The translations under genes and the position numbers were made by a program. The notes under the pieces are model-generated. The model ran no database searches. It was not told where the DNA came from and worked only from the letters and a program-made list of their open reading frames with translations. Source: Clostridia bacterium (GTDB taxonomy: Bacteria; Bacillota; Clostridia; Oscillospirales; Acutalibacteraceae). From it: a DNA stretch of 64,000 nt. The stretch spans positions 44,994 through 108,993 of the forward strand of contig JAFRMR010000027.1 in NCBI GenBank assembly GCA_017430535.1. Reading direction: 5' to 3'. How positions within the stretch are numbered: the first letter of the stretch is position 1; the number at the start of each line of letters is the position of its first letter. Shown here in pieces: positions 1 through 64,000 of the stretch.

Positions 1-36
1 CAGCAAAAACAATAATAAACTTCTGCGAAGGATAAG

Positions 37-68
37 AAAAGGAGCTTGCATTTCTGCAAGCTCCTTTT
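37..68. terminator. Rho-independent terminator, bidirectional
   Basis: Perfect 10-bp stem, GGAGCTTGCA (41-50) against TGCAAGCTCC (55-64), with a 4-nt loop, preceded by AAAA and followed by TTTT. It lies directly after the stop codon of the SCP2-like gene on the minus strand and ends that transketolase operon; the flanking A and T runs let it work from either side. Confidence 0.88.
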
Positions 69-72
69 ATCT

Positions 73-885
73 TTACTGTACGTATCCGCCGACCGTAAGC
101 AGGAATCCGCCGAACTGGGCGCCGAACTCGGGGCCGCCGTCCATAACGATTCTGCCATTTTTGGTGGCATCAAGCATATCGTCGGTACCCAGCAGAGTGC
201 CGAGGGCGCTCTTGAATGAATCGAAGCGAAGGGTGAAGAAAGGCATTGCTCTCTTGTATTCGCCTCTGCCTGCCTTGGAGTGGCCGGCCTTGATTCTGAT
301 AAATGCGGATACCTCGGGGTGATCCTGAACCGCAAGGGCGTAAACACGGTCCGGGCTCTTTAAGGTCCACTCGTGAACCTCTTCGTGGCCCTGCTTGTTG
401 AGGGTGCTTATGCCGCTTGTAAGGAGGTAGAAGAAGCACTTGACCATAAGGCGCTGGGTGTCTTCATCCTCGGGAGCTTCCTTTGCGGTGAGCAGGGAGC
501 TCATCTTGAGCAGAACCATCATAAAGGAAAGGAAGGTGCCGAAATTTTTGACTATGCCGTGCATTTTGGGCAGGGTCTTCGGGCCTATTGTTCCCTTGAA
601 AAATGCGTTCATCTGCTCAACGCTCTTGAACTCAAGCTCAACATCGGTATGCTCTTTGTCGCTTACTTTATCTGCGTGAACCTCCCACTCACCGGAGTTG
701 ATAACAAAGTGAGTGGCGTATTTGCCTTCGGGGGCGTCCGGGTCCTTGGCGCTGATCTGAACCACCGCGTGGGTGTTTTCAAACTTTTTGGCAAGGTCCG
801 GCACATCGGTTGCGATGGTTTTCATAAGCGGAAGAGCGCCGCAAAGAAACAATTTGTTGGTAAACATATCATCTCTTGAAGCCAT
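73..885 (-). CDS. SCP2 sterol-binding-like protein
   Basis: 270-residue cytoplasmic protein without signal peptide or clear membrane segment. The architecture suggests two SCP2-like lipid-binding halves: residues about 40-115 (strand-rich, ending in a MNAFFKGTIGP-type segment) and about 190-270, which ends MDGGPEFGAQFGGF, a sequence typical of SCP2-like proteins in Clostridia. SCP2 folds bind lipids or acyl chains, but the ligand here is unknown. I start at the ATG at 885 because AAAGGA lies 9 nt upstream; an in-frame TTG at 894 is too close to that site. It follows the transketolase C-subunit by 45 nt on the same strand and is probably co-transcribed, although no metabolic link is obvious. 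The family call comes from recalled similarity only. Confidence 0.72.
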   Translation of the reverse strand: MASRDDMFTNKLFLCGALPLMKTIATDVPDLAKKFENTHAVVQISAKDPDAPEGKYATHFVINSGEWEVHADKVSDKEHTDVELEFKSVEQMNAFFKGTIGPKTLPKMHGIVKNFGTFLSFMMVLLKMSSLLTAKEAPEDEDTQRLMVKCFFYLLTSGISTLNKQGHEEVHEWTLKSPDRVYALAVQDHPEVSAFIRIKAGHSKAGRGEYKRAMPFFTLRFDSFKSALGTLLGTDDMLDATKNGRIVMDGGPEFGAQFGGFLLTVGGYVQ

Positions 886-930
886 AATAATCAATCCTTT
901 CTGTCAAAGCATCAATGCTCTTCCGGTTTA

Positions 931-1938
931 TCAATATTCGTCGTCCCAGTCGTTGTCTTCTTCGAAGTCCTTATTCATAACCTCTCTTACGGAAGCGATT
1001 ATGCCGTTGGCATCAATGCCTGCATCGGCCATAATATCTTCCTGAAGGCCTATCATTGCAAAGGACTTGTGGCCCAGCATCTTGAAAGCGCAGGCCTTGC
1101 CGCTGTCAACAACAACCTCTGCAACTGCAGAGCCAAGGCCGCCGGTAACAAGGTGATCCTCAACGGTGATGATTCTTCTGGTTTCAAGCACGGCCTTGAG
1201 GATGGCGTCTCTGTCAATGGGCTTGATGGTGTGCATGTTGAGCACCCTTACGCTCAGGCCGTCGGCGTTCTTGAGGAACTCGGCGGCTTTCTTTGCCTGA
1301 GCTACGCAGGAGCCGCAGGCGATAACGGTGATATCGGTGCCCTCGTTGATGGTAACTGCTTTGCCTACCTCGAAGCCGTAATCCATATTTTCATAAAGAA
1401 CCAGATCAAAACCGCGGTTGATTCTGATATAGAAGGGGCCTTCGGTGTTATAGGCGGCGTTAACGGCGTTTGCGGTTTCAAAGCCGTCAGCGGGAACTAT
1501 AACGGTAAGGTTGGGCATTGCTCTTGTAATGGCAAGGTCGGTAATTGCGTGATGGGTGGAGCCGGCCTGGCCGAAGGAAGTGCCTGAATGGGTGGCTATG
1601 ATTTTGGCATTGACATTCTGGTAGCAGATGTCGGTATGGAGCTGATCGCAGGCTCTCATTGAGGTGAATGCGGAGAAGCCGGAAACAAAGGGGATAACCC
1701 CGGCCCTTGCCATACCTGCGGCTACGCCGAACATATCCTGCTCTGCAATACCTACGTTAATAACTCTCTCGGGGCAAACCTTGAGAACGTCGCCCAGTTT
1801 GGTGGACTTTGCAAGGTCGGCTGTAATGGCTACAACCTTGGGGTCGTTAAGCATAATATCCGCTATTGCCTTGCCGTAGATTTCGGCTGTTGCAACTTCG
1901 GTCTGGTCTATTGCGTTATAAACAAATCCGCCTGCCAT
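931..1938 (-). CDS. Transketolase, C-terminal subunit
   Basis: 335 residues, the length of the pyrimidine-binding plus C-terminal half of a split transketolase. Visible features are the start of the Pyr domain (YGKAIADIML), the segment GIAEQDMFGVAAGMARAG carrying the glutamate that activates thiamine diphosphate, and the C-terminal transketolase domain from about residue 200 (ITVEDHLVTGGLGSAV). With the N-subunit it transfers two-carbon ketol units in the non-oxidative pentose phosphate pathway. Its ATG lies 2 nt past the upstream stop codon and its ribosome site (GGAGG, 10 nt before ATG) is inside the end of the N-subunit gene, which suggests coupled translation and equal dosage. Split transketolases are common in Firmicutes and archaea. 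Confidence 0.95.
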   Translation of the reverse strand: MAGGFVYNAIDQTEVATAEIYGKAIADIMLNDPKVVAITADLAKSTKLGDVLKVCPERVINVGIAEQDMFGVAAGMARAGVIPFVSGFSAFTSMRACDQLHTDICYQNVNAKIIATHSGTSFGQAGSTHHAITDLAITRAMPNLTVIVPADGFETANAVNAAYNTEGPFYIRINRGFDLVLYENMDYGFEVGKAVTINEGTDITVIACGSCVAQAKKAAEFLKNADGLSVRVLNMHTIKPIDRDAILKAVLETRRIITVEDHLVTGGLGSAVAEVVVDSGKACAFKMLGHKSFAMIGLQEDIMADAGIDANGIIASVREVMNKDFEEDNDWDDEY

Positions 1939-1940
1939 AA

Positions 1941-2819
1941 TTATTCAGCCTCCTTTTCTGCGCGGGCTACACGGTCGGCATAATACTGATCCAGCTCGGC
2001 CTTATATTTTTCAAATGTTTCGTCATCAATTGCCATATAGTGGCAGTGATAATCGCCCTGAACACTGAGAAGGCCGGCGCCCTTGTAGGTATCCATAAGG
2101 ATGCAGGTAGGGGCCTGAACCTCTTTGGAGCGCTCTATTGCAACGTCAATGGCGTCGCAGAGCTCCTTGATATTGTTGCCGTCAACGCAGATGGTGTTGA
2201 AGCCGAAAGCCGTGAGTTTGTCAGCCAGGGGCTCAAGAGCCATAACGTCTTCGGTGTTGCCGTCAATCATATTGTGGTTTCTGTCAACAAAAACAATGCA
2301 GTTGGAGAGCTTGTAGTGGTTCATTGTCATAAAAGCTTCCCAGTTGGAGCCTTCGTCAAGCTCGCCGTCGCCGGTTACAACATAAGTAAGATAGTCTTTC
2401 CCCAGAATTCTGGCTGCAAGGGCGGTGCCGGCGGCGATTGATGCGCCGTGGCCCAGGGAGCCGGTGGAGGCGTCAACGCCCACAACCTTATTGGAGTCAA
2501 GGTGCATACCCATTTTTGAGCCGGAAAGGTTGAAGGTTTTAAGCATTTCGGGGTCGTTGAACCCCTTGTCGCAGAGTACGGGTGCATAGGCAATGGCCGC
2601 GTGACCCTTTGAAAGAATGAATCTGTCTCTGTCTTCCCACTTGGGATCCTCAACCTTTATGTTGAGATACTTGTAGTAAAGAACGGTAAGAAGATCCAGC
2701 ACGGAAAGGCCGCCGCCCAGGTGACCGCTGCCTGCCCACACGGTAGTCTGCAAAGTGAGGTGGCGCAGCTCATGAGCTTTTTTCTCAAGGTCAAGCCATT
2801 CCTGTTTTGATAATGCCAT
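1941..2819 (-). CDS. Transketolase, N-terminal subunit
   Basis: 292 residues covering the thiamine-diphosphate PP domain. GSGHLGGGLSVLDLLTVLYY near the N-terminus and VTGDGELDEGSNWEA at about 147-161 (the GDG...N metal and diphosphate motif) are diagnostic, as is FVDRNHNMIDG. It pairs with the C-subunit encoded just downstream to form the complete enzyme, which interconverts xylulose-5-P, ribose-5-P, sedoheptulose-7-P and glyceraldehyde-3-P. Start: ATG 2819 with AAAGGAGG about 8 nt upstream. It is the first gene of a three-gene operon (N-subunit, C-subunit, SCP2-like) read from the promoter at 2892-2920. Confidence 0.95.
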   Translation of the reverse strand: MALSKQEWLDLEKKAHELRHLTLQTTVWAGSGHLGGGLSVLDLLTVLYYKYLNIKVEDPKWEDRDRFILSKGHAAIAYAPVLCDKGFNDPEMLKTFNLSGSKMGMHLDSNKVVGVDASTGSLGHGASIAAGTALAARILGKDYLTYVVTGDGELDEGSNWEAFMTMNHYKLSNCIVFVDRNHNMIDGNTEDVMALEPLADKLTAFGFNTICVDGNNIKELCDAIDVAIERSKEVQAPTCILMDTYKGAGLLSVQGDYHCHYMAIDDETFEKYKAELDQYYADRVARAEKEAE

Positions 2820-2891
2820 GGTAAATTCCTCCTTTTAAAGTCTGATAAGCGAAAACCGCCCTCAATAGCCGATTACAAATCAGTTAAAATT

Positions 2892-2920
2892 ATTTTAACA
2901 GAGAAATTATGCAAAGTCAA
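2892..2920 (-). promoter_or_regulatory. Sigma-A-type promoter of transketolase operon
   Basis: On the minus strand: -35 TTGACT (2915-2920), 17-nt spacer, -10 TAAAAT (2892-2897). Transcription would start near 2885, giving a leader of about 65 nt before the ATG. I see no riboswitch fold in the leader. Confidence 0.7.
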
Positions 2921-2966
2921 CAAAACCCGCTGAATATTATGAAAAGAAATTATAAAATAAGCAAAA

Positions 2967-2994
2967 CCCGCCGGCGGATATCTCCGCAGGCGGG
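2967..2994 (-). terminator. Terminator after the DUF4838 gene
   Basis: GC-rich hairpin with arms CCCGCC-GGCGGA and TCCGC-A-GGCGGG around a short ATAT loop, followed on the minus strand by TTTTGCTTATTTT. It ends minus-strand transcripts from the DUF4838 gene before the transketolase promoter. The 3000-3109 segment between it and the stop codon holds nothing I recognise. Confidence 0.6.
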
Positions 2995-3109
2995 AAAATC
3001 CATATAGTGTATTATAAAATGCAGATTTTCGGCCAAACAAAGTGATTATTTCTCTTCACTCGCAGGGATTTATGAGGAGTATCAACCGAACGGACAGCAG
3101 AATTATTTT

Positions 3110-5005
3110 TTATGAGAAGATTTTATACCACAGCCCGAAAGCGGAAAGGAGAGGAGTGAGCGCTTCAAGGATTCTGCCGAAGAAAAGCCGGGTCTGAGCG
3201 CCGGATTCATCGGCCTCATACATATTCCACTCGTTTGCGGGGGCATATCTTACGCAGATGCAGTCAAGATAATCGCCGTAGCCCCCTTCGGATATGGTCT
3301 GCACCCCGTGGGCTTTAAGGTCGTCAAACAGTTTTTGTCTTTCATTGTACCGCTCGGGATTCAGAAGGGAAAACTCGCTTTTATCCGTGCTTGCCTTCCA
3401 GAACCTCCAGGAAAGCTCGGAGCGCCTGATATTGTTTTTTTGCATATCGGTTTCAGCGGCTTTATATGCGCTTGCCCAGGCGGAATCAATGGCAGAAACT
3501 TCTGCAGAGGTAAAGTTCACGCTAGAATAAGGGCTGTCGCCTATACTGAGGTGCCCGTCATCCCCTCCTGCGTGCTCAATGTGTTTATCAATAACAAGCT
3601 TTATGTTTTCCCACCCGGGGCCGTAATAAGCTCTGAGGAAGCCATTCTCTTCGCTTTCAAGGTCGCAGTACGGGTTCTGAAGGCATTTTGAAATCATGTA
3701 GGAGCGCAGTTCGCCGAACTCCGTATCACAGGAGGACATATAGTAATTGCCCTCTTCATAAACGCCCTTTACATTATTCTCATAGAATACCTGAATATTT
3801 CGCTGTATAACATCAAAATCGGGAAAAACAATGCAGGTGTTGGCGTAGTTTGTGGTGTAATCCCATATATAAATCCGCCTGCATATTGCGGACCAGTTTT
3901 TCAGGTCCTTCATAAGCTTTACATTGCGCTCGCACTTCGGGTTATCCAGAGCATGGCAGAAGCAGCACTCTATGGTACAGAGCCGCACTATAACATTATC
4001 ACGGGGAACAATATTTTCCGGCGCGCTCCTTGTGTACTGATAAGCGAAGGTATCAATTGCAACATTATTATAGCCGGCGGCCTTTACGGCATCGGCAATC
4101 TGATTTACAAAATTCAGCATAGTTGCGGACTGAACGCCGCCGTGGGCTTTTTCAAAAGCCCTGCATTTTTCGCACTCGCAGTAATTGTAATTATCATTCT
4201 GAGTTACGGAAACTATCTGCAGGGAAGCATCCGGGTTGTGTTTTTCCTTAAGCAGAGCCAGCACATTTTTTGTTGCAACGGCAAGCACATCCGGGTTCAT
4301 AAGGCAGGGTTGGTCGGCAGTGCGTTTCCCGTCATGCAGGGCAAGCTGCTCCGGGTGTGAATCCGCATTGGCCGCAGTTTCGCAAAGGGTGCCCATTGTG
4401 TGGCAGAATCCGCCTAAATAATTCACCGTGCCGCCGGCCTCATCGGGTATTGCGCGGTAAGTGCCGCCGGTAAGGCCGTTTGCCATGGAATATTCGGTGT
4501 TTGTGGGGCTCTTCCAGTCTGTATCGGTATATTCGAAGAACGGGTTATAGGAAACATCTGTGCCGGCGGGGACCGGAATTTCTTTAACCTCAGGCAGTTC
4601 AATAATATCCGAGGTGTAAACCTTCCTTTTGCAGAACTGCTCTGCAAAGCGGTAAACCCCTGCCTGCAGACCTCTTGCGCCGGTGCCGCCGATATGCACA
4701 TTACCTCCGGCAGCGGTAATGCGGTAGCCGTTTTCCGCCGTCCTGGTCAAATCTGCCTTTGAAGCCGAACCCACAGCGATATACTTATCCTCTGCGGAGG
4801 ATACAACAGGTATATCTGCCCCCAGAGCCTCCGAGAGCATCTCGCTCAGCCTTCCCGCGGCAAAAGTTTCATAAACGGATGGAGAAGCTGAAACCAGCAC
4901 GCACCAGGTTTTATCAATATGAATATCATTATCCGCGGCATAAGCCGGGGCAATAAGCCCTGTGCAGATAACCAAGGCAATAAAAACCGATAATAATTTT
5001 TTCAT
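3110..5005 (-). CDS. Secreted DUF4838 protein
   Basis: 631 residues. Residues 1-23 are a Sec signal peptide (MKKLLSVF, hydrophobic core, cut after AYA). Residues about 30-140 resemble the non-catalytic N-terminal domain found in front of alpha-glucuronidases and GH20 enzymes (AVGSASKADL, GTGARGLQAGVYRF). The remainder is a DUF4838-type domain with CECEKCRAFEKAHGG (about 276-290) and a Trp/Tyr-rich barrel-like region; this family is carbohydrate-linked but its reaction is not known to me. The last 25 residues (FFGRILEALTPLLSAFGLWY) are a hydrophobic-amphipathic tail like that of the protein at 60972-63698. Single-gene unit with its own promoter (5039-5067) and terminator (2967-2994). Confidence 0.8.
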   Translation of the reverse strand: MKKLLSVFIALVICTGLIAPAYAADNDIHIDKTWCVLVSASPSVYETFAAGRLSEMLSEALGADIPVVSSAEDKYIAVGSASKADLTRTAENGYRITAAGGNVHIGGTGARGLQAGVYRFAEQFCKRKVYTSDIIELPEVKEIPVPAGTDVSYNPFFEYTDTDWKSPTNTEYSMANGLTGGTYRAIPDEAGGTVNYLGGFCHTMGTLCETAANADSHPEQLALHDGKRTADQPCLMNPDVLAVATKNVLALLKEKHNPDASLQIVSVTQNDNYNYCECEKCRAFEKAHGGVQSATMLNFVNQIADAVKAAGYNNVAIDTFAYQYTRSAPENIVPRDNVIVRLCTIECCFCHALDNPKCERNVKLMKDLKNWSAICRRIYIWDYTTNYANTCIVFPDFDVIQRNIQVFYENNVKGVYEEGNYYMSSCDTEFGELRSYMISKCLQNPYCDLESEENGFLRAYYGPGWENIKLVIDKHIEHAGGDDGHLSIGDSPYSSVNFTSAEVSAIDSAWASAYKAAETDMQKNNIRRSELSWRFWKASTDKSEFSLLNPERYNERQKLFDDLKAHGVQTISEGGYGDYLDCICVRYAPANEWNMYEADESGAQTRLFFGRILEALTPLLSAFGLWYKIFS

Positions 5006-5038
5006 ACGGGCCTCCGGAACAAAATATCTTATAATCCG

Positions 5039-5067
5039 ATGATATCAAAACAAGGGACGCCGGTCAA
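5039..5067 (-). promoter_or_regulatory. Promoter of the DUF4838 gene
   Basis: Minus strand: -35 TTGACC (5062-5067), 17-nt spacer, -10 TATCAT (5039-5044). It sits back to back with the plus-strand promoter at 5083-5111, only 15 bp separating the two -35 boxes. Confidence 0.55.
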
Positions 5068-5082
5068 GTGAAAGAGCCCCGA

Positions 5083-5111
5083 TTGACAAAAAAGCAGGGA
5101 TTTGATATAAC
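5083..5111 (+). promoter_or_regulatory. Promoter of the 5213 gene
   Basis: Consensus -35 TTGACA (5083-5088), 17-nt spacer and -10 TATAAC (5106-5111). The leader to the ATG at 5213 is about 95 nt and contains a weak ACCGG/CCGGT hairpin near 5140-5160. Confidence 0.72.
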
Positions 5112-5212
5112 AGAATTGCAAAAAAGCTGTAAATAATGAGACCGGTCTAAACCCGGTTTCCGCAAAAAAACAACGAAGCTCCGGCTGATAAAGCAATGAA
5201 AGGATGAAAGAT

Positions 5213-5608
5213 ATGAATTACTGCCCACCGTATTTTGAAAAGCATTCGGATATTGATTACCGGGCAATTTTTGCGAAAATTATAAATTCCGCAAAAGGCT
5301 GGTTTCCTGCAACCGGAACCGGAATTCTGCCCGATATTACCGCGGAAGCTTTCGAAAAATACGGCATCAAAGAATTTGCCGACTGGGAGTCGGCGTCACT
5401 GGATAACGAAGCCTGGTTCGATATTATATGTGAAACATATATTTCGGCCAGAAAGCTCTATGAAAGCGACAGAATCGCAGAAGAAGACTATCTGACAGGA
5501 AACGTTCCCAATTTAATAAGCAAGAAGGTTCTTAGTGATATAGAAGAAACTCTTGTCAGTACCGACAAAGGACTTGCCGCCATTCTGTTAGGTAGAAGAA
5601 ACGTTTAA
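5213..5608 (+). CDS. Hypothetical protein, orphan
   Basis: 131 residues, acidic, no signal peptide or membrane segment; I do not recognise a domain. It begins MNYCPPYFEKHSDIDYRAIF and has an aromatic-rich N-terminal half (a GWFPATGTGIL segment) followed by helix-forming sequence with ITAEAFEKYGIKEF and LVSTDKGLAAIL. The ATG at 5213 is preferred over 5204 because AAAGGA then lies 8 nt upstream rather than touching the start. It is a self-contained transcription unit on the opposite strand from both neighbours, with a strong promoter and a terminator. Composition matches its surroundings, so there is no sign of recent transfer. Function unknown. Confidence 0.75.
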   Translation: MNYCPPYFEKHSDIDYRAIFAKIINSAKGWFPATGTGILPDITAEAFEKYGIKEFADWESASLDNEAWFDIICETYISARKLYESDRIAEEDYLTGNVPNLISKKVLSDIEETLVSTDKGLAAILLGRRNV

Positions 5609-5620
5609 GGCAAAATTCAT

Positions 5621-5650
5621 AAAAAGGGCTGTCGTTGACAGTCCTTTTTT
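5621..5650. terminator. Terminator, convergent
   Basis: Stem AGGGCTGTC (5625-5633) against GACAGTCCT (5637-5645) with loop GTT and one G-T pair, preceded by an A run and followed by TTTTTT. It serves the 5213 gene and, in reverse, the small minus-strand gene that ends at 5655. Confidence 0.82.
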
Positions 5651-5654
5651 CTTT

Positions 5655-5843
5655 CTATAATATATCATCCACATATTCCGAGCCGAGGTCAAGGTAATCC
5701 TCAACTATTGCCTCAATCTCCCACTCATCGCCGTCATCTATGGCGTCATAAAGCAGGTCGCGGCATTCCTCGATTTTATCTTTTGCCTGCCTTTTTGATA
5801 AACCGTCGCGCTGCATAAGTACCTCAAGAGCTGATTTTCTCAT
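5655..5843 (-). CDS. Small conserved hypothetical protein (62 aa)
   Basis: 62 residues, very acidic C-terminal half. The N-terminus MRKSALEVLMQRDGLSKRQA reads like a short helix-turn-helix-like segment, followed by an acidic helical region (EECRDLLYDAIDDGDEWEIE). Start at 5843: GGAGG is 8 nt upstream; the ATG at 5849 would be only 2-3 nt from it. It follows the lipase gene by 30 nt on the same strand and is probably the second gene of that operon. I know similar short acidic proteins as conserved hypotheticals in Clostridia but no function; a link to the lipase is not implied by the sequence. Confidence 0.8.
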   Translation of the reverse strand: MRKSALEVLMQRDGLSKRQAKDKIEECRDLLYDAIDDGDEWEIEAIVEDYLDLGSEYVDDIL

Positions 5844-5873
5844 AATCATTTCCTCCTTTTGCAGTTTTTATTC

Positions 5874-7034
5874 TTACTGGCTGTTTATATTCATTATAAG
5901 GTCAAGGTAAAATTCCCGTATGTTGTTATTGAGGAAAAGCCCTCCCATAAGGGACATATGGTCTCCCCGGTAAACGGGATAAACATTGAATACCCCTTTT
6001 ACGGCTCTGCCGCCGCTGTAATCCCTGGACCGGGCGTTGAAGGGAGCCCTTGCGGATATTGTATTCACCATGCCGTCATTCGGCTGCCAGCTTTCATCGC
6101 ATACAACACCGCCGGGGGTTGTGCCCGTGTATTCGCACATAACGGTTGCGGCGCCGGCATAGATGAATTCAAAGTTGCTTTCATCGCAGGTTGTAACCCC
6201 GTTTTCATCCGTATCGGTCATACAGCAGGGAACGGAAAAATAGTAAATATCCTTTGAGTAGTGCCAGGTTTTTGTAAGAGCTATGGCCGGGTCAATATCA
6301 AGGTCATAGGCGGCGCAGTCCTCTTTTGCTCTGCCGTCGGGTATCGGCCCTGCAATCCCTCCCACGGCGGCAACCACAAGCCGCTGATTAAGGGGGGCGA
6401 TTTTTTTGGCGTTTATTACATCCTTGCAGGGTACGGCCGTGGTTCCGTTATACGGGGAAGCAAGGCCTGTTACGCTGTAAATCCAGTCACCTTTTCCGCC
6501 CTCAAACAGGGGTGAGAGTTCCCCGGCGGGGGTGGCTTTCCTTTCCGCTTCACTGCCGTTCATCATAAGCTCAACCAGCTCAAGCATTGTAGCTCCGCCG
6601 AAGGAATGGCCCATAAGGTTTATTTTATCCTCAGAGCTCCAGCTTTTCAGCATAGCTCTGCCTGTATAGTTTTTGCCGAATCTGGGGTGGTTGCACCGCT
6701 TTGAATGCTCCGCGCCGTAATCCACCCTTGTGCCGGTCAGCTGGGCGTAAGCCTCGCAGGCTCTGTCCCAGGCGCTGCCGTTCAGGGTAACGGAGGGGGC
6801 AACGCATTCTATACCCCGGGCGTTGAGGTATTTCATCATATCTCCGCCCAGCACTCCCCAGTAGGGGAACAGATCATAATAAACCGTATTTTCACCCCAG
6901 CCCCCAAGGCCGTGGATGAAAACATAGGTGTAATTTGTTTTCATTTTATCCTGCTCAATATGCACCTCGGGAATATTTGCCCGGGGGCAGATAAACATAA
7001 TAAAGGTCATTATAACCGAAACAATCTTTGCCAT
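5874..7034 (-). CDS. Exported lipase, alpha/beta hydrolase fold
   Basis: 386 residues. A hydrophobic N-terminus (MAKIVSVIMTFIMFICP) is a probable signal peptide or anchor. FIHGLGGWGENTVYYDLFPY (about 39-58) is the oxyanion-hole HG segment and GHSFGGATMLEL (about 142-153) the nucleophile elbow with the catalytic Ser. The HPRFGKNY segment between them, and the overall layout, match the staphylococcal/Geobacillus family-I lipases, in which this region belongs to a zinc-binding insertion. The last His candidate is in GDHMSLMGGLF near 367. Predicted reaction: hydrolysis of acylglycerols outside the membrane. RBS AGAGGA lies 6 nt before ATG. Transcribed from 7066-7094, next to the TetR operators, with the 62-aa gene downstream. 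Confidence 0.85.
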   Translation of the reverse strand: MAKIVSVIMTFIMFICPRANIPEVHIEQDKMKTNYTYVFIHGLGGWGENTVYYDLFPYWGVLGGDMMKYLNARGIECVAPSVTLNGSAWDRACEAYAQLTGTRVDYGAEHSKRCNHPRFGKNYTGRAMLKSWSSEDKINLMGHSFGGATMLELVELMMNGSEAERKATPAGELSPLFEGGKGDWIYSVTGLASPYNGTTAVPCKDVINAKKIAPLNQRLVVAAVGGIAGPIPDGRAKEDCAAYDLDIDPAIALTKTWHYSKDIYYFSVPCCMTDTDENGVTTCDESNFEFIYAGAATVMCEYTGTTPGGVVCDESWQPNDGMVNTISARAPFNARSRDYSGGRAVKGVFNVYPVYRGDHMSLMGGLFLNNNIREFYLDLIMNINSQ

Positions 7035-7065
7035 ATAATCCTCTCCCCGTTATTTTTACAACTAA

Positions 7066-7094
7066 AGAATATCACACCGCAAATAAAATGTAAA
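7066..7094 (-). promoter_or_regulatory. Promoter of the lipase operon
   Basis: Minus strand: -35 TTTACA (7089-7094), 17-nt spacer, -10 TATTCT (7066-7071). It is divergent from the TetR promoter; the nearest TetR operator lies about 30 bp upstream of this -35, so cross-regulation is possible but not shown. Confidence 0.5.
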
Positions 7095-7121
7095 TAAAAT
7101 GTTAAAAGTGCCGTCGCAATA

Positions 7122-7150
7122 TTGACTGTTAGTCAGTTTTGGGTTAATAT
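7122..7150 (+). promoter_or_regulatory. Promoter of tetR-MMPL operon
   Basis: -35 TTGACT (7122-7127), 17-nt spacer, -10 TAATAT (7145-7150), a near-consensus sigma-A promoter. Its -35 box is embedded in operator 1, so a bound TetR dimer would block RNA polymerase. Confidence 0.78.
7123..7135. promoter_or_regulatory. TetR operator 1
   Basis: Palindrome TGACT-GTT-AGTCA overlapping the -35 box. It has the same half-sites as the second palindrome 37 bp downstream (centre to centre), which makes a chance occurrence unlikely. Confidence 0.78.
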
Positions 7151-7158
7151 ACCGAAAG

Positions 7159-7173
7159 ATGACTGACAGTCAT
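7159..7173. promoter_or_regulatory. TetR operator 2
   Basis: Palindrome ATGACT-GAC-AGTCAT, just downstream of the predicted transcription start. Half-sites TGACT/AGTCA are identical to operator 1. Two dimers could bind here, giving tight autoregulation. Confidence 0.75.
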
Positions 7174-7208
7174 TTTTTGAGAAACAGGCAAAATACAGGA
7201 TACAGGTG

Positions 7209-7820
7209 ATGAATATGACAGCACTTGAAGAAAAAAAGATACTGAAAAGAAGCAGAATACTTGAAGCGGCATCAAAGCTCTTTATGGATAAAAGCTTTGC
7301 CTCAACGGCGGTAGATGATGTGGTTAAAATGGCCGGCGTTGCAAAGGGAACGTTTTACCTTTATTTCAAGGATAAATACGATCTGCTGGATCAGATAATT
7401 TCATATAAAAGCGCAGAGGTTCTCCGGCAGGGAATAGCCCTTCTGGATGAAAAGGAGAAGGAAGCGCCCATGACCCTTACGGAAAAGGGACTTTTTATTG
7501 CGGACTACACAGCGGATTACCTTGCAGAGCACAAGGACCTTGCGGCCCTTCTCAACAAAAAGCTTTCCTCCTGCTTCCGTAATTTTGCGGCAAGCGGAAA
7601 TGAAGACTTTTCCGGCCTTATGGATATGCTTACCGGGGAGCTTATAAAGGAAGGCTGCACCCGGGAACAGGCGGAAATTAAAATTTACCTTGTTACGGAC
7701 CTTATCGGTTCGGTCTGCTGTGACGCCGTGCTCGGCGCCGGCCCATATACCCTTGAGCAGATCCGGCCGGAGATGAAAAGAACCGTAGCCGGCATACTGG
7801 GAGGCGAAATCAATGATTGA
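7209..7820 (+). CDS. TetR-family transcriptional repressor
   Basis: 203 residues. The N-terminal 50 residues are a typical TetR helix-turn-helix: ILEAASKLFMDKSFASTAVD then DVVKMAGVAKGTFYLYFKDK, with the FYLYF signature of the recognition helix. The C-terminal ligand-binding part is helical and diverse (LLDQIISYKSAEVL, a Cys-rich LSSCF, LIGSVCCDAVLGAG). Upstream in-frame GTG 7206, ATG 7209 and ATG 7215 are all possible starts; AGGA at 7197-7200 favours 7209. It overlaps the MMPL gene by 8 bp (ATGATTGA), so the two are translationally coupled. Expected role: sensing the substrate of the permease and releasing the two upstream operators. Confidence 0.93.
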   Translation: MNMTALEEKKILKRSRILEAASKLFMDKSFASTAVDDVVKMAGVAKGTFYLYFKDKYDLLDQIISYKSAEVLRQGIALLDEKEKEAPMTLTEKGLFIADYTADYLAEHKDLAALLNKKLSSCFRNFAASGNEDFSGLMDMLTGELIKEGCTREQAEIKIYLVTDLIGSVCCDAVLGAGPYTLEQIRPEMKRTVAGILGGEIND

Positions 7821-10800
7821 TAAACTTGCCCGTTTCATAGCGGGGCACCCGAAAATAATACTGCTGGCTGCAAGCCTGCTGCTTATACCCTCGTTTTTCG
7901 GCTATATCAGCACTTTTGTAAATTACGATATTATGTCCTACCTGCCTGAGGATATTGAATCCGTGCAGGGAGAGGCGATACTTGATAAAGAATTCGGCCT
8001 TGCGGCAAACGCCTTTCTTGTGATTGATGATATGAGCCCCAAAGATGTTGTGAAAATCAAGGGCGAGATTGCCGGGGTTGAAGGCGTTTCAAATGTTACC
8101 TGGGTTGATGATATTGCGGATATAAGCATACCGAAGGCAATTCTTCCCGATGCGGTTACGGATATTTTCTACGCTAACGGCGGCAAATCCACCCTGCTGA
8201 TGATACAGTTTGAGCAGGGCTCCGCCACCACCGCCACAATGAACGCCATAAAGGAGATAAGGACAAAGCTCAACAAGCAGTGCTTCCTGAGCGGAATGTC
8301 GGCAATTATTACGGATACCAAGGATTTAAGCGATTCCGAAGCGCCCAAATATATTGTAATAGCCGTTGTGCTGGCGCTCATAGCCCTCTCTTTCACAATG
8401 GATTCCTTCGTGCTGCCCCTGGTGCTGCTTACAGCCCTCGGGTATGCGGTAATATATAACCTGGGCACCAATTTCTTTATGCCCGGCGGAATATCATATA
8501 TAACCCAGAGCGTGGCGGCAATACTGCAGCTGGGTGTTACCATGGATTATTCCGTATTTCTTATGGACAGGTTCAATGAGGAGCAGAAAAACACGGATAA
8601 CAGAACCGAAGCAATGGCAAAGGCGGTTTCCTCCACCTTCGTTTCCCTTGCCGGCTCATCCCTTACCACCATATTCGGCTTCCTTGCCCTGTGCTTTATG
8701 AGCCTTACCCTGGGCCTTGATATAGGTATAGTAATGGCAAAGGGCGTTGTGTTCGGCGTAATAACCGTTGTGGTTGTGCTGCCCGCCTTCCTGCTTCTAT
8801 TCTATAATCCCATTTATAAATTCAGGCACAGGAGGATTATTCCCGGCTTCAGGCACCTGAATAAGTTTGTTATAAAGCACAGAAAGGTTATTGCGGTAAT
8901 ATTTGCCACGCTGATTATACCCTCTTATATCGCAAAAAGCGCAGTGCCCCTTGATTATGTTATATCAAACGCCCTGCCGGAGCAGCTGGATTCCGTGCAG
9001 GCCCTTGGCAAACTCAAGGGCGATTTCAATATGGCTACCACTCATTTTGTGATTATCGATGACGATGTACCCTCAGGCAGAGTTTCGGAGATGATTGATG
9101 AATTTGAAGCGGTAGACGGCATTTCCGGTATCATTTCCCTTAATTCTTTCGTAGGCCCCGCCATCAGCGAAAATATGCTGCCCGAAAGCATAAAGCAGAT
9201 TTGCTTCAAAAACGGAAAGCAGCTTATGATGGTGAATTCGGTTTACACCCCCTCATCAAATGAAGAAAACGCTCAGGTTGATGAGCTTACCTCCATAGTT
9301 AAAAAATACGACCCCTCCGGTTATCTTACGGGCGAGGGGGCAATGTCCAAAGACCTTATAACAGTAACGGATAAGGATTTCAAGGTTACCAGCATTATTT
9401 CCATAGCGGCAATATTCATCCTTGTTGCAATTATATTCAAATCCGTTTCAATCCCGGTAATCCTTGTGGCGGGTATTGAGCTTGCCATAATGATAAACCT
9501 TGCGTTTTCGCTTTTCACCGGAGCAAATGTTTCATTTATTGCGCCCACTATAATCAGCTGCGTTCAGCTGGGCGCCACGGTGGATTACGCAATACTTATG
9601 AGCACAAGGTTCCGCGAGGAGCTTAACAAGGGCCGCAATAAGCTTGAAGCAATGCAGATTGCCGCCGAAGCCTCGGATAAATCCATATTCCAGTCCGCCC
9701 TTGTATTCTTCTGCGCTACCTTCGGCGTTTACTGCGTGTGCAATATTGAGATAGTAAAATCAATCTGCTCAATGCTGGCAAGGGGCGCCGTGATAAGCGG
9801 GCTTGTGATAATAGTGTTCCTGCCCGCCCTGCTTACCTGCTTTGAAAGCATAATAAACAAAACATCATACCGCTGGCGCACGGGAACAGTGAATAGCGAA
9901 AAATCCGGAGAAAGGACTGAAGCAAAAAGTATGAAAGCATCTTCCTTAATAAAAAAAGCCGTTGCTCTTACAACAGCTCTTATAATGGTTATGGGCTTCA
10001 CCGCCTGCGGCGCAAAGCAGGATGAAGAGAATACTGATAATAAAGAAATCACCGCCGAGCAGCCTGTTTATACCGCAGAGCCCGGCTCCGTTTCAAAATC
10101 CGAAACCGTATATATCAATATAGATAACAGCGGCAAAACTCAGAATATCAGCGTAACCGACTGGCTCCATACAGATAAGGGCGAAGTCCGCGTAACAGAT
10201 AAAAGCGGGATGAAAAATATTGAGAATATCAAAAGCGATATTCTTCCCGTTGAAGAGGGCGGAAACATCCTTTGGAATATGACGGAATCGGACCTTTATT
10301 ACAGCGGGCAGACGGATAAAAAGCCCCCTGTGGAGATTGAAATAAACTACACTCTTGACGGCGAAAAGATTGCCCCTGAAAAGCTGGCGGGCAGGAGCGG
10401 AAAAGTTGAGATTGATATTAAAATGAAAAACACTCTCAGCGAAAAATTCAGCGCCGACGGCAATGAATCAAAAGTTTACCTGCCCGTGCTTGTGGTCGGC
10501 GGATGTATCCTGCCCGAAGCTGAGTTTTCCGGCGTTCAGGTTAAAAACGGCAGAGCCATAGGCGACGGCACAAAAGAAATTGCGGTTGTTTTCGGTGTGC
10601 CGGGGCTCAGCGAGAGCCTGGGCCTCAAAGGGCTGGGGCTTAATGAAATAACCGGCATTGAGCTCGGCTCATCTGCAAGCATTACCGCAGATGCAAAGGA
10701 TTTTGCCCTGGGCAATATGTATTTTGCCGCCATACCGATAAGCTCCCTTAATATTGAGCTTGATAATGACAGCTCAATTGATGACCTTAAAACCGTGCTT

Positions 10801-11559
10801 TCCGTGCTCAGCGAGGTGCAGAATACCGTAAGCAATATGGATATAGACCGGCTTATGGGTATGCTGGCCCCCGGCAGTTCGGATTCGCTTATAAGCGTTG
10901 TGGGTGATGCGGTTGACCTGTATAACAGCAACAAGGCCCTTATAAATGTGCTGGCAAAATACGCCTCCCCCGAAAATAACGCCGCCCTCAGGGGCCTGCT
11001 GGAATTCATGACCGATGAAAACACCGTAAAAGCCCTGCGGCTGCTCACGGATTCCAGCGTAACTCAGTTTTTTGCCCGGTTGTCCGATATGGGCAACAGT
11101 GTTGCGGTTGCGGATTCCCTGCTTAAGGACCTGCAGGACCCGGAGGTAAGAAAAGCCCTTGACAACCTGCCTGATACTATGGAGAAGCTGGGAAAAATTC
11201 AGAAAGTACTCAGCGAAAATCAGAGCACGGTGGATTACCTTATGTCATTGCTCAATGATGACACGGCCCAGGCGGTAAATAAGATATTCGCTATGCTTGA
11301 TGAAACAGACCTTAAAAAGCTGGATGAAAAATACGGCGCCCTGACCGAAAATGCAGGGGATATAGCCGTAAGGATTGAAAAGTGGATTGCCTTCGGCAAA
11401 TCCTACAGGATTTTTACCGATGCACCCGAAAACATGCAGACCTCCGTATTCTTTATCTATATGACTCCTTCTATAGAAAAGAAGGCGGAAAAAACGGAAA
11501 CCACCACCGCCCCCTCCGGCCAATCTCCTCTGGATGAGTTTATAAAGAAATTTAAATAA
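7813..11559 (+). CDS. MMPL/RND-type permease fused to lipoprotein-like domain
   Basis: 1248 residues, much longer than a usual Firmicutes MMPL permease (about 700). Residues 1-~700 contain two repeats, each with one N-terminal membrane helix, an extracellular loop of about 150 residues (both with LPE-E-DSVQ motifs, 41-50 and about 385-397) and five or six helices; the proton-path segments LGVTMDYSVFLMDRF and LGATVDYAILMSTRF are plain. At residues 707-732 there is an internal sequence that looks like a complete lipoprotein signal peptide: M707 KASSLIKK, a hydrophobic core and the lipobox FTAC with Cys732. The rest (about 733-1248) is an extracellular domain with beta-rich start (ETVYINIDNSGKTQNISVTD), helical middle and a TTTAP linker before FIKKFK. 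Likely exports a lipid, peptide or drug; substrate unknown. Confidence 0.9.
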   Translation: MIDKLARFIAGHPKIILLAASLLLIPSFFGYISTFVNYDIMSYLPEDIESVQGEAILDKEFGLAANAFLVIDDMSPKDVVKIKGEIAGVEGVSNVTWVDDIADISIPKAILPDAVTDIFYANGGKSTLLMIQFEQGSATTATMNAIKEIRTKLNKQCFLSGMSAIITDTKDLSDSEAPKYIVIAVVLALIALSFTMDSFVLPLVLLTALGYAVIYNLGTNFFMPGGISYITQSVAAILQLGVTMDYSVFLMDRFNEEQKNTDNRTEAMAKAVSSTFVSLAGSSLTTIFGFLALCFMSLTLGLDIGIVMAKGVVFGVITVVVVLPAFLLLFYNPIYKFRHRRIIPGFRHLNKFVIKHRKVIAVIFATLIIPSYIAKSAVPLDYVISNALPEQLDSVQALGKLKGDFNMATTHFVIIDDDVPSGRVSEMIDEFEAVDGISGIISLNSFVGPAISENMLPESIKQICFKNGKQLMMVNSVYTPSSNEENAQVDELTSIVKKYDPSGYLTGEGAMSKDLITVTDKDFKVTSIISIAAIFILVAIIFKSVSIPVILVAGIELAIMINLAFSLFTGANVSFIAPTIISCVQLGATVDYAILMSTRFREELNKGRNKLEAMQIAAEASDKSIFQSALVFFCATFGVYCVCNIEIVKSICSMLARGAVISGLVIIVFLPALLTCFESIINKTSYRWRTGTVNSEKSGERTEAKSMKASSLIKKAVALTTALIMVMGFTACGAKQDEENTDNKEITAEQPVYTAEPGSVSKSETVYINIDNSGKTQNISVTDWLHTDKGEVRVTDKSGMKNIENIKSDILPVEEGGNILWNMTESDLYYSGQTDKKPPVEIEINYTLDGEKIAPEKLAGRSGKVEIDIKMKNTLSEKFSADGNESKVYLPVLVVGGCILPEAEFSGVQVKNGRAIGDGTKEIAVVFGVPGLSESLGLKGLGLNEITGIELGSSASITADAKDFALGNMYFAAIPISSLNIELDNDSSIDDLKTVLSVLSEVQNTVSNMDIDRLMGMLAPGSSDSLISVVGDAVDLYNSNKALINVLAKYASPENNAALRGLLEFMTDENTVKALRLLTDSSVTQFFARLSDMGNSVAVADSLLKDLQDPEVRKALDNLPDTMEKLGKIQKVLSENQSTVDYLMSLLNDDTAQAVNKIFAMLDETDLKKLDEKYGALTENAGDIAVRIEKWIAFGKSYRIFTDAPENMQTSVFFIYMTPSIEKKAEKTETTTAPSGQSPLDEFIKKFK

Positions 11560-11571
11560 TAAAACAAAAGC

Positions 11572-11605
11572 AACCGGAGCCTATGTTTTACAGGCTCCGG
11601 TTTTT
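11572..11605. terminator. Terminator of tetR-MMPL operon
   Basis: 11-bp stem AACCGGAGCCT (11572-11582) against AGGCTCCGGTT (11592-11602), 9-nt loop, followed by TTTTT counting the stem end. Strong intrinsic terminator. Confidence 0.9.
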
Positions 11606-11699
11606 GACTGCGCAGGAGTATTTGCCGGGTATATGTTGCGCAGGGGGAAAAGCTGTGATATAATTCGGATATAATAATTTACCAAAACGGAAAGAAAAA

Positions 11700-13061
11700 A
11701 TGACAGACAGAGTTTTTTACAAATCATTTCTTATAATGACCGTTACCGTGGCTCTTCAGAACCTTATTGTTTACGGCGTTAACCTTGCGGATTCCGTAAT
11801 GCTGGGAGCTTACAGCGAAACGGCTCTCAGTGGCACGGGGGTGTGCAACAACCTGCAGTTTCTGCTGCTTATGGGGGTTACGGGCGTTGCCAACGGTATG
11901 ACGGTAATTGCCTCAAGAAGCTGGGGCGAAAAGGACCTGACGGGGATTAAAAGAATATCCGCAGTGGCAAATATTATGGCCCTGGGGTTTTCCGCGCTGC
12001 TTTTTGCCCTTGCGGCCTTTATGCCGGAGAAGCTCATAGCCCTTTATACCGATAAACCTTCGGTGGCTGCTCAGGCGGTTGAGTACCTTTCGGTAATAAA
12101 ATATACCTACCTGCTTTTCGGCGCCACCCAGATTCTGCTTGCGATACTCAGAAGCGTTGAAACGGTGAATATCGGTTTTTATGTTTCCCTTTCATCCTTC
12201 GGAATAAATGTTTTTCTTAATTACATACTGATTTTCGGCAAGCTGGGCTGCCCGGAGATGGGCATTAAAGGCGCAGCCCTAGCAACCCTGATATCAAGGG
12301 CCGTGGAATTTGCCGTTGCCCTTATCTACACCCTGTGGGGGGATAAGAAAATACGGCTTAAAATCACCGACCTTTTCAGAGCGGACAGAGAGATGTTCCG
12401 CGCCTATTTCAGAACTGGATCCCCCCTGCTTGCAAGCTCCGTTTCCTGGGGAATTGCCATGAGCATACAGGGGGCGATTATAGGCAGGCTGGTTGAGAGC
12501 GCAATAGCCGCAAACAGCATTGTTACCACACTGTTTCAGGCGGCAACAATATTCACCTATGCAGGCAGTAACGCCGCCTGCGTGCTGACTGCCAAAACCA
12601 TTGGCGAAAACGCCAGCCTTGATGTGATTAAAAAACGCAGCACGGGCCTTCAGATAAGGTTTCTTATAATCGGCGCCGTGTCAAGCGGCCTGCTGGTGCT
12701 GTGCAAACACCTGCTGCTGGGCTTTTATGTCGCCACCCCCGAAACCGTGCATTACGCAAACCTTTTTACCATTGTGCTGGCGGTATCCATACTGGGCACA
12801 TCCTATGAGGCGCCCACCCTGTGCGGCATAGTTTCCGGCGGGGGAGATACCACCTTTGTGCTGAGGAACGATATTATATTCATGTGGCTTATAGTGCTGC
12901 CGGTTTCCGCCCTGAGCGCCTTTGTTTTCAAATTCCCCGTGGCAGTTACCTTTGCCTGCCTTAAGGCGGACCAGGTGCTGAAATGCCCTGTGGCCTTTTT
13001 CAAGGTGAGAAAGTATAACTGGATAAAGAAAACAGGGCAGCAGGAAAACCCCGCAGCGTGA
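11700..13061 (+). CDS. MATE-family efflux transporter
   Basis: 453 residues with about 12 hydrophobic segments in two similar halves, the MATE arrangement. VNLADSVMLGAYSETALSGT near the N-terminus is the family's helix-1/2 signature, and ILRSVETVNIGFYVSLSSFG with LNYILIFGKLGCPEMGIKGA (about 142-200) is the classic middle segment; the second half repeats the pattern with IVSGGGDTTFVLRNDI. MATE proteins expel cationic drugs or metabolites using a proton or sodium gradient. The start ATG 11700 has AACGGAAAG upstream, a weak ribosome site. It heads a plus-strand run with the phosphoesterase 13 nt downstream. An AT-rich stretch at 11640-11680 may hold its promoter (TATAAT-like at 11657-11661). Confidence 0.92.
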   Translation: MTDRVFYKSFLIMTVTVALQNLIVYGVNLADSVMLGAYSETALSGTGVCNNLQFLLLMGVTGVANGMTVIASRSWGEKDLTGIKRISAVANIMALGFSALLFALAAFMPEKLIALYTDKPSVAAQAVEYLSVIKYTYLLFGATQILLAILRSVETVNIGFYVSLSSFGINVFLNYILIFGKLGCPEMGIKGAALATLISRAVEFAVALIYTLWGDKKIRLKITDLFRADREMFRAYFRTGSPLLASSVSWGIAMSIQGAIIGRLVESAIAANSIVTTLFQAATIFTYAGSNAACVLTAKTIGENASLDVIKKRSTGLQIRFLIIGAVSSGLLVLCKHLLLGFYVATPETVHYANLFTIVLAVSILGTSYEAPTLCGIVSGGGDTTFVLRNDIIFMWLIVLPVSALSAFVFKFPVAVTFACLKADQVLKCPVAFFKVRKYNWIKKTGQQENPAA

Positions 13062-13074
13062 AAGGTGCGGATTT

Positions 13075-13773
13075 ATGAAACTGGGAATATATGCGGACCC
13101 TCATTACTCCGCACAGGAGATAACCTGCGGGGTGCGCTTTAACAGCAGGTCCCTTGATAAAATACGGGCGGCCTACAGATTCTTTGAGCAGGAAAAATGC
13201 GATATTGCAATCTGCCTCGGTGATCTTATTGATAAAGATATAAACCACAAAGCGGAAACCGAAAACCTGAGAAAAGCGGCTGAGGTTATAAATTCCTCTT
13301 TTGTGCCCACCGTATGCCTTATGGGCAACCACGATGCCTTTGCCTTTACCCGTGAGGAGTTTTACGGTATTCTGGGGGGCGAGTGCATGCCCCGGGACTG
13401 TACCGTGCAGGGGAAGCGGCTGATTTTTCTTGATGCCTGTTATTTCGGGAGCGGCGAGCCCTATATGCCCGGGGATACGGACTGGACCGATACATACTTC
13501 CCCTTTGAGGAAAAGCTCAGAGAAGCCGTTTCGTCATCCGATGAGGAGATTTATGTATTTGTGCATCAGAATCTGGACCCTGCCGCGGGAGAACGCCACC
13601 TTATTCAGAACGCCGGAAGCATAAACAGAATTCTTTATGAAAGCGGCAGAGTTAAAGCCGTTTATCAGGGCCATTATCACCCCGGGTGCCGGAGCATCCT
13701 TAACGGAATCCGCTATATCACGGTGCCCGCAATGTGTGAATCCGACGGCGCATTTTTTACGGAAGATATATAA
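13075..13773 (+). CDS. Calcineurin-like metallophosphoesterase
   Basis: 232 residues with every metal motif of the family in order: YADPH (DxH, residues 6-10), GDLID (GDxxD, about 49-53), GNHD (about 82-85), VHQ (about 163) and GHYH (about 198-201). Short for the family, but no motif is missing. Substrate cannot be told from sequence; relatives cleave phosphomonoesters, phosphodiesters or nucleotides. No signal peptide, so probably cytosolic. RBS: GTGCGG before the ATG is weak, and with only 13 nt between this gene and the MATE gene, coupled translation is likely. The operon continues into the DMT permease 29 nt downstream. Confidence 0.9.
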   Translation: MKLGIYADPHYSAQEITCGVRFNSRSLDKIRAAYRFFEQEKCDIAICLGDLIDKDINHKAETENLRKAAEVINSSFVPTVCLMGNHDAFAFTREEFYGILGGECMPRDCTVQGKRLIFLDACYFGSGEPYMPGDTDWTDTYFPFEEKLREAVSSSDEEIYVFVHQNLDPAAGERHLIQNAGSINRILYESGRVKAVYQGHYHPGCRSILNGIRYITVPAMCESDGAFFTEDI

Positions 13774-13802
13774 GAACCGGGAAAACCCGGAGGAGAAATA
13801 AA

Positions 13803-14726
13803 ATGAAAAAACACAGTCAGATAATCTGCCCCGCGCTGATAATTCTTGCGGGTTGTTTCTGGGGGAGCATGGGCATTTTTGTAAGGAAGCTCGGCACCTT
13901 CGGTTTCAGCTCGGCGCAGATTGTATCAATCCGCCTTACATTGGCGGCTCTGGTTTTCTGCCTGATTCTGCTTATAAAAGAGCCCGCCGGCTTTAAAATA
14001 CAGCCTAAAGATATTCCCCTTTTTCTGGGGCTGGGCCTCGGGAGCATATTGTTTTTTACGGTGTGCTATTTTACCGCAATAACAATGATGCCCCTTTCCG
14101 TTGCGGCAATACTGCTCTATACATCCCCTATATGGATTATGCTTATGTCCGCAGTGTTTTTCCGCGAAAAAATCAGCGGCAGAAAGCTTGCGGCCCTTGC
14201 CCTGGCCTTTGCCGGCTGTGTACTGGTTTCGGGCATTTCCGGGGAGGGAATAAGCCTTAAGGGGTTTTTAATCGGTCTCGGCGCGGGTTTCGGCTACGGG
14301 CTTTACAGTATCCTCGGCACCGTTGCCCTGAGGCGTTACTCACCCTATACCGTAACCGCCTATACCTTTATTATTGCGGCGGCGGGGTCCTTTGCAGTCT
14401 GCCGCCCCGGGGATATGCTCTCAAAATTTGCCCGGGCGGATAATACGGCGTGGCTGTTTCTGTTTTGCTGCCTTACCGCCCTTGTAACCGCCGTTATCCC
14501 CTTCCTTGCCTATACCCGGGGGCTTGCCGGGACTGAACCGGGCAAGGCGGGAATCCTTGCAACAATAGAGCCGGTGGTTGCAACCGTTATCGGTATAATT
14601 GTATTTGCCGAGCAGCCCACGGTTATTTCCTGCGCAGGCATTGCCCTGATACTTACGGCAGTAATTATTCTTAACATAAACAATAACAAAAAGGAGAAAA
14701 ACTATGAGCAACGCGGCGAAAGTTAA
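13803..14726 (+). CDS. EamA/DMT-family permease
   Basis: 307 residues forming about ten membrane helices in two EamA repeats (about 10-140 and 155-295). Family markers include WGSMGIFVRKL in helix 1, SVAAILLYTSPIWIMLMSAV in the first half and ATIEPVVATVIGIIVFAEQP near the end, where the Glu-Pro pair is conserved. Members export amino acids, sugars or other small metabolites; this one's substrate is unknown. RBS GGAGGAG is 8 nt before ATG. Its 3' end overlaps the FMN-binding gene by 23 bp, in another frame, which ties expression of the two together. Confidence 0.92.
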   Translation: MKKHSQIICPALIILAGCFWGSMGIFVRKLGTFGFSSAQIVSIRLTLAALVFCLILLIKEPAGFKIQPKDIPLFLGLGLGSILFFTVCYFTAITMMPLSVAAILLYTSPIWIMLMSAVFFREKISGRKLAALALAFAGCVLVSGISGEGISLKGFLIGLGAGFGYGLYSILGTVALRRYSPYTVTAYTFIIAAAGSFAVCRPGDMLSKFARADNTAWLFLFCCLTALVTAVIPFLAYTRGLAGTEPGKAGILATIEPVVATVIGIIVFAEQPTVISCAGIALILTAVIILNINNNKKEKNYEQRGES

Positions 14727-15105
14727 TGATTTTCTTAACAAGGCAGAAGTTTTTTACTTCCTTACCACAGACGGGGACCAGCCCAAAGGCCGCCCCTTCG
14801 GCTTTCATCTGCTGGCGGATGACAGGCTGTATTTCGGCTGCGGCACATTCAAGGATGTTTACAGGCAGCTGACTGAAAACCCCAAGGTGGAAATCCTTGC
14901 CCTGGCAGGGGGAGAGTTCCTGCGCTATGACGGCACAATAAAAGAGGTTAAGGATGAAGCATTGCTTGAAAAAACCAGGCAGGCAATGCCCGATGTTATG
15001 GATTTATACGATAAAAACGGCTGGACCATGGCCCTGTTTTATCTTGAAAACGGCCGGGCAGAAATCCGGGGGCTTTTTGAGCAGAAAGAAGCCTTTGAGG
15101 TATAA
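14704..15105 (+). CDS. Pyridoxamine 5'-phosphate oxidase-like FMN protein
   Basis: 133 residues with the split-barrel flavin-binding fold: FYFLTTDGDQPKGRPFGF (16-33), LYFGCGTFKDVYRQL (about 43-57, FMN phosphate contact region) and PKVEILALAGGEFLRYDG (about 60-77). Such small proteins usually bind FMN or F420 and reduce small molecules; the PLP-pathway function of PdxH itself is not implied. Starts within the end of the permease gene at AAAGGAG-N6-ATG. Last gene of the 11700-15105 run, closed by a strong terminator. Confidence 0.85.
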   Translation: MSNAAKVNDFLNKAEVFYFLTTDGDQPKGRPFGFHLLADDRLYFGCGTFKDVYRQLTENPKVEILALAGGEFLRYDGTIKEVKDEALLEKTRQAMPDVMDLYDKNGWTMALFYLENGRAEIRGLFEQKEAFEV

Positions 15106-15143
15106 AAAATACCGCGCTCCCCTAAATCGGGAGCGCGGTTTTG
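15106..15143. terminator. Bidirectional terminator between convergent genes
   Basis: Perfect 11-bp stem ACCGCGCTCCC (15111-15121) and GGGAGCGCGGT (15129-15139), 7-nt loop, A run before and TTTT after. It separates the plus-strand FMN-protein gene from the minus-strand oxidoreductase, whose stop codon lies only 12 nt away. Confidence 0.92.
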
Positions 15144-15151
15144 CTTTTGCA

Positions 15152-17128
15152 TCATATTTTATTGCCGACGGTATAGCCCTCATAAACTGCGGCGGGCAGA
15201 ATTCCTCCGCCGTTTGAATCACCTATATTGTAAACTTCCGGCAGCTCATCCTTAAGCTGCTCATAGAGGGAGGCATCCGGCCTTTCGCCTATGGCCATTA
15301 CAACGGTTTCGGCAGGCAGGGTTATTTCTCTGCCGGCTTTATCTGCGCAGATAACGGCGGAATCCGTAATGCGCAGTGCCTTGTGCTCTGTAAGAATTTT
15401 AACACCGAAGCCCTTCAGGTGGCCCATAAGTATTGTGCGGGCGGTTTTGCCCGTGTTGCCCGCAAGGGTATCGGTAACCTCAACCAGGGTTACGGCCTTG
15501 CCCTGCTTGCCCAGAAGCTCCGCAGTTTCGCAGCCCGTGGAGCCCCCGCCAATAACAACAGCGGTTTTTCCTGTTGCGGCGCCGGCAAGCACATCTTTTG
15601 CAAATACCGCTCTTTCGGCCCCGTCAATTTTAAGGGATACGGGTTTTGAGCCGGTGGCGCATACAACCGCGTCCGCCCCGAGGGCAAGCACATCCTCTTT
15701 TGTGAGGGCTTTGCCCAGATGAACGGTTACGCCCTTGAGCTCAAGCTGCCTTTCAAGGTAGGGCCTGAGCAGGGTGAAATGCTCCTTGAAGGGGGGCTTA
15801 TCCGCAAGATTTATCATGCCGCCTACTTCATCGGAGCTGTCATATATATCAACGGTATGGCCCCTGAGGGCGGCTATGCGGGCGGCCTCAACCCCGGCAA
15901 CACCGGCGCCGATTACCGCCACCTTCTTTTTAACCGGGGCAGGGGTGATTGTGTAATCGTTATCTCCCCTTGCAAGCACGGCATTTGCGGAGCAGATTGC
16001 CCTGCCCCCGTGCTGAAGCTGCTGGTTTATGCAATGGCCGCAGCCTATGCAGGGGCGTACTTCATCCTCTCTGCCCTCTTCAATAAGCTTAACAAGGTCC
16101 GGCTGCGCCAGCAGAGCGTGGCCGATGAATATGAAATCGCATTTTCCTTTTGCCAGGGCGGCTTCCGCCTTAACCGGGTCCTGAGCCCTGCCGCCGCCGA
16201 TAAGGGGTATGGTTTTGGGTCTGCCTGTGGTAAGGAAGATACCTGCCTTCACCACCTGACAAAGGGGCACCGCCATACAGTCGGGGTAAGCGGATTCCGG
16301 TTTTTCGTTTTTGCCGGATTCCTCGGACCACTTGCCGGCCAGAACCTCAATGGCATCAACCCCGGCCTGCTGCAGCTTTTTGCTGTAATATATGCCGTCC
16401 GGTATGGAGATACCGCCGTCTTTGCCCTGCTCCACTACGGAAAGCTTGACTATAAGGGCAAAGTCATCCCCGCAAAGCTCCCGTATGCGCTTAACAATAT
16501 TCAGGTGAAAGCGTATGCGGTTTTTTCTGCTGCCGCCGTATTCATCGGTGCGTATGTTTGCCGTGGATGAAAGGAACTGCTGCCCGAGGTAATAGCCCAC
16601 GCTGTGAATTTCCACTCCGTCAAAGCCCGCTTTTTTGGCTCTCAGGGCGGCCTGAGCGTATTTTTCCTCTATTTCGTGAATCTCGGGTATTGTAAGCTGC
16701 CGGGGAGTTTCGTTGGCAAGGCCCATCATAAAGGAATAGGGCATGGCCACAGGGCTTGGGCCCACGGGCTGAGCGCCGATTATTGCCCGCCTTGCGCCTC
16801 TGCCTGTGTGGGAAATCTGCAGAAAGGCCTTTGCTCCACCTTCGTGGATAACCGAGGCGAGCCTGGCCATGCCGGGGATATATTTATCATCATCAATTAC
16901 CAGCATACCTTTGGTGTTAAGGCCCAGTGGGGTATCAACGCAGGTAACCTCAACTATAATTGCGCCCACGCCGCCTTTTGCCCGCTCTGCATAGTGGTTG
17001 AGCACCGCCGTATTAACAAAGCCGTTATCGGACTGGCTCATACCCATTGCCGCCATAACCGTGCGGTTGCGCAGGGTAACGGGGCCGATACTGCCCGGGG
17101 AAAAAAGATGAGGATATTTCGGATTCAT
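15152..17128 (-). CDS. Old-Yellow-Enzyme/FAD-NAD oxidoreductase (dienoyl-CoA reductase type)
   Basis: 658 residues, the usual size of the 2,4-dienoyl-CoA reductase/BaiCD/2-enoate reductase family. Residues 1-~340: FMN-binding TIM barrel (MGMSQSDNGFVNTAVLNHY; HTGRGARRAI; RTDEYGGSRKNR). Residues about 361-380: Fe-S cluster cysteines CIGCGHC...C with spacing C-x2-C-x2-C-x12-C. Residues about 400-658: FAD and NAD(P) Rossmann domains (VIGAGVAGVEAARIAALRG; AVVIGGGSTGCETAELLG). In most relatives the barrel has HGAHGYL; here the matching segment is HSVGYYL, so one active-site His is replaced and substrate preference may differ. Probable role: reduction of an activated C=C bond (enoate, steroid or enone). 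Single gene; RBS AAAGGAG. Confidence 0.9.
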   Translation of the reverse strand: MNPKYPHLFSPGSIGPVTLRNRTVMAAMGMSQSDNGFVNTAVLNHYAERAKGGVGAIIVEVTCVDTPLGLNTKGMLVIDDDKYIPGMARLASVIHEGGAKAFLQISHTGRGARRAIIGAQPVGPSPVAMPYSFMMGLANETPRQLTIPEIHEIEEKYAQAALRAKKAGFDGVEIHSVGYYLGQQFLSSTANIRTDEYGGSRKNRIRFHLNIVKRIRELCGDDFALIVKLSVVEQGKDGGISIPDGIYYSKKLQQAGVDAIEVLAGKWSEESGKNEKPESAYPDCMAVPLCQVVKAGIFLTTGRPKTIPLIGGGRAQDPVKAEAALAKGKCDFIFIGHALLAQPDLVKLIEEGREDEVRPCIGCGHCINQQLQHGGRAICSANAVLARGDNDYTITPAPVKKKVAVIGAGVAGVEAARIAALRGHTVDIYDSSDEVGGMINLADKPPFKEHFTLLRPYLERQLELKGVTVHLGKALTKEDVLALGADAVVCATGSKPVSLKIDGAERAVFAKDVLAGAATGKTAVVIGGGSTGCETAELLGKQGKAVTLVEVTDTLAGNTGKTARTILMGHLKGFGVKILTEHKALRITDSAVICADKAGREITLPAETVVMAIGERPDASLYEQLKDELPEVYNIGDSNGGGILPAAVYEGYTVGNKI

Positions 17129-17248
17129 AAGGGCTCTCCTTTTTTCATTTTTATTCTCTTTTGATTATACCCGCCGAGCCCTTGAATGTCAACGGAAACG
17201 GGGCGAACAAAAACCCCCGGATTGTTACATCCGGGAGAGGGAAGAGGA

Positions 17249-17418
17249 GTGATGTTCCGCGTTGCGGAGTGAAGTTTTGCTCACGCAAAGTGAAGTTCCT
17301 TCGGAGTGATGTGCTGCTTCGCAGCGTGATGTATTTTGCGTTGCAAAATGTTAACGGTCGCTTCGCTCCGGATTATATAACCAGCGCTTTGCGCTCCGAA
17401 ATTGCGAATTGCGGATTA
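17249..17418 (+). repeat. Modular hairpin repeat, copy R1
   Basis: This fills the gap 17129-17439 between two minus-strand genes. Small palindromes are separated by 7-bp spacers: GTGATGT, TCCGC-gtt-GCGGA, GTGAAGT, TTTGC-tcac-GCAAA, GTGAAGT, TCC-ttc-GGA, GTGATGT, GCTGC-ttc-GCAGC, GTGATGT, ATTTTGC-gtt-GCAAAAT, then a tail with GGTCGC-ttc-GCTCCG and AGCGC-ttt-GCGCT. Copy R4 (38139-38345, inverted) carries the same modules in the same order, with about five differences over roughly 100 bp. Related copies are at 23478-23571 and 24343-24466. No protein is encoded. Confidence 0.85.
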
Positions 17419-17439
17419 AAAACAGCAGGTTTTTTTTAA

Positions 17440-18144
17440 TCACTTAACAATAAACTCTCCGTAATAGTTTCTCGCGGTTCTCCGGCTGTCTGCGCTCTCG
17501 GAAACCTCTTTCACAAGGCGGTAGGTACCGGGGTAAAGTTTGCCGTAAGTGTTTGTGAAATCCACATCCATTGTGTATTCACTGTCAAGGGGAATAAGAT
17601 AGGCAAGCATGATAAAAGTCAGATTGGGGTCTTTATAATCCGGGTCATAGTGCTTGCGCACATAGCCCTCATAGCTTATCCAGCGGCCTTCATCCTTTGC
17701 CTCCACCTTATAGCTTGCACCGGTCATCAGCTCGCCCTCCGGTTTTCCCGCGGCAGTGGACTGAATAAAAGTAACCGTTCCTTTTTCGCCGTCTGTGCAG
17801 TCAAAGGTCATTTTCAGCCCTCGGTCATCAAAGCCGTCGGTATCGGCTTTGGCAGGTTTTTCCTGTTTTGTTGTGGGGGTATAGGGAGCTTCGGTTGTTT
17901 CTGTTTCATCCGGTTTGTCCGCCGTTTCTTCCGCTCCGGCGGTTTCCCCGCCTGAAGCTGTCTCCCCGGCCGGGTTTACGGTTGCAGTTTCCGCAACAGT
18001 TTCATCGTCTGAAGCTGTTTGCGTGCCCGGCGCCGCAGTTGCGGTTTCATTATTTTCCGTCCGCGTTTCTTCCTCCGCCTTTCCGCAGGCGGCAAGGGAG
18101 AAAACAAGAGCGCAGATTATAAGAAGCGCAAATATCTTTTTCAT
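17440..18144 (-). CDS. Lipoprotein with Ig-like domain
   Basis: 234 residues. Residues 1-20 are a lipoprotein signal peptide with lipobox SLAAC (Cys20). Residues 21-95 are a Thr/Glu/Ala-rich, probably disordered linker (repeats of the type ETA, TAG). Residues about 100-234 form a beta-sandwich of the bacterial Ig-like kind; MTGASYKVEAKDEGRWISYE and YPGTYRLVKEV are the features I associate with that fold. Anchored to the outer face of the membrane. Last gene of the sigma-factor operon, 13 nt after the 434-aa exported protein. RBS (GGTGAT) is poor. Probably an accessory or sensor of the envelope-stress module; that role is inferred from position only. Confidence 0.8.
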   Translation of the reverse strand: MKKIFALLIICALVFSLAACGKAEEETRTENNETATAAPGTQTASDDETVAETATVNPAGETASGGETAGAEETADKPDETETTEAPYTPTTKQEKPAKADTDGFDDRGLKMTFDCTDGEKGTVTFIQSTAAGKPEGELMTGASYKVEAKDEGRWISYEGYVRKHYDPDYKDPNLTFIMLAYLIPLDSEYTMDVDFTNTYGKLYPGTYRLVKEVSESADSRRTARNYYGEFIVK

Positions 18145-18157
18145 TTTATCACCGCTT

Positions 18158-19462
18158 TCAGTTCTTTAAGCCTAAAGTTATATAATCATCCAGTATGCCG
18201 TTAAGCTTCTGCCTGTCGGCTTCCGTTATTTTTACGGCTCTGTCGGAATCGGGTGTAATAACCGTGATTATTCCGCTTGCGGAATCATAATAATACTCCC
18301 GGTTATCCGCTGTGCTGATTAAAACATCGCTTATGTTGTCATAGCCCGGTGTATCAAAACTGTATTTGCCCAGGATTTTTTTAACCGTTTCGGCATCGGC
18401 CTCTTTAAGGCCCGGGCTTATGCTGCCTGAGCCCCGGCCGAGAGATGTAACATAAACATCCGATTGAATATTGCCGGGAACAGAGGGGCTTTCCTCCCGG
18501 GTGACGGAATCTTCGGTTTCAAACCTGACATCCACATCTTTTTTGCTGTATTTCAGTATGCCGTTATTATTTTGGATTTCATCTATAATCAGCCAGCTTG
18601 CCATATCGCAGGTGCGCACCTCCGGCACATACCGCCTTACGGTTATTGATTTGCTGCCGGGGTCAATCACCACGCCTTTATAGTAGTTTGAGCCGCTGGA
18701 TTCCGATGTGCGGATAACAGCAAGGGAGCAGGATGCAAAGAACCTGTCGCTGTATTTTTTATTCAGCTTTTCAAATGAAGGGGAGTAGGTATTCTCCGCG
18801 CTTTCAAGCGCCGATTTGTTATTATCAATAAATGCGTCAAACTCCTCCCGGGTTTTTATAAAATCCAGCCGGGGTTCAGGATAGTAACCGGAAGGGTATA
18901 TCCTGATATAGTGAAGTGAATCCTCCGGGCTGAAATGGTAGGTGTCTTTAACGGGAGCAGTGTAGTTTACGGATATTTTTTCCCGGGCGGGGGCTGTTGT
19001 TTCCGTTTCTATATCAACGGGGTTTTTTATTTTTTTATCCTTTGAAACCTCGGAGGACGGAACATACTCAACCTTTACGGTTTCGTTTTCCGTAAGAGAA
19101 ACATCGGTTTTATCCGTAATTATTTCCGCCGTTTCGTTTTCCGCAAAATCATCGTTGCCCTCGGTAATCCTGAGGGTAACACCCTCCTGCGCCGTTTTTT
19201 CAACGGTGCCTTTTACAAAGGTTACCGCCGGGTCAATTGCCATACCCTCCCACAGCTCATTAACGGATTTCAGGCTGTGGGGAAAACGGTAGGTTTCTGT
19301 CTGAGTGAACATAAGGCCTTTATAGTAGGGTCTGTTCCATTTTACGGTTTTATAGGCAATTGCGTTATAGCTTTTTGTGCCGTCGGCGTAGGTTTTGGGC
19401 ACGGGTATAAACAGGGCGGCAACAAGCAGCGCTGCTGCCGTGATTATAATTTTCTTTTTCAT
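18158..19462 (-). CDS. Exported protein of unknown function (434 aa)
   Basis: Residues 1-26 are a Sec signal peptide (MKKKIIITAAALLVAALF, cut after TYA). The mature N-terminus DGTKSYNAIAYKTVKWNR, followed by FPHSLKSVNELWEGM, matches a widespread Clostridia module seen at the start of many exported or lipid-anchored proteins of unknown function. A Thr-rich stretch near 145-165 links it to a larger C-terminal region (about 175-434) which I do not recognise; this includes two Cys (SCSLAVIRT near 236 and VRTCDMASWLIID near 273) that could form a disulfide. Third gene of the operon, 17 nt after the anti-sigma gene. Confidence 0.75.
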   Translation of the reverse strand: MKKKIIITAAALLVAALFIPVPKTYADGTKSYNAIAYKTVKWNRPYYKGLMFTQTETYRFPHSLKSVNELWEGMAIDPAVTFVKGTVEKTAQEGVTLRITEGNDDFAENETAEIITDKTDVSLTENETVKVEYVPSSEVSKDKKIKNPVDIETETTAPAREKISVNYTAPVKDTYHFSPEDSLHYIRIYPSGYYPEPRLDFIKTREEFDAFIDNNKSALESAENTYSPSFEKLNKKYSDRFFASCSLAVIRTSESSGSNYYKGVVIDPGSKSITVRRYVPEVRTCDMASWLIIDEIQNNNGILKYSKKDVDVRFETEDSVTREESPSVPGNIQSDVYVTSLGRGSGSISPGLKEADAETVKKILGKYSFDTPGYDNISDVLISTADNREYYYDSASGIITVITPDSDRAVKITEADRQKLNGILDDYITLGLKN

Positions 19463-19479
19463 TATAACTCACCCTTATA

Positions 19480-20433
19480 TTATTTGGGAATGTATGCTTT
19501 GGATGTGCGCTCGGTTTCCGTATTACCTGCCGCGGCTGTGGTTCCGGTGACATATTCACCCTCCGCAATCCGGGTTTCGGGTACCGTAATACAATAGTCT
19601 CTGACCGGAGTATAATCGGCCTTCGGATTTATCACAACATAGTAATGATCTGTGGTAAGGGCATCGCCCTTATCTTTGAATTTAAGGCAGACGGCAACAT
19701 CATCGGAAACGCCTTTGATGTAATAAACATCGGCAGAAAGGGTTTCTTTCTGTGTTTTATTCCCGCTTACGGCGCCGAAACCCTCCCAGTAACCCGTAAC
19801 GGTTACCGAGCCGATTTTTTCGCCGACCTTTTCTTTATCAATAACCTTGCCCGGGCAATAGTCCTTGAATTTACCGCTGTTTATACAGTATGTATAGTTC
19901 ATATATGCCGCTGTTTCTGCGGCTGCCGTGGTGGTTGCGGGCCTTGTTTCCTTTATGACGGGATGTGATGTTGTTGCCTCAGGGGTTGCGGCCCTTTTTA
20001 CAGTTTCTTTTTTGTCGGCGTTTACTGTTGCTGCCGCAGCGGGAGCGGTTGTTGATTCTTCTGCAGTAACAGCTCTTTCGTTTTTATTCTGCTCAGCGTC
20101 TGCGGGCACGGTTGCGGGCTGCGTTTCTTCTTTGGCTGCTTCTGCGCTCTGCGCTGCCTTATCAAGGTTGAAGTATGTATCTATTTCTTTGGTAAGCAGG
20201 TCGGGTACGGTATATTCCGAAACCTGTTCCTCCGCAGCCTCGATGTGCTCTTCCGAGGGCAGCTTTCTTATCCTGCCCCCGTTTCCGGCACGGGCTGCGG
20301 TAAAAACGCACAGAGCCACTGCCGCAAGGGCGGCGGAGCTCAGGGCTGTATATTTTATTGTTCTTTTCCTTTTAAGCAGATAGCTGTCACGCTCAGCCAT
20401 AACCCGCTCAAAGGTTTCCTCATAAGTTCTCAT
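19480..20433 (-). CDS. Probable membrane anti-sigma factor
   Basis: 317 residues from the ATG at 20433, chosen because AAGGA lies 11 nt upstream; it overlaps the sigma-factor stop by 14 bp. Residues 1-25 (MRTYEETFERVMAERDSYLL) are a short cytoplasmic segment of the kind that holds an ECF sigma factor. Residues about 29-48 are one membrane helix. Residues 60-180 are Thr/Ala/Glu-rich and probably span the cell wall. Residues about 185-317 are an extracellular beta-rich domain with two Cys (YTYCINSGKFKDYCPGKVID) and TDHYYVVINPKADYTPV. No zinc-finger HxxxCxxC motif is present. The anti-sigma role rests on coupling to the sigma gene and topology. Confidence 0.72.
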   Translation of the reverse strand: MRTYEETFERVMAERDSYLLKRKRTIKYTALSSAALAAVALCVFTAARAGNGGRIRKLPSEEHIEAAEEQVSEYTVPDLLTKEIDTYFNLDKAAQSAEAAKEETQPATVPADAEQNKNERAVTAEESTTAPAAAATVNADKKETVKRAATPEATTSHPVIKETRPATTTAAAETAAYMNYTYCINSGKFKDYCPGKVIDKEKVGEKIGSVTVTGYWEGFGAVSGNKTQKETLSADVYYIKGVSDDVAVCLKFKDKGDALTTDHYYVVINPKADYTPVRDYCITVPETRIAEGEYVTGTTAAAGNTETERTSKAYIPK

Positions 20434-20974
20434 ATTCAAAGCCATCCTTTTCCAGCTGAGTTTTAAGAGCCTGCCTCGCCTTATAAGCAAGATTTTCCGC
20501 GGCGTGAATCTTTTTGCCTGTTATGGCAGCGGCCTCTTTCATGCTCATACCCTCAAAATAGATAAGCCAGAGTATCTGCCTGTATTCGCTCCTGAGCTTC
20601 GCCATGGAGCGGTGCAGGGCTATCTTCTGCTCGTTTTTAATCACAAGGGCTTCAAGCTCAAGCTCATCCGGGGTTGCCTCACAGTTTTCCATGGGCAGAG
20701 CACCCCGCCTTGCGGCTTTCCTGAGGTAATCCCTTGCAATATTGCCCCCTATGGTATAAAGCCAGGTTTTGAATGAGGCTTTTCCGTTGTACCGGGGGCG
20801 CCTTGTTACAAGCTTAACGAAGGTATCCTCCGCCAGGTCCTCCGCATCCGTTATGCCGGAAACAAAGGAGCTGAGGTAGAGAATCAGTCCGTCGCGGTAT
20901 TCTTTTATTATTTCGGCGAAGGCGCTGTCATCACCTTGCAGGAAACGGCGGTAGCTACTTGCACCGTTATCCAT
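20420..20974 (-). CDS. ECF RNA polymerase sigma factor
   Basis: 184 residues from ATG 20974 (GGAAAGGAG, 6 nt upstream). Region 2 is clear: FAEIIKEYRDGLILYLSSFV, then ITDAEDLAEDTFVKLVTRRP (about 40-60) and FKTWLYTIGGNIARDYLRKA (-10 recognition, about 68-87). Region 4 is KLRSEYRQILWLIYFEGMS followed by MKEAAAITGKKIHAAENLAY, the helix-turn-helix that reads the -35. No region 3, as expected for ECF factors. First gene of a four-gene operon with anti-sigma, exported protein and lipoprotein. The upstream sequence (20985-21045) has CGTATAATAAG and a GTGT/ACAC pair, which may be its autoregulated promoter, but I cannot assign the boxes firmly. Confidence 0.9.
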   Translation of the reverse strand: MDNGASSYRRFLQGDDSAFAEIIKEYRDGLILYLSSFVSGITDAEDLAEDTFVKLVTRRPRYNGKASFKTWLYTIGGNIARDYLRKAARRGALPMENCEATPDELELEALVIKNEQKIALHRSMAKLRSEYRQILWLIYFEGMSMKEAAAITGKKIHAAENLAYKARQALKTQLEKDGFEYENL

Positions 20975-21052
20975 TGCTTTCTCCTTTCCGGTTTTGCGGC
21001 ACCTTTCACTTATTATACGAATCAGTGTAAAAATCCTCACACTTTGTTGCAG

Positions 21053-21364
21053 AAAAAAACAGCCCGGTCAGGGGCGGATGCTCATAAAACAGTAATGCCT
21101 CAAAAAGCAATCTTTGCGCATCTTGTGCAGGCATTCCTCCTCGGAATACAGCTAAGTATTCCTCGGCGTCAAGACCCGCAAATACGCACAAATCTTATCT
21201 TTTTGAGGTGCAAAGCAGTTTTCTCGTGAAAAATAAGCCGCAGAACAAGGAAGATTTGCGAAGCATACTTTGTGTATGGTGAACAAATCCGACGATGTGC
21301 TGCGGTTTTAGTTTTCCGCGAAAACCAATACTGATTTACGAACATCCGCCCAAGGGCTGTTTTA
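21053..21364 (-). terminator. Terminator split by a 280-bp insertion
   Basis: Minus-strand arm AAAACAGCCC (reads from 21364) and arm GGGCTGTTTTTTT (21065 to 21053) are complementary and end in a T run, but are separated by the whole 280-bp repeat element. They look like the two halves of the terminator of the zinc-ribbon gene that ends at 21379. A structured loop might still allow termination. Confidence 0.65.
21072..21351. mobile_element. MITE-like 280-bp element, copy 1
   Basis: Bounded by GGGCGGATG (21072-21080) and CATCCGCCC (21343-21351); the inverted similarity runs about 25 bp (21072-21096 and 21327-21351) with four mismatches. Copy 2 is at 63719-63998, also exactly 280 bp, with 11 differences by my reading, ten or more of them transitions. 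Inner long-range pairs include CCTCAAAAAG (21098-21107) with CTTTTTGAGG (about 21199-21208) and CCGCAG with CTGCGG (about 21238-21304), each enclosing smaller hairpins. No transposase. Fits a non-autonomous, highly folded mobile element. Confidence 0.8.
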
Positions 21365-21378
21365 ATTATATAAATTTA

Positions 21379-22320
21379 TCAACCGAGGAATTTGCCGAAA
21401 ATGTTTTTCGCGGCGTTTATTGCGGAATCCGCCTTATCCTTTGCGGTATCGGCTTTGTTCTGAGCCGCAGCCTGAGCCGCAGCCCTTTTATCATAATCGC
21501 CCACAAAGAAGGTGAAGGTAAGGAAGTCGCCCTGGTTTGCGTCGGTTTTGTCAAAGGCGCGGCAAACGCCGTCAACAACCTTGTAATAAATATCGCTGTC
21601 CCCGGAATAGAAGGGGATAAAGCCGGCGGCTTTAAGTGCTTCAACATACTGCCGCAGCTGGGTTTCACCTGCGCCGCCCACATGCAGGCTTACGGCCCTT
21701 GCGCCGTTTACGCTGCCGTTTTCATCAATATCTATTGTGCCGCCCAGGTTCCATTTAGGGTACTGGGGCAGGAATTCATCCCACTTGGCCATCTGCTTTG
21801 CCGCCGCCTGAGCCGGGGCGGGGAGCATTGCGCCGCACTCTGCGCAGTAAACCGTTTCGGGTATATTCTGCTTGCCGCATTTGGGGCAGAGATAGCCCTG
21901 GCCTATGGTCTGCTCGGGCAGAGCGGAGCCGCACCTGGGGCAGAACTTATGGTCTGCGGTAACCACTTCGCCGCAGGACGGGCATTCCTTCATATTCTGC
22001 GCAGCCTGAGCCGCTGCGCCCTGCATAGCGGTTGCCCAGCCTGCCAGAGCGTTGCCCAGGTTTTCCATTCCCCCGGCGGAGGATGCCGCCGCAGAGGCCT
22101 GAGAAGCGGCGCCGGTTACGGCTTCGCCGCCTGCGTTTGCGGCTGCTTCAAGATCTTTTGTTGCCTGATTCAGGTTGTTTGCCGCCTGGCCTGCCAGCCT
22201 GTCCGCAGCGGGCTTGACCGCGCTTTCAACCGCTTTGCCCACCGCATTCTGAATACCTTTGCCTATGCCTTCGCTTACGGCGCTGTCCACTGCGCCTTTG
22301 AGCTTATCAAAAAGTGCCAT
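21379..22320 (-). CDS. Double zinc-ribbon protein
   Basis: 313 residues, cytoplasmic, no signal peptide. Residues 1-110 are Ala-rich and helical (MALFDKLKGAVDSAVSEG; ANNLNQATKDLEAAAN) and may form a coiled coil or amphipathic bundle. Two zinc ribbons follow: CPSCGEVVTADHKFCPRCG (about 113-131) and CPKCGKQNIPETVYCAECG (about 145-163). A compact domain of about 110 residues comes next (GTIDIDENGSVNGARAVSLH ... FFVGDYDKR), then a second Ala/Lys helix ending NIFGKFLG. I do not know a function. RBS GGGAGGAAATAAAATG. It forms a pair with the smaller zinc-ribbon membrane protein 66 nt upstream, so the two may work together. Confidence 0.82.
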   Translation of the reverse strand: MALFDKLKGAVDSAVSEGIGKGIQNAVGKAVESAVKPAADRLAGQAANNLNQATKDLEAAANAGGEAVTGAASQASAAASSAGGMENLGNALAGWATAMQGAAAQAAQNMKECPSCGEVVTADHKFCPRCGSALPEQTIGQGYLCPKCGKQNIPETVYCAECGAMLPAPAQAAAKQMAKWDEFLPQYPKWNLGGTIDIDENGSVNGARAVSLHVGGAGETQLRQYVEALKAAGFIPFYSGDSDIYYKVVDGVCRAFDKTDANQGDFLTFTFFVGDYDKRAAAQAAAQNKADTAKDKADSAINAAKNIFGKFLG

Positions 22321-22386
22321 TTTATTTCCTCCCGAAAAATATATTTATTGATTTTTCTTTAAAGTACGGAAACTGTAAACCGGAAA

Positions 22387-22863
22387 TCAGAGAATACCGG
22401 AGCCGAAAACCGCGGCAACAATAATGGTGACAATCAGCAGGGCTATGGCCGCTTTGCGGGCGGCTGCGGCGGCTTCGGACTGCTTGGATTTTGTGAGACC
22501 TATGGCGATTATCGGGCCCACAAGGGGAAAGAACAGGGAAGCAAGGGCGGTGATGATTATTGCCATCTGAGGCGTAAAAATCTCCTCCTGCCGGCTGTCT
22601 GTTTTTTGTGAGTAGGTTGTTTTTACGGTGCCGTGGTAGTGCTGCCCTCCGTTTGCAAGCTTCTCAAGCTCGGAGTCGCAGTAGTCCCCGGTTTTTCTGC
22701 CCTCTTCAAAATCATTGTGATATCCGCCGTTCCACTGTGCCTCTTCGGCAGGGTCGCATGGGTCCGCTGCGCCTCCGCCCCGGTAAAGGGCTCCGCCGCA
22801 GATAGGGCACTTAAGGTCTTTTTCTTCTGTTTTGTAGCCGCAGCTGCTGCAAATCTTGCTCAT
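22387..22863 (-). CDS. Zinc-ribbon membrane protein
   Basis: 158 residues. Residues 1-25 form a zinc ribbon: ICSSCGYKTEEKDLKCPICG. Residues 30-90 are polar and Gly/Asp-rich. Residues about 97-120 (MAIIITALASLFFPLVGPII) and 134-156 are two membrane helices separated by a short Lys/Ala loop, so the ribbon and both termini probably lie on the cytoplasmic side. Function unknown; such proteins are frequent in Clostridia. It has its own promoter (22907-22935). The RBS is GCAGGTG. Confidence 0.8.
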   Translation of the reverse strand: MSKICSSCGYKTEEKDLKCPICGGALYRGGGAADPCDPAEEAQWNGGYHNDFEEGRKTGDYCDSELEKLANGGQHYHGTVKTTYSQKTDSRQEEIFTPQMAIIITALASLFFPLVGPIIAIGLTKSKQSEAAAAARKAAIALLIVTIIVAAVFGSGIL

Positions 22864-22906
22864 ATATTCACCTGCTTTGTGAATTTATTATTCTAATTAT
22901 ACATAT

Positions 22907-22935
22907 ATATTACACCATCCGGCGGATAATATCAA
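22907..22935 (-). promoter_or_regulatory. Promoter of the zinc-ribbon genes
   Basis: Minus strand: -35 TTGATA (22930-22935), 17-nt spacer, -10 TAATAT (22907-22912). Leader about 35-40 nt. Confidence 0.55.
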
Positions 22936-22973
22936 TATATTTCGGCCGGGGGGAAGGATGAAATGCAGAGAAA

Positions 22974-23005
22974 CAAAAAAACAAGCCGTAAGGGCTTGCT
23001 TTTTT
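22974..23005. terminator. Bidirectional terminator
   Basis: Stem CAAGCC (22982-22987) and GGCTTG (22993-22998), 5-nt loop, flanked by A7 on the left and a C plus T6 on the right. It lies downstream of the pseudogene remnant on the minus strand. Confidence 0.8.
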
Positions 23006-23030
23006 ACTCTGATTAAAACCGCAAATGCTT

Positions 23031-23474
23031 TTATTCTGCGGAAGCTTTTTTCTTTTTCTTTGAAACAACTGTGAATGCAGCTGCCGCGGCAACCAGAACG
23101 GCGGCAATAATCACGATAATGATTACCGTGCGCTTTGCGGCCTCTTTTTTTGCCATGAATTCTTCATAGTCGCCTACGCCTAAATATGTTACGAATTCAT
23201 CGCCGTCAGAAGCACGGTGGATTGCAACATAACCGGGTTTGCCGTTATATTCGATTGCACCGAACAGATACTCCTCATCGGCTGCTCTTTCAGTTGAAGT
23301 GCTGTTTACTGTCAGTTCGGTTTTATAAGGAATTTTTTCACCGTATAAATCTGCGGCTATGCTGTCCTCGGTATAAAAATCTATACCGTTTTTATCCGTT
23401 ACAGCAAGAATGAATTCGGCAGCATCATCATACTGCTTTGCGTCTCGCCTGTCGGTTCGGTCGGTGCTTCTCCT
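23031..23474 (-). pseudogene. 5'-truncated gene for a membrane-anchored surface protein
   Basis: The minus strand reads open from 23474 to a TAA at 23031, giving about 147 codons, but there is no ATG, GTG or TTG near the 5' end and a TAA lies directly upstream (23475-23477), next to repeat copy R2. The translated part is convincing: AEFILAVTDKNGIDFYTEDS, KPGYVAIHRASDGDEFVTYL, a membrane helix (VIIIVIIAAVLVAAAAAF) and a basic tail KKKKKASAE. It is the C-terminal part of a type-I membrane protein with an outer beta-rich domain. The N-terminal half and signal peptide are missing, most simply through the rearrangement that placed R2 here. Confidence 0.68.
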
Positions 23475-23477
23475 TTA

Positions 23478-23571
23478 CTTTTTGCAGCGCAAAATACATC
23501 ACTTTGCGGCAGCAAAACTTCACTTCGGAGAAATATCATTTCGGAGAAACATCACTCGGAACGAACATCAC
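23478..23571 (-). repeat. Modular hairpin repeat, copy R2
   Basis: Read on the minus strand from 23571: GTGATGT, a TCG/CGA hairpin, GTGATGT, TTC-tcc-GAA, ATGATAT, TTC-tcc-GAA, GTGAAGT, TTTGC-tgcc-GCAAA, GTGATGT, ATTTTGC-gct-GCAAAAA, then GTAAAGG. It begins 2 nt after the rhomboid stop codon and ends at the truncated 5' end of the pseudogene. The GGTCGC tail of the other copies is absent. Confidence 0.8.
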
Positions 23572-23573
23572 TG

Positions 23574-24173
23574 TTAACCGGGTAAAATTCCCCCGATTAA
23601 CACTATCCCCGCCAATGCTCCGCCGGCGAAGCCGGAAAGGTGCTCGCACAGGGTGGTTTTGCCGCCGAAAAAGCCGGTTAATATGTAAATGCCCAGTATC
23701 ACAAGGGCAAAAACAGGCAGGCCGGAAAACATAATGGTTCCGTTTTTAACCGCAAGTATAATGAATACGGCAATCAGGCCGAAAATCCCCGGGGAGGCAC
23801 CTTCGCCCTCGTGCAGTTTATAAACAAAGGCCATAAACAGGCCGGAAACAAGGGCGGAAACCACATAGCAAATCAGGGTTTTTACGGCGCCCAGCTGAGA
23901 TTCCACGGCATAGCCCACAATCAGGAATGCGGCGGTGTTGGTTATTATATGGGGTGTGCCCACATGAAGCAGGGCGGAGGAAACCAGCCGCCAGATTTCG
24001 CCCTTTTTTATCTTTTCATCCGACAGGTGCAGGGCGCGGTTAATGTATCCCTTGTTATGCCCGGTAAAAAACTTTTCTTTGGGCGTTACGCCCGCGTTCT
24101 CCGGAATCAGAAAAAAGGAATCAAGAATAAAAATTATGATAATTAAAACGGAAAAAGAGACAGTAAAAATCAT
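23574..24173 (-). CDS. Rhomboid-family intramembrane protease
   Basis: 199 residues, six hydrophobic segments. The catalytic elements of rhomboids are visible: the His-Asn region LLHVGTPHIITNTAAFLIVG (about 69-88), the Ser motif GEGASPGIFGLI (about 123-134) and the C-terminal His in CEHLSGFAGGALAG (about 177-190). The usual GxSG is GASPG here, with Pro after the catalytic Ser, so activity should not be taken for granted. Rhomboids cut membrane-spanning substrates within the bilayer. An RBS is not obvious (GTAATAAG before CCATGATTTT). Isolated by repeats on both sides: R2 starts 2 nt after its stop and R3 lies upstream. Confidence 0.85.
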   Translation of the reverse strand: MIFTVSFSVLIIIIFILDSFFLIPENAGVTPKEKFFTGHNKGYINRALHLSDEKIKKGEIWRLVSSALLHVGTPHIITNTAAFLIVGYAVESQLGAVKTLICYVVSALVSGLFMAFVYKLHEGEGASPGIFGLIAVFIILAVKNGTIMFSGLPVFALVILGIYILTGFFGGKTTLCEHLSGFAGGALAGIVLIGGILPG

Positions 24174-24179
24174 GGTAAT

Positions 24180-24507
24180 AAGTAAGAAGTCATAAGGGAC
24201 AAGTAATAAGTGTGGGGAGCGGAGCTCCGATTATATTGTCAATATGAGAAGAATTATATCACACACAAAAAATTTTTCAACACAAAATGCAAAGCATTTC
24301 CTCACTTGTCCCTTGTCAATCAGAGCTTCTCCCTGCTTGACAGTGATGTTCCGCTTTGCGGAGTGATGTGTTTTCAAAGTGATGTTTCTCCGAAGTGATG
24401 TTGATTGCTCCGCAATCAGTAAATGGTCGCTTTCGCTCCGAATATACAATCAGCGCTTTGCGCTCCTTACTTCTTCCTTCTTACTTCTTACTTTTTACTT
24501 ATAACTT
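24180..24507. repeat. Composite repeat region with modular hairpin copy R3
   Basis: Most of the gap 24174-24603. The hairpin array is 24343-24466 (+): GTGATGT, TCCGC-ttt-GCGGA, GTGATGT, a TTT/AAA hairpin, GTGATGT, TTC-tcc-GAA, GTGATGT, TGATTGC-tcc-GCAATCA, then a GGTCGC-ttt-CGCTCC and AGCGC-ttt-GCGCT tail as in R1. The region is bordered by TAAGTAAGAAGT-type sequence (24179-24212) and its approximate inverse CTTCTTACTT (24466-24507), and a GGAGCGGAGCTCC palindrome lies at 24217-24229. The remaining 24508-24603 is AT-rich, with TATAAT at 24553-24558 as the likely -10 of the GH51 operon. Confidence 0.75.
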
Positions 24508-24603
24508 AAATATTTTTATAAAAACCCTCTTTATTTATACTGCAATATTTGATATAATACTTTTATTCTGGAGTAATATGGGCAAAATGCCCCGGAGGGA
24601 AAT

Positions 24604-26082
24604 ATGGAAAAATATTTAATCAACCCAAACGAAAAAATCGCAAAAATCTGCAAGGATATATACGGTAACTTTTCCGAGCACCTGGGCAGATGCATTTACG
24701 AGGGCCTGTTTGTGGGCAAAAACTCAGATATACCCAATGTGAACGGTATGCGCTGCGATGTGGTGAACGCCCTTAAAGATATGGGCCTGCCGGTGCTGCG
24801 CTGGCCGGGCGGCTGCTTTGCGGATGAATACCACTGGAAGGACGGCATAGGCCCCCTTGAGAGCAGAAAAAAGATGATTAACACCCACTGGGGCGGAGTA
24901 ACCGAGGATAACAGCTTCGGCACCCACGAATTTTTTGAGCTGTGCAATCAGCTGGGCTGCGATGCCTACATTACCGGCAACCTGGGCAGCGGCACGGTGC
25001 AGGAAATGAGCGAGTGGGTTGAGTATATGACCTTCGGGGGGGAGAGCCCCATGGCGAACCTGCGGCGGCAAAACGGCAGGCAGGAGCCCTGGAAGCTTAA
25101 ATACTTCGCCGTGGGCAACGAAAACTGGGGCTGCGGCGGCAATATGGACCCCTACTTTTACTCAAACATGTATAAAAAATACGCCACCTATGTAAGGAAA
25201 TATTCCGATGACAACCCGGTATATAAAGTGGCCTGCGGCCCCAACGCCGAGGACTACCACTGGACCGAGGAGCTTATGAAAAACGCCCGGCGGATGATGA
25301 ACGGCCTTGCCCTGCATTACTACACAATCACCCATGACTGGAGCAGAAAGGGCAGCGCCACGGAATTCACCAAGGATGAATACTACACCTGCCTGCGCAA
25401 GGCATATAAAATTGATGAAATAATCACCCGCCACCTTGAAATAATGAACAGGTACGATCTGGAAAAACGGGTTGACCTTATTGTGGATGAGTGGGGCACC
25501 TGGCACGATGTGGAGCCCGGCACAAACCCCGGCTTCCTCTACCAGCAGAATACAATGAGGGATGCGGTGGTTGCCGCCCTCTCACTCAACATTTTCAACA
25601 AGCACGCGGACAGAATCAGGATGTGCAACATTGCCCAGACCGTGAATGTGCTACAGGCCGTTGCCCTGACCGATGGCGGGGATATGGTGCTTACCCCCAC
25701 TTATTATATATTCAAGCTATTCAAAGACCACATGGAAAACACCCTGCTGGGCTCTTACATAACAAGCGGCGAAGCCGGCACACAGAGCGACCGCCTGCCC
25801 GCCCTAACCGAGAGCGCCTCAATGGATGAGAGCGGCGTTATTTACAGCACCGTAGTAAATACGGATGCCGACAGCGCAAAGGCGGTTAAGTGCCAGGTGG
25901 CTGACAGTGAAGTAAAGGCCGTGCGGGCGGAGATACTTACCGGCGCCATTGACGCTTACAACAGCTTTGAAAAGAAGGATGAGGTTAAAACAGCCCCCTT
26001 CACCGCCTTTGAGAAAACCGCGGACGGCTTTACCGCCGAAATACCCCCCTGCAGCATAGTTAAGTTCATTATTGAAAGATGA
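24604..26082 (+). CDS. Alpha-L-arabinofuranosidase, GH51
   Basis: 492 residues, the usual GH51 length, no signal peptide, so intracellular. The N-terminal [19 protein letters not shown] and [20 protein letters not shown] (about 64-83) are diagnostic of GH51. The acid/base Glu is in [13 protein letters not shown] (about 168-180) and the nucleophile Glu in [12 protein letters not shown] (about 294-305). A beta-sandwich domain (about 400-492) ends the protein. It removes terminal arabinofuranosyl groups from arabinan or arabinoxylan oligosaccharides taken into the cell. RBS CGGAGGG. First gene of a packed plus-strand run; its stop overlaps the next ATG (ATGA). Confidence 0.95.
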
Positions 26083-26333
26083 GCGAAAACCTGAGAATCT
26101 GCCGCCGCTGCCTGCTGACCGAAAGCGGCAGAGAGGATATTATGCGGGATATTGAGCAGCGGATTGCAAAGCTTTCCCCCGATGAAAAATCCCCGGCGGA
26201 GCTTTACGGAGGGCGGCTCGAAATATGCAGGCAGTGCGATTTTCTTGAAAACGGCACCTGCCTTAAATGCGGGTGCTACCCCCAGTTCAGGGCGGCCTTT
26301 ATAAAAAACAAATGTCCTGTGAAAAGATGGTAA
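26079..26333 (+). CDS. DUF6171-like cysteine-rich small protein
   Basis: 84 residues with eight Cys. The N-terminal CRRCLLTES and the C-terminal [18 protein letters not shown] (about 49-66) followed by NKCPVKRW suggest one or two zinc or Fe-S sites. I associate this layout with the DUF6171 family of Clostridia, whose role is not known. The start ATG overlaps the stop of the arabinofuranosidase by 4 bp, so it is translated by coupling; I see no functional tie between the two. Confidence 0.8.
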
Positions 26334-26338
26334 TTGAA

Positions 26339-27250
26339 ATGTATAAAAAACTCATTGCAGCGGCTCTTGTAATCTTTGCGGCGGCGGCCTTCGCCTCCTG
26401 CTCAAAGCTGGAGCCCGAAGTAACAACCACACAAACAGAAACCGAAACACAAACGGAATCAACAGCCGAAACCTCCAAGGAAATTATCTGGGATCTGCCG
26501 GATTTAACCGCGGAGGACGCTACCCTTAAGCCGGAGCAGACCGTAACGGCAAAGGATGAATCCATAACCGCCGTAACCGAGCCCTCTTCCGTTAAGGAAA
26601 AGGTGACCGAAACGGTGACACAGGGGGCAACCAAGCTCTCCACCACCACGGCAAAGGCCATAGCGGAGACCACTAAAAAGGTGACAACCACCCACGCAAA
26701 ATCCACCACAACCGCGCCCGCTCAAGGCTCCAAGAACAAATACGGGGTTATAGTTTACACCGGCTCCTCGGGCACCACCGTGGACCGCTTCTGGTACACC
26801 GGCACTTACAGCGAGCTGCTGCCCGCCGCCAAGGCCAACAGAAGAACTTACTCCGGCTACATAAGCGATGTGCTTTACCTTACAAACAAAATGAGGGCCG
26901 AAAAGGGGCTCTCTGCCCTTACCCTCAGCGATAAGCTCACGGAGCAGGCCAATGTAAGGGCGGAGGAAATTGCCTGGAGCGGCAAGCACTCCCACACCCG
27001 CCCCACAGGCGGCTATTTCTCATCACTTTTCAAAGAGAACGGCCTTACCACGGGCACGGCGGGCGAAAATATCGGCTGGGGCTACGAAACCCCCTCAGGC
27101 GTATGCAACGCCTGGAAGGAATCCCCCACCCATTATGAGAATATTATGAACCCGGATTTCAGGTGCATAGGCATAGGGGTTGCGGCAGATGCGGACCCGG
27201 ATGCAAAGCTGGTGTGGGTTCAGCACTTCTATACGGAAAGAGTGGGCTGA
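26339..27250 (+). CDS. CAP-domain lipoprotein
   Basis: 303 residues from the ATG at 26339, which gives a clean lipoprotein signal peptide (MYKKLIAAALVIFAA, lipobox FASC, Cys21). Residues 22-160 are a Thr/Glu/Val/Lys-rich linker with repeats such as TTTHAKSTTTAP. Residues about 185-303 are a CAP/SCP domain: VLYLTNKMRAEKGLSALTLS, the His in WSGKHSHTRPTGG, ENIGWGYETP, the His in WKESPTHYENIMNP and the C-terminal WVQHFY. Bacterial CAP proteins of this type are common on Firmicutes surfaces; their activity is unsettled. The gene follows DUF6171 by 5 nt and precedes DUF951 by 1 nt. Confidence 0.88.
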   Translation: MYKKLIAAALVIFAAAAFASCSKLEPEVTTTQTETETQTESTAETSKEIIWDLPDLTAEDATLKPEQTVTAKDESITAVTEPSSVKEKVTETVTQGATKLSTTTAKAIAETTKKVTTTHAKSTTTAPAQGSKNKYGVIVYTGSSGTTVDRFWYTGTYSELLPAAKANRRTYSGYISDVLYLTNKMRAEKGLSALTLSDKLTEQANVRAEEIAWSGKHSHTRPTGGYFSSLFKENGLTTGTAGENIGWGYETPSGVCNAWKESPTHYENIMNPDFRCIGIGVAADADPDAKLVWVQHFYTERVG

Positions 27251-27251
27251 T

Positions 27252-27434
27252 ATGGATTTGCGCATAGGCGACCGCCTTGTGATGAAAAAGAACCACCCCT
27301 GCGGCTGCAACACCTTCGGCGTAACGAGAATAGGCGCGGATATAAAGATAAAGTGCGAGGGCTGCGGCAGAGAGGTTATGATTGAGCGGCCGAAAGTTGA
27401 AAAAAATATCAGGAAAGTATTGCGTGACGAATAA
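27252..27434 (+). CDS. DUF951 family protein
   Basis: 60 residues. [20 protein letters not shown] near the N-terminus and [20 protein letters not shown] near the C-terminus match the small DUF951 family (YyzM-like), with two CxC/CxxC pairs that may bind a metal. In many Firmicutes this gene sits in the origin region near soj/spo0J or ychF; here it lies in front of prfA with a 1-nt stop/start overlap (TAATG). I start at ATG 27252 because upstream in-frame Met codons lie in the preceding gene and lack the family sequence. No function is established that I know of. Confidence 0.88.
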
Positions 27435-28510
27435 TGCTGGATAAACTCAGAGAAGTTGAGCTTAAATTTGAAAAACTGAATAACCGCCTGTGCGAAAGCG
27501 ATATTTCCCAAAACATTGAGGAATATAAATCCGTGATGAAGGAAATAAAAAGCCTGACCCCGGTGGTGGAAAAATACAGAGAGTATAAAAAAACCGAGGA
27601 AACCGCAAAAGAAGCGAAGGAGCTGCTTGACGGTGGCGGCCTTGAGCCGGATTTCAGGGATATGGTGCGGGAGGAATATGAAACCGCCGCGGCTCAGCTT
27701 GAAAAATGCGCCGAGGAGCTTAAAATCCTGCTGCTGCCCGGTGACCCCAACGACGATAAGAATGTTATTGTTGAAATAAGGGGCGGCGCCGGGGGTGAAG
27801 AGGCATCCCTTTTTGCCGGGGTGCTTTACAGGATGTATTCAATGTATGCGGAATCCAAGGGCTGGCGCACGGAGATTATATCCTCCAACCCCACGGAGCT
27901 GGGGGGCTTCAAAGAGGTAAGCTTTATGATTGAGGGCGAGGGGGCTTACTCACGCCTTAAATTTGAGAGCGGCGTGCATCGTGTTCAAAGGGTGCCGGAA
28001 ACCGAGAGCCAGGGCAGGATTCAGACCTCCACCGCCACCGTTGCGGTGCTGCCCGAGGCGGAGGATGTGGATATTGAAATAAACCCGGCGGATCTGCAGA
28101 TAGATACCTTCCGCTCCAGCGGAGCCGGCGGCCAGCATATTAACAAAACCGAAAGCGCCATACGCATTACCCACCTGCCCACCGGGGTTGTGGTGGAGTG
28201 CCAGGACGAAAGAAGCCAGTATAAGAATAAAGACAAAGCAATGAAGGTGCTGCGCTCCCGGTTGCTTGAAGCGGAAAGGGAAAAGCAGCAGAGCGCCATT
28301 GCCGGGGAGAGGAAATCCCAGGTAGGCACAGGGGACAGAAGCGAAAGAATACGCACCTATAACTTCCCCCAGGGGCGGGTAAGCGACCACCGCATTAACC
28401 TGACCCTTTACAAATTAGATTCCATAGTGAACGGAAACCTTGATGAAATAATAGATGCCCTTATCACAGCCGATACGGCGGAAAAAATGAAAGCGGACCC
28501 GGAGCAGTAA
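27434..28510 (+). CDS. prfA: Peptide chain release factor 1
   Basis: 358 residues, standard RF1 length. Residues 1-100 are the helical domain 1. The stop-codon recognition domain contains the region around [20 protein letters not shown] (about 182-201), where a PxT-type motif (PET) marks RF1 rather than RF2. The GGQ motif that triggers peptidyl-tRNA hydrolysis is in [18 protein letters not shown] (about 225-242). It reads UAA and UAG. No frameshift site, as expected for RF1. Starts inside the TAATG junction with DUF951. The usual partner prmC is not next to it; the TsaC-CoaE fusion follows 3 nt later. Confidence 0.97.
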
Positions 28511-28513
28511 ACA

Positions 28514-30121
28514 ATGAAAACCCTTTACCTTAAGGATGATGAAAAGTCAATAGCCACGGCGGCGGAGATACTTAAAGGCGGCGGACTGGTTGCAATACCC
28601 ACGGAAACAGTCTACGGCCTTGCCGCCAATGCCCTTGACGGGGAAGCGGTAAAGCGGATTTTTGAAGCCAAAGGGCGGCCTCAGGATAACCCCCTGATAG
28701 TCCATGTTTCCTGCGCGCAGGAAATCCCGCCCCTTGTGGCTGAAACCGATGAGCGGCTTTACGCCCTGGCGGAAAAATTCTGGCCCGGCCCCCTTACCGT
28801 GGTTATGAAAAAATCCGCCCTTATCCCCGATGAGGTAAGCGCGGGGCTTGATACGGTGGCAATCCGTATGCCCTCACACCCGGCGGCAAGGGCGGTAATA
28901 AAAGCAAGCGGCCTGCCTCTGGCGGCGCCAAGCGCCAACCTTTCCGGCAGACCCAGCCCCACAAAGGCAAGGCATGTGATGGATGACCTTGAGGGCAAAA
29001 TTGATGCGGTTATTGACGGCGGCCCCTGCAGCGTGGGGGTTGAAAGCACGGTAATAACCCTTGAAACCGAGCCGCCTATGCTCCTGCGCCCCGGAGGAAT
29101 AACCCCTGAGCAGCTTGAAGAGGTGCTGGGCAAAATCACCGTGAACCACGCGGTTTATGAAAAACTGAACGAAAACGAAGAGGCCCGCTCACCGGGCATG
29201 AAATACAAGCACTACGCCCCCAAAGCTGAGGTTACACTCATAAAAGGCGGCTTTGAGGTTTACGAGAAATACCTGAAGGCCTGCGGCGGTGATATATGCG
29301 CCGTGTGCTATGAGGGCGAAGGAAAGAATTTTGATATATCATTCGAATTCGGCAAAAAGGATGACTATGCCTCCCAGGCAAGGGGAATTTTTGAGGCCCT
29401 GCGGCAGGTGGATGAAAAGGGCTGCAAAAAGGCCTTTGTGCGCTGCCCGGAGCCCCGGGGCATAGGCCTTGCGGTATATAACCGGCTGCTGCGCTCCGCC
29501 GCCTTCAGGGTGCTGGACCTTGACTTCGGCATAGCTGTTTACGGCATAACCGGGCAGACCGGCTCCGGCAAATCCACCCTTTGCAAAAAGGCGGAGGATA
29601 TGGGAATTGCCGTGATTTATACGGATAAGCTTGCCCGCACTGCCCTTGAGAGCAAGGCGGTGCAGAAGGCCCTGACCGGTGCCTTCGGCGGGGATATAAT
29701 TGAAAACGGGGCAGTAAACAGAGCCCTGCTGGCAAAGAAGGCCTTTTCATCCCCCGGCGGCACGGAGCTGCTGAACACCTGCACCCACCCGGAGATTATC
29801 CGCCTGACAGTTGATGAAATACACCGGGCGCAGAAGGCGGGGGCAAAAGCGGCGCTGATTGACGCCCCCGTGCTCTTTGCCACACCCCTGCCGGCAGTCT
29901 GCCGCAAGGTTATCTGCGTAACCGCCCCCGAAGAGCTGCGGAAAAAGCGCATAAAAGAGCGGGACGGCCTTACGGATGAGCAGGCGGATATGCGCATAAA
30001 CGCCCAGCAGAGCGAAGAGGATTACAAAGCAAAATCCGATTATATTATTGAAAACATAAGCCTTGAAGAGGCTGAAAATAAACTTACTGAGTTTTTCGGA
30101 AAGGAAGGATATTATGCCTAA
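28514..30121 (+). CDS. Fused threonylcarbamoyl-AMP synthase and dephospho-CoA kinase
   Basis: 535 residues, two enzymes in one chain. Residues 1-~210 are the Sua5/TsaC/YrdC domain (GGLVAIPTETVYGLAANALD; FEAKGRPQDNPLIVHV; APSANLSGRPSPTKA) and ~215-335 the Sua5 C-terminal domain (SPGMKYKHYAPKAEV). Together they make threonylcarbamoyl-AMP for t6A37 in tRNA. Residues about 340-535 are dephospho-CoA kinase: P-loop GITGQTGSGKST, YTDKLAR, the CoA-binding NTCTHPEIIRL and ICVTAPEELRKKRIKERDG. That half adds the 3'-phosphate to finish coenzyme A. The join is in frame with no stop, and both halves look intact. prfA precedes it, a usual neighbour of sua5 in Firmicutes. Confidence 0.93.
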   Translation: MKTLYLKDDEKSIATAAEILKGGGLVAIPTETVYGLAANALDGEAVKRIFEAKGRPQDNPLIVHVSCAQEIPPLVAETDERLYALAEKFWPGPLTVVMKKSALIPDEVSAGLDTVAIRMPSHPAARAVIKASGLPLAAPSANLSGRPSPTKARHVMDDLEGKIDAVIDGGPCSVGVESTVITLETEPPMLLRPGGITPEQLEEVLGKITVNHAVYEKLNENEEARSPGMKYKHYAPKAEVTLIKGGFEVYEKYLKACGGDICAVCYEGEGKNFDISFEFGKKDDYASQARGIFEALRQVDEKGCKKAFVRCPEPRGIGLAVYNRLLRSAAFRVLDLDFGIAVYGITGQTGSGKSTLCKKAEDMGIAVIYTDKLARTALESKAVQKALTGAFGGDIIENGAVNRALLAKKAFSSPGGTELLNTCTHPEIIRLTVDEIHRAQKAGAKAALIDAPVLFATPLPAVCRKVICVTAPEELRKKRIKERDGLTDEQADMRINAQQSEEDYKAKSDYIIENISLEEAENKLTEFFGKEGYYA

Positions 30122-31514
30122 GAAAACCGAGGCGGAAGCCCTTAAGGAGAAGCTTTTTTACGAAAGAAAGCACGCAAGTTATGTGTGCGATGAAAAAGAA
30201 ATAAAAAAGGCGGATGATTACTGCAGGGAGTATATGAACTTCCTTAACACCGGCCGCACGGAGAGAGAGGCGGCGGAGTATATAATCAAAGCCGCGGAAA
30301 AGCAGGGCTTTGTTCCCTTTGAAAAGAACAAGAAGTACAAGGCCGGGGATAAGGTTTACTCCGATATCAGGGGCAAATCCGTAATTCTCTGCACCTTCGG
30401 CAAAAAGAGCCTTAAAGAGGGCGTAAGAATACTTGCAGCCCATATTGATTCACCCCGCCTTGACCTTAAACCCAACCCCCTTTATGAGGAGGATGACCTG
30501 GCGCTGTTTAAAACCCACTATTACGGCGGCATCAAAAAATACCAGTGGCCCACGGTTCCACTTGCCCTTCACGGCGTTGTATTCAGGAAGGACGGCAGCT
30601 GCGTTACCGTGCGGGTAGGCGATGAGCCCGGCGACCCCTGCTTTGTGGTTACCGATTTGCTCCCCCACCTTGACAGGCAGCAGGCGGACCGCCCCATGAC
30701 AAAGGTTATAAAGGGCGAGGAGCTTAATATACTTGTGGGCAGCAGACCCTTCGGCAAAGAGAAGGGGGATAACCTTGTTAAGCTCAATATCCTTAAAATT
30801 CTCAATGAAAAATACGGCATTACAGAAGAGGACTTCCTCTCTGCCGAGCTTGAGGCGGTGCCCGTATTCCCGGCGGTTGACCTTGGCTTTGACCGCAGCA
30901 TGATCGGCTCCTACGGCCACGATGACAGGGTGTGCGCCTACCCCTCATTTACCGCGCAGTTTGCGGTTAAAAAGCCGGCATACACCTGCCTTACCGTGCT
31001 TACGGATAAAGAGGAAACCGGCTCCGACGGCAACACAGGCCTGCAAAGCGCCTACCTCAAACATTTCATCAGCGACCTGGGCGAGCCCTACGCAATACCC
31101 GGCAGGGATATCCTCAGGGCATCATCCTGCCTTTCCGCCGATGTAAATGCGGGCTACGACCCCACCTTTGCCTCGGTTTATGAAAAGAAAAACGCGGCTT
31201 TCCTCAATAAAGGAATAGTGCTTACCAAATACACCGGCTCCGGCGGCAAGGGCGGCACCAACGATGCCAACGCGGAGTTTGTTTCACTGGTCCGCCAGGC
31301 CTTTGACAAGGCAAATGTAGTGTGGCAGACCGGGGAACTGGGCAAGGTTGACGAGGGCGGCGGAGGCACCGTTGCAAAATATGTTGCCAACCTGGGCGCT
31401 CAGGTGGTTGATGTGGGTGTTCCCGTGCTGTCAATGCACGCCCCCTTCGAAACAGTTGCAAAATCCGATGTATATATGGCCTTCAAGGGCTTCAAGGCAT
31501 TCCTTGAATTCTGA
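30114..31514 (+). CDS. M18-family aminopeptidase
   Basis: 466 residues. Metal ligands and catalytic residues of M18 aspartyl aminopeptidases are present in order: HIDSPRLDLKPNPLYEED, SYGHDDRVCAYPS (bridging Asp), DKEETGSDGNTGLQS (catalytic Glu plus Glu ligand), DVNAGYDP and MHAPFETVAKSDVYM (last His). Zinc enzyme that removes N-terminal residues from peptides in the cytosol. The ATG at 30114 is preferred (GGAAGGA, 6 nt upstream) and overlaps the TsaC-CoaE stop by 8 bp. Last gene of the 24604-31514 run, followed by 258 nt without a clear gene. Confidence 0.95.
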   Translation: MPKKTEAEALKEKLFYERKHASYVCDEKEIKKADDYCREYMNFLNTGRTEREAAEYIIKAAEKQGFVPFEKNKKYKAGDKVYSDIRGKSVILCTFGKKSLKEGVRILAAHIDSPRLDLKPNPLYEEDDLALFKTHYYGGIKKYQWPTVPLALHGVVFRKDGSCVTVRVGDEPGDPCFVVTDLLPHLDRQQADRPMTKVIKGEELNILVGSRPFGKEKGDNLVKLNILKILNEKYGITEEDFLSAELEAVPVFPAVDLGFDRSMIGSYGHDDRVCAYPSFTAQFAVKKPAYTCLTVLTDKEETGSDGNTGLQSAYLKHFISDLGEPYAIPGRDILRASSCLSADVNAGYDPTFASVYEKKNAAFLNKGIVLTKYTGSGGKGGTNDANAEFVSLVRQAFDKANVVWQTGELGKVDEGGGGTVAKYVANLGAQVVDVGVPVLSMHAPFETVAKSDVYMAFKGFKAFLEF

Positions 31515-31592
31515 TATTTAAGAAAAATACAGCTTCGGCATCCTCAGAGCGAACAAAAATAAAGAAGATGTAACGCGTAAGTTAACAATTTG

Positions 31593-31622
31593 TTCACATT
31601 TGCGCAACATGTCTGGTATATA
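31593..31622 (+). promoter_or_regulatory. Possible promoter of the 31773 operon
   Basis: -35 TTCACA (31593-31598), 18-nt spacer, extended -10 TGG-TATATA (31614-31622). It would give a leader of about 140 nt containing the hairpin at 31705-31746. The rest of 31515-31592 holds no gene I can support. Confidence 0.45.
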
Positions 31623-31704
31623 GTTAGGGTACGATACCACAGAGGACAGAAATTGTCCAAAAAGTTTGACATCTTCTTTTTTCATTTTTATTTTCTCTTT
31701 CCCC

Positions 31705-31746
31705 AAAACAGGATGCCGGGTGCTGCACACTTCCGGCATCCTGTTT
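31705..31746 (+). terminator. Hairpin upstream of RlmI-like gene (terminator or attenuator)
   Basis: Perfect 11-bp stem CAGGATGCCGG (31709-31719) and CCGGCATCCTG (31733-31743), 13-nt loop, AAAA before and TTTATTTAT after. It either ends the M18 operon or acts as an attenuator in the leader of the next gene, whose ATG is only 27 nt beyond. Confidence 0.65.
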
Positions 31747-31772
31747 ATTTATGCCGTTTTTTGAGGAACTTT

Positions 31773-32993
31773 ATGAAAAACAGAGATTTTCCCATAGTCT
31801 GCGTAACCCCCAAGGCGGAGCTTTCCCTCAGGAAGGGGCACCCCTGGGTTTACGGCGAGGAAATAACAGAGGAATTCGGCGAAATAACAAACGGAGGCCT
31901 CTGCGATGTGGTGAGCAAAAAGGGCGCGTACCTGGGCACGGGGCTTGTGAGCCTTGAGAGCAAAATACGGGTGCGAGTGCTTTCCGCCAACCCCAATGAA
32001 AAATTCACCCCCGCCTTCTGGGAAAGAAGGATAAGGTACGCCCTTGACTACCGCAGGAGCGTAATGGGCGCTGATTTTTCCGCCTGCCGCCTTGTTTTCG
32101 GCGAAGCGGACGGCCTGCCGGGCTTCACTGCGGATAAATTCTCGGATATCATCGTTATTCAGGTGCTCTCCTACGGTATGGAAAAAATAAAGGATATCCT
32201 CTGCTCCGCCCTTGTGAAGGTGCTGGGTGAATACGGCGAAACCGTAAGAGGCATTTACGAGCGGAACGATGTTGCCCTCAGGGAAAACGAGGGCCTCCCC
32301 CAGCAGAAGGGCTGGTATGAGGGGCTCCCCCACTCCGGCGAAACCTTTACATACATAACAGAAAACGGAATCAAATATAAAGTTGATTTTGAAAACGGGC
32401 AGAAAACAGGATTTTTCCTTGATCAGAAGTATAACCGCCGCGCCGTGGCGCAGACGGCAAAAGGCCGCAGGGTGCTGGATTGCTTTACCCACACCGGCTC
32501 CTTTGCCCTGAATGCCGCCGCAGGGGGCGCGGAAAAGGTAACCGCCGTTGATATAAGCGAAACCGCCCTTATGCAGGCAAAGGAAAACGCAGAGCTCAAC
32601 GACCTTGCCGATAAAATAGATTTTGTGTGCGCCGATGTTTTTGACCTGCTCACAGAGCTCGAAAAAAAGGGCGGCAAGCCCTATGATTATATTATCCTTG
32701 ACCCTCCGGCCTTCACCAAAAGCCGCAAAACCGTAAAGAATGCGGAGCGGGGCTACAAGGAGATAAACTACCGCGCAATGAAGCTCCTGCCCCGGGGCGG
32801 CTGGCTTGCAACCTGCTCCTGCTCCCATTTTATGAAGAGCGAGCTGTTTGAAAAAATGCTTCTTTCCGCCGCGGCGGATGCTCAGGTTCAACTGAAAACC
32901 GTGGAGGCAAGGCAGCAGAGCAAGGATCATCCGGTGCTTATGAATGTGCCGGAAACGGATTACCTTAATTTTTACATCTTTCAGGTGGTTTGA
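31773..32993 (+). CDS. Class I SAM-dependent rRNA methyltransferase, RlmI-like
   Basis: 406 residues from ATG 31773 (TGAGGAA, 5 nt upstream). An N-terminal PUA-like RNA-binding domain (about 1-80, VTPKAELSLRKGHPWVYGEE) is followed by a central RlmI domain (GEADGLPGFTADKFSDIIVI) and a Rossmann methyltransferase: motif I VLDCFTHTGSFALNAA, motif II TAVDISETALMQAKENAELN and motif IV DPPAF (about 305). This layout belongs to the RlmI/RlmO group that makes 5-methylcytosine in 23S rRNA; the exact site is not deducible. Overlaps nothing upstream; the next gene begins 2 nt after its stop codon. Confidence 0.9.
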   Translation: MKNRDFPIVCVTPKAELSLRKGHPWVYGEEITEEFGEITNGGLCDVVSKKGAYLGTGLVSLESKIRVRVLSANPNEKFTPAFWERRIRYALDYRRSVMGADFSACRLVFGEADGLPGFTADKFSDIIVIQVLSYGMEKIKDILCSALVKVLGEYGETVRGIYERNDVALRENEGLPQQKGWYEGLPHSGETFTYITENGIKYKVDFENGQKTGFFLDQKYNRRAVAQTAKGRRVLDCFTHTGSFALNAAAGGAEKVTAVDISETALMQAKENAELNDLADKIDFVCADVFDLLTELEKKGGKPYDYIILDPPAFTKSRKTVKNAERGYKEINYRAMKLLPRGGWLATCSCSHFMKSELFEKMLLSAAADAQVQLKTVEARQQSKDHPVLMNVPETDYLNFYIFQVV

Positions 32994-32995
32994 TT

Positions 32996-33895
32996 ATGTT
33001 TTACAGCAGCTGGATGTCCTGCATAAAGGACGATGTTAAGATAACTCAGCTTGCCATACCCGGCGCCCACAACGCAGGCACAAAGGGTATGGTGCATATG
33101 GGCTGCTGCCAGCTCGGCACCGTGCTTGAGCAGTTTGAATACGGCGTAAGGGAATTCGGCATAAGGGTAAAGCAGAAGCACGGCGAAGCCTACATAGCCC
33201 ACGGCCTTTCCCGTGGTGTAAAGGTTGAAAAGGTATTTGCGGATTTTGAAAAAATCCTTGAAAAATACCCGGATGAGTTTTTCATCATAGATATAAGAAG
33301 CTATCAGGATCAGAAGGTGGGCCCCTTCACCCTTAAATATCACTGCGCCCCGGAGCTTATAAACGAGCTTATCGAAAAATACCTGCGCCCCGGGGATTAC
33401 GCTTTTACCGGTTTTGAGCACATAAAGGATGTAACCCTTGCAGATATAAGAAACTCCGGCAAGCGTTACCTTATCCACCACGAGGATGAGGAATATATTT
33501 ACAGCAGAAACACTTACCTGCTTGAGCCCTGGGATGCAAAAATCTTCGGCCTCAAGCCCGAAAAATTCTGGCAGGAAAACCTGAATTACCTCAGAAACCT
33601 TGAGAGCGAGGGCTTTTTCTGGTTCCAGACCCAGCAGACCCCCAACCCGGGCACGGAAATCGGCTTCACCTGGCCCAATAAGCTGGATGAGCTGGACCGC
33701 CCCTTCTTCCCCCTTATGATGAAAGAGATTGCGCAGAACCCGGAAATGCTGGCAAAGATCAATATCGTTGCCGGGGATTTTATGACAAGAGATCATATGA
33801 AAGAGAACGAAATTCTCCACTTCAACCTGCTCAAGGGCTTTGTGAAGCCGGAGTTTGAAGAATATTACGCAAAAACCATAGGTGAAACGGTATGA
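32996..33895 (+). CDS. PI-PLC X-domain-like phosphodiesterase
   Basis: 299 residues from ATG 32996 (upstream in-frame TTG at 32990 rejected; GGTGG sits 7 nt before 32996). The N-terminal QLAIPGAHNAGTKG holds the catalytic His of the PI-PLC X domain, and EAYIAHGLSRGVKVEKVFAD the second His; FFIIDIRSYQ follows as in the family barrel. In Bacillus PI-PLC the first motif is HD, whereas here it is HN, as in eukaryotic PLCs. No signal peptide is visible, which is unusual because most bacterial PI-PLCs are secreted. Likely substrate: a phosphoinositide or other cyclisable phosphodiester; unproven. Ends in a 4-bp overlap with the next gene. Confidence 0.8.
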   Translation: MFYSSWMSCIKDDVKITQLAIPGAHNAGTKGMVHMGCCQLGTVLEQFEYGVREFGIRVKQKHGEAYIAHGLSRGVKVEKVFADFEKILEKYPDEFFIIDIRSYQDQKVGPFTLKYHCAPELINELIEKYLRPGDYAFTGFEHIKDVTLADIRNSGKRYLIHHEDEEYIYSRNTYLLEPWDAKIFGLKPEKFWQENLNYLRNLESEGFFWFQTQQTPNPGTEIGFTWPNKLDELDRPFFPLMMKEIAQNPEMLAKINIVAGDFMTRDHMKENEILHFNLLKGFVKPEFEEYYAKTIGETV

Positions 33896-34584
33896 AGCTT
33901 ACTGTGCTGGGCAAGTACGGCCCCTACCCCAAAGAGGGTGATCACGCCTCAAGCTGCTACCTTGTGCAGGGCGGCAGCACCTCCCTTGTGCTTGATATGG
34001 GGCCCGGCTCCCTCTCCCGCCTTATGCAGGCGGCGGATTTAAGAAAGATAAACGGCATTTTCATTTCACACCTCCACTATGACCACACCAGCGAGCTGCT
34101 CCCCTTCCGCTACCTGCTGGAGGATATGAACCTGAAGATGAAAATATATGTGCGCCGTGAGGAAAGCCCCTGGTATGATATCCTTTTCGGCCACCCGGAT
34201 TTTGAAGTAATCAATGTTTCCCCCTCTTCTCCCGTAACCGCAGGGGATTTTAAGCTCACATTTTATGAAATGAAGCACACCGTGCCCTGCCTGGGGGTTA
34301 AGGTGCAGCAAGAGGATAAAGCCCTTTTCTATACGGGAGACACCCTTTTCAATGATAATATTTACCCCGCCCTTAATGGTACGGACCTGCTGCTTGCGGA
34401 CTGCTCCAAGCCCGCCGGCTTTACGGGCCCCCACATGACGGTTGAAAACGCAAAGGAAATAAACGGCAATACCGGGGTGCGGATTATTTCAACCCACCTG
34501 AGCCCCGGATATGACCCGGATGATGAATATAAAGATTTCCCCGGTATTGAAACTGCCCGGGAAATGAAAACCTATGAGATATGA
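33892..34584 (+). CDS. MBL-fold metallo-hydrolase
   Basis: 230 residues with the metallo-beta-lactamase fold: FISHLHYDHTSELLPFRY carries HxHxDH (about 62-67), HTVPCLGVKV the next His (about 128), FYTGDTLF the Asp (about 147) and ISTHLSPGYDP the last His (about 205). The layout resembles RNase Z-like or ribonuclease BN-type hydrolases, but it lacks the exosite arm of RNase Z, so I keep the general name. Probably cytosolic, two-zinc. ATG overlaps the stop of the PLC-like gene by 4 bp. Confidence 0.88.
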   Translation: MKLTVLGKYGPYPKEGDHASSCYLVQGGSTSLVLDMGPGSLSRLMQAADLRKINGIFISHLHYDHTSELLPFRYLLEDMNLKMKIYVRREESPWYDILFGHPDFEVINVSPSSPVTAGDFKLTFYEMKHTVPCLGVKVQQEDKALFYTGDTLFNDNIYPALNGTDLLLADCSKPAGFTGPHMTVENAKEINGNTGVRIISTHLSPGYDPDDEYKDFPGIETAREMKTYEI

Positions 34585-34593
34585 GGTGAAAAT

Positions 34594-35487
34594 ATGGCAA
34601 AATACAGCTCAATGATTATCGGCCACGCCACTCTTGACCGCAACACGGACCACCTGGGCAACACCGTTGAAATCGTAGGCGGCGCAGTTATCTATTCCTC
34701 CGCTTCCGCTTATGCCCTGGGGCACCGGGTGCTGGCGGTTACCAAAATAGCGCAGAAGGATATGAACCGCCTTGATAATTTTACAATCCCCAAGGAGGAT
34801 ATTATCTGCCTGCCCAGCGAAAAAAGCACGGATATGGTCAATATCTACCACACTGCGGATAAGGAGAGAAGAACCTGCCGCAACCTTTCAAAGGGCGACC
34901 CCTTCAAAGCTTCCGAAATCCCGGAGGCGGACTGCGCCATATATCACCTTGCGGGCCTTGTTTACGGCGATTTTGACAGGGAGCTTATCCTCTCCCTTGC
35001 AAAGCGGGGGGATGTGGCCCTTGATGTGCAGGCAATGCTCCGCCATGTGAACCCGGACGGCTCAATGCACTTTGAGGACTGGGCCGAAAAAAAGGAATGC
35101 CTGCCCTATATCAGGTACCTTAAAACCGATGCCGCCGAGGCGGAGATTATGACCGGCTGTGAGGACAGACGCCTTGCCGCAAAGCACCTTTACTCCTGGG
35201 GGGCAAGGGAAATCCTCATCACCCACAATACAGAGGTGCTGGCCTATGACGGCAAAGAATTTTACACCTGCCCCATCAAGGCAAGGAACCTGAGCGGGCG
35301 CACCGGCAGGGGGGATACCACCTTTGCCGCCTATATAAACGAGCGCCTGAGTAATGATATTCCGTCCGCCCTGCTTACGGCCACGGCAACGGTCTCCCTC
35401 AAGATGGAAACCCCCGGCCCCTTCAGAGGCACGGCGGAGGATGTAAAAAGATATATTGATGAATTCTACAACGGGAGCGAAAAATGA
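34594..35487 (+). CDS. PfkB-family carbohydrate or nucleoside kinase
   Basis: 297 residues. The C-terminal PfkB signature GRTGRGDTTFAAYINERL (about 230-247) supplies the catalytic Asp and anion hole; GGAVIYSSASAYALGHRVLA (about 28-47) is the N-terminal sugar-binding GG region. Substrate unknown; the family includes ribokinase, fructokinase and adenosine kinase. The start is clear: GAGGTGA before ATG. It is inside a six-gene plus-strand run and ends in a 4-bp overlap with the D,D-carboxypeptidase gene. Confidence 0.88.
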   Translation: MAKYSSMIIGHATLDRNTDHLGNTVEIVGGAVIYSSASAYALGHRVLAVTKIAQKDMNRLDNFTIPKEDIICLPSEKSTDMVNIYHTADKERRTCRNLSKGDPFKASEIPEADCAIYHLAGLVYGDFDRELILSLAKRGDVALDVQAMLRHVNPDGSMHFEDWAEKKECLPYIRYLKTDAAEAEIMTGCEDRRLAAKHLYSWGAREILITHNTEVLAYDGKEFYTCPIKARNLSGRTGRGDTTFAAYINERLSNDIPSALLTATATVSLKMETPGPFRGTAEDVKRYIDEFYNGSEK

Positions 35488-36818
35488 AAAAACTTTCCGC
35501 ATCACTTCTGATTTTTATAATACTTGCCCTCACGGTTTTCGGCACGGGTGCCGGGGCAGTTTACAACGACCGGCTTGAAAACGAGCTGTATTCAGACTGC
35601 GCCCTGCTGCTGTGCACGGATAACAATGAGATTATCTTTTCCAAAAATATCAATAAGCAGACCAAGCCCGCCAGCCTTACCAAGGTGGTTACCGCCCTTG
35701 TTGTGCTCAGCCAGTGCAGCAATATGGATGAGGTATATACCATACCCGAGTCCTGCATAAGGGAGCTGGACGGCACCGGCAGCTCCCTGGGGGGCCACAA
35801 GGCCGGGGAGCAGGTAAGGATTTACGACCTGCTCTGCAGCATGCTTATCCACTCTGCCAACGAAGCCGCCACCGCCCTTGCAACCTATGTCACGGGCAAT
35901 GACAGGCAGGCGTTTGTTGATAAAATGAATGCTCTTGCTCAGGAGCTGGGCTGCACAAACTCCCATTTTATGAATGTGCACGGCCTTGACGATGAGGATC
36001 AGTATGTTTCCGCAATGGATATGGCCACCTTCTTCAAGGCGGCTATGGAAAACTCCGTTTTTGCCGAGATAGTTGCAAAATCCGAGTATATGATGCCGGA
36101 AACAAATATGAATAAAGAGAGGAAAATCACCACTACCAATTTCACCATGATGCCCGGCTATAAGGATTATTTCTGCAAATACTCCACCGGGGGCAAAACC
36201 GGCACCACCTCCGGAGCGGGGCACTGCCTTGTTTCCGGGGCCTCCAACAACGGCTATAACTATATCTGCGTTGCCCTTAATTCCGTTAAGGAGGACCTTG
36301 ACGGGGATAATGTGGATGAAAACGGCGCCTTTGTGGATACCAAGGCAATGTATGACTGGGCCTTCACCAACCTGCGGCTTGTTCCCATTGCCAGCACCGC
36401 AAAAATCGTGGGCGAGGTGCCCGTAAAATACGGCAAGGGCACGGATTATGTTACCCTGTGCCCCGGTGAAAACGCCTACGGCCTTATGCCAAGGGGCGTG
36501 GATGAAAACAGCGTGCTTATCCAGGTTAAGGAGGATACCCTGCCAAAGTCCCTTTCCGCCCCCGTAAAGAAGGGCGAAAAAATCTGCCGCGGTCAGGTTT
36601 ACTACGCCAATGATGTGGTATCGGAAATTGATCTTGTGGCCTCATCCGAGGTTAAGCGCAGCTTTATTTCCGGCATACTCTCCGCCGCCGAAAGGCTGGT
36701 GGATTCCCCCTACTTCCGCCTGCTTGCGGTGGTAATAATCGCAATACCTCTGCTGATAATCGGCCTGAGCTTTTATGCAAGGAGCAAAAAAAGAAAAAAA
36801 CGGGGCGCAAACCGCTGA
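35484..36818 (+). CDS. D-alanyl-D-alanine carboxypeptidase (S11, DacF/PBP5 type)
   Basis: 444 residues. Residues 1-25 form a signal peptide (MKKLSASLLIFIILALTVFG). The three penicillin-binding motifs are clear: SLTK (in KPASLTKVVTALVV, about 63-66), SAN (HSANEAATALA, about 124-126) and KTG (GGKTGTTSGAG, about 237-239). A beta-rich C-terminal domain (about 290-390) precedes a membrane helix (LLAVVIIAIPLLIIGLSFY) and a basic tail KKRKKRG, so the enzyme is membrane-anchored with its active site outside. It trims the terminal D-Ala of peptidoglycan stem peptides. A C-terminal transmembrane helix is typical of this group. Confidence 0.95.
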   Translation: MKKLSASLLIFIILALTVFGTGAGAVYNDRLENELYSDCALLLCTDNNEIIFSKNINKQTKPASLTKVVTALVVLSQCSNMDEVYTIPESCIRELDGTGSSLGGHKAGEQVRIYDLLCSMLIHSANEAATALATYVTGNDRQAFVDKMNALAQELGCTNSHFMNVHGLDDEDQYVSAMDMATFFKAAMENSVFAEIVAKSEYMMPETNMNKERKITTTNFTMMPGYKDYFCKYSTGGKTGTTSGAGHCLVSGASNNGYNYICVALNSVKEDLDGDNVDENGAFVDTKAMYDWAFTNLRLVPIASTAKIVGEVPVKYGKGTDYVTLCPGENAYGLMPRGVDENSVLIQVKEDTLPKSLSAPVKKGEKICRGQVYYANDVVSEIDLVASSEVKRSFISGILSAAERLVDSPYFRLLAVVIIAIPLLIIGLSFYARSKKRKKRGANR

Positions 36819-36858
36819 CCCCGTAATATATGAATATTGATGAAAAGGAGAGAACTTT

Positions 36859-38103
36859 ATGCAGTTTCCAATGTGGGCATCCAAAATTCTAGGCGCAATC
36901 CTTGCGGTTGTAATTCCCGTTATATCCGTTTTTGTAACCCCCTTCACCCGCCCCTTTGATAAAGAGCCGGCCGCGGTTATGGAAAAGGTTGGCGGCTTTA
37001 TGAAAGGTATATGCCACACGGACCCGGATTATGACCTCATCACCGGGGCAAATATCGAGTGGCTCAGGGAGGATATCCCCTACCCCTTCAATGATGACGG
37101 CTCCCTTACGGAATCCTATATCGGCTGGAAGGCGGAAATGCAGGAGTATAAAAACCACGGCATCAATATTTACGCCATCACCCCTTACCCCCACACCTTC
37201 ATTGAGCACGGCCTTGACAGCAGAAAACCCGAGGATGTGAAAGCAATTCAGGATGTGGCAGCATTCCTTGTAAAGGATTTGAGGGGCATCGCCCAGGCCT
37301 ATCAGGTCACCAACGAAATGGGCGTTGACCGCTTCACCGATCCCCTCACTATGGAGGAGGCCGCCTATTTCATCGGCATCCAGCTTGAGGCAATGGACGC
37401 CGTGCTTGCGGATAACGAAATACTGGGCTATAACCTTGGCGGCATGGGCTATATAAGCCTTACATTCAAGATGTTCAAATACAATAAATACTGTGATTTC
37501 ATCGGCGCTGATATATATCTCGGCTCCTTTGAGAATATCATAAAGAATATAGATACCCACTTTGCACTGCTCAAGCTTGTAAGAGCCGTTACCAAAAAGC
37601 CCATTATTATGGCTGAGTTCGGCTATATCGGTTACGGCGAGCCCAAGACCGATGAAGAAAAGAAGGCAATCCTTCAGAGCTACGGCTTTGATTCCGAAGA
37701 GGATGTAAAGAAGGATGTTAACACCTTCATCTCCCGCCTGCCCGACAGGCTCAGGAACGAGTTTGAAACCATCTATAAAGATAAAACCGATGAGGAAAAA
37801 TTCAACCTCCTCTTCAAAGGCGAATTTTCAAACCACATTTACAGGGAACTTTCCGAAGGCACCGGCCTTTACGGCTACCCCCACACCCCGGAGGGTCAGG
37901 CAAAATTCTATGAGTATATGATACCCAAGCTCAGGGAACTGCCCTGGTGCGTAGGCGCCTTTGTTTATATGTGGAATGACAGCGAAAGCTGCTATGTATG
38001 CGGCCAGACGGACTGCCCCGTTGAAACCGGCTGGGGCATAGTGGACGGTCAGGGCAACCCCAAACCCGCCTACTACGCAGTACAGAAAGGATTTAAAGAC
38101 TGA
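36859..38103 (+). CDS. Clan-A (TIM-barrel) glycoside hydrolase
   Basis: 414 residues. N-terminal hydrophobic segment (LGAILAVVIPVISVFVTPF) is a signal anchor or uncleaved signal. The barrel has the two Glu of clan GH-A: AYQVTNEMGVDRF (acid/base after strand 4, about 149-161) and IIMAEFGYIGYGEP (nucleophile after strand 7, about 250-263). Late Trp-rich segment CVGAFVYMWNDSESCY is as in GH5/GH2-like barrels. I cannot place it in a numbered family. Four Cys near the C-terminus (CYVCGQTDC) could form disulfides or bind metal. RBS AAGGAGAG. Last gene of the plus-strand run, closed by a strong terminator. Confidence 0.78.
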   Translation: MQFPMWASKILGAILAVVIPVISVFVTPFTRPFDKEPAAVMEKVGGFMKGICHTDPDYDLITGANIEWLREDIPYPFNDDGSLTESYIGWKAEMQEYKNHGINIYAITPYPHTFIEHGLDSRKPEDVKAIQDVAAFLVKDLRGIAQAYQVTNEMGVDRFTDPLTMEEAAYFIGIQLEAMDAVLADNEILGYNLGGMGYISLTFKMFKYNKYCDFIGADIYLGSFENIIKNIDTHFALLKLVRAVTKKPIIMAEFGYIGYGEPKTDEEKKAILQSYGFDSEEDVKKDVNTFISRLPDRLRNEFETIYKDKTDEEKFNLLFKGEFSNHIYRELSEGTGLYGYPHTPEGQAKFYEYMIPKLRELPWCVGAFVYMWNDSESCYVCGQTDCPVETGWGIVDGQGNPKPAYYAVQKGFKD

Positions 38104-38104
38104 G

Positions 38105-38136
38105 AAAAAAGGCTTGCAGAAATGCAAGCCTTTTTT
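38105..38136 (+). terminator. Terminator after the clan-A glycosidase
   Basis: Perfect 8-bp stem GGCTTGCA (38111-38118) and TGCAAGCC (38123-38130), GAAA loop, A6 before and T6 after. Confidence 0.92.
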
Positions 38137-38138
38137 AA

Positions 38139-38345
38139 GTTATAAGTCAGAAGTAACAAGGAAAAAGTTACGGTCGCTGACGCTCCGATTATATTATGCG
38201 ACCCATATCCTTGTTGCGGGCGGATAATATCTAGCCCTGCAATCGGAGCGGAGCGACCATTTACATTTTGCAACGCAAAACACATCACGCTGCGAAGCAG
38301 CACATCACTCCGAAGGAACTTCACTTTGCCTGAGCAAAACTTCAC
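38139..38345 (-). repeat. Modular hairpin repeat, copy R4
   Basis: Fills the convergent gap 38137-38373. On the minus strand from 38345: GTGAAGT, TTTGC-tcag-GCAAA, GTGAAGT, TCC-ttc-GGA, GTGATGT, GCTGC-ttc-GCAGC, GTGATGT, GTTTTGC-gtt-GCAAAAT, then a long imperfect inverted repeat from GGTCGCTCCGCTCCGATT to AATCGGAGCGTCAGCGACC, and finally an ACTTCTGACTTATAACTT border like that of R3. Same module order as R1. Confidence 0.85.
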
Positions 38346-38373
38346 GCCGTAAGGCACAATCTGCCCGCAGGGC

Positions 38374-38889
38374 TCAAGCCCAAGGGTCAATAACAGCACC
38401 CTGTTCATTTATAACAGGTTCTCTTATATCCGCCAGCAGGAACTGCTCCACAAGGAACCATTCACCGGTGCTCTTTTTGCGGCGGAGCTTTATCTGCCTT
38501 TGGGAATCCGCCCCGGAGGACTGAAGCAGCAGCGTTGCCCAATCCTCGGCGGTGAAGGAATAGGGGTTATCCGCCACCTGCACCTTTGCGGGAAATGCGG
38601 GTATATATCCGTTTTGGGGAGAGGTGCCGCTCAGGTAGGAGTAGGGTTTATATTCTTTGCCGGAAAGCCGGTCCCTGAGAAACTGCTTCTCATAAACGCT
38701 CATAGGCTCCGCCGGGTTTTTAAGCATATTTATCATGGCGTGGCATTTTTCGGCCCCGTCTTTGTAGTTACACAGGGCGGCAACGGTCATGGCCGCAACA
38801 TAATAAACATCCTGCCTGTTGATTTCAAGCAGGCCCTCAAACTCCTCCGGGCTCATAATCACTCTGTCAAATGTATATTCCTTTACCAT
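38374..38889 (-). CDS. DUF6935-like protein
   Basis: 171 residues, cytoplasmic. Begins MVKEYTFDRVIMSPEEFEGL; the middle AEKCHAMINMLKNPAEPMSV and the end LRRKKSTGEWFLVEQFLLAD...DPWA match a conserved family in Clostridia that I recall as DUF6935, usually ending in DPWA. Function unknown. The gene follows the sulfatase by 11 nt on the same strand and is probably co-transcribed with it. Its stop codon lies about 28 nt from repeat R4. RBS GGAG, 6 nt before ATG. Confidence 0.75.
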   Translation of the reverse strand: MVKEYTFDRVIMSPEEFEGLLEINRQDVYYVAAMTVAALCNYKDGAEKCHAMINMLKNPAEPMSVYEKQFLRDRLSGKEYKPYSYLSGTSPQNGYIPAFPAKVQVADNPYSFTAEDWATLLLQSSGADSQRQIKLRRKKSTGEWFLVEQFLLADIREPVINEQGAVIDPWA

Positions 38890-38900
38890 AGTTTTCTCCT

Positions 38901-40229
38901 TTATGCCAAAGTGTAATTTGCGGCAAATTCTTTATCCCAGGTATCTTCTATGCCCTGCCGCCAGTCAAGGGCAAGCTTTGTAAGCTCACTGCAGAGCTCC
39001 GGCATTTCTCCGGCAAGGTTATGTTTCTCACCCGGGTCTTTGCTTAAATCGGACAGGAAAACCTCTGCCCTGGGCTCTTCGCCTTCAATCAGCCTGCCGC
39101 CCAGCACAAGCTTGTAATTGCCCCGCCTTACGGCGGTCTGGCCTTCCATTTCCCAGAACAGGCAATCGTGGGTCCGGGGCTCCCCGCCCTGCAGCATATC
39201 CAGTATGCTTATGCCGTCAATATCGTAATCCTCCGGATTGCTTCCGCAGGCCTCCAGCACCGTGGGAAAAATATCTGCGGCAATATGGGGGGTATCAATA
39301 ACCCTGTGGGGGATGTTCTTTCCCCGGGATATAATGGCGGGCACCCTTATTCCGCCCTCAAAAAGGCTGAATTTATGGCCGGTGAAAATGCCCGCGGTGC
39401 CTGCATAGTAGGGGTCCGTGGTTCCGTCAAGCCAGTTGCGGCTCTCCCTTGACGGTCCGTTATCGCTCTGAAAATAAATAATGGTATCATCCGTAAGCCC
39501 CAGCTTTTCAAGCTCTGAGGTTATCTGCCCCACGCCGTCATCAACGGCGCTGAGCATTGCCGCCATAATTCTTCTGTCCGGGGATAAATCCGGGAAGCGG
39601 TCAAGGTACTTTTGGGGGGCGTGCATGGGGTAATGAGGGGCATTGTAGGCAACATAGAGGAAAAACGGCTCATCCCTGTGCCTGTTTATAAATTCCACGC
39701 TTTTGCGGGTAATGCGCTCGGTTAAATATTCGCCGTTGGCGTAAACCTCGGTTTCGTTTTCCCACAAATCATGGGTGGGGTTCACTCCCCCGTCGCTCAT
39801 GCCGTAATAAAAAATATGTGAGTAATAATCAAGGCAGCCCGCAAGGAAGCCGCTGAATTCATCAAAGCCGTTGGCGTTGGGGCGGCACTCCGGCTTAAGG
39901 CCCAGGTGCCACTTGCCGCAGAGGCCTGTTTTGTAGCCCTCTTTTTTAAGGGCGGAGGCAATGGTAGGCACGGCGGGGGTAAGGCCGCTGGCTTTTCTGT
40001 GCCCGGCAAGAATTGCCCGCACCCCGGCGCGGCCCGGGTACCTGCCCGTAAGCAGGGAGGCCCTTGAGGGGGAGCACACGGGAGAGGCGGAATACATTGA
40101 GGTAAAAAGCGCCCCTGTTTCCGCCAGGGAATCAATATTCGGGGTCTTCAGATCCCGGGCGCCCATACAGCCCAGGTCGCCGTAGCCCTGGTCATCCGTA
40201 AGTATGATAATAATATTGGGCTTTCTCAT
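38901..40229 (-). CDS. Type I sulfatase (Cys-type, formylglycine)
   Basis: 442 residues from ATG 40229 (GGAG, 8 nt upstream), placing MRKPNIIIILTDDQGYGDLG at the N-terminus with the metal-binding DD. The sulfatase signature is CSPSRASLLTGRYPGRAG (about 52-69); the Cys in CSPSR is converted to formylglycine. Other ligands: GKWHLG (about 104-109), HYPMHAP and QSDNGPS. No signal peptide, so it would act on sulfated sugars inside the cell. The Cys-type site fits the anaerobic maturase encoded divergently next door. Forms an operon with the DUF6935-like gene. Confidence 0.95.
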   Translation of the reverse strand: MRKPNIIIILTDDQGYGDLGCMGARDLKTPNIDSLAETGALFTSMYSASPVCSPSRASLLTGRYPGRAGVRAILAGHRKASGLTPAVPTIASALKKEGYKTGLCGKWHLGLKPECRPNANGFDEFSGFLAGCLDYYSHIFYYGMSDGGVNPTHDLWENETEVYANGEYLTERITRKSVEFINRHRDEPFFLYVAYNAPHYPMHAPQKYLDRFPDLSPDRRIMAAMLSAVDDGVGQITSELEKLGLTDDTIIYFQSDNGPSRESRNWLDGTTDPYYAGTAGIFTGHKFSLFEGGIRVPAIISRGKNIPHRVIDTPHIAADIFPTVLEACGSNPEDYDIDGISILDMLQGGEPRTHDCLFWEMEGQTAVRRGNYKLVLGGRLIEGEEPRAEVFLSDLSKDPGEKHNLAGEMPELCSELTKLALDWRQGIEDTWDKEFAANYTLA

Positions 40230-40249
40230 TTTTATTTCTCCGTAAAACA

Positions 40250-40278
40250 TTGATATTTTTCTTATTTTCAATTATATT
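40250..40278 (+). promoter_or_regulatory. Promoter of the sulfatase-maturase gene
   Basis: -35 TTGATA (40250-40255), 17-nt spacer, -10 TATATT (40273-40278). It interleaves with the divergent sulfatase promoter: the -10 boxes overlap. Confidence 0.6.
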
Positions 40279-40298
40279 TGATATATACCGTAAGTCAA
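40271..40298 (-). promoter_or_regulatory. Promoter of the sulfatase operon
   Basis: Minus strand: -35 TTGACT (40293-40298), 16-nt spacer, -10 TATAAT (40271-40276), close to consensus. Leader about 35 nt. Confidence 0.68.
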
Positions 40299-40308
40299 GG
40301 GGTAAAAA

Positions 40309-41376
40309 ATGAAAGCTTTAACTCTGCTCATAAAGCCCGCCGCAGGCCTTTGCAATATGGACTGCGGATACTGCTTTTACAAAACCGCAAGTGAAACAAG
40401 GCAAAACAGAATAATGGCCCGAGAAACTGCGGACACCCTGATTGATAAGGTGAGCGCCGCTTTTCCCCGTAACCTTTCCGTAATCTTCCAGGGGGGCGAG
40501 CCCACCCTTGCGGGGCTTGATTTTTATGAGCATTTTGTGAGCCGGGTAAAAGAAAAAATTAAGGGAAATGTATTTTACTCCATACAGACAAACGGCCTGC
40601 TGATTGATGACGGTTTTGCGGAGTTTCTTGCTGCCAACGATTTCCTTACGGGGATATCTCTTGACGGCGGCAAAAAAACAAACAACCGCTACCGCCTTGA
40701 TAAAAACGGAAACGGCGTGCTGCCGCAGGTGCTTACGGCAATAAATCTGCTTAAAAAGCACGGTGTGCGGTTCAACATTCTCTCGGTTATTGATAACGAA
40801 AACGCCGCGGATATTGACAGCACCTGGGCTTATTTCAGAAAGCACGGCTTCCGCAACCTTCAGTTTATCCCTTATGTTGATGAGCGTGAGGGTATTTCCC
40901 TTTCCCCTGCCGCCTATGAAAAATTTCTCAGGCGGATTTTTGACCTGTGGTATGAGGATTTTGACCCTTACGATTACACCTCGGTACGCCATATTGATAA
41001 TTATATGGATATCCTGGCCGGCTTTCCGCCGGAAAACTGCGCCATGTGCGGGGTGTGCGGAGGGTACTTTACCATAGAGGCAAACGGAGATATTTACCCC
41101 TGCGATTTTTACTGCACGGATGAATACAGGCTGGGCTCGGTTTTTGATGAAAACCCCTTTGAAATAAACGAAAAGCACCGTAAATTCATTGATGAATCCC
41201 TCATCATTCACGGTCACTGCAAAAACTGCTTATATTATAACCTCTGCCGGGGCGGCTGCAAAAGGGACAGAACCGCTGAATTTACCCAAAACAAATACTG
41301 CTCCGCCTACCGTGGCTTTTTTGAATACGCCCTTGACCGGCTGAAATCTGCCGCGGAGATACTGGCAAATGCGTAA
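40309..41376 (+). CDS. Anaerobic sulfatase-maturating enzyme (radical SAM, SPASM)
   Basis: 355 residues. The radical-SAM cluster motif CNMDCGYC (C-x3-C-x2-C, about 15-22) is followed by YKTASETRQNRIM, typical of anSMEs, and FQGGEPTLAG (about 62-71), the SAM-binding GGEP. The SPASM domain has CAMCGVCGG and CHCKNC...CRGGCKRDR (about 243-330), ligands of two auxiliary 4Fe-4S clusters. It oxidises the Cys of CSPSR in the neighbouring sulfatase to C-alpha-formylglycine without oxygen. Shorter than the about 370-400 residues of studied examples but no motif is missing. Confidence 0.93.
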   Translation: MKALTLLIKPAAGLCNMDCGYCFYKTASETRQNRIMARETADTLIDKVSAAFPRNLSVIFQGGEPTLAGLDFYEHFVSRVKEKIKGNVFYSIQTNGLLIDDGFAEFLAANDFLTGISLDGGKKTNNRYRLDKNGNGVLPQVLTAINLLKKHGVRFNILSVIDNENAADIDSTWAYFRKHGFRNLQFIPYVDEREGISLSPAAYEKFLRRIFDLWYEDFDPYDYTSVRHIDNYMDILAGFPPENCAMCGVCGGYFTIEANGDIYPCDFYCTDEYRLGSVFDENPFEINEKHRKFIDESLIIHGHCKNCLYYNLCRGGCKRDRTAEFTQNKYCSAYRGFFEYALDRLKSAAEILANA

Positions 41377-41420
41377 TATAATATCCGCTTTTTAAAACCT
41401 TATACCGGTAATATAATTTC

Positions 41421-41454
41421 AGAGCCCCCGGGATTACCTCCCGAAGGCTCTTTT
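41421..41454 (+). terminator. Terminator after the maturase gene
   Basis: Stem AGAGCC (41421-41426) with GGCTCT (41446-41451) plus an inner GGGA/TCCC pairing, followed by TTTT. Separates this gene from the minus-strand remB-recF cluster. Confidence 0.78.
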
Positions 41455-41493
41455 ATAACATTTTCTGTTCGTTTTTCGCCTGAATGCTCAGGC

Positions 41494-41751
41494 CTATATT
41501 ATCCCATTGTTGACACGCCGAAGTATTGTTGATGACGCTATCTGCGTTATATATATCTTCCTTTTCCCGTTTTCGCTGCACACAACAAAGGATTTGGGCA
41601 GGTCTTCGCATACATTTTCTATATTCCCCGCCTTTTCCGCCCTGGCAAGGTAATCGCGGCTGCTTTTCTGCAGGGTGGTATTGTCAAGGTCAAATATGCC
41701 TATGATATTTTCGCTTTTTATTACTTTTTCAAATCCCAGGTGCAGGTACAT
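41494..41751 (-). CDS. remB: RemB/YaaB-like DUF370 protein
   Basis: 85 residues of the DUF370 family: MYLHLGFEKVIKSENIIGIF, LDNTT and RKIYITQIASSTILRRV are typical. In Bacillus the gene between recF and gyrB codes for RemB (YaaB), a DNA-binding regulator of matrix genes related to RemA. The position here, directly after recF with a 1-nt stop/start overlap, is the same. gyrB, which normally follows, is absent: the next gene on the left is the anSME on the other strand. Expect a cytosolic, oligomeric DNA-binding protein. Confidence 0.88.
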   Translation of the reverse strand: MYLHLGFEKVIKSENIIGIFDLDNTTLQKSSRDYLARAEKAGNIENVCEDLPKSFVVCSENGKRKIYITQIASSTILRRVNNGII

Positions 41752-42842
41752 TATTTTTCCGAAACCTTTCCCTCATTTACCTCAAATATCTTGCCGCGGC
41801 AGGTGCGCATAAGGTTTGCCGGGTCACAGCAGGTAATGAAAATCTGCCTGTTATCAAGGTAATTAAGTATAAAGCTCTGCCTGTCTTCATCAAGCTCGCT
41901 CATAACATCATCCAGCAGCACAACGGGGCTCTCCCCTGTTGTTTTTTCTATAATTGAGGCCTCCCCCAGCTTAAGGGCAAGGGCGCAGGAGCGCTGCTGA
42001 CCCCGGCTGCCGTAAACCCTGGCATCCCTGCCGTTTACAAACAGCACAAGATCGTGGGTATGTGGGCCCGTATTGGTATAAAGCCGCTTTATATCGGATT
42101 CACGGCTTCTTTCAAGGTCCTCACGGAGCTTTTTCCGTATTTCCTCTTCATCAATATTATCTCTTGAAAAATCGTAGCAGAAGCCGAAAATTTCCCTGCC
42201 GGAGCTTATGCCTTTATATATTTCGGATGATACTTCGCTGAGCTTTTCAATATAATCCAGCCGGTATTTTACTATGGATGCCCCTGTTTTCACAAGCTCC
42301 TCATCCCAGGGCTGAATATAGCCTGTTTTAAAGCACTCCTCCCCCAGCTTTTTGAGCAGGGAATTTCTCTGATCCACTATCCTTAAATAGCGGCTCATTG
42401 TAAGGGCGTAGTTGGGCTTTGTAAGGCTAAGGGCAATATCCAGCATTTTGCGCCTGTCCGCCGGGCCGTTCTGCACAATGCCCAGGGTTGAGGGAGAAAA
42501 CACCACGGAATAAAAGCTGCCCATTATGGCTCTGGGGGATTCCTCCTTAACTCCGTTAAGGGTAAGCTCCTTGGCTTTGCCTATGGTAAGGCTTGCGTTT
42601 TGTTCACGGCCCTGTGAATAAAATTTACTCTCTATTTTTGCGTTTTCGCAGCCCTCTTTTATGAGCTGAATATTCTTCCTTGCCCGGAAGCTGTAAAAGC
42701 CGGTCATAAGCCATATACTTTCAATTAAGTTGGTTTTTCCCTGGCCGTTTTTGCCGTAAATTATATTCATCTCATCGTGGGGCTCTATTTCCGCCCTTTC
42801 GATATTGCGGAAATTAAAAGAGGAATGGTTAATAAGTTTCAT
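41751..42842 (-). CDS. recF: DNA replication and repair protein RecF
   Basis: 363 residues from ATG 42842; the ATG at 42854 touches the ribosome site, so I do not use it. SMC-like ATPase: Walker A IYGKNGQGKTNLIESI (about 28-43), ABC signature region RGQQRSCALALKLGE (about 281-295) and Walker B VVLLDDVMSELDEDR (about 307-321), with RQIFITCCDPANL following. With RecO and RecR it loads RecA at gaps and stalled forks. It follows yaaA by 22 nt in the cluster dnaN-yaaA-recF-remB, the usual order in Firmicutes. Confidence 0.96.
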   Translation of the reverse strand: MKLINHSSFNFRNIERAEIEPHDEMNIIYGKNGQGKTNLIESIWLMTGFYSFRARKNIQLIKEGCENAKIESKFYSQGREQNASLTIGKAKELTLNGVKEESPRAIMGSFYSVVFSPSTLGIVQNGPADRRKMLDIALSLTKPNYALTMSRYLRIVDQRNSLLKKLGEECFKTGYIQPWDEELVKTGASIVKYRLDYIEKLSEVSSEIYKGISSGREIFGFCYDFSRDNIDEEEIRKKLREDLERSRESDIKRLYTNTGPHTHDLVLFVNGRDARVYGSRGQQRSCALALKLGEASIIEKTTGESPVVLLDDVMSELDEDRQSFILNYLDNRQIFITCCDPANLMRTCRGKIFEVNEGKVSEK

Positions 42843-42864
42843 TTTTATCACCATTCCTCTCTGT

Positions 42865-43104
42865 TTAAATTACTTTATATACTGTTCCGTTATATTCGGC
42901 GCTGTCGCCTTTTCTCAGCTTTTTTCCTCTTGAAAGGCAGGTTTCTCCGTTTACCTTTACTTCCCCGCCCTGAATCACGATTTTGGCGTGGCCGCCGCTC
43001 TGCACCGCATCATTGAGCTTTAGAAAATCATCCAGCCTTATATAATCTGAATTTATCTCTTTTGATACGGTCTTTTTTTCGGCAATTCTTACCTTAATCT
43101 TCAT
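42865..43104 (-). CDS. yaaA: S4-domain protein YaaA/RlbA
   Basis: 79 residues. LDDFLKLNDAVQSGGHAKIV and VKVNGETCLSRGKKLRKGDS give the S4 RNA-binding motif. The gene lies between dnaN and recF, the usual place of yaaA, whose product is linked in Bacillus to ribosome assembly. The start overlaps the dnaN stop by 11 bp, so translation is coupled. The N-terminal 20 residues (MKIKVRIAEKKTVSKEINSD) are an extra strand seen in some relatives. Confidence 0.9.
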   Translation of the reverse strand: MKIKVRIAEKKTVSKEINSDYIRLDDFLKLNDAVQSGGHAKIVIQGGEVKVNGETCLSRGKKLRKGDSAEYNGTVYKVI

Positions 43105-44200
43105 TTTTCAGTCTCACGGGAAGGATAAGGAAAATGAAGCTGTCCCCTTCAACGGGCACAACAAGTATGGGTGAAACCGGGCCGTTGAGCATAATCCTGA
43201 CCTCATCGGAATCACATACCCTGAGGGCATCAATCATATATTTGTTGTTGAAGCCCACGGTGCAGTCATCGCCCTCAATCTGGGCCTGAATCTTATCGGT
43301 GGAGTTACCGATTGATGCGTTTGAGGACATAACTATTTCACCGTTGCCGAAAATACACTTGACGGGGCTCTTGATTTTATCTGTGATAATAAGGGAAGTA
43401 CGGTCGATACTGTCAAGAAAATCGGTGGTTTTAACCTTGGCAACGGTTTTGGTTGTGGCGGGGATAGCCGCCTTGTAGTTTAAGAATTCGCCGTCCAGCA
43501 GGCGGGAGATAATGTAGTAATTATCAACTCTGAAGGTAATGTGCCTTTTGCCTACGGAAATATTGATATTGCCGTCATCCCCAAGCAGTTTCATAACCTC
43601 TGAAAGAGTTTTGGCGGGCACAACAAATGAAAGCTCCTCACCCTGATATTCAACTGCTTCATTTCTTATGGCAAGGCGTACGCCGTCAACTGCAATAAGG
43701 CGAATATGGCCGTTTTCAAGCTCAAACTTCACGCCGGTGTGAACAACTTTGCTGTCTTTTACTGCGGCGGAAAAAATGGTCTTCCTTATCATATCCTTGA
43801 GAAGGGCCTGATCCAGCACAACATCGTAGCCGCTGATGATTGAAGGCAGCTCGGGGTAATCATCGGCGTTCATTCCGATAATTGAGGTTTTGAATTCGCC
43901 GCATTCAATATATGCAATCTGCCTTGCGTCGGAATCAATTTTTACAGTATTGCCCGGCAGCTTTCTGAGAGTTTCGCTGAACATGTGGGCATTGATAACT
44001 ATTGAGCCGGGCTCCTCAACCATACAGGGGATTGTGGTTACAATACCCATTTCAAGGTCATAGCCGGTTAAAGTCATTTTGCCGTTTTCTGCTTTGAGAA
44101 GTATACCTTCAACAGAAGGAATAGCCGTTTTGGTGGAAGCCGCTCTCTGCACAATCTGGCAGGCTTCCGAAAGTTCAAAAGAATTGCATGAAAGTTTCAT
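43094..44200 (-). CDS. dnaN: DNA polymerase III sliding clamp (beta)
   Basis: 368 residues, standard length. Three clamp domains are recognisable: MKLSCNSFELSEACQIVQRA at the start, LRKLPGNTVKIDS in the first, FVVPAKTLSEVMKLLGDDGN in the second, and the C-terminal NGPVSPILVVPVEGDSFIFL ILPVRL, the partner-binding pocket end. The ring dimer holds the polymerase on DNA. RBS GAAGGAG, 6 nt before ATG. In most Firmicutes dnaA lies directly upstream; here the upstream 256 nt resemble an origin element and recR comes next. Confidence 0.97.
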   Translation of the reverse strand: MKLSCNSFELSEACQIVQRAASTKTAIPSVEGILLKAENGKMTLTGYDLEMGIVTTIPCMVEEPGSIVINAHMFSETLRKLPGNTVKIDSDARQIAYIECGEFKTSIIGMNADDYPELPSIISGYDVVLDQALLKDMIRKTIFSAAVKDSKVVHTGVKFELENGHIRLIAVDGVRLAIRNEAVEYQGEELSFVVPAKTLSEVMKLLGDDGNINISVGKRHITFRVDNYYIISRLLDGEFLNYKAAIPATTKTVAKVKTTDFLDSIDRTSLIITDKIKSPVKCIFGNGEIVMSSNASIGNSTDKIQAQIEGDDCTVGFNNKYMIDALRVCDSDEVRIMLNGPVSPILVVPVEGDSFIFLILPVRLKNED

Positions 44201-44244
44201 AATGATTCTCCTTCAAAAAAGTAAAAGTTGAGAAAAGAACGGAA

Positions 44245-44310
44245 TAAAGTATGTATAGTATAGTAATAGTTTAATAGTAGTAGTAGGGGGCGTGAAAATG
44301 TGGTATAACT
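44245..44310 (-). other. Candidate origin-like module (DnaA-trio, GC run, DnaA-like box)
   Basis: On the minus strand, toward dnaN: TTATACCACA (44308-44299, one base longer than the DnaA box TTATNCACA), then CGCCCCC (44292-44286), then CTACTACTACTATT and further TAC/TAT triplets (44286 to about 44252). Box, GC run and triplets in that order match the unwinding element of Bacillus oriC, between dnaA and dnaN. No perfect DnaA box is present in the 44201-44456 gap, and dnaA is not in the window, so this may be a relic or a coincidence. The rest of the gap holds TTCACT-type repeats and a palindrome (44352-44382). Confidence 0.35.
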
Positions 44311-44456
44311 CCCGTAAGGGCTGAAATAAAAGAGAAAACCGGGGGTGAGAATTTAACATTTTAGGGTGAGTAAAATGTTAAAAGTGTGAATGGATTTTTC
44401 TGGAGTGTAAAGGGTGAAAAAGTGAAAGTGAGAAGTGAAAAAATCGTTGAATAAAA

Positions 44457-45056
44457 TCAGAGTGATTTTCTGCCTTCCATTGCTCTTATCAGGGTAAATT
44501 CATCCGTATATTCAAGGTCCGCTCCCATAGGCACGCCGTAAGCAAGGCGGCTTACATTTATGCCCAGAGGTTTAATAAGCTTTGAGATGTAAATTGAGGT
44601 GGCCTCCCCCTCTACCGTGGGGTTTGTTGCCATAATAACCTCTTTAACCTCTCCGCTGCCCAGACGGGCCAGCAGCTCTTTAATGCATAAATCCTCGGGG
44701 TTGATATCGTTCATCGGTGATATAACGCCGTGAAGCACATGATAAAGACCGGAATATTCGTGGGTTTTTTCAAAGGCGGCTATATCACGGGGATCCTCAA
44801 CCACGCAGATTGTGCTGCGGTCCCGCTCTTTTGAGGAGCAGATTGAGCAGATGTCGCTGTCCGTAAAATTACAGCAGACCGAGCATCTGTGAACCTGGGA
44901 GCGGGCGGTATTTATGGAATCGATAAAAGAATCAACCTCTGCCTGAGGCATTGAGAGCAGATAAAATGCAAGGCGCTGGGCGCTTTTTCTGCCGATTGAA
45001 GGCAGGCGGGCAAATTTATCTATTAAGTTTTCAAGGGAAGGTGTAAAGCCGGCCAT
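44457..45056 (-). CDS. recR: Recombination protein RecR
   Basis: 199 residues, standard. Helix-hairpin-helix near residue 15-35 (FARLPSIGRKSAQRLAFYLL), zinc finger CSVCCNFTDSDICSICSSKE (about 57-76), then a Toprim domain (ICVVEDPRDIAAFEKTHEYS; ATNPTVEGEATSIYISKLI) and the C-terminal LAYGVPMGADLEYTDEFTL. Works with RecO/RecF to place RecA on gapped DNA. Directly after ybaB with a shared TGATG, and after dnaX, the usual dnaX-ybaB-recR order. Confidence 0.97.
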   Translation of the reverse strand: MAGFTPSLENLIDKFARLPSIGRKSAQRLAFYLLSMPQAEVDSFIDSINTARSQVHRCSVCCNFTDSDICSICSSKERDRSTICVVEDPRDIAAFEKTHEYSGLYHVLHGVISPMNDINPEDLCIKELLARLGSGEVKEVIMATNPTVEGEATSIYISKLIKPLGINVSRLAYGVPMGADLEYTDEFTLIRAMEGRKSL

Positions 45057-45394
45057 CAGAGAAGCCCCGGTATTGAAAGGCCGCCCTTGGCCTCTTCCAT
45101 ACCCTTGCTCATTGCGTCGTTGGCTTTTCTTATGCTCTCATTGAAAGCGGAAATAATAAGATCCTGAAGCATCTCTATATCTTCCGGGTCAACTATTTCG
45201 GGCTTAAGATTAACTGCAGTAACCTCGTGAGCGCCGTTTACGGTAACCTCAACGGCACCGCCGCCGGTGGAGGAGGTGAATTCGGTGGCTTCAACCTCTG
45301 CCTGAATTCTCTCCATATTTTCCTGCATTTCCTGAATTTTTTTCATCATATTTGCCTGGCCGCCCTGCTGAGCGCCGGGTATTCTTGCTTTCAT
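45056..45394 (-). CDS. Nucleoid-associated protein, YbaB/EbfC family
   Basis: 112 residues. MKARIPGAQQGGQANMMKKI (N-terminal tail) then QEMQENMERIQAEVEATEF, a long helix, followed by VTVNGAHEVTAVNLKPEIVD and the C-terminal helix MLQDLIISAFNESIRKANDA: the YbaB tweezers fold. Dimer that binds and bends DNA. Sits between dnaX and recR as in most bacteria. RBS AAAGGAGAAATAAATATG. Confidence 0.95.
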   Translation of the reverse strand: MKARIPGAQQGGQANMMKKIQEMQENMERIQAEVEATEFTSSTGGGAVEVTVNGAHEVTAVNLKPEIVDPEDIEMLQDLIISAFNESIRKANDAMSKGMEEAKGGLSIPGLL

Positions 45395-45406
45395 ATTTAT
45401 TTCTCC

Positions 45407-47110
45407 TTAAAAATTGTTGTTTTTGAATTCATCTATTTTATCCGTAAAGTTTTTAAGCGGATTGTTTTCCTGCGCGGGGGCGGGCTGAGCGGCGGTGCAC
45501 CTTACGGCGGCCCTTATCCTTCTGCCCGTAACCTCCTGTATGGCTTTATCAAGCACGGTGAAGCGGTTATCCTCAAGCAAAGTGTTTTTGAATTCGGGAT
45601 AATCCGTAATGATTATGATTTTATTATCCCTGATAACTGCCGATGTGTTTGACAGCATTGCGTAAAGGGGAGGATCCTGCCTGAGCACTGCTTCGCATAC
45701 CTCCGGCCAAAGGGTGAAATCACCGTCCGGTATGGGGCTGTCATCCGTTTTGTTTACGGATACAGAGTAAGCCGGCTTCTGCTGAGCTTCAGGAGAAACG
45801 GGGGGCCCGAAGAAGGGCACCGAGGGCTCTTTATCCGCAGCAGGCGGGGCGGGAGGTTCATCCCTTACCTCCGGGGGTGCCGTGGGCTCCTGCACCGGGG
45901 GAACCGAAGGAGCAGGTGCTTCATTAACCGGCTGTGTTACAGACTCCTGCGCTGCGGCAGATTCCTGTGCCGCAGGAGGCTCCTGTGCCGCAGGTTCTTC
46001 GGTAACAACAGGCACGGCGGATATATTATCCTTTATGCCGCACATTTTTATTACTGCGGTTTCAAGCTGTATTTTTTTATTTGAGGACCTTCGGATAAGC
46101 TCCGAGGTTTTTGCAAGTATCTCTATGCAGTCAAGTATCTTTGAAAGGGATATCTCCCCTGCCCTCTTTTTGTACTTTGCCAGGGTTTCATCGGAGCAGA
46201 TAATGAGCTTTTCGCAGTCCTTAACGGTTTTTGCAACCATAAGATCCCTGAAGTGGGATGAAAGGGAGTTACAAAGATTCAGTATATCGCAGGCCTCGTT
46301 ATGCAGTTTTGTTACCAGCATAAGGGCCCTTGTGAAATCATTTGAGGCAATGTAAGAGGAAAACTCAAACAGGCTGTCTGTGCCCGCAACGCCTGCGGCG
46401 GTGCTTACGGTCTCCGCCGTAACGGAGCCGGAAATTGAGAAGCAGGAATCCATAAGGGAAACCGCATCCCTCATACCGCCGTCGGATATATTCGCAATAA
46501 GGTTGGCGGCATCATCCGTTATTTCCATATTTTCTTTTTCGGCTATATATTTGAGGCGCTCAACGATATTCTCCGATGAGATTCTCTTGAAATCAAACCG
46601 CTGGCACCTTGAAAGCACCGTGGGTGGCAGCTTGTGAACATCCGTGGTGGCAAGGATGAATATTACATGGGCCGGGGGCTCCTCAAGGGTTTTGAGCAGG
46701 GCGTTGAATGCGCCTGTTGAAAGCATGTGGACTTCGTCTATGATATACACCCTGTATTTTGCAACGGCGGGGGTAAAGTTCACTTCTTCTCTTATATCCC
46801 TGATATTGTCAACGCCGTTGTTGCTGGCGGCGTCAATTTCTATAACATCCGTAAGGGAGCCGTTATCTACGCCCCGGCAGATTTCGCACTCATTGCAGGG
46901 GTTGCCGTTTTGCGGGTTGAGGCAGTTAACGGCCTTGGCCAGGATTTTGGCGCAGGAGGTTTTGCCCGTGCCCCTGGAGCCGGTGAAAAGATAGGCGTGG
47001 GAGATACGCCCGCAGGCAACCTCGTTCTTAAGCGTGTGGGTTACATGCTGCTGGCCGTAAACATCATCAAAATCCGCGGGTCTCCATTTTCTGTAAAGCG
47101 CCCTGTACAC
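45407..47110 (-). CDS. dnaX: DNA polymerase III subunits gamma/tau
   Basis: 567 residues. AAA+ clamp-loader ATPase: Walker A FTGSRGTGKTSCAKILAKAV (about 43-62), zinc-binding Cys in CLNPQNGNPCNECEIC (about 64-79), Walker B IIDEVHML, and sensor/arginine finger LSRCQRFDFKRI. Residues about 365-450 are a Pro/Ala/Glu/Val-rich linker (repeats of AAQE and APP) before a small C-terminal domain (about 465-550) that contacts the polymerase. No slippery A-run is visible, so a programmed frameshift to gamma is not predicted. Start is GTG at 47110 with GGGAGTG upstream. The SRP RNA gene lies directly upstream. Confidence 0.97.
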   Translation of the reverse strand: MYRALYRKWRPADFDDVYGQQHVTHTLKNEVACGRISHAYLFTGSRGTGKTSCAKILAKAVNCLNPQNGNPCNECEICRGVDNGSLTDVIEIDAASNNGVDNIRDIREEVNFTPAVAKYRVYIIDEVHMLSTGAFNALLKTLEEPPAHVIFILATTDVHKLPPTVLSRCQRFDFKRISSENIVERLKYIAEKENMEITDDAANLIANISDGGMRDAVSLMDSCFSISGSVTAETVSTAAGVAGTDSLFEFSSYIASNDFTRALMLVTKLHNEACDILNLCNSLSSHFRDLMVAKTVKDCEKLIICSDETLAKYKKRAGEISLSKILDCIEILAKTSELIRRSSNKKIQLETAVIKMCGIKDNISAVPVVTEEPAAQEPPAAQESAAAQESVTQPVNEAPAPSVPPVQEPTAPPEVRDEPPAPPAADKEPSVPFFGPPVSPEAQQKPAYSVSVNKTDDSPIPDGDFTLWPEVCEAVLRQDPPLYAMLSNTSAVIRDNKIIIITDYPEFKNTLLEDNRFTVLDKAIQEVTGRRIRAAVRCTAAQPAPAQENNPLKNFTDKIDEFKNNNF

Positions 47111-47128
47111 TTTCTCACTCCCTTGTGT

Positions 47129-47290
47129 AAAAACAAAGCTTTTCCTTAATCATATGGCGGCAGGCAGACTGTGGCGCACACGACTGTCCGCTTAATGCTG
47201 CTCGGTTCACCCGCCTGACATGGTTCACAGTGTCCTGTCGCACAGGACCCACACGCCACATGATTAAAGAAAAGCTCGCACCTCATATTC
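47129..47290 (-). ncRNA. ffs: Signal recognition particle RNA, small type
   Basis: Minus-strand RNA. The apical helix carries GTCAGGCGGGTGAACCGAGC followed by AGCATTAAGCGG, the conserved SRP54/Ffh-binding part in Clostridia form, and GTGTGCG further down. The ends pair through a long stem: AGCTTTTC-tTTAATCAT (from 47276) with ATGATTAA-gGAAAAGCT (to 47138), and a T-rich stretch (TTTGTTTTT) follows as terminator. 5' end set about 7 nt from the -10 box. It guides membrane and secreted proteins to the Sec machinery with Ffh. Its place just upstream of dnaX is the same as scr in Bacillus. Confidence 0.92.
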
Positions 47291-47296
47291 CAGATT

Positions 47297-47325
47297 ATTA
47301 TAATATATAATTTAAGTAATATCAA
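47297..47325 (-). promoter_or_regulatory. SRP RNA promoter
   Basis: Minus strand: -35 TTGATA (47320-47325), 17-nt spacer, consensus -10 TATAAT (47297-47302), AT-rich upstream sequence (TTTTTTC, AAAATCAAAT) like an UP element. As expected for a strongly transcribed stable RNA. Confidence 0.85.
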
Positions 47326-47392
47326 GAAAAAATTTTGATTTATTTGATTTTGTACCTTATATGTGTTAATATTCACCCGTGAGGTGAAAACA

Positions 47393-48544
47393 ATGGCCCT
47401 GAAGCTTTATTACGAAGACGCATATATAAAGGAATTTGAAGCCGAAGTTCTTTCCTGCAAAAAGGGGGAAAAGGGCTTTGAAATAATCCTGGATAAAACC
47501 GCATTTTTCCCCGAAGGGGGCGGCCAGCCCGGGGACAGAGGATATATAGGAGATGCCGAAGTAAAAGACACCGTTGAAAAAGACGGCGAGGTTGTGCATA
47601 TCTGCTCCGGTGAAGCAGGCGGAAAAGTAAACTGCCGGCTGAACTGGGATTTCAGGTTTTCAAATATGCAGCAGCACAGCGGCGAGCATATTTTCTCCGG
47701 CATAACCCACAGCAAAACAGGCCTTGACAATGTGGGCTTTCACATGGGGCAAAGGGAAGTTACGGTTGATTTTAACGGATATATAAGCCCCGAAACCCTT
47801 GACGAAATTGAGGATGAAACCAACAGAGTAATATGCGAAAACAGAAAAACAAATATTCTGCTCCCCTCCCCCGCCGAGCTTGAAAAATATGATTACAGAA
47901 GCAAAAAAGAAATTGAGGGGCAGGTGCGCCTTGTTGAGATTGAGGGGGCGGATTTATGTGCCTGCTGCGGCACCCATGTAAAGCTTACCGGGGAAACGGG
48001 ACCCGTGAAGCTGATAAATGCGGAAAACTATAAACAGGGCGTGCGCCTTACCCTTAAAATAGGCAGATTTGCCCTTGAGGATTACCGGGAGAAGAACAGG
48101 AGCGTTGCCGGCATTTCGGCGGCCCTGTGCGCAAAGACGGATGAGGTGCTGCCCGCAGTTGAAAAGCTGAAGGAAAAGCTGAACGAAACCAGAATTGAAC
48201 TGAACAATACAAAAATCAGGCTTATTGAAACACGGTGCGAAAGCGCAGGAGCGGATTTTCCCGCTGTGATTGACGGCGACGGAGACTCCGACAGCGCAAG
48301 GATTGCCGCGGATATGCTGGCGGAGAAATTCGGCACCGGCTTCGGTTTTTCCGGCAACGATAAGGACGGCTATAAATACGCAGTTGCCAGCAGAAGCGGC
48401 AAAGCTCGGGAAATAGGCGCCGCAATAAACGCCGCCCTTAACGGCAGAGGCGGCGGAAAACCTGAAATGGTAATGGGCTCCCTTAAAGCTTCAAAAGAAG
48501 AGATAGAGAAAACCGTAAAGAATATACTGCAAAACGGGCAGTAA
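47393..48544 (+). CDS. Alanyl-tRNA editing protein, AlaX type with DHHA1 domain
   Basis: 383 residues from ATG 47393 (GAGGTG, 7 nt upstream). The editing site HxxxH is in QQHSGEHIFSGITH (about 92-105), and the second half of the zinc site in CACCGTHVKLTGETGPV (about 187-203). FFPEGGGQPGDRGYIG (about 38-53) is the AlaRS-like second-domain start. Residues about 320-383 resemble DHHA1 (ending ALNGRGGGKPEMVMGSLKAS), giving the long AlaX form. It frees tRNA-Ala charged by mistake with Ser or Gly. Divergent from the SRP RNA; single gene with its own terminator. Confidence 0.92.
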   Translation: MALKLYYEDAYIKEFEAEVLSCKKGEKGFEIILDKTAFFPEGGGQPGDRGYIGDAEVKDTVEKDGEVVHICSGEAGGKVNCRLNWDFRFSNMQQHSGEHIFSGITHSKTGLDNVGFHMGQREVTVDFNGYISPETLDEIEDETNRVICENRKTNILLPSPAELEKYDYRSKKEIEGQVRLVEIEGADLCACCGTHVKLTGETGPVKLINAENYKQGVRLTLKIGRFALEDYREKNRSVAGISAALCAKTDEVLPAVEKLKEKLNETRIELNNTKIRLIETRCESAGADFPAVIDGDGDSDSARIAADMLAEKFGTGFGFSGNDKDGYKYAVASRSGKAREIGAAINAALNGRGGGKPEMVMGSLKASKEEIEKTVKNILQNGQ

Positions 48545-48567
48545 TGTATTTATAATATTTTTTATGC

Positions 48568-48597
48568 AAAAAAGAACCTGCAGCGGCAGGTTCTTTT
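48568..48597. terminator. Bidirectional terminator
   Basis: Stem AAAGAACCTGC (48571-48581) against GCAGGTTCTTT (48586-48596), 4-nt loop, with A run before and T after. Shared by the convergent AlaX and CapA genes. Its arms resemble the arm AAAAGAACCTGCC next to the second 280-bp element (63704-63716). Confidence 0.9.
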
Positions 48598-48600
48598 CTG

Positions 48601-49977
48601 TTACCCTTTCGGTGATATTCTTCCTTCGTCGTCAATTTTAACTCCGTTTTTCGTGGGGTAGCCCTCAACGGTATCGTAAAGCTTGCGCTGCTCCGCCTTA
48701 TCGGAGATATAATGGGTTTCGCGGTTTGCCTGAAGGCCGGGCACAAGGATGGGGGTAATCCCCTTTTCGCTTATTTCCAGCTTCAGCAGCCCGGTATAGA
48801 GCCGGCGGGCGTTGAACCAGAAGTTGCCCAGGGAATAGGCGATATATTTGCCGTTATAATAATCCATACCCTGCAGGCAGTGAGAGTGGTTGCCTATGAT
48901 TGCATCGGCCCCCGCGTCAATCCAGGCCCGGGAGTTTGCAATCTGCGCACCGGAAAGCTCCGTGGTATTCTCATAGCCCCAGTGGGGAAAAACTATAACA
49001 TAGTCGCAGGTCCGCTTTGCAAGGCGTATGGCTTTTGTTACGGTTTTGCCGTCATCATAGGAGCCCATAACGCCGTAGCTGTTTTCCCCGGCAACCGGGG
49101 TTTTTATGGGGTACTCCACCCCGGAGCAGGCAATATAGCCCACCTTATAGCCGTTGATAATAAAGGTTTTGGGGGCGTTTGCCTCCTCGGCGTTCATACC
49201 CGCGCCTACATAAACTATATCCGCTTTGTTAAGGGTATCTATTGTATCCGTAAATGAAACCGGGCCGTAATCGCTCACATGGTTGTTGGCAAGGGAAACA
49301 ATGTCAACACCCATATCGTTAAAGTATTTTACAAATTCCGGCCTGCCCCTGAAGGTATACTTTTTGCCGGGGGTGGGCTCTCCCCTGTCCGTATAAGGAA
49401 ATTCGTTATTGATGAGCATTATATCCGCATTTTTCATTTCGGTCTGAAAAGTTTCGTCAATGCAGTCCAGCACCTTATTGGGCTTTTCAAGGGCGTGGAT
49501 CATTACATAGTAGCTTTCCTCATCAAAGGTTATATCCCCGGTAAAGCCCAGGGTAAATGAATCTTTGCCGTTATTGCCCATATCCCTGCTCTGCTTTTCG
49601 CCGTAAACATCCGCAAAGGCGCAGGCGGTGTAGCCCGTAAGCTCTATGAAGCGGGTATCGGGGATTTCGCCCTGCTCGCTTTCCTCAAGCAGGGTTTTGA
49701 GGGTTTCTTTATCATCTACCCCGGCTTTCAGCATTTCCGGGGTGATTTCAAGCCCCTGGGAAACGGTGAGAACCGAGCTCAGTTTGTCATAATCAAAGGA
49801 AAAGGCCTTTTTTTCCGCTTTTGACTCCCCTGTCTGCGCCGCCGTTGTATTATTCTCATTTGGAATAATAATTTTAGGCGCCCGGAGATGTTTTGTGACA
49901 ATGGCGGAAAAAATCATAAGCGCGCAGGCAAAAACCGCGGTTACGGCCGTTGCGATAATTTTTGCTTTTTCTTTCAA
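48601..49977 (-). CDS. CapA-family surface protein (PGA_cap metallophosphoesterase-like)
   Basis: 458 residues. One N-terminal membrane helix (IIATAVTAVFACALMIFSAI), then a Thr/Ala-rich stretch and an extracellular domain. GFTGDITFDE (about 151-160), INNEFPYTDRGEPTPGKKYT (about 196-215), DIVSLANNHVSDYGPVSF (about 229-246), VIVFPHWGYENT (about 331-342) and IIGNHSHCLQGMDYYNGKYI (about 368-387) are the CapA metal-site motifs. In Bacillus CapA/PgsA takes part in poly-gamma-glutamate capsule transport, but most members stand alone as here and their role is unclear. It follows parB by 26 nt and may be read through from parAB. Confidence 0.9.
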   Translation of the reverse strand: MKEKAKIIATAVTAVFACALMIFSAIVTKHLRAPKIIIPNENNTTAAQTGESKAEKKAFSFDYDKLSSVLTVSQGLEITPEMLKAGVDDKETLKTLLEESEQGEIPDTRFIELTGYTACAFADVYGEKQSRDMGNNGKDSFTLGFTGDITFDEESYYVMIHALEKPNKVLDCIDETFQTEMKNADIMLINNEFPYTDRGEPTPGKKYTFRGRPEFVKYFNDMGVDIVSLANNHVSDYGPVSFTDTIDTLNKADIVYVGAGMNAEEANAPKTFIINGYKVGYIACSGVEYPIKTPVAGENSYGVMGSYDDGKTVTKAIRLAKRTCDYVIVFPHWGYENTTELSGAQIANSRAWIDAGADAIIGNHSHCLQGMDYYNGKYIAYSLGNFWFNARRLYTGLLKLEISEKGITPILVPGLQANRETHYISDKAEQRKLYDTVEGYPTKNGVKIDDEGRISPKG

Positions 49978-50003
49978 TGGTTTATCCTCAATTCAACGCC
50001 TTA

Positions 50004-50867
50004 TTATTCAAGGGTTTCAAGGGCTTTTACTATGGCCGAAAGATCCTCTTTGTTATAGAAGGTCAGCTCAAGAACGCCGTTTTCTTTATTCCCCTTGGTG
50101 ATAACCCGGGCTTTTCTGCCCAGGGAATTATTGAGAGCCAGCTCAACCTCGTCAAAATAGCTGTTTCTCTTGGTTTTTGACGAAGTTTTGGGTTTCTTTG
50201 CGGAATTATAGGATTTTACAAGCTTTTCGCATTCCCTTACGGAAAAGCCTTTTTCGGCAGCCAGCTTTGCGGCGGCAATTAAATCCTTATCGTTTTCAAT
50301 GCCGGCAAGGGCTTTTGCGTGGCCTGCGGAGAGCTCATTTTTCTCCACCATCTTAATTACGGCGGCGGGGAGCTTCAGCAGCCTCAGGGAGTTTGCCACG
50401 GCGGGCCTTGACTTCCCTACCCTTTTTGCCGCCTCTTCCTGAGTGAGGCCGTAGCTTTCAATCAGGTCCGCAAATCCGCGGGCCTCTTCAACCGGGTTCA
50501 GATCCTCCCTCTGCAGGTTTTCAATAAGGGAGATTACGCTTGCCTCTTCATCGGAAAGGGTTTTTACGGTTACGGGAACCTCCGTAAGCCCTGCTATTCT
50601 TGCGGCTCTCCATCTTCTTTCGCCGGCTATGAGCTGATATCCGCCGCCGGGCAGAGGCCTTACAAGCAGGGGCTGCAGCACGCCGTGCTCGGCAATTGAT
50701 GCCGCCAGCTCGGAAAGAGCTTCTTCATCAAAATTCTTCCTGGCCTGGTCCTTATTGGGCTCAATATCTGAAAGCTTAAGGGTTATTGCGGCTGCGGAAT
50801 CATCATTTGCGTTATCTTCAAAAAGGAAATCAAGTCCTTTTCCCAGTCCTCTTTTTTTCTCTGCCAT
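50004..50867 (-). CDS. parB: Chromosome-partitioning protein ParB (Spo0J)
   Basis: 287 residues. N-terminal MAEKKRGLGKGLDFLFED and the CTPase motifs GERRWRAARIAGLTEVPV (about 79-96) and ENLQREDLNPVEEARGF (about 116-132) are typical. The parS-reading helix-turn-helix is LTQEEAAKRVGKSRPAVANS (about 138-157). The C-terminal dimer domain is short but present (GVLELTFYNKEDLSAIVKAL). It binds parS, spreads by CTP gating and loads SMC near the origin. Two parS sites are in this window (51761 and 52873). Gene order parA-parB after rsmG, as in other Firmicutes. RBS GAGGTAATAACA. Confidence 0.97.
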   Translation of the reverse strand: MAEKKRGLGKGLDFLFEDNANDDSAAAITLKLSDIEPNKDQARKNFDEEALSELAASIAEHGVLQPLLVRPLPGGGYQLIAGERRWRAARIAGLTEVPVTVKTLSDEEASVISLIENLQREDLNPVEEARGFADLIESYGLTQEEAAKRVGKSRPAVANSLRLLKLPAAVIKMVEKNELSAGHAKALAGIENDKDLIAAAKLAAEKGFSVRECEKLVKSYNSAKKPKTSSKTKRNSYFDEVELALNNSLGRKARVITKGNKENGVLELTFYNKEDLSAIVKALETLE

Positions 50868-50872
50868 TGTTA

Positions 50873-51643
50873 TTACCTCTTTCCGTTGTTTTTAAGAAAT
50901 TCGGCGGCAAGGGCCTCGTAAGCCTTGGCGCCCTTGGATGATTTATCATAATACATTACGGGCTCACCGAAGGAGGGCGCCTCCGAAAGCCGCACATTGC
51001 GGGGGATAAAGGAGGAATAAACCTTTTTGGGAAAGCACTTCTTTACCTCGTCCACAACCTGCTGGGTAAGGTTAAGCCGCCCGTCATACATGGTAAGCAC
51101 AACGCCCTCAATCTCAATAAGGGGGTTATACAGTCTTTTTACGGTTCTCACGGTGCCTATAAGCTGTGAGAGGCCCTCAAGGGCGTAAAACTCGCACTGG
51201 ATGGGTACCATAAGGGTATCCGCGGCGCAAAGGCCGTTCAGGGTAACAAGGCCCAGGGACGGGGGACAGTCCAGCAGAATAAAATCAAAATCATCCCTTA
51301 TAAGAGCCAGAGCGTTTTTAAGCCGTGATTCACGGCGCTCCATATCCGCAAGCTCAATCTCAGCCCCGGCAAGGTCCATGGAGGAGGGGATGAGGTAAAC
51401 ATTTTCAAACTTTGTTTTTATTACGCATTCCCCGGCGGAAAAAGCTTCTGTTATAATGCCGTAGGAGGTTTTTTCAAGCCCCTTTTTGTTTACGCCGAGA
51501 CCGCTGGTGGAGTTGCCCTGGGGGTCAATATCCACAAGCAGAGTTTTATATCCCTTTGCGCCCAGAGCGGCGGTCAGGTTCACGGCGGTGGTGGTTTTGC
51601 CTACTCCGCCTTTCTGGTTGGCTATAGCAACGCATTTAATCAT
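50873..51643 (-). CDS. parA: Chromosome-partitioning ATPase ParA (Soj)
   Basis: 256 residues from ATG 51643 (AAAGG, 8 nt upstream; an in-frame GTG at 51652 overlaps that site). Deviant Walker A ANQKGGVGKTTTAVNLTAAL (about 9-28) with the signature Lys, Walker A' and B regions TLLVDIDPQGNSTSGLGV and FDFILLDCPPSLGLVTLNGL. It forms a DNA-bound ATP dimer that positions ParB-parS complexes and, in Bacillus, controls DnaA. Its stop is 5 nt from parB. Confidence 0.97.
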   Translation of the reverse strand: MIKCVAIANQKGGVGKTTTAVNLTAALGAKGYKTLLVDIDPQGNSTSGLGVNKKGLEKTSYGIITEAFSAGECVIKTKFENVYLIPSSMDLAGAEIELADMERRESRLKNALALIRDDFDFILLDCPPSLGLVTLNGLCAADTLMVPIQCEFYALEGLSQLIGTVRTVKRLYNPLIEIEGVVLTMYDGRLNLTQQVVDEVKKCFPKKVYSSFIPRNVRLSEAPSFGEPVMYYDKSSKGAKAYEALAAEFLKNNGKR

Positions 51644-51750
51644 TTTTATCACCTTTTTGCTGTTTTTTCGCGATTTTCACACAGTATAGCACATAAATAA
51701 TGAAAATAAAAGAGAAAATTTTATAAAAAACAAAAGAGTTTTACAATAAA

Positions 51751-51788
51751 AACAGCCGGATGTTCCACGTGAAACATCCGGTTTTGTA
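51751..51788. terminator. Terminator whose stem contains a parS site
   Basis: AAAACAGCCGGATGTT and AACATCCGGTTTT form a long stem whose inner part is the parS palindrome at 51761-51776. A and T runs flank it. It closes transcription from rsmG ahead of parA. Confidence 0.7.
51761..51776. promoter_or_regulatory. parS site 1
   Basis: TGTTCCACGTGAAACA, differing at one base from the Bacillus consensus parS TGTTTCACGTGAAACA and well inside the accepted set. Position is between rsmG and parA. Confidence 0.93.
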
Positions 51789-51803
51789 TTTATTATATTG
51801 TTT

Positions 51804-52505
51804 TTACAGGGGCTTTTTTGAAATCTGACTGCCGTGGCGGGGGTATTTCGGAGGAGCAGGGGAGAGCTTTTTTATTATGAGCAGAGACCTGCTGCCGTCC
51901 GTGAGGGTAAAATCAATGCTCTTTTCAAGGCTGCCCCCAAGGGTTTTGATTGCGGTGTAAGCCGATTTAGATTCCTCTGCTGCGGAGGCGCCCTTCATGG
52001 GGATAAATGTTCCGCCCGGTTTTACAAGGGGAAGAGCCAGCTCGCACAGAGTATTAAGCCGGGCAACGGCCCTTGAAACAGCAATATCGTATTTTTCTCT
52101 GTAATCCGGGTTCTGCCCCAGTTCTTCCGCACGGCCGTGGAGAACTTCCGCCTCAAGGCCCAGAGCGTCAAGGGCTTCCAAAACAAAATCCAGCTTTTTC
52201 CCTGTAGAGTCCAGCAGGGTAAGTTTTAAATCCGGCCGCATAATCAGCAGGGGAATTCCGGGGAAACCTGCCCCGCAGCCAAGGTCCAGCACCTTTGCCC
52301 CCTGAGGAATATCTGCTTTAAGCAGGCTGATGCTGTCTGCAAAATGCTTTACCGCAATGCCGTCGGGGTCCGTAATGGAGGTAAGGTTTACGCTTTTGTT
52401 CTTTTCTGTGAGCAGCGCCCCGAAGGAATCCAGCAGCTCAAGCTGCTTATCGCTTACGGCGATGCCCTGCAGGTTTTCTTTGAAAAGCTCTTTATTGAAG
52501 TTCAT
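51804..52505 (-). CDS. rsmG: 16S rRNA (guanine-N7) methyltransferase RsmG
   Basis: 233 residues from ATG 52505 (AAAGGA, 6 nt before). Motif [21 protein letters not shown] (about 68-87) binds [22 protein letters not shown] follows, then [20 protein letters not shown] and [10 protein letters not shown]. It methylates N7 of G527 (E. coli numbering) in 16S rRNA. The start overlaps the mnmG stop by 14 bp; the mnmG-rsmG-parA-parB order is conserved in Firmicutes. C-terminal tail ([20 protein letters not shown]) is typical. Confidence 0.96.
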
Positions 52506-54369
52506 TTCTGATCCTTTCAAGGTAAACTATGAGAATTGAAACATCGGCAGGGGAGACGCCGCTGATTCTTGAGGCCTTGCCGATGGTCTCAGGCCTTATT
52601 TTGCTCAGCTTTTCCGCAGCCTCAAGCCGCAGGCCGGTTATTTCGTTATAGTTTATATCCTCGGGTATTTCCTGCACTTCCAGCCGCTTCAGCTCGTTTA
52701 TCTGGGCCTGCTGGCGGCGGAGATACCCTTCGTATTTAATATCTATCTCAACCTGCTCAAAAATCTCGTAAGGATAATCCGGCCTGCCGGGGTCAAAGGG
52801 CTCAAGGAGTTTGTAATCCACTCCCGGGCGTTTCAGCAGCTCCGCCATTTTAAGGCCCTTTTCAAGGGGAACTGTTCCACGTGAAACAAGGGCGGCGTCG
52901 AGCTCCGGGGTTTTCTTTATTGAAACCGAGGCGGCTCTTTCTTTTTCCTTTTCTATTTTTTCAAGCTTATCCTTGAAGCGGGCGTACCGCTCTTCTGAAA
53001 TAAGGCCTGCTTTATAGCCGAATTCCGTAAGCCGTCTGTCCGCGTTATCCTGCCTGAGAATCAGCCGGTATTCCGAGCGGCTGGTCATCATCCTGTAAGG
53101 GTCGGAGCAGCCCTTTGTGGTAAGGTCATCAATAAGGGTGCCGATGTAGGATGTGGTTCTGTCAAGGATAAGAGGGGATTCGCCTTTAATTTTAAGGGCG
53201 GCGTTTATGCCTGCAATAAGCCCCTGGGCGGCGGCTTCCTCATATCCGCTGGAGCCGTTGAACTGGCCTGCGCCGTAAAGCCCGGGGAAATCCTTGAACT
53301 CAAGTGTCTGCCTGAGGGCCAACGGGTCAACGCAGTCATACTCAATGGCGTAGGCGGTGCGCAGGAATTCTGCTTTTTCAAGCCCGGGTATGCTGTGCAC
53401 CACTTTAAGCTGAACATCCTCCGGCAGAGATGATGAAAGCCCCTGCAGGTACATTTCATCGGTTTTAAGGCCGCAGGGCTCCACAAAAATCTGGTGCCTC
53501 TCCTTATCCGCAAACCTTACAATTTTATCCTCAATGCTGGGGCAGTATCTGGGGCCTACCCCGTCTATTTTGCCGGAATAGAGAGGGGAGCGGTGAAGGT
53601 TATCAAGGATAACCTGCTTGGTTTCCTCCCCGGTAAAAGCAATATAGCAGGGCTCTTTGTTTTCTACCTCTATATTTTCCAAAAAAGAAAAATGAACAAT
53701 GTTTTCATCCCCGTACTGGGGCTCCAGCGCTTGTATATCAACGCTTCTGCGGTTTACCCTTGGGGGAGTGCCCGTTTTGAAACGGCGGGTGGGAACACCG
53801 AGTTTCTTTAAGCTTTCTGCAAGCTCAGTTGCGGGGAACATACCGTCCGGCCCGCTTTCGTAGGAAATATCGCCTATATAAACTCTGCCTCCCAGGAAAG
53901 TGCCTGTGGCAATTATAACCGCCTTTGCCCTGTGCACCGCCTCAAGCCGGGTTTCCAGCACCCATTCGCCGCCGTCACGGTAAAGGCTTGTGATTTCGCC
54001 CTGGCGCAGGTAAAGGTTTTGCTGCCTTTCAAGCACGCCTTTCATATAATCGGAGTAAGCCCGGCGGTCAATCTGAGCCCTCAGGGAATGCACGGCAGGC
54101 CCTTTGCCAAGGTTCAGCATACGGCTCTGTATGGTGTTGTGATCCGCCGCTTTGCCCATCTCTCCGCCCAAAGCGTCAATTTCCCTCACAAGGTGGCCCT
54201 TTGAGGTGCCGCCGATAGAGGGGTTGCAGGGCATATTGCCTACCCAGTCAAGGTTTATGGTAAATACGGCGGTTCTGCACCCCAGGCGCGCGGCGGCAAG
54301 CCCCGCTTCAATACCCGCGTGGCCTGCGCCTATAACCGCAATATCGTAATTTTCCGAATTATATTTCAT
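52492..54369 (-). CDS. mnmG: tRNA modification enzyme MnmG (GidA)
   Basis: 625 residues. FAD-binding Rossmann motif [20 protein letters not shown] (about 11-30), [11 protein letters not shown] and [19 protein letters not shown] (about 90-108) and the second nucleotide-binding part [20 protein letters not shown] (about 355-374) are diagnostic, as is the C-terminal helical MnmE/tRNA-binding domain ([20 protein letters not shown]). With MnmE it installs carboxymethylaminomethyl at U34 of certain tRNAs. A parS site lies within the coding sequence (52873-52888). It overlaps the uracil-DNA glycosylase gene upstream by 11 bp. Confidence 0.97.
52873..52888. promoter_or_regulatory. parS site 2, inside mnmG
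   Basis: TGTTCCACGTGAAACA, identical to site 1 and 1.1 kb away. It codes for part of SRGTVP in MnmG without disturbing the protein. Confidence 0.92.
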
Positions 54370-54937
54370 AAGTATGCTCGCAGATTTCTTTTATTTTATC
54401 CCTGAGCCCTATAAAATCCTCAAGGGCCAGGGGCTTGTTGTTGGGGTTTCTGAGAAGGGCCGCCGGGTGGAAGGTGCCCATAAACTGTATGCCGCCTTTT
54501 TCAAAGAAATCCCCGTGATCCTGAGTAACAAGGAAATCCTTTGATATAAGCCGCTTTGCGCTTATCCTGCCAAGGCACACGATGATTTTGGGGCGGATAA
54601 GCCTGGTCTGCTCACGGAGCCACTCAATGCAGCAGTCCTGCTCCTGCTCCGAGGGGTCCCTGTTTTCAGGCGGGCGGCACTTTACCATATTTGCAATATA
54701 GATGTTTTTGTGCCTGTCAAGGTTGATATATTCAAGGTATTTGTCAAGGAGCCGGCCTCCTCTGCCCACAAAGGGCTCACCCTTCATATCTTCATTGTAG
54801 CCGGGGCCTTCGCCCACAAACATAACCTCCGCTTTTTCGTTGCCTACGCCGAAAACAAGGTTTGTGCGGGTTTTGCCAAGCTCGCATTTCATGCACTTCA
54901 TGCAGTCGGCTTTAAGAGTGTTCCAGTCCTTATACAT
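54359..54937 (-). CDS. Uracil-DNA glycosylase, family 4 type
   Basis: 192 residues from ATG 54937 (GAGGGA upstream), overlapping the ribF stop by 8 bp. Four Cys for a 4Fe-4S cluster are in [11 protein letters not shown] (N-terminus) and [20 protein letters not shown]. The active-site motifs are [20 protein letters not shown] (about 42-61) and [14 protein letters not shown] (about 152-165). It removes uracil from deaminated DNA as the first step of base excision repair. Cluster spacing resembles thermophile-type Udg4, which is widespread in Clostridia. Confidence 0.93.
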
Positions 54938-55832
54938 TTTCTTTTCCCTCATTTTCAAGAATTATAAGCGCGCGGCCGATATCCGCTTTTATCTGAGCGG
55001 CAAGCTCCGATTCCCCGGAAAAGGCTTTTTCATCCCTTATGCGGTCAATCAGCCGTATTTCAAGCATTTCGCCGTATAAATCACGGGTGCAGCCCGGTAT
55101 GTGGGTTTCGCTGCGCACCTCTTCGCCCCCGAAGGTAGGGCGGCAGCCGATGGATGTAACTGCCGGCAGGGGTTTGCCGTCAACAAGGGCAAAGGAGGCG
55201 TAAACGCCGGGGCGGGGGATGATGAAGCCCTCATCAAAATTCTGGTTTGCCGTGGGGAAGCCCATACGGCGGCCCCGCTCGCTGCCGTGAACCACGGTGA
55301 AGCGGTAGCGGAAGCTGTAGCCCAGCATTTCGTTTGCCTGCTTTATATTGCCTGCGGCAAGGGCCTCTCTGATTCTTGTGGAGCTGATTATTTCGCCCCC
55401 CTGCATTACATCCGGGCACACTTCAAGCAAAAGCCCCTTTTCGCTGCACAGGGAGCGCAGGGTTTCAACGGTGCCGCTGCCGTTTTTGCCGAAGCGGTAG
55501 TTGCTGCCGCAGCACAGGGCTCCGCCGCCGAAGCGCTCAACTATTATCTTATTGAAGAATTCTTCGGGGGTATAATCTTTTATTTCTTTAAAAGAAATAT
55601 ATTCAATGTTGATTCCCGTGCTTTTCAGCATTTCCTCTTTAAGCTCCCGGCCCAGTATTTCGCCGGGGGCTTTCCCCGTAAGGGTGAGCAGGGGGTGGGA
55701 ATCAAACAGAAGTATAACAGGAACAAACCCGCGCTCCTTTAGGGAAAGAGCGCAGGCGATAACAGATTTATGACCTTTGTGCAGGCCGTCAAAGCTGCCC
55801 AGAGCGATGGCGGTTTTTGAAAAATCAGCCAT
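54930..55832 (-). CDS. ribF: Riboflavin kinase / FAD synthetase
   Basis: 300 residues. N-terminal FAD synthetase (nucleotidyl transferase): ALGSFDGLHKGHKSVIACAL (about 10-29, HxGH) and ISSTRIREALAAGNIKQANE (about 149-168). The C-terminal riboflavin kinase has GRRMGFPTANQNFDEGFIIP (about 185-204) and GVYASFALVDGKPLPAVTSI. It converts riboflavin to FMN and then FAD, which supplies cofactors for the flavoproteins of this window such as MnmG. No truB or rbfA nearby. RBS weak (GGAATTCAAT). Confidence 0.95.
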   Translation of the reverse strand: MADFSKTAIALGSFDGLHKGHKSVIACALSLKERGFVPVILLFDSHPLLTLTGKAPGEILGRELKEEMLKSTGINIEYISFKEIKDYTPEEFFNKIIVERFGGGALCCGSNYRFGKNGSGTVETLRSLCSEKGLLLEVCPDVMQGGEIISSTRIREALAAGNIKQANEMLGYSFRYRFTVVHGSERGRRMGFPTANQNFDEGFIIPRPGVYASFALVDGKPLPAVTSIGCRPTFGGEEVRSETHIPGCTRDLYGEMLEIRLIDRIRDEKAFSGESELAAQIKADIGRALIILENEGKENV

Positions 55833-55850
55833 ATTGAATTCCTGTGTTGA

Positions 55851-57671
55851 TTATTTATGCTTGAACTGCTGTTTCATCCTCTGTTCCTTTGAAAGTATGC
55901 GCTTGCGAAGGCGCAGTGAAACGGGGGTGACTTCAAGCAGCTCGTCATCCTTTATAAATTCCATGCACTGCTCAAGGCTCATTGTGCTTGGGGGCACAAG
56001 CCTCAGAGCATCATCGGAGCCGGAGGCGCGGGTGTTGGTAAGGTGCTTTAATTTGCACACATTGCAGGTAACATCCTCGCTTTTTGCGCATTCGCCTATA
56101 ATCATACCTTCATACACATCAACGCCGGGGCCGATGAAAAGCCGGCCTCTGTCCTGGGTGTTGAAAAGGCCGTAGGCGGAGGAAACGCCGGTTTCGTGCA
56201 CGATGATTGAGCCCCGCTCTCTGGTCTGTATTTCACCCTTGAAGGGCTGGTAGCCGTCAAAGAGCTGGTTCATAATGCCGTTGCCATTGGTATCCGTAAG
56301 GAATTCGGAGCGGTAGCCGATAAGGCCCCTTGAGGGGATTTTGAACTCAAGGTGGGTGGAGCCGCCTTCACGGGCGCCCATATTCTCAAGCTCCGCTTTC
56401 CTTGCGCCAAGTTTCTCTATAACGGCGCCTACATACTGCTCGGGAACCTCGATAATAAGCAGCTCCACGGGCTCGTAGGTAACGCCGTCAATCTCTTTAA
56501 GAATTACCTTGGGCCTTGAAACCTGGAATTCATAGCCCTGGCGGCGCATTGTTTCTATAAGAATTGAAAGGTGGAGCTCGCCTCTGCCGCTTACCTTGAA
56601 GGTATCTGTGGTTTCGGTTTCCTCAACCTTCATGCTCACATTTGTTTCAACCTCTTTGAACAGGCGGTCCCTGAGGTTTCTTGAGGTGACAAACTTGCCT
56701 TCCTTACCCGCAAAGGGGCTGTCATTAACTATGAAATTCATTGAAAGGGTGGGCTCGTCAATCTTTATGAAGGGCAGGGGATCTATATTTTCCGGGTCGC
56801 AGAGGGTTTCGCCTATGTTAAGGTCCTCTATACCGGAAACGCAGATGATATCCCCGGCCTGAGCCTCCTCGCACTCAACCCTTTTGAGGCCCTCAAACTG
56901 GTAGAGGCGGGAAACCTTGATATTCTGCACGGTGCCGTCTGTTTTGCACAGGGCGGCCTGCTGGTTGCGCTTTATATGCCCTCTTTCAACCCTGCCTATG
57001 CCTATGCGGCCGATGTAATCATCATAATCAAGGGATGAAAACAGGCACTGAAGGGGGCCTTCTGCATCTCCGGCAGGGGGAGCGATATTTTCAAGTATGG
57101 AGTCAAAAAGGGGCTGCATATCGCCGGAGCGGACCTCCGGGTCAAGGCTTGAGTAGCCCTCTTTCGCGCTGGCGTAAACCACCGGGAACTCAAGCTGATC
57201 CTCATCGGCGCCAAGGTCAATGAATAAATCAAGCACCTCATCCAGCACCTCAAAGGGGCGGGCGTTGGGGCGGTCAATCTTATTGATGACCACCAGCACG
57301 GTTTTCTTAAGGTTAAGGGCTTTTTTAAGCACAAATCTGGTCTGGGGCATGCAGCCCTCAAAGGCGTCCACAAGCAGCAGTACGCCATCCACCATCATAA
57401 GTATGCGCTCAACCTCACCGCCGAAATCCGCGTGGCCCGGGGTGTCTACAACATTTATTTTGGTGCCCTTGTAGTGTATTGACGTGTTTTTGGAGAGGAT
57501 AGTGATGCCTCTTTCGCGCTCAAGGTCGTTGGAGTCCATAACTCTTTCGGCAACCTGCTCGTTTTCTCTGAAGGTGCCGCTCTGCTTGAGCATTTCGTCA
57601 ACCAGGGTTGTTTTGCCGTGGTCTACATGGGCGATTATTGCAATATTTCTTAAATCTTTATTGGGGGACAA
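55851..57671 (-). CDS. typA: GTP-binding protein TypA/BipA
   Basis: 606 residues, standard. G1 AHVDHGKTTLVDEMLKQSGT (about 14-33), effector region RERGITILSKNTSIHY, G3 VDTPGHADFGGEVERILM (about 75-92), G4 VINKIDRPNARPFEV (about 129-143). Then EF-G-like domains and the BipA-specific C-terminal part (VCKLKHLTNTRASGSDDALR). A ribosome-bound GTPase needed for growth under stress or cold. The start is TTG at 57671, preceded by AAAGAGGTAATCCCA; no ATG is available near the conserved N-terminus. Confidence 0.95.
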   Translation of the reverse strand: MSPNKDLRNIAIIAHVDHGKTTLVDEMLKQSGTFRENEQVAERVMDSNDLERERGITILSKNTSIHYKGTKINVVDTPGHADFGGEVERILMMVDGVLLLVDAFEGCMPQTRFVLKKALNLKKTVLVVINKIDRPNARPFEVLDEVLDLFIDLGADEDQLEFPVVYASAKEGYSSLDPEVRSGDMQPLFDSILENIAPPAGDAEGPLQCLFSSLDYDDYIGRIGIGRVERGHIKRNQQAALCKTDGTVQNIKVSRLYQFEGLKRVECEEAQAGDIICVSGIEDLNIGETLCDPENIDPLPFIKIDEPTLSMNFIVNDSPFAGKEGKFVTSRNLRDRLFKEVETNVSMKVEETETTDTFKVSGRGELHLSILIETMRRQGYEFQVSRPKVILKEIDGVTYEPVELLIIEVPEQYVGAVIEKLGARKAELENMGAREGGSTHLEFKIPSRGLIGYRSEFLTDTNGNGIMNQLFDGYQPFKGEIQTRERGSIIVHETGVSSAYGLFNTQDRGRLFIGPGVDVYEGMIIGECAKSEDVTCNVCKLKHLTNTRASGSDDALRLVPPSTMSLEQCMEFIKDDELLEVTPVSLRLRKRILSKEQRMKQQFKHK

Positions 57672-57699
57672 TGGGATTACCTCTTTATTTCTTTGAGTA

Positions 57700-59208
57700 T
57701 TATTCGTGTATTTCTATTCCTTCGGCCTCTCTCTTTGCCTTAAGGTCCTCAATCATCTTATCCTTCTCTTTGCCTGAAATCTTATAGAAGAACATGGGGA
57801 TCGCGCAAAGCAGCAGGCTTACGCCGGGTATAACCGAAACCAGTGAGAATACGGCGAAATTCTGGCCGTGGGTAAGCTCCAGGGCGGATTTTACCGCTGT
57901 GGTGGAGTACATCTCGGAGGGATCGATATTGATAAGCATATACATAATGATTATGCCGCAGGTTGAAAGGGCTGAGCCGATTTTATTCACAAAGCCCTGA
58001 ATCGCGGAGCCCAGGCCGTTATCCCTGTAGCCTGTTTTAAGCTCCAGGTAGTCAAGGCCGTCGCCTATAAGGGCGCCCGTAAGCACGTTGATAACGCCCA
58101 GGGGAATGCTTGAAACAATGATGAAGGGGATGCAGGCGTAAAGGTTATTGGTAAACCAGCCTATAAGGGTGGTGCCTACGCTTGCGGCGGCGCCTGCTAT
58201 GCAGGTATAGATAAGCAGCTTTTTATAATCCACCTTCCTCATAAGCATGGGCATAAGAAGGGTGGCGCCGAACATACCCACAATGGCGCAAATCTGGAAT
58301 ATTGTTTTTACAAGGCCCACGCTGGCGTCAATGGCGGCAACTTTATCCGCATAGGGCAGGGAGGCAAGGTCAACGCCCTTGTACTTGCCCGTGGGGATGT
58401 AGAAGGCATAGCGGGCAACGTGGATTGCCGCGGCCTGCACCATATATCTGCCGCTTGAAAGCACGCCCATAAGCAGCACAAGCATAAGGGGCTTGCAGGT
58501 AAATACTCTTTTAAGGGCGGATGCCTCGCCGGGCTTTTTCTTGTGGATGGGGGGCACAACCCTCTCTTTGATATGGAAGTAGGAGTTTATGTACATGGCA
58601 ATGCCTATCGCAACTATCACAACGGCAATTATCAGGTACTTTTTCTTGTTGTATTCAATTACATTGTTTTTATCAATGAAAAGAGGAAGCAGGAAGCTTG
58701 CCGCGAAGAAGAAAATCTCAGGCAGGGCGGAGCCCACGCTGTTGATAATCTTGGTGAAGGAAATAACGGAGCCTCTCTCTCTGGTGTCGGGGGTCATTAC
58801 ATTGGGCAGGCCCCAGAAGGGAACATCCGCCATTGTGTAGCACATACCCCAGGCAATGTAAACCACCGCGCAGAAAACCATGAGCTTTGTGCCGCTTATA
58901 TCCGGGCTCAGGTACATAAGGATTGTGAGCACCGCTATGGGGGCCGCGGCAAAAAGGATGTAGGGCTTCATTTTGCCCCACTTGGTGGTGTGGCTGTCAA
59001 CAATCATACCCATAAGGGGGTCGTTTATGGCGTCCCACACACGGGCAAGGAGCATAAGGCCCAGCACAAACCAGAGGTTAAGCTGAAGAACGTTTACATA
59101 GTAGTCGCTGATGTAGCTGGACATCATGGCGTAAATCATACCCTGGCCGCCGGCGCCCAGCGCGAACATCCACAGTTCTTTTTTACCTACATATTTTTTT
59201 TCTTCCAT
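57700..59208 (-). CDS. GPH-family sugar:cation symporter (MFS)
   Basis: 502 residues, 12 predicted membrane helices. LARVWDAINDPLMGMIVDSH (about 53-72) followed by TTKWGKMKPYILF is the hallmark of the glycoside-pentoside-hexuronide:cation symporters (MelB/XylP group). Later GALIGDGLDYLELKTGYRDN (about 372-391) is the matching second-half motif. It takes up an oligosaccharide, pentoside or glucuronide with sodium or protons. Cytoplasmic tail DKMIEDLKAKREAEGIEI. It follows the NAD-dependent reductase gene on the same strand by 90 nt, with a palindrome in the gap (59234-59268). Confidence 0.92.
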   Translation of the reverse strand: MEEKKYVGKKELWMFALGAGGQGMIYAMMSSYISDYYVNVLQLNLWFVLGLMLLARVWDAINDPLMGMIVDSHTTKWGKMKPYILFAAAPIAVLTILMYLSPDISGTKLMVFCAVVYIAWGMCYTMADVPFWGLPNVMTPDTRERGSVISFTKIINSVGSALPEIFFFAASFLLPLFIDKNNVIEYNKKKYLIIAVVIVAIGIAMYINSYFHIKERVVPPIHKKKPGEASALKRVFTCKPLMLVLLMGVLSSGRYMVQAAAIHVARYAFYIPTGKYKGVDLASLPYADKVAAIDASVGLVKTIFQICAIVGMFGATLLMPMLMRKVDYKKLLIYTCIAGAAASVGTTLIGWFTNNLYACIPFIIVSSIPLGVINVLTGALIGDGLDYLELKTGYRDNGLGSAIQGFVNKIGSALSTCGIIIMYMLINIDPSEMYSTTAVKSALELTHGQNFAVFSLVSVIPGVSLLLCAIPMFFYKISGKEKDKMIEDLKAKREAEGIEIHE

Positions 59209-59298
59209 ATTCTCTCCTCATTTATATCAGCTTTGTCAAGAACGGAGCTGTTGCGAAAAACAGCTCCGGCCGTATAGTTATTGCTGAGAATGCGGGAA

Positions 59299-60321
59299 TT
59301 ATTCGCCTTTCATTTCAAGGAGCTTAACCTTGCCTTCATAGGAGGCAACGGAAACCTTGATTGAATCAAAGATAGCGGCGTTTATATCGTCCTCGGTGGC
59401 GCCCAGCTCTTCGCTGTACTTTCTGTCAATGAAGAGGTTGAGGTCCATGATATCGGGCAGGTTGAAGGGATCCATACCGGAGTCTATGCCCCTCTTCTTG
59501 TAATCCTTGGCAACCTTGATCATGCCCATTTTCATCATAATGGGAGGAACGGAAACGATCTTTCTGTTGGCGCCCATGCCTCTGGCGTCATAAACTATCT
59601 TAAGGAATTCCTTCCAGGTCATGTTGTACATGGAGATGGGGAAGGCCTCAAAGCCGGGAACCTCTCTCTCCGCAGCACCGCAGATAACTTCGCCTACCTG
59701 GCGGCAGGTGAGCATGGCGGTACCGCCGGCGGGGTACATGGTGAACGGAAGCTTATCCATCATCTTGATCTGCTCAATCAGGATAACCCATACGGGTTTT
59801 CTGCCGGGCTGTGTGCCGAAAATGTAGGGGAGCTCAAGAACCTTGGCGCTGAAGTTTTCATCGCAGGCATCTTCGCAGACCTTTTCCTGATCCAGCCTTG
59901 CCTGGAAATAGGGGTTCTTCTTTGCAAGCTCCATATCCGGTCTCTCTTTTGCAAGGTATGCAAAGTAGGAGCCCAGAACAACAGCCCTCTTTACGCCGGC
60001 CTGCTTGCACAGGGGGAACATTCTTTCAAGAGGAGCAATGTTGAATTTTCTGTAATAATCCATAACGGGGGCGGGGAACTCAACTCTCTCATCAACGCCG
60101 GCGGCGAAAATGAAAACATCGTTGCCCTTAAGCATTTCAAGAATTTCCTCATCGGATTTCTTGTTGATATCGCCGAAGATAAGGTCCATTTCTTCGGGGA
60201 TGGGAGCACCTTCCGGAAGGGGAGGCAGAGCCACGGATGTAACCTTGTGGCCGTGCTTGATAAGCTGGATTGCAGCTTCACAGCCCAGAAGCCCTGTGCC
60301 GCCGATCATAAATACGTTCAT
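59299..60321 (-). CDS. NAD(P)-dependent epimerase/reductase (SDR, extended)
   Basis: 340 residues from ATG 60321 (AAAGGAGG, 9 nt upstream); upstream in-frame codons code AT-rich non-family sequence. GGTGLLGCEAAIQLIKHGHK (about 7-26) is the Rossmann glycine motif. FGDINKKSDEEILEMLKGND follows, with FAAGVDERVEFPAP. The catalytic Tyr-Lys pair is not obvious; LGSYFAYLAKERPD (about 131-144) may supply it as Y-x3-K. YIFGTQPGRKPVWVILIEQI is typical of a Clostridia group. Substrate unknown. Likely in one operon with the GPH symporter, so a sugar or glycoside-derived compound is plausible but unproven. Confidence 0.85.
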   Translation of the reverse strand: MNVFMIGGTGLLGCEAAIQLIKHGHKVTSVALPPLPEGAPIPEEMDLIFGDINKKSDEEILEMLKGNDVFIFAAGVDERVEFPAPVMDYYRKFNIAPLERMFPLCKQAGVKRAVVLGSYFAYLAKERPDMELAKKNPYFQARLDQEKVCEDACDENFSAKVLELPYIFGTQPGRKPVWVILIEQIKMMDKLPFTMYPAGGTAMLTCRQVGEVICGAAEREVPGFEAFPISMYNMTWKEFLKIVYDARGMGANRKIVSVPPIMMKMGMIKVAKDYKKRGIDSGMDPFNLPDIMDLNLFIDRKYSEELGATEDDINAAIFDSIKVSVASYEGKVKLLEMKGE

Positions 60322-60364
60322 AAATATTTCCTCCTTTAATATATAGGGATAGATATACAAAATA

Positions 60365-60393
60365 ATAATATAACAAAATATATCAATAGTCAA
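60365..60393 (-). promoter_or_regulatory. Promoter of reductase-symporter operon
   Basis: Minus strand: -35 TTGACT (60388-60393), 17-nt spacer, -10 TATTAT (60365-60370), in AT-rich DNA; leader about 35-40 nt. Confidence 0.72.
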
Positions 60394-60413
60394 GAATTTT
60401 TAGCGGTTCTGAG

Positions 60414-60833
60414 GGCCTGTGAAATTAAGCGAAAAGCAAACGGACATGGTTTATATAAATTTAAAACCCGCAGGTTACAAAAACTTACGGGCTTGATTTT
60501 AATTTTTTTATAAGGTTGTGTTTTGTTTGTCCGTTTTTGCCGCTTTTTCCCCCTCGCCGTACCGGTGTACTGTCTTCGGTGGAAGAAAGCGGCATTTTCA
60601 TCTTAATTTCTTCGGCCTTTTCGGGTGCTTGAGCGAAAACCAAACAGAAAATGTTTTATAGAAATTAAGACTTTCGGGTTCATAAAGCCCGCGGTTTTTG
60701 TATAGTGTGCGGTTGAAAAAAGCGGATTTTATATATTTTCTGTTTTCGGCGTTTTTTCGGCTCTGCCGTGCAGCAGCACTGTCTCCCGCCGAAGAAAACA
60801 ACCTTTTCATCTCAACTGCTGCGGCCGACGGCC
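60414..60833. repeat. Diverged tandem repeat, about 200-210 bp per unit
   Basis: Units begin at GGCC 60414, 60614 and 60823 (third partial). Each starts with a GCGAAAA-CAAAC-like segment, has a CCCG/CGGG hairpin, and ends in a 12-bp stem followed by CATCT-AA. In unit 1 the stem is GCCGCTTTTTCC (60539-60550) with GGAAGAAAGCGGC (60581-60593); in unit 2 GTTTTTTCGGC (60751-60761) with GCCGAAGAAAAC (60788-60799). Both have a T-G wobble and one bulged A at the same place. The minus strand also carries a short reading frame in each unit (from 60601 and 60810). This accounts for most of the gap 60394-60971. Confidence 0.6.
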
Positions 60834-60898
60834 TGTGAAATAAAGCGAAAAACCAACAAAGCGGCAATTTGGTTTTTCGGCAAATCACGGCGGATGTG

Positions 60899-60926
60899 TT
60901 GCTTTTTATTGTGCTATTGTGATAAA
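60899..60926 (+). promoter_or_regulatory. Weak candidate promoter of the DUF6273 gene
   Basis: TTGCTT (60899-60904), 16-nt spacer, GATAAA (60921-60926). Only a partial match to consensus; given because the gene at 60972 otherwise has no visible promoter. Confidence 0.3.
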
Positions 60927-60971
60927 ATAAACAGGTAAGTATTTAAATTCGGTTTGCACGGAGGAAAGAAT

Positions 60972-63698
60972 ATGAAAAACACAAAAAGAGCTTTATCTCT
61001 TCTGCTCTCGCTTATGCTCGTGCTGGGCGCGGTTGCTGTCGGGGGAATGAGCGCGTCGGCGGAGCTTGCGGACAACGCCGAGCTCATAATAGGCAATGTT
61101 TGTGCAATTGAAGGCGGAGATATTCTGCTATATAAAGGCACGGGCTGGAGTATTACCGTAAACGAAGACGAAAACGGCGTCACTCTGAGTCTTGACAATC
61201 TTAACCTCGAGCCGGACTTCGGCTGCATTTATGCCCAATATCTCGACCTCACAATCACGGGCAGCGCGAAGCTGACCGCGACCGGCGATGTATTTGAAGC
61301 TATCGCTGTATCTGAGGGAAATCTTACTCTGAACGGGGACTTTGTTCTCAGCGCGCAGTGCGATACCGGCGGCGCGCTCGGCGTTAACGGCAACCTGACG
61401 GTTGAGGGCGGCTCTCTGAGTGTTATAAATACCGGAGACAATAATGCTATCTCCACCGACACAATGACGGTCAACGGCGGCTCGGTTTACGCAAAGACAG
61501 AAAGCGGTTCAGATATTTATCGTGCAATCTCCGCTGGAATCACCCTCAACAACGGCGAGGCGTTTGCACTCGGTGATGAAAGGGCCAAAGAGGTGCTTAT
61601 AAAAGTTCCCGGTCAGCCGCCTTACATAACCGGCGACATCATCGAATACGGCACATACCCGCAGAGCGAGGTAAAGGATGAAAGCACCCTCGCCGCGCTG
61701 AATGAAAAAATCAGCGATGACGGTTGGGTAAGCTACGGCTACTACAGCGGCACGGGATTGGAAGAAAGTATGGAGCCGTCGGATTATATGAAATATCAGG
61801 ATGTTGTCCTTGAGGGAGTTAAATACAGAGCCGTAATGTTTACGGCTTACCGTCCTTACCGGACTAATCTTCCCTGCTCGGCGGATAACTCATATCAGGA
61901 TGACAACGGGTATTATGTTTCCGGTGAAGGCGGCGCCAATGTTTACTGGTTTAAGTTTGAGCCGGTTGAATGGAGGGTGCTTGACCCCGATACCGGCCTT
62001 GTGCTGTGCAACAGTATTATAGACAGCCAGGCGTTCAGCAACACTGTTTTCTTTAACGGATACAACCCTTTTACCGACAGTGACCTGACACTTTTTGCCG
62101 GCGATTTTGCAAACAGCAGCATAAGGCAGTGGCTCAATGATGATTTTATAAACACGGCTTTTTCGCCGGCGCAGCAGGAAAACATTGTTTTAAGCGAACA
62201 GCCTGCCTATTACCCTATGGGGGAAGTCGATGTCTTGATTTTACCCTACTTAACTCTCACATACACTTTTGAGCCGACAACGGAAAAGGTATTCCTTCTC
62301 ACATCAAAAGATTCATTGAACACGGAATACGGCTTCAGCGGACAATCCGGGGACACCGCCCTCATTATGTCCGGCAGCGATTACGCTGAATCTCAGGGAC
62401 TGGACTCCGCTTATCCATATTATTATTCCGCCTGGCTGACACGCACTTGTTCTGATACGAATGCAAATTCGGTTTACGCCTTTGATTCAAGAGGTGAAAT
62501 GGTTTCTGTAATTATCCCTGATACCTCCGCCGGTATTGTGCCGGCTATGCACCTCACAGAGCTTGTATCCGACCCCACGGGCGCGCCGGCTGTTATTGAA
62601 ATCCCCGAAGGTATTGAGGATATCTATAATAACAGTGAATATACCGGCGTTGAGGCAGGCGAGGGCTATACCCTCAGCGGTACTGTTACGGCAACCGACG
62701 CGGGCAATTACACCGCCACCGCAACCCTTGAGGACGGCTATATCTGGAGCGACGGCACATATGAGGATAAGGAAATAAGCTGGAAGATTAAGCCGCGCCT
62801 TATCTGGCTCACCCCCGAAGCGAGCCTTGATAATGACACATTCGTCTATGACGGCACGGAAAAGAAGCCGGAGCTCGCTTTCCTTAAAGATTCATATATT
62901 GATAAAGAACTCACAGAGGGCGTTGATTACAAAATAATCCACAAAGAGTGGAGAAACAACATAAATGCCTCCGACCCCGAAGAAGAGGATAATGAAAAAC
63001 TGCCTACAGCGCTTTTTGCCATTGAGGGTATGGGCAATTACTACCACTCCATAGATCAGTACCTGGTATTCAGAATTGAAAAAGCCGACCCCGAGGTTAC
63101 CGCTCCCGTTCCCGTTGAAGGGCTCAGGGCGGACGGCACACCGAAAGAGCTTGTAACCGCAGGCAGCACAACCGGCGGCACCCTCGAGTATTCGCTTGAC
63201 GGCGAAAACTATTCAACGGATTTACCCAAAGCGTCGGAGGAAGGCGCATATACCGTTTATTACAGAGTAACGGGTAATGAGAATTATAACGATGCAGAAC
63301 CCAAAACCGTAAGCGCCGCCATAGGCGAAGGCAGTAAGGATGAACCCGCCGCAAAAGCGGAGATTTCAATAAAAGGGGAAAACAGCTTAACCCTCAGCTA
63401 CAGGCAGAGTAAAACCTATACAGCCGAAGCCGCAGGCATACCCGAAGGGGGCAGTGTGGTGTGGTACCTTAACGGCGAAAAGGCCGGCGAGGGCAGAACC
63501 TTCAGGGTTGAAAACCCGGAAAAGGATTACACCCTGCAGTCAAAGGTGCTTGATAAGGACGGCAACACCGTTGCCGAAAGCGAAACCGTAAAGGTTACCG
63601 TAAAGCACGGCTTCTTTGATAAACTCAAAGCCTGGCTCACCGATTTACTCCTCGGCGTCTTCGCCCCCCTCTTCTCAAAATTTGAAGAAGTCTGCTGA
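60972..63698 (+). CDS. Large secreted DUF6273 surface protein
   Basis: 908 residues from ATG 60972 (GGAGG, 8 nt upstream). Residues 1-30 are a signal peptide (MKNTKRALSLLLSLMLVLGA, cut after SASA). Residues about 40-200 form a strand-rich repeat region of the carbohydrate-binding beta-helix kind (LTITGSAKLTATGDVFEAIA; LGVNGNLTVEGGSLSVI). Residues about 215-530 carry a DUF6273 domain (VEWRVLDPDTGLVLCNS; SSIRQWLNDDFINTAFSPA; FLLTSKDSLN; GIVPAMHLTELV). Three or more small beta domains follow (TDAGNYTATATLEDGYIWSD; EGAYTVYYRVTGNENYNDAE). The end is FFDKLKAWLTDLLLGVFAPL, an amphipathic tail. Probably a wall-associated adhesin or scaffold; no catalytic residues seen. No sortase motif. Confidence 0.85.
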   Translation: MKNTKRALSLLLSLMLVLGAVAVGGMSASAELADNAELIIGNVCAIEGGDILLYKGTGWSITVNEDENGVTLSLDNLNLEPDFGCIYAQYLDLTITGSAKLTATGDVFEAIAVSEGNLTLNGDFVLSAQCDTGGALGVNGNLTVEGGSLSVINTGDNNAISTDTMTVNGGSVYAKTESGSDIYRAISAGITLNNGEAFALGDERAKEVLIKVPGQPPYITGDIIEYGTYPQSEVKDESTLAALNEKISDDGWVSYGYYSGTGLEESMEPSDYMKYQDVVLEGVKYRAVMFTAYRPYRTNLPCSADNSYQDDNGYYVSGEGGANVYWFKFEPVEWRVLDPDTGLVLCNSIIDSQAFSNTVFFNGYNPFTDSDLTLFAGDFANSSIRQWLNDDFINTAFSPAQQENIVLSEQPAYYPMGEVDVLILPYLTLTYTFEPTTEKVFLLTSKDSLNTEYGFSGQSGDTALIMSGSDYAESQGLDSAYPYYYSAWLTRTCSDTNANSVYAFDSRGEMVSVIIPDTSAGIVPAMHLTELVSDPTGAPAVIEIPEGIEDIYNNSEYTGVEAGEGYTLSGTVTATDAGNYTATATLEDGYIWSDGTYEDKEISWKIKPRLIWLTPEASLDNDTFVYDGTEKKPELAFLKDSYIDKELTEGVDYKIIHKEWRNNINASDPEEEDNEKLPTALFAIEGMGNYYHSIDQYLVFRIEKADPEVTAPVPVEGLRADGTPKELVTAGSTTGGTLEYSLDGENYSTDLPKASEEGAYTVYYRVTGNENYNDAEPKTVSAAIGEGSKDEPAAKAEISIKGENSLTLSYRQSKTYTAEAAGIPEGGSVVWYLNGEKAGEGRTFRVENPEKDYTLQSKVLDKDGNTVAESETVKVTVKHGFFDKLKAWLTDLLLGVFAPLFSKFEEVC

Positions 63699-63703
63699 AT
63701 AAG

Positions 63704-63716
63704 AAAAGAACCTGCC
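63704..63716 (+). terminator. Left arm of a split terminator
   Basis: AAAAGAACCTGCC, 6 nt after the DUF6273 stop codon, has the form of the left arm of an intrinsic terminator (compare 48571-48581), but its partner is not within reach because the 280-bp element begins 3 nt later. The partner should lie just past position 64000. Confidence 0.5.
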
Positions 63717-63718
63717 AA

Positions 63719-63998
63719 GGGCGGATGCTCATAAAACAGTAATGCCTCAAAAAGCGACCTTTGCGCATCTTGCGCAGGCATTCCTCCTCGGAATACAGCC
63801 AAGTATTCCTCGTTGTCAAGACCTGCAAATATGCACAAATCTCATCTTTTTGAGGTGCAAAGCAGTTTTCTCGTGAAAAATAAGCCGCAGAACAAGGAAG
63901 ATTTGCGAAGCATACTTTGTGTATGGTGAACAAATCTGACGATGTACTGCGGTTTTAGTTTTCCGCGAAAACCAATACTGATTTACGAACATCCGCCC
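63719..63998. mobile_element. MITE-like 280-bp element, copy 2
   Basis: Same length, boundaries (GGGCGGATG ... CATCCGCCC) and direction as copy 1 at 21072-21351, with 11 substitutions and no gaps by my reading. It ends two bases before the window does. A short minus-strand frame in both copies is a by-product of the repeat, not a gene. Confidence 0.8.
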
Positions 63999-64000
63999 AA

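Follow-up and report, generated by a model that had tools for sequence, protein, structure and literature searches.

A family of 280-bp folded, MITE-like DNA elements probably inserted in the loops of terminator-like hairpins in Clostridia

The window, i.e. the whole stretch of 64,000 nucleotides of Clostridia DNA analysed here, carries two plus-strand copies of a 280-bp element, copy 1 at 21072..21351 and copy 2 at 63719..63998, which differ from each other by 11 substitutions; both positions and this count, already given in an earlier note on this DNA, were reproduced. Copy 1 adjoins the end of a minus-strand zinc-ribbon gene (21379-22320), and copy 2 stands after a plus-strand ORF ending at 63698, with the window and its contig (C25) both terminating 2 bases beyond the element. 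The element opens with a left terminal inverted repeat (21072..21096, plus strand, starting GGGCGGATG) and closes with a right one (21327..21351, plus strand), the two 25-mers matching at 21 of 25 positions, in agreement with the imperfect 25-bp repeats described before. Between the repeats, arm 1 (21097..21208, plus strand) exhibits the closing strands GCCTCAAAAAG / CTTTTTGAGG and a tip hairpin GGAATAC/GTATTCC, the hub motif TTTRAGGTGYRAARCAGTTTT covers 21202..21222 (plus strand), where predicted folds show a mini-hairpin TGC-AAA-GCA (21209..21217, plus strand), and arm 2 (21218..21325, plus strand) is built from GTTTTC...GAAAAC, the inner pairs CCGCAG/CTGCGG and GATTTG/CAAATC, and the tip CATAC/GTATG. 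The three complementary arm pairs singled out previously are thus all present and are paired in the predicted fold.

Both window copies are real, but the element had been reported as present twice and is more frequent than that. A blastn search of its own genome (G000; 2.41 Mb in 27 contigs, 96.9% complete) yielded 15 matches, comprising 11 full-length copies and 4 halves at contig ends. We read these as 12 insertion loci, since contig ends cut three of the elements in two; complementary flanks joined L004 to L012, L014 to L007 and L015 to L013, and both flanks were read for the other nine. Coincidence of element copies with contig ends recurs in related draft genomes. All 11 full copies are exactly 280 bp long, with a mean pairwise difference of 3.5%. 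The flanks of the own-genome copies are mutually unrelated, and therefore a segmental duplication, raised earlier as a possible source of the two copies, does not account for them. When the query was lengthened to 1680 bases by adding 700 bases of flank per side, most matches ended at the element plus AA at either end; the expected stop of similarity at the element thus held for most matches, but a few extended past it, the furthest by 36 bases. Multiple unrelated sites (12 own-genome loci), inverted repeats, a dinucleotide repeated at most junctions and a length of 280 bp, too short for a transposase gene, point to a MITE-like element. Of the two options offered in the note, a non-autonomous element or a mobile RNA, it is the former that fits, and we infer from these features that the element is mobile.

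The main feature of the element, absent from the earlier note, is its target. All 12 own-genome loci are enclosed by a terminator-like hairpin, with the element in its loop; both flanks were read for nine of them, and for three the pairing was deduced across contigs. At each locus the flanking sequences make up the two strands of a stem accompanied by A/T runs, resembling an intrinsic terminator opened at its loop, and the flank stem score was at least 6 at all 12. For copy 1, the left half of the target stem is located at 21056..21065 (plus strand, AAAACAGCCC) and the right half at 21354..21363 (plus strand, GGGCTGTTTT), immediately beyond the 3' end of the zinc-ribbon gene. For copy 2, the left half is at 63708..63715 (plus strand, GAACCTGC) and its presumed partner GCAGGTTC is found on contig C11 (L012). 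Judged from the filled sites, the target stem halves of the own copies are intact on either side. The search for an empty site yielded no clean case, and the genes flanking locus L002 did not turn up as neighbours among the congeners listed.

The target was then assessed across relatives, for which the stem tests take in the 77 copies with enough flank out of 83 rows (11 from the own genome, 37 from the genus and 35 from GTDB; row L200 repeats L050 in a shifted reading and is the one double among them, and row L007 is without a left flank). A gapless stem with a score of at least 6 was exhibited by 47 of the 77 copies, all 47 also with a T/A run, and 30 copies failed, compared with 5.4% of 2351 random points from the same loci for the stem and 3.6% for the stem plus T/A run. 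Likewise, a related stem score of at least 7 was reached by 47/77 copies versus 11.7% of 2000 mismatched left/right flank pairs. Folding of the flanks gave a hairpin across the junction in 58/77 copies versus 39% of 1178 control points, a one-sided hairpin in 8/77 versus 13% of controls, i.e. no commoner, and neither in 11/77. Such folding is a weak measure of the target that barely separates copies from controls; loop insertion therefore rests on the stem test, and insertion beside a hairpin is without support.

At the junctions, the 83 rows show AA|AA in 57 cases, TT|TT in 6 and other combinations in 20. Copy 1 has AA at its right junction (21352..21353, plus strand) and AG at its left, where most other copies have AA. 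Since both AA and TT pairs occur, we read them as a duplicated loop dinucleotide rather than as fixed ends of the element, which may reflect a target-site duplication. The excess of AA over TT is about 9 to 1 and follows neither transcription nor GC skew, the AA copies occurring both ways relative to transcription (6 '++', 10 '--'). A diverged subfamily in G015 (L286-L289), whose ends read CGGCAG or CGGCGG and whose hub is altered, stands apart from this AA/TT count and as written carries TT|TT at three of its four copies and AA|AA at one. Locus L003 of the own genome and L050 of G018 have at least 12 bases of element-adjacent flank common to the two species, which could mean either that a single insertion was inherited or that the same terminator was hit twice. 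For L114 and L211, the right flank repeats part of the element end beside the insertion, suggestive of a second copy or a rearrangement.

The 280-bp query matched the own genome and 16 of 44 congeners, two of these by a 25-base stretch only, and none of 54 genomes of other genera, with up to seven candidates scored per genome; the end pattern is present in 18 of 45 genus genomes. In GTDB species genomes, the exact 21-base core occurs in at least 110 stretches, 56 with both ends and 54 without. Of the latter, 41 are cut by the stretch end, and the remaining 13 include four in unrelated bacteria as well as relatives with other or lost ends. Among the 80 titles listed for core matches, 76 are Clostridia of various names, many of them from gut or rumen samples, and the four from other bacteria are probably chance matches. 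A scan of 394 genomes drawn evenly from the order, blind to diverged cores such as that of G015, found the exact core in two, the own genome and one of another family. The hub motif, which served as query for finding relatives, is exact in 83 of 106 loci, some of the 106 without an element.

Most of the sequence differs between subfamilies, yet 72 of the 83 rows measure 275-283 bp, and diverged relatives, most of them in gut Clostridia, share this length, the target habit (47/77) and the branched fold. Internal-deletion forms of 141, 204, 220-229 and 256 bp also occur. One locus (L173) is a one-armed form that lost arm 2 and retained the ends and the hub. Loci L117, L161 and L169 combine the same hub with quite different terminal repeats (TAGCCAAT..., AGCAGTGGA...) and have no initial GGG. 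Phage and plasmid collections gave no blastn match to the element, whereby carriage by phages or plasmids was rejected, and the exact 21-mer is absent from the viral contigs. Rfam gave no match at gathering score in the window's copies and none at E<=1 in the element of six loci, so that a known RNA family was rejected too; the earlier remark that no name was known for the family agrees with these searches.

Genes were called with a simple ORF caller around the 49 copies for which sufficient flank was available. None of the ORFs runs across a copy, 47 of the 49 are called as lying downstream of one or more genes, and the surrounding genes are convergent at 22 copies, co-directional at 25 and called divergent at two, one of which (L001) actually lies between two minus-strand genes. 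Replication strand shows no bias (53 of 93 places, the 93 including a few chance matches in unrelated bacteria). A position nearly always beside a gene 3' end would also be expected if the copies were not mobile and instead were complex terminators made by the host and spread by gene conversion. We consider this highly improbable in view of the exact ends, the unrelated flanks, the repeated dinucleotide and the patchy distribution within the order.

We analysed the fold of the element as RNA and as DNA. The RNA fold z-scores were -8.3 for the plus and -11.6 for the minus strand, with 0 of 100 shuffles as stable, and the DNA fold z-score of the plus strand was -7.3. Folded together with its target stem, the element is far below shuffles both as RNA and as DNA, and the predicted DNA folds run continuously into the target stem. 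Five diverged members gave like folds on both strands, consisting of an outer stem and two long arms, with the mini-hairpin TGC-AAA-GCA present in 6 of these 10 folds.

Covariation supports the two-domain fold that had been proposed. In an alignment of 19 diverged copies drawn from the core-matching set (A4), 26 of 48 pairs change on both sides against a shuffled mean of 16.0, and in one of 33 closer copies (A2) 24 of 60 do so against 8.7, with 0 of 500 shuffles as high in either set; both comparisons are biased towards the structures, which were derived from these very alignments, and relatedness is not taken into account by the shuffles. In A4, 95.8% of the cells pair versus 42.8-55.1% in slid controls, and in A2 the value is 97.5%. 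Inner helices hold 17 of the 26 two-sided changes in A4 and 14 of the 24 in A2, and the outer helix formed by the terminal repeats shows two-sided changes across relatives as well.

Within the terminal repeats, positions 4-12 match on average at 8.06 of 9 positions within a copy versus 5.09 across copies (72 copies). Resolved by genome, the ends match across copies as well as within one copy in the own genome, G019, G030 and SIG582, whereas they pair better within a copy than across copies in G010 (2 copies) and CAMVRG (4 copies). This comparison weakened the variation of the terminal repeats as a proof of structure. Template switching can perfect quasi-palindromes, and the complementarity might accordingly be maintained by such replication errors together with shared recognition of the ends, with no selection for the fold. 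The first group of genomes fits that explanation, as do the surplus of two-sided over one-sided changes and the near-equal numbers of G-T and A-C mismatches given below. It does not account, however, for a length that hardly varies or for the architecture that diverged subfamilies have in common, and the ends in G010 and CAMVRG run against it, so that we hold it to be quite unlikely.

The mismatches also bear on whether the constraint acts on RNA. At pairs predicted on both strands, a choice that favours Watson-Crick pairs, A-C mismatches are roughly as frequent as G-T ones (G-T versus A-C: 11 vs 16 and 17 vs 21 cells). An RNA made from one strand is expected to tolerate G-U but not A-C; the near-equality therefore favours folded or palindromic DNA, or a strand-neutral constraint, over RNA. 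The better-folding strand switches between subfamilies: the minus-strand consensus of the close set is clearly more stable (-93.3 vs -66.9), as in the window's own type, whereas the plus strand is the more stable in A4 (-81.9 vs -62.7) and folds better in L111, L192 and L186. A mobile structured RNA, ribozyme-like or borne by a retroelement, which enters terminator hairpins as RNA and is copied back into DNA, would explain a conserved, covarying secondary structure, a target that coincides with the 3' end of transcripts and the clear minus-strand preference of the close set. Equal mismatches, the strand switch and AA copies in both orientations to transcription argue against this second option of the note, and to our knowledge reverse splicing is not expected to yield a repeated dinucleotide; we thus regard it as improbable. 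A terminator scan identified three terminator-like sites around L192 (0.4 in shuffles) and none in copy 1 or its flanks, and the arm tips of several subfamilies look like bidirectional terminators.

To identify an enzyme, six transposase profiles (HTH_38, DUF772, Y1_Tnp, IS110, ISKra4 and DDE_Tnp_1) were searched in mostly draft assemblies. Profiles for HTH_38 (IS30), DUF772, IS110, ISKra4 and DDE_Tnp_1 found nothing in the own genome. Within the 45 genus genomes, DUF772 is present in three and DDE_Tnp_1 in two, none of them the own genome, and an IS110 DEDD transposase exceeds the cut-off in five, again not in the own; this absence speaks against a derivative of IS110/IS1111. Y1_Tnp has a single match in the own genome, a RAYT-like gene (G000:C12:34122-34451; L285 1739-2494, minus strand), whose surrounding 5 kb are devoid of the element core motif, and none in several genomes that carry the element, among them G019 and G030 (97% completeness). 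REP and REPIN sequences are folded DNA elements, likewise non-autonomous, that presumably depend on RAYT (Y1) transposases acting in trans. The present element resembles them in being non-autonomous folded DNA and differs in that several of its bearers, such as G019 and G030, are without a Y1_Tnp match, despite the Y1 gene of the own genome, which speaks against a REP/RAYT system.

A full-length, transposase-encoding relative with the same ends, which the earlier note had suggested looking for, was not found among the own-genome end matches, among the places listed for the 45 genus genomes, or among the 61 candidates of an inverted-repeat scan of 1.08 Mb of partly redundant DNA. Of these candidates, 58 measure 200-330 bp, and the three outside that range are the 141-bp deletion form and two chance-like cases. 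At G000:C24:14049-14093, two near matches to the element end face opposite ways within a span of 45 bases, and a copy lies 1.4 kb away.

Insertion sequences that enter terminator hairpins are known. As far as the consulted parts of two reports go, hairpins, several of them transcription terminators, are targeted by IS1272/TnSha1 of staphylococci by shape and not by sequence, and the target stem-loop of IS1272 is partly or wholly deleted with no duplication (PMC5678879, PMC4923244); loop duplication is drawn in that part of the 2017 paper as one possible pathway of a model and not as a finding for IS1272. The element could thus be an ordinary deletion-derived MITE of a known insertion-sequence kind, with the fold as a by-product. 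Terminal inverted repeats, the repeated dinucleotide, the internal-deletion forms and the habit of these IS1182-family members to enter terminator hairpins (PMC5678879, PMC4923244) are consistent with such an origin. The inner arms covary, however, and the length is near-constant across diverged subfamilies; HTH_38, DUF772, IS110, ISKra4 and DDE_Tnp_1, the families this point covers, have no match in the own genome; and IS1272, as described there, removes the target stem without a duplication. We consider a deletion-derived MITE unlikely. IS1272/TnSha1 encodes a transposase and deletes the stem, whereas the element described here keeps the stem halves and repeats a dinucleotide; with intact stem halves and neither DUF772 nor DDE_Tnp_1 in the own genome, a derivative of IS1182/IS1272 is not supported.

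Small folded repeats with MITE features are also described in pneumococci, namely RUP, BOX and SPRITE. In the portion of the source consulted, RUP and BOX have inverted repeats and duplications, and SPRITE is terminator-like and the most enriched downstream of genes (PMC3049150). They are typically shorter than 200 bp with other folds, and terminator-loop insertion is not among the features described for them in that portion. IS1397, ISKpn1 and IS621 insert specifically into REP palindromes, according to the part of the source at hand (PMC1525189), and share palindromic targeting with the present element. They are autonomous, though, and their targets belong to one repeat sequence family, whereas here terminators of any sequence are entered. 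As these sources describe them, no system among IS1272/TnSha1, RUP/BOX/SPRITE and IS1397/ISKpn1/IS621 unites an element that lacks coding sequence with undamaged stem halves and the fold found here. The literature searched, with most subscription journals and ISfinder outside its scope, gave no recognised terminator-loop element with a duplication, and we regard a MITE-like family inserting in terminator loops as new.

The reading we favour, and hold to be probable, is that these DNA elements, MITE-like, non-autonomous and about 280 bp long, form a family that is inserted by an enzyme in terminator loops and handled as folded DNA. The terminator hairpin would be extruded or single-stranded, and an enzyme acting in trans would join the ends of the element into its loop; a stagger of 2 bp would duplicate the loop dinucleotide. 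The element would be processed as folded or cruciform DNA and not as RNA. Such a site would be tolerated because it lies outside genes and because the original stem halves could still pair across the folded element; in some subfamilies, arms supplying terminator-like hairpins may add to this tolerance. A bolder version, which we rate as unlikely, is a new class of mobile element moving as folded DNA. Its hub and branched architecture would be conserved while the terminal repeats vary and keep pairing, an enzyme that recognises shape and belongs to none of the usual transposase families, perhaps one of the host, would insert it in any terminator-hairpin loop, and its own terminator-like hairpins would keep termination. 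Terminators are safe landing sites in a dense bacterial genome. With an element that apparently finds terminators by shape, stem halves that are kept and a non-coding conserved fold, the family offers a system for testing structure-guided insertion and may open a way to insertion at the ends of genes.

Apart from the element, the window carries a match to the bacterial small SRP RNA at 47155-47254 (minus strand, 48.9 bits), and the DNA around L111 contains a weak match to Gut-1 RNA at 4479-4566 (plus strand, 34.6 bits versus a gathering score of 50), more than 2 kb from the element.
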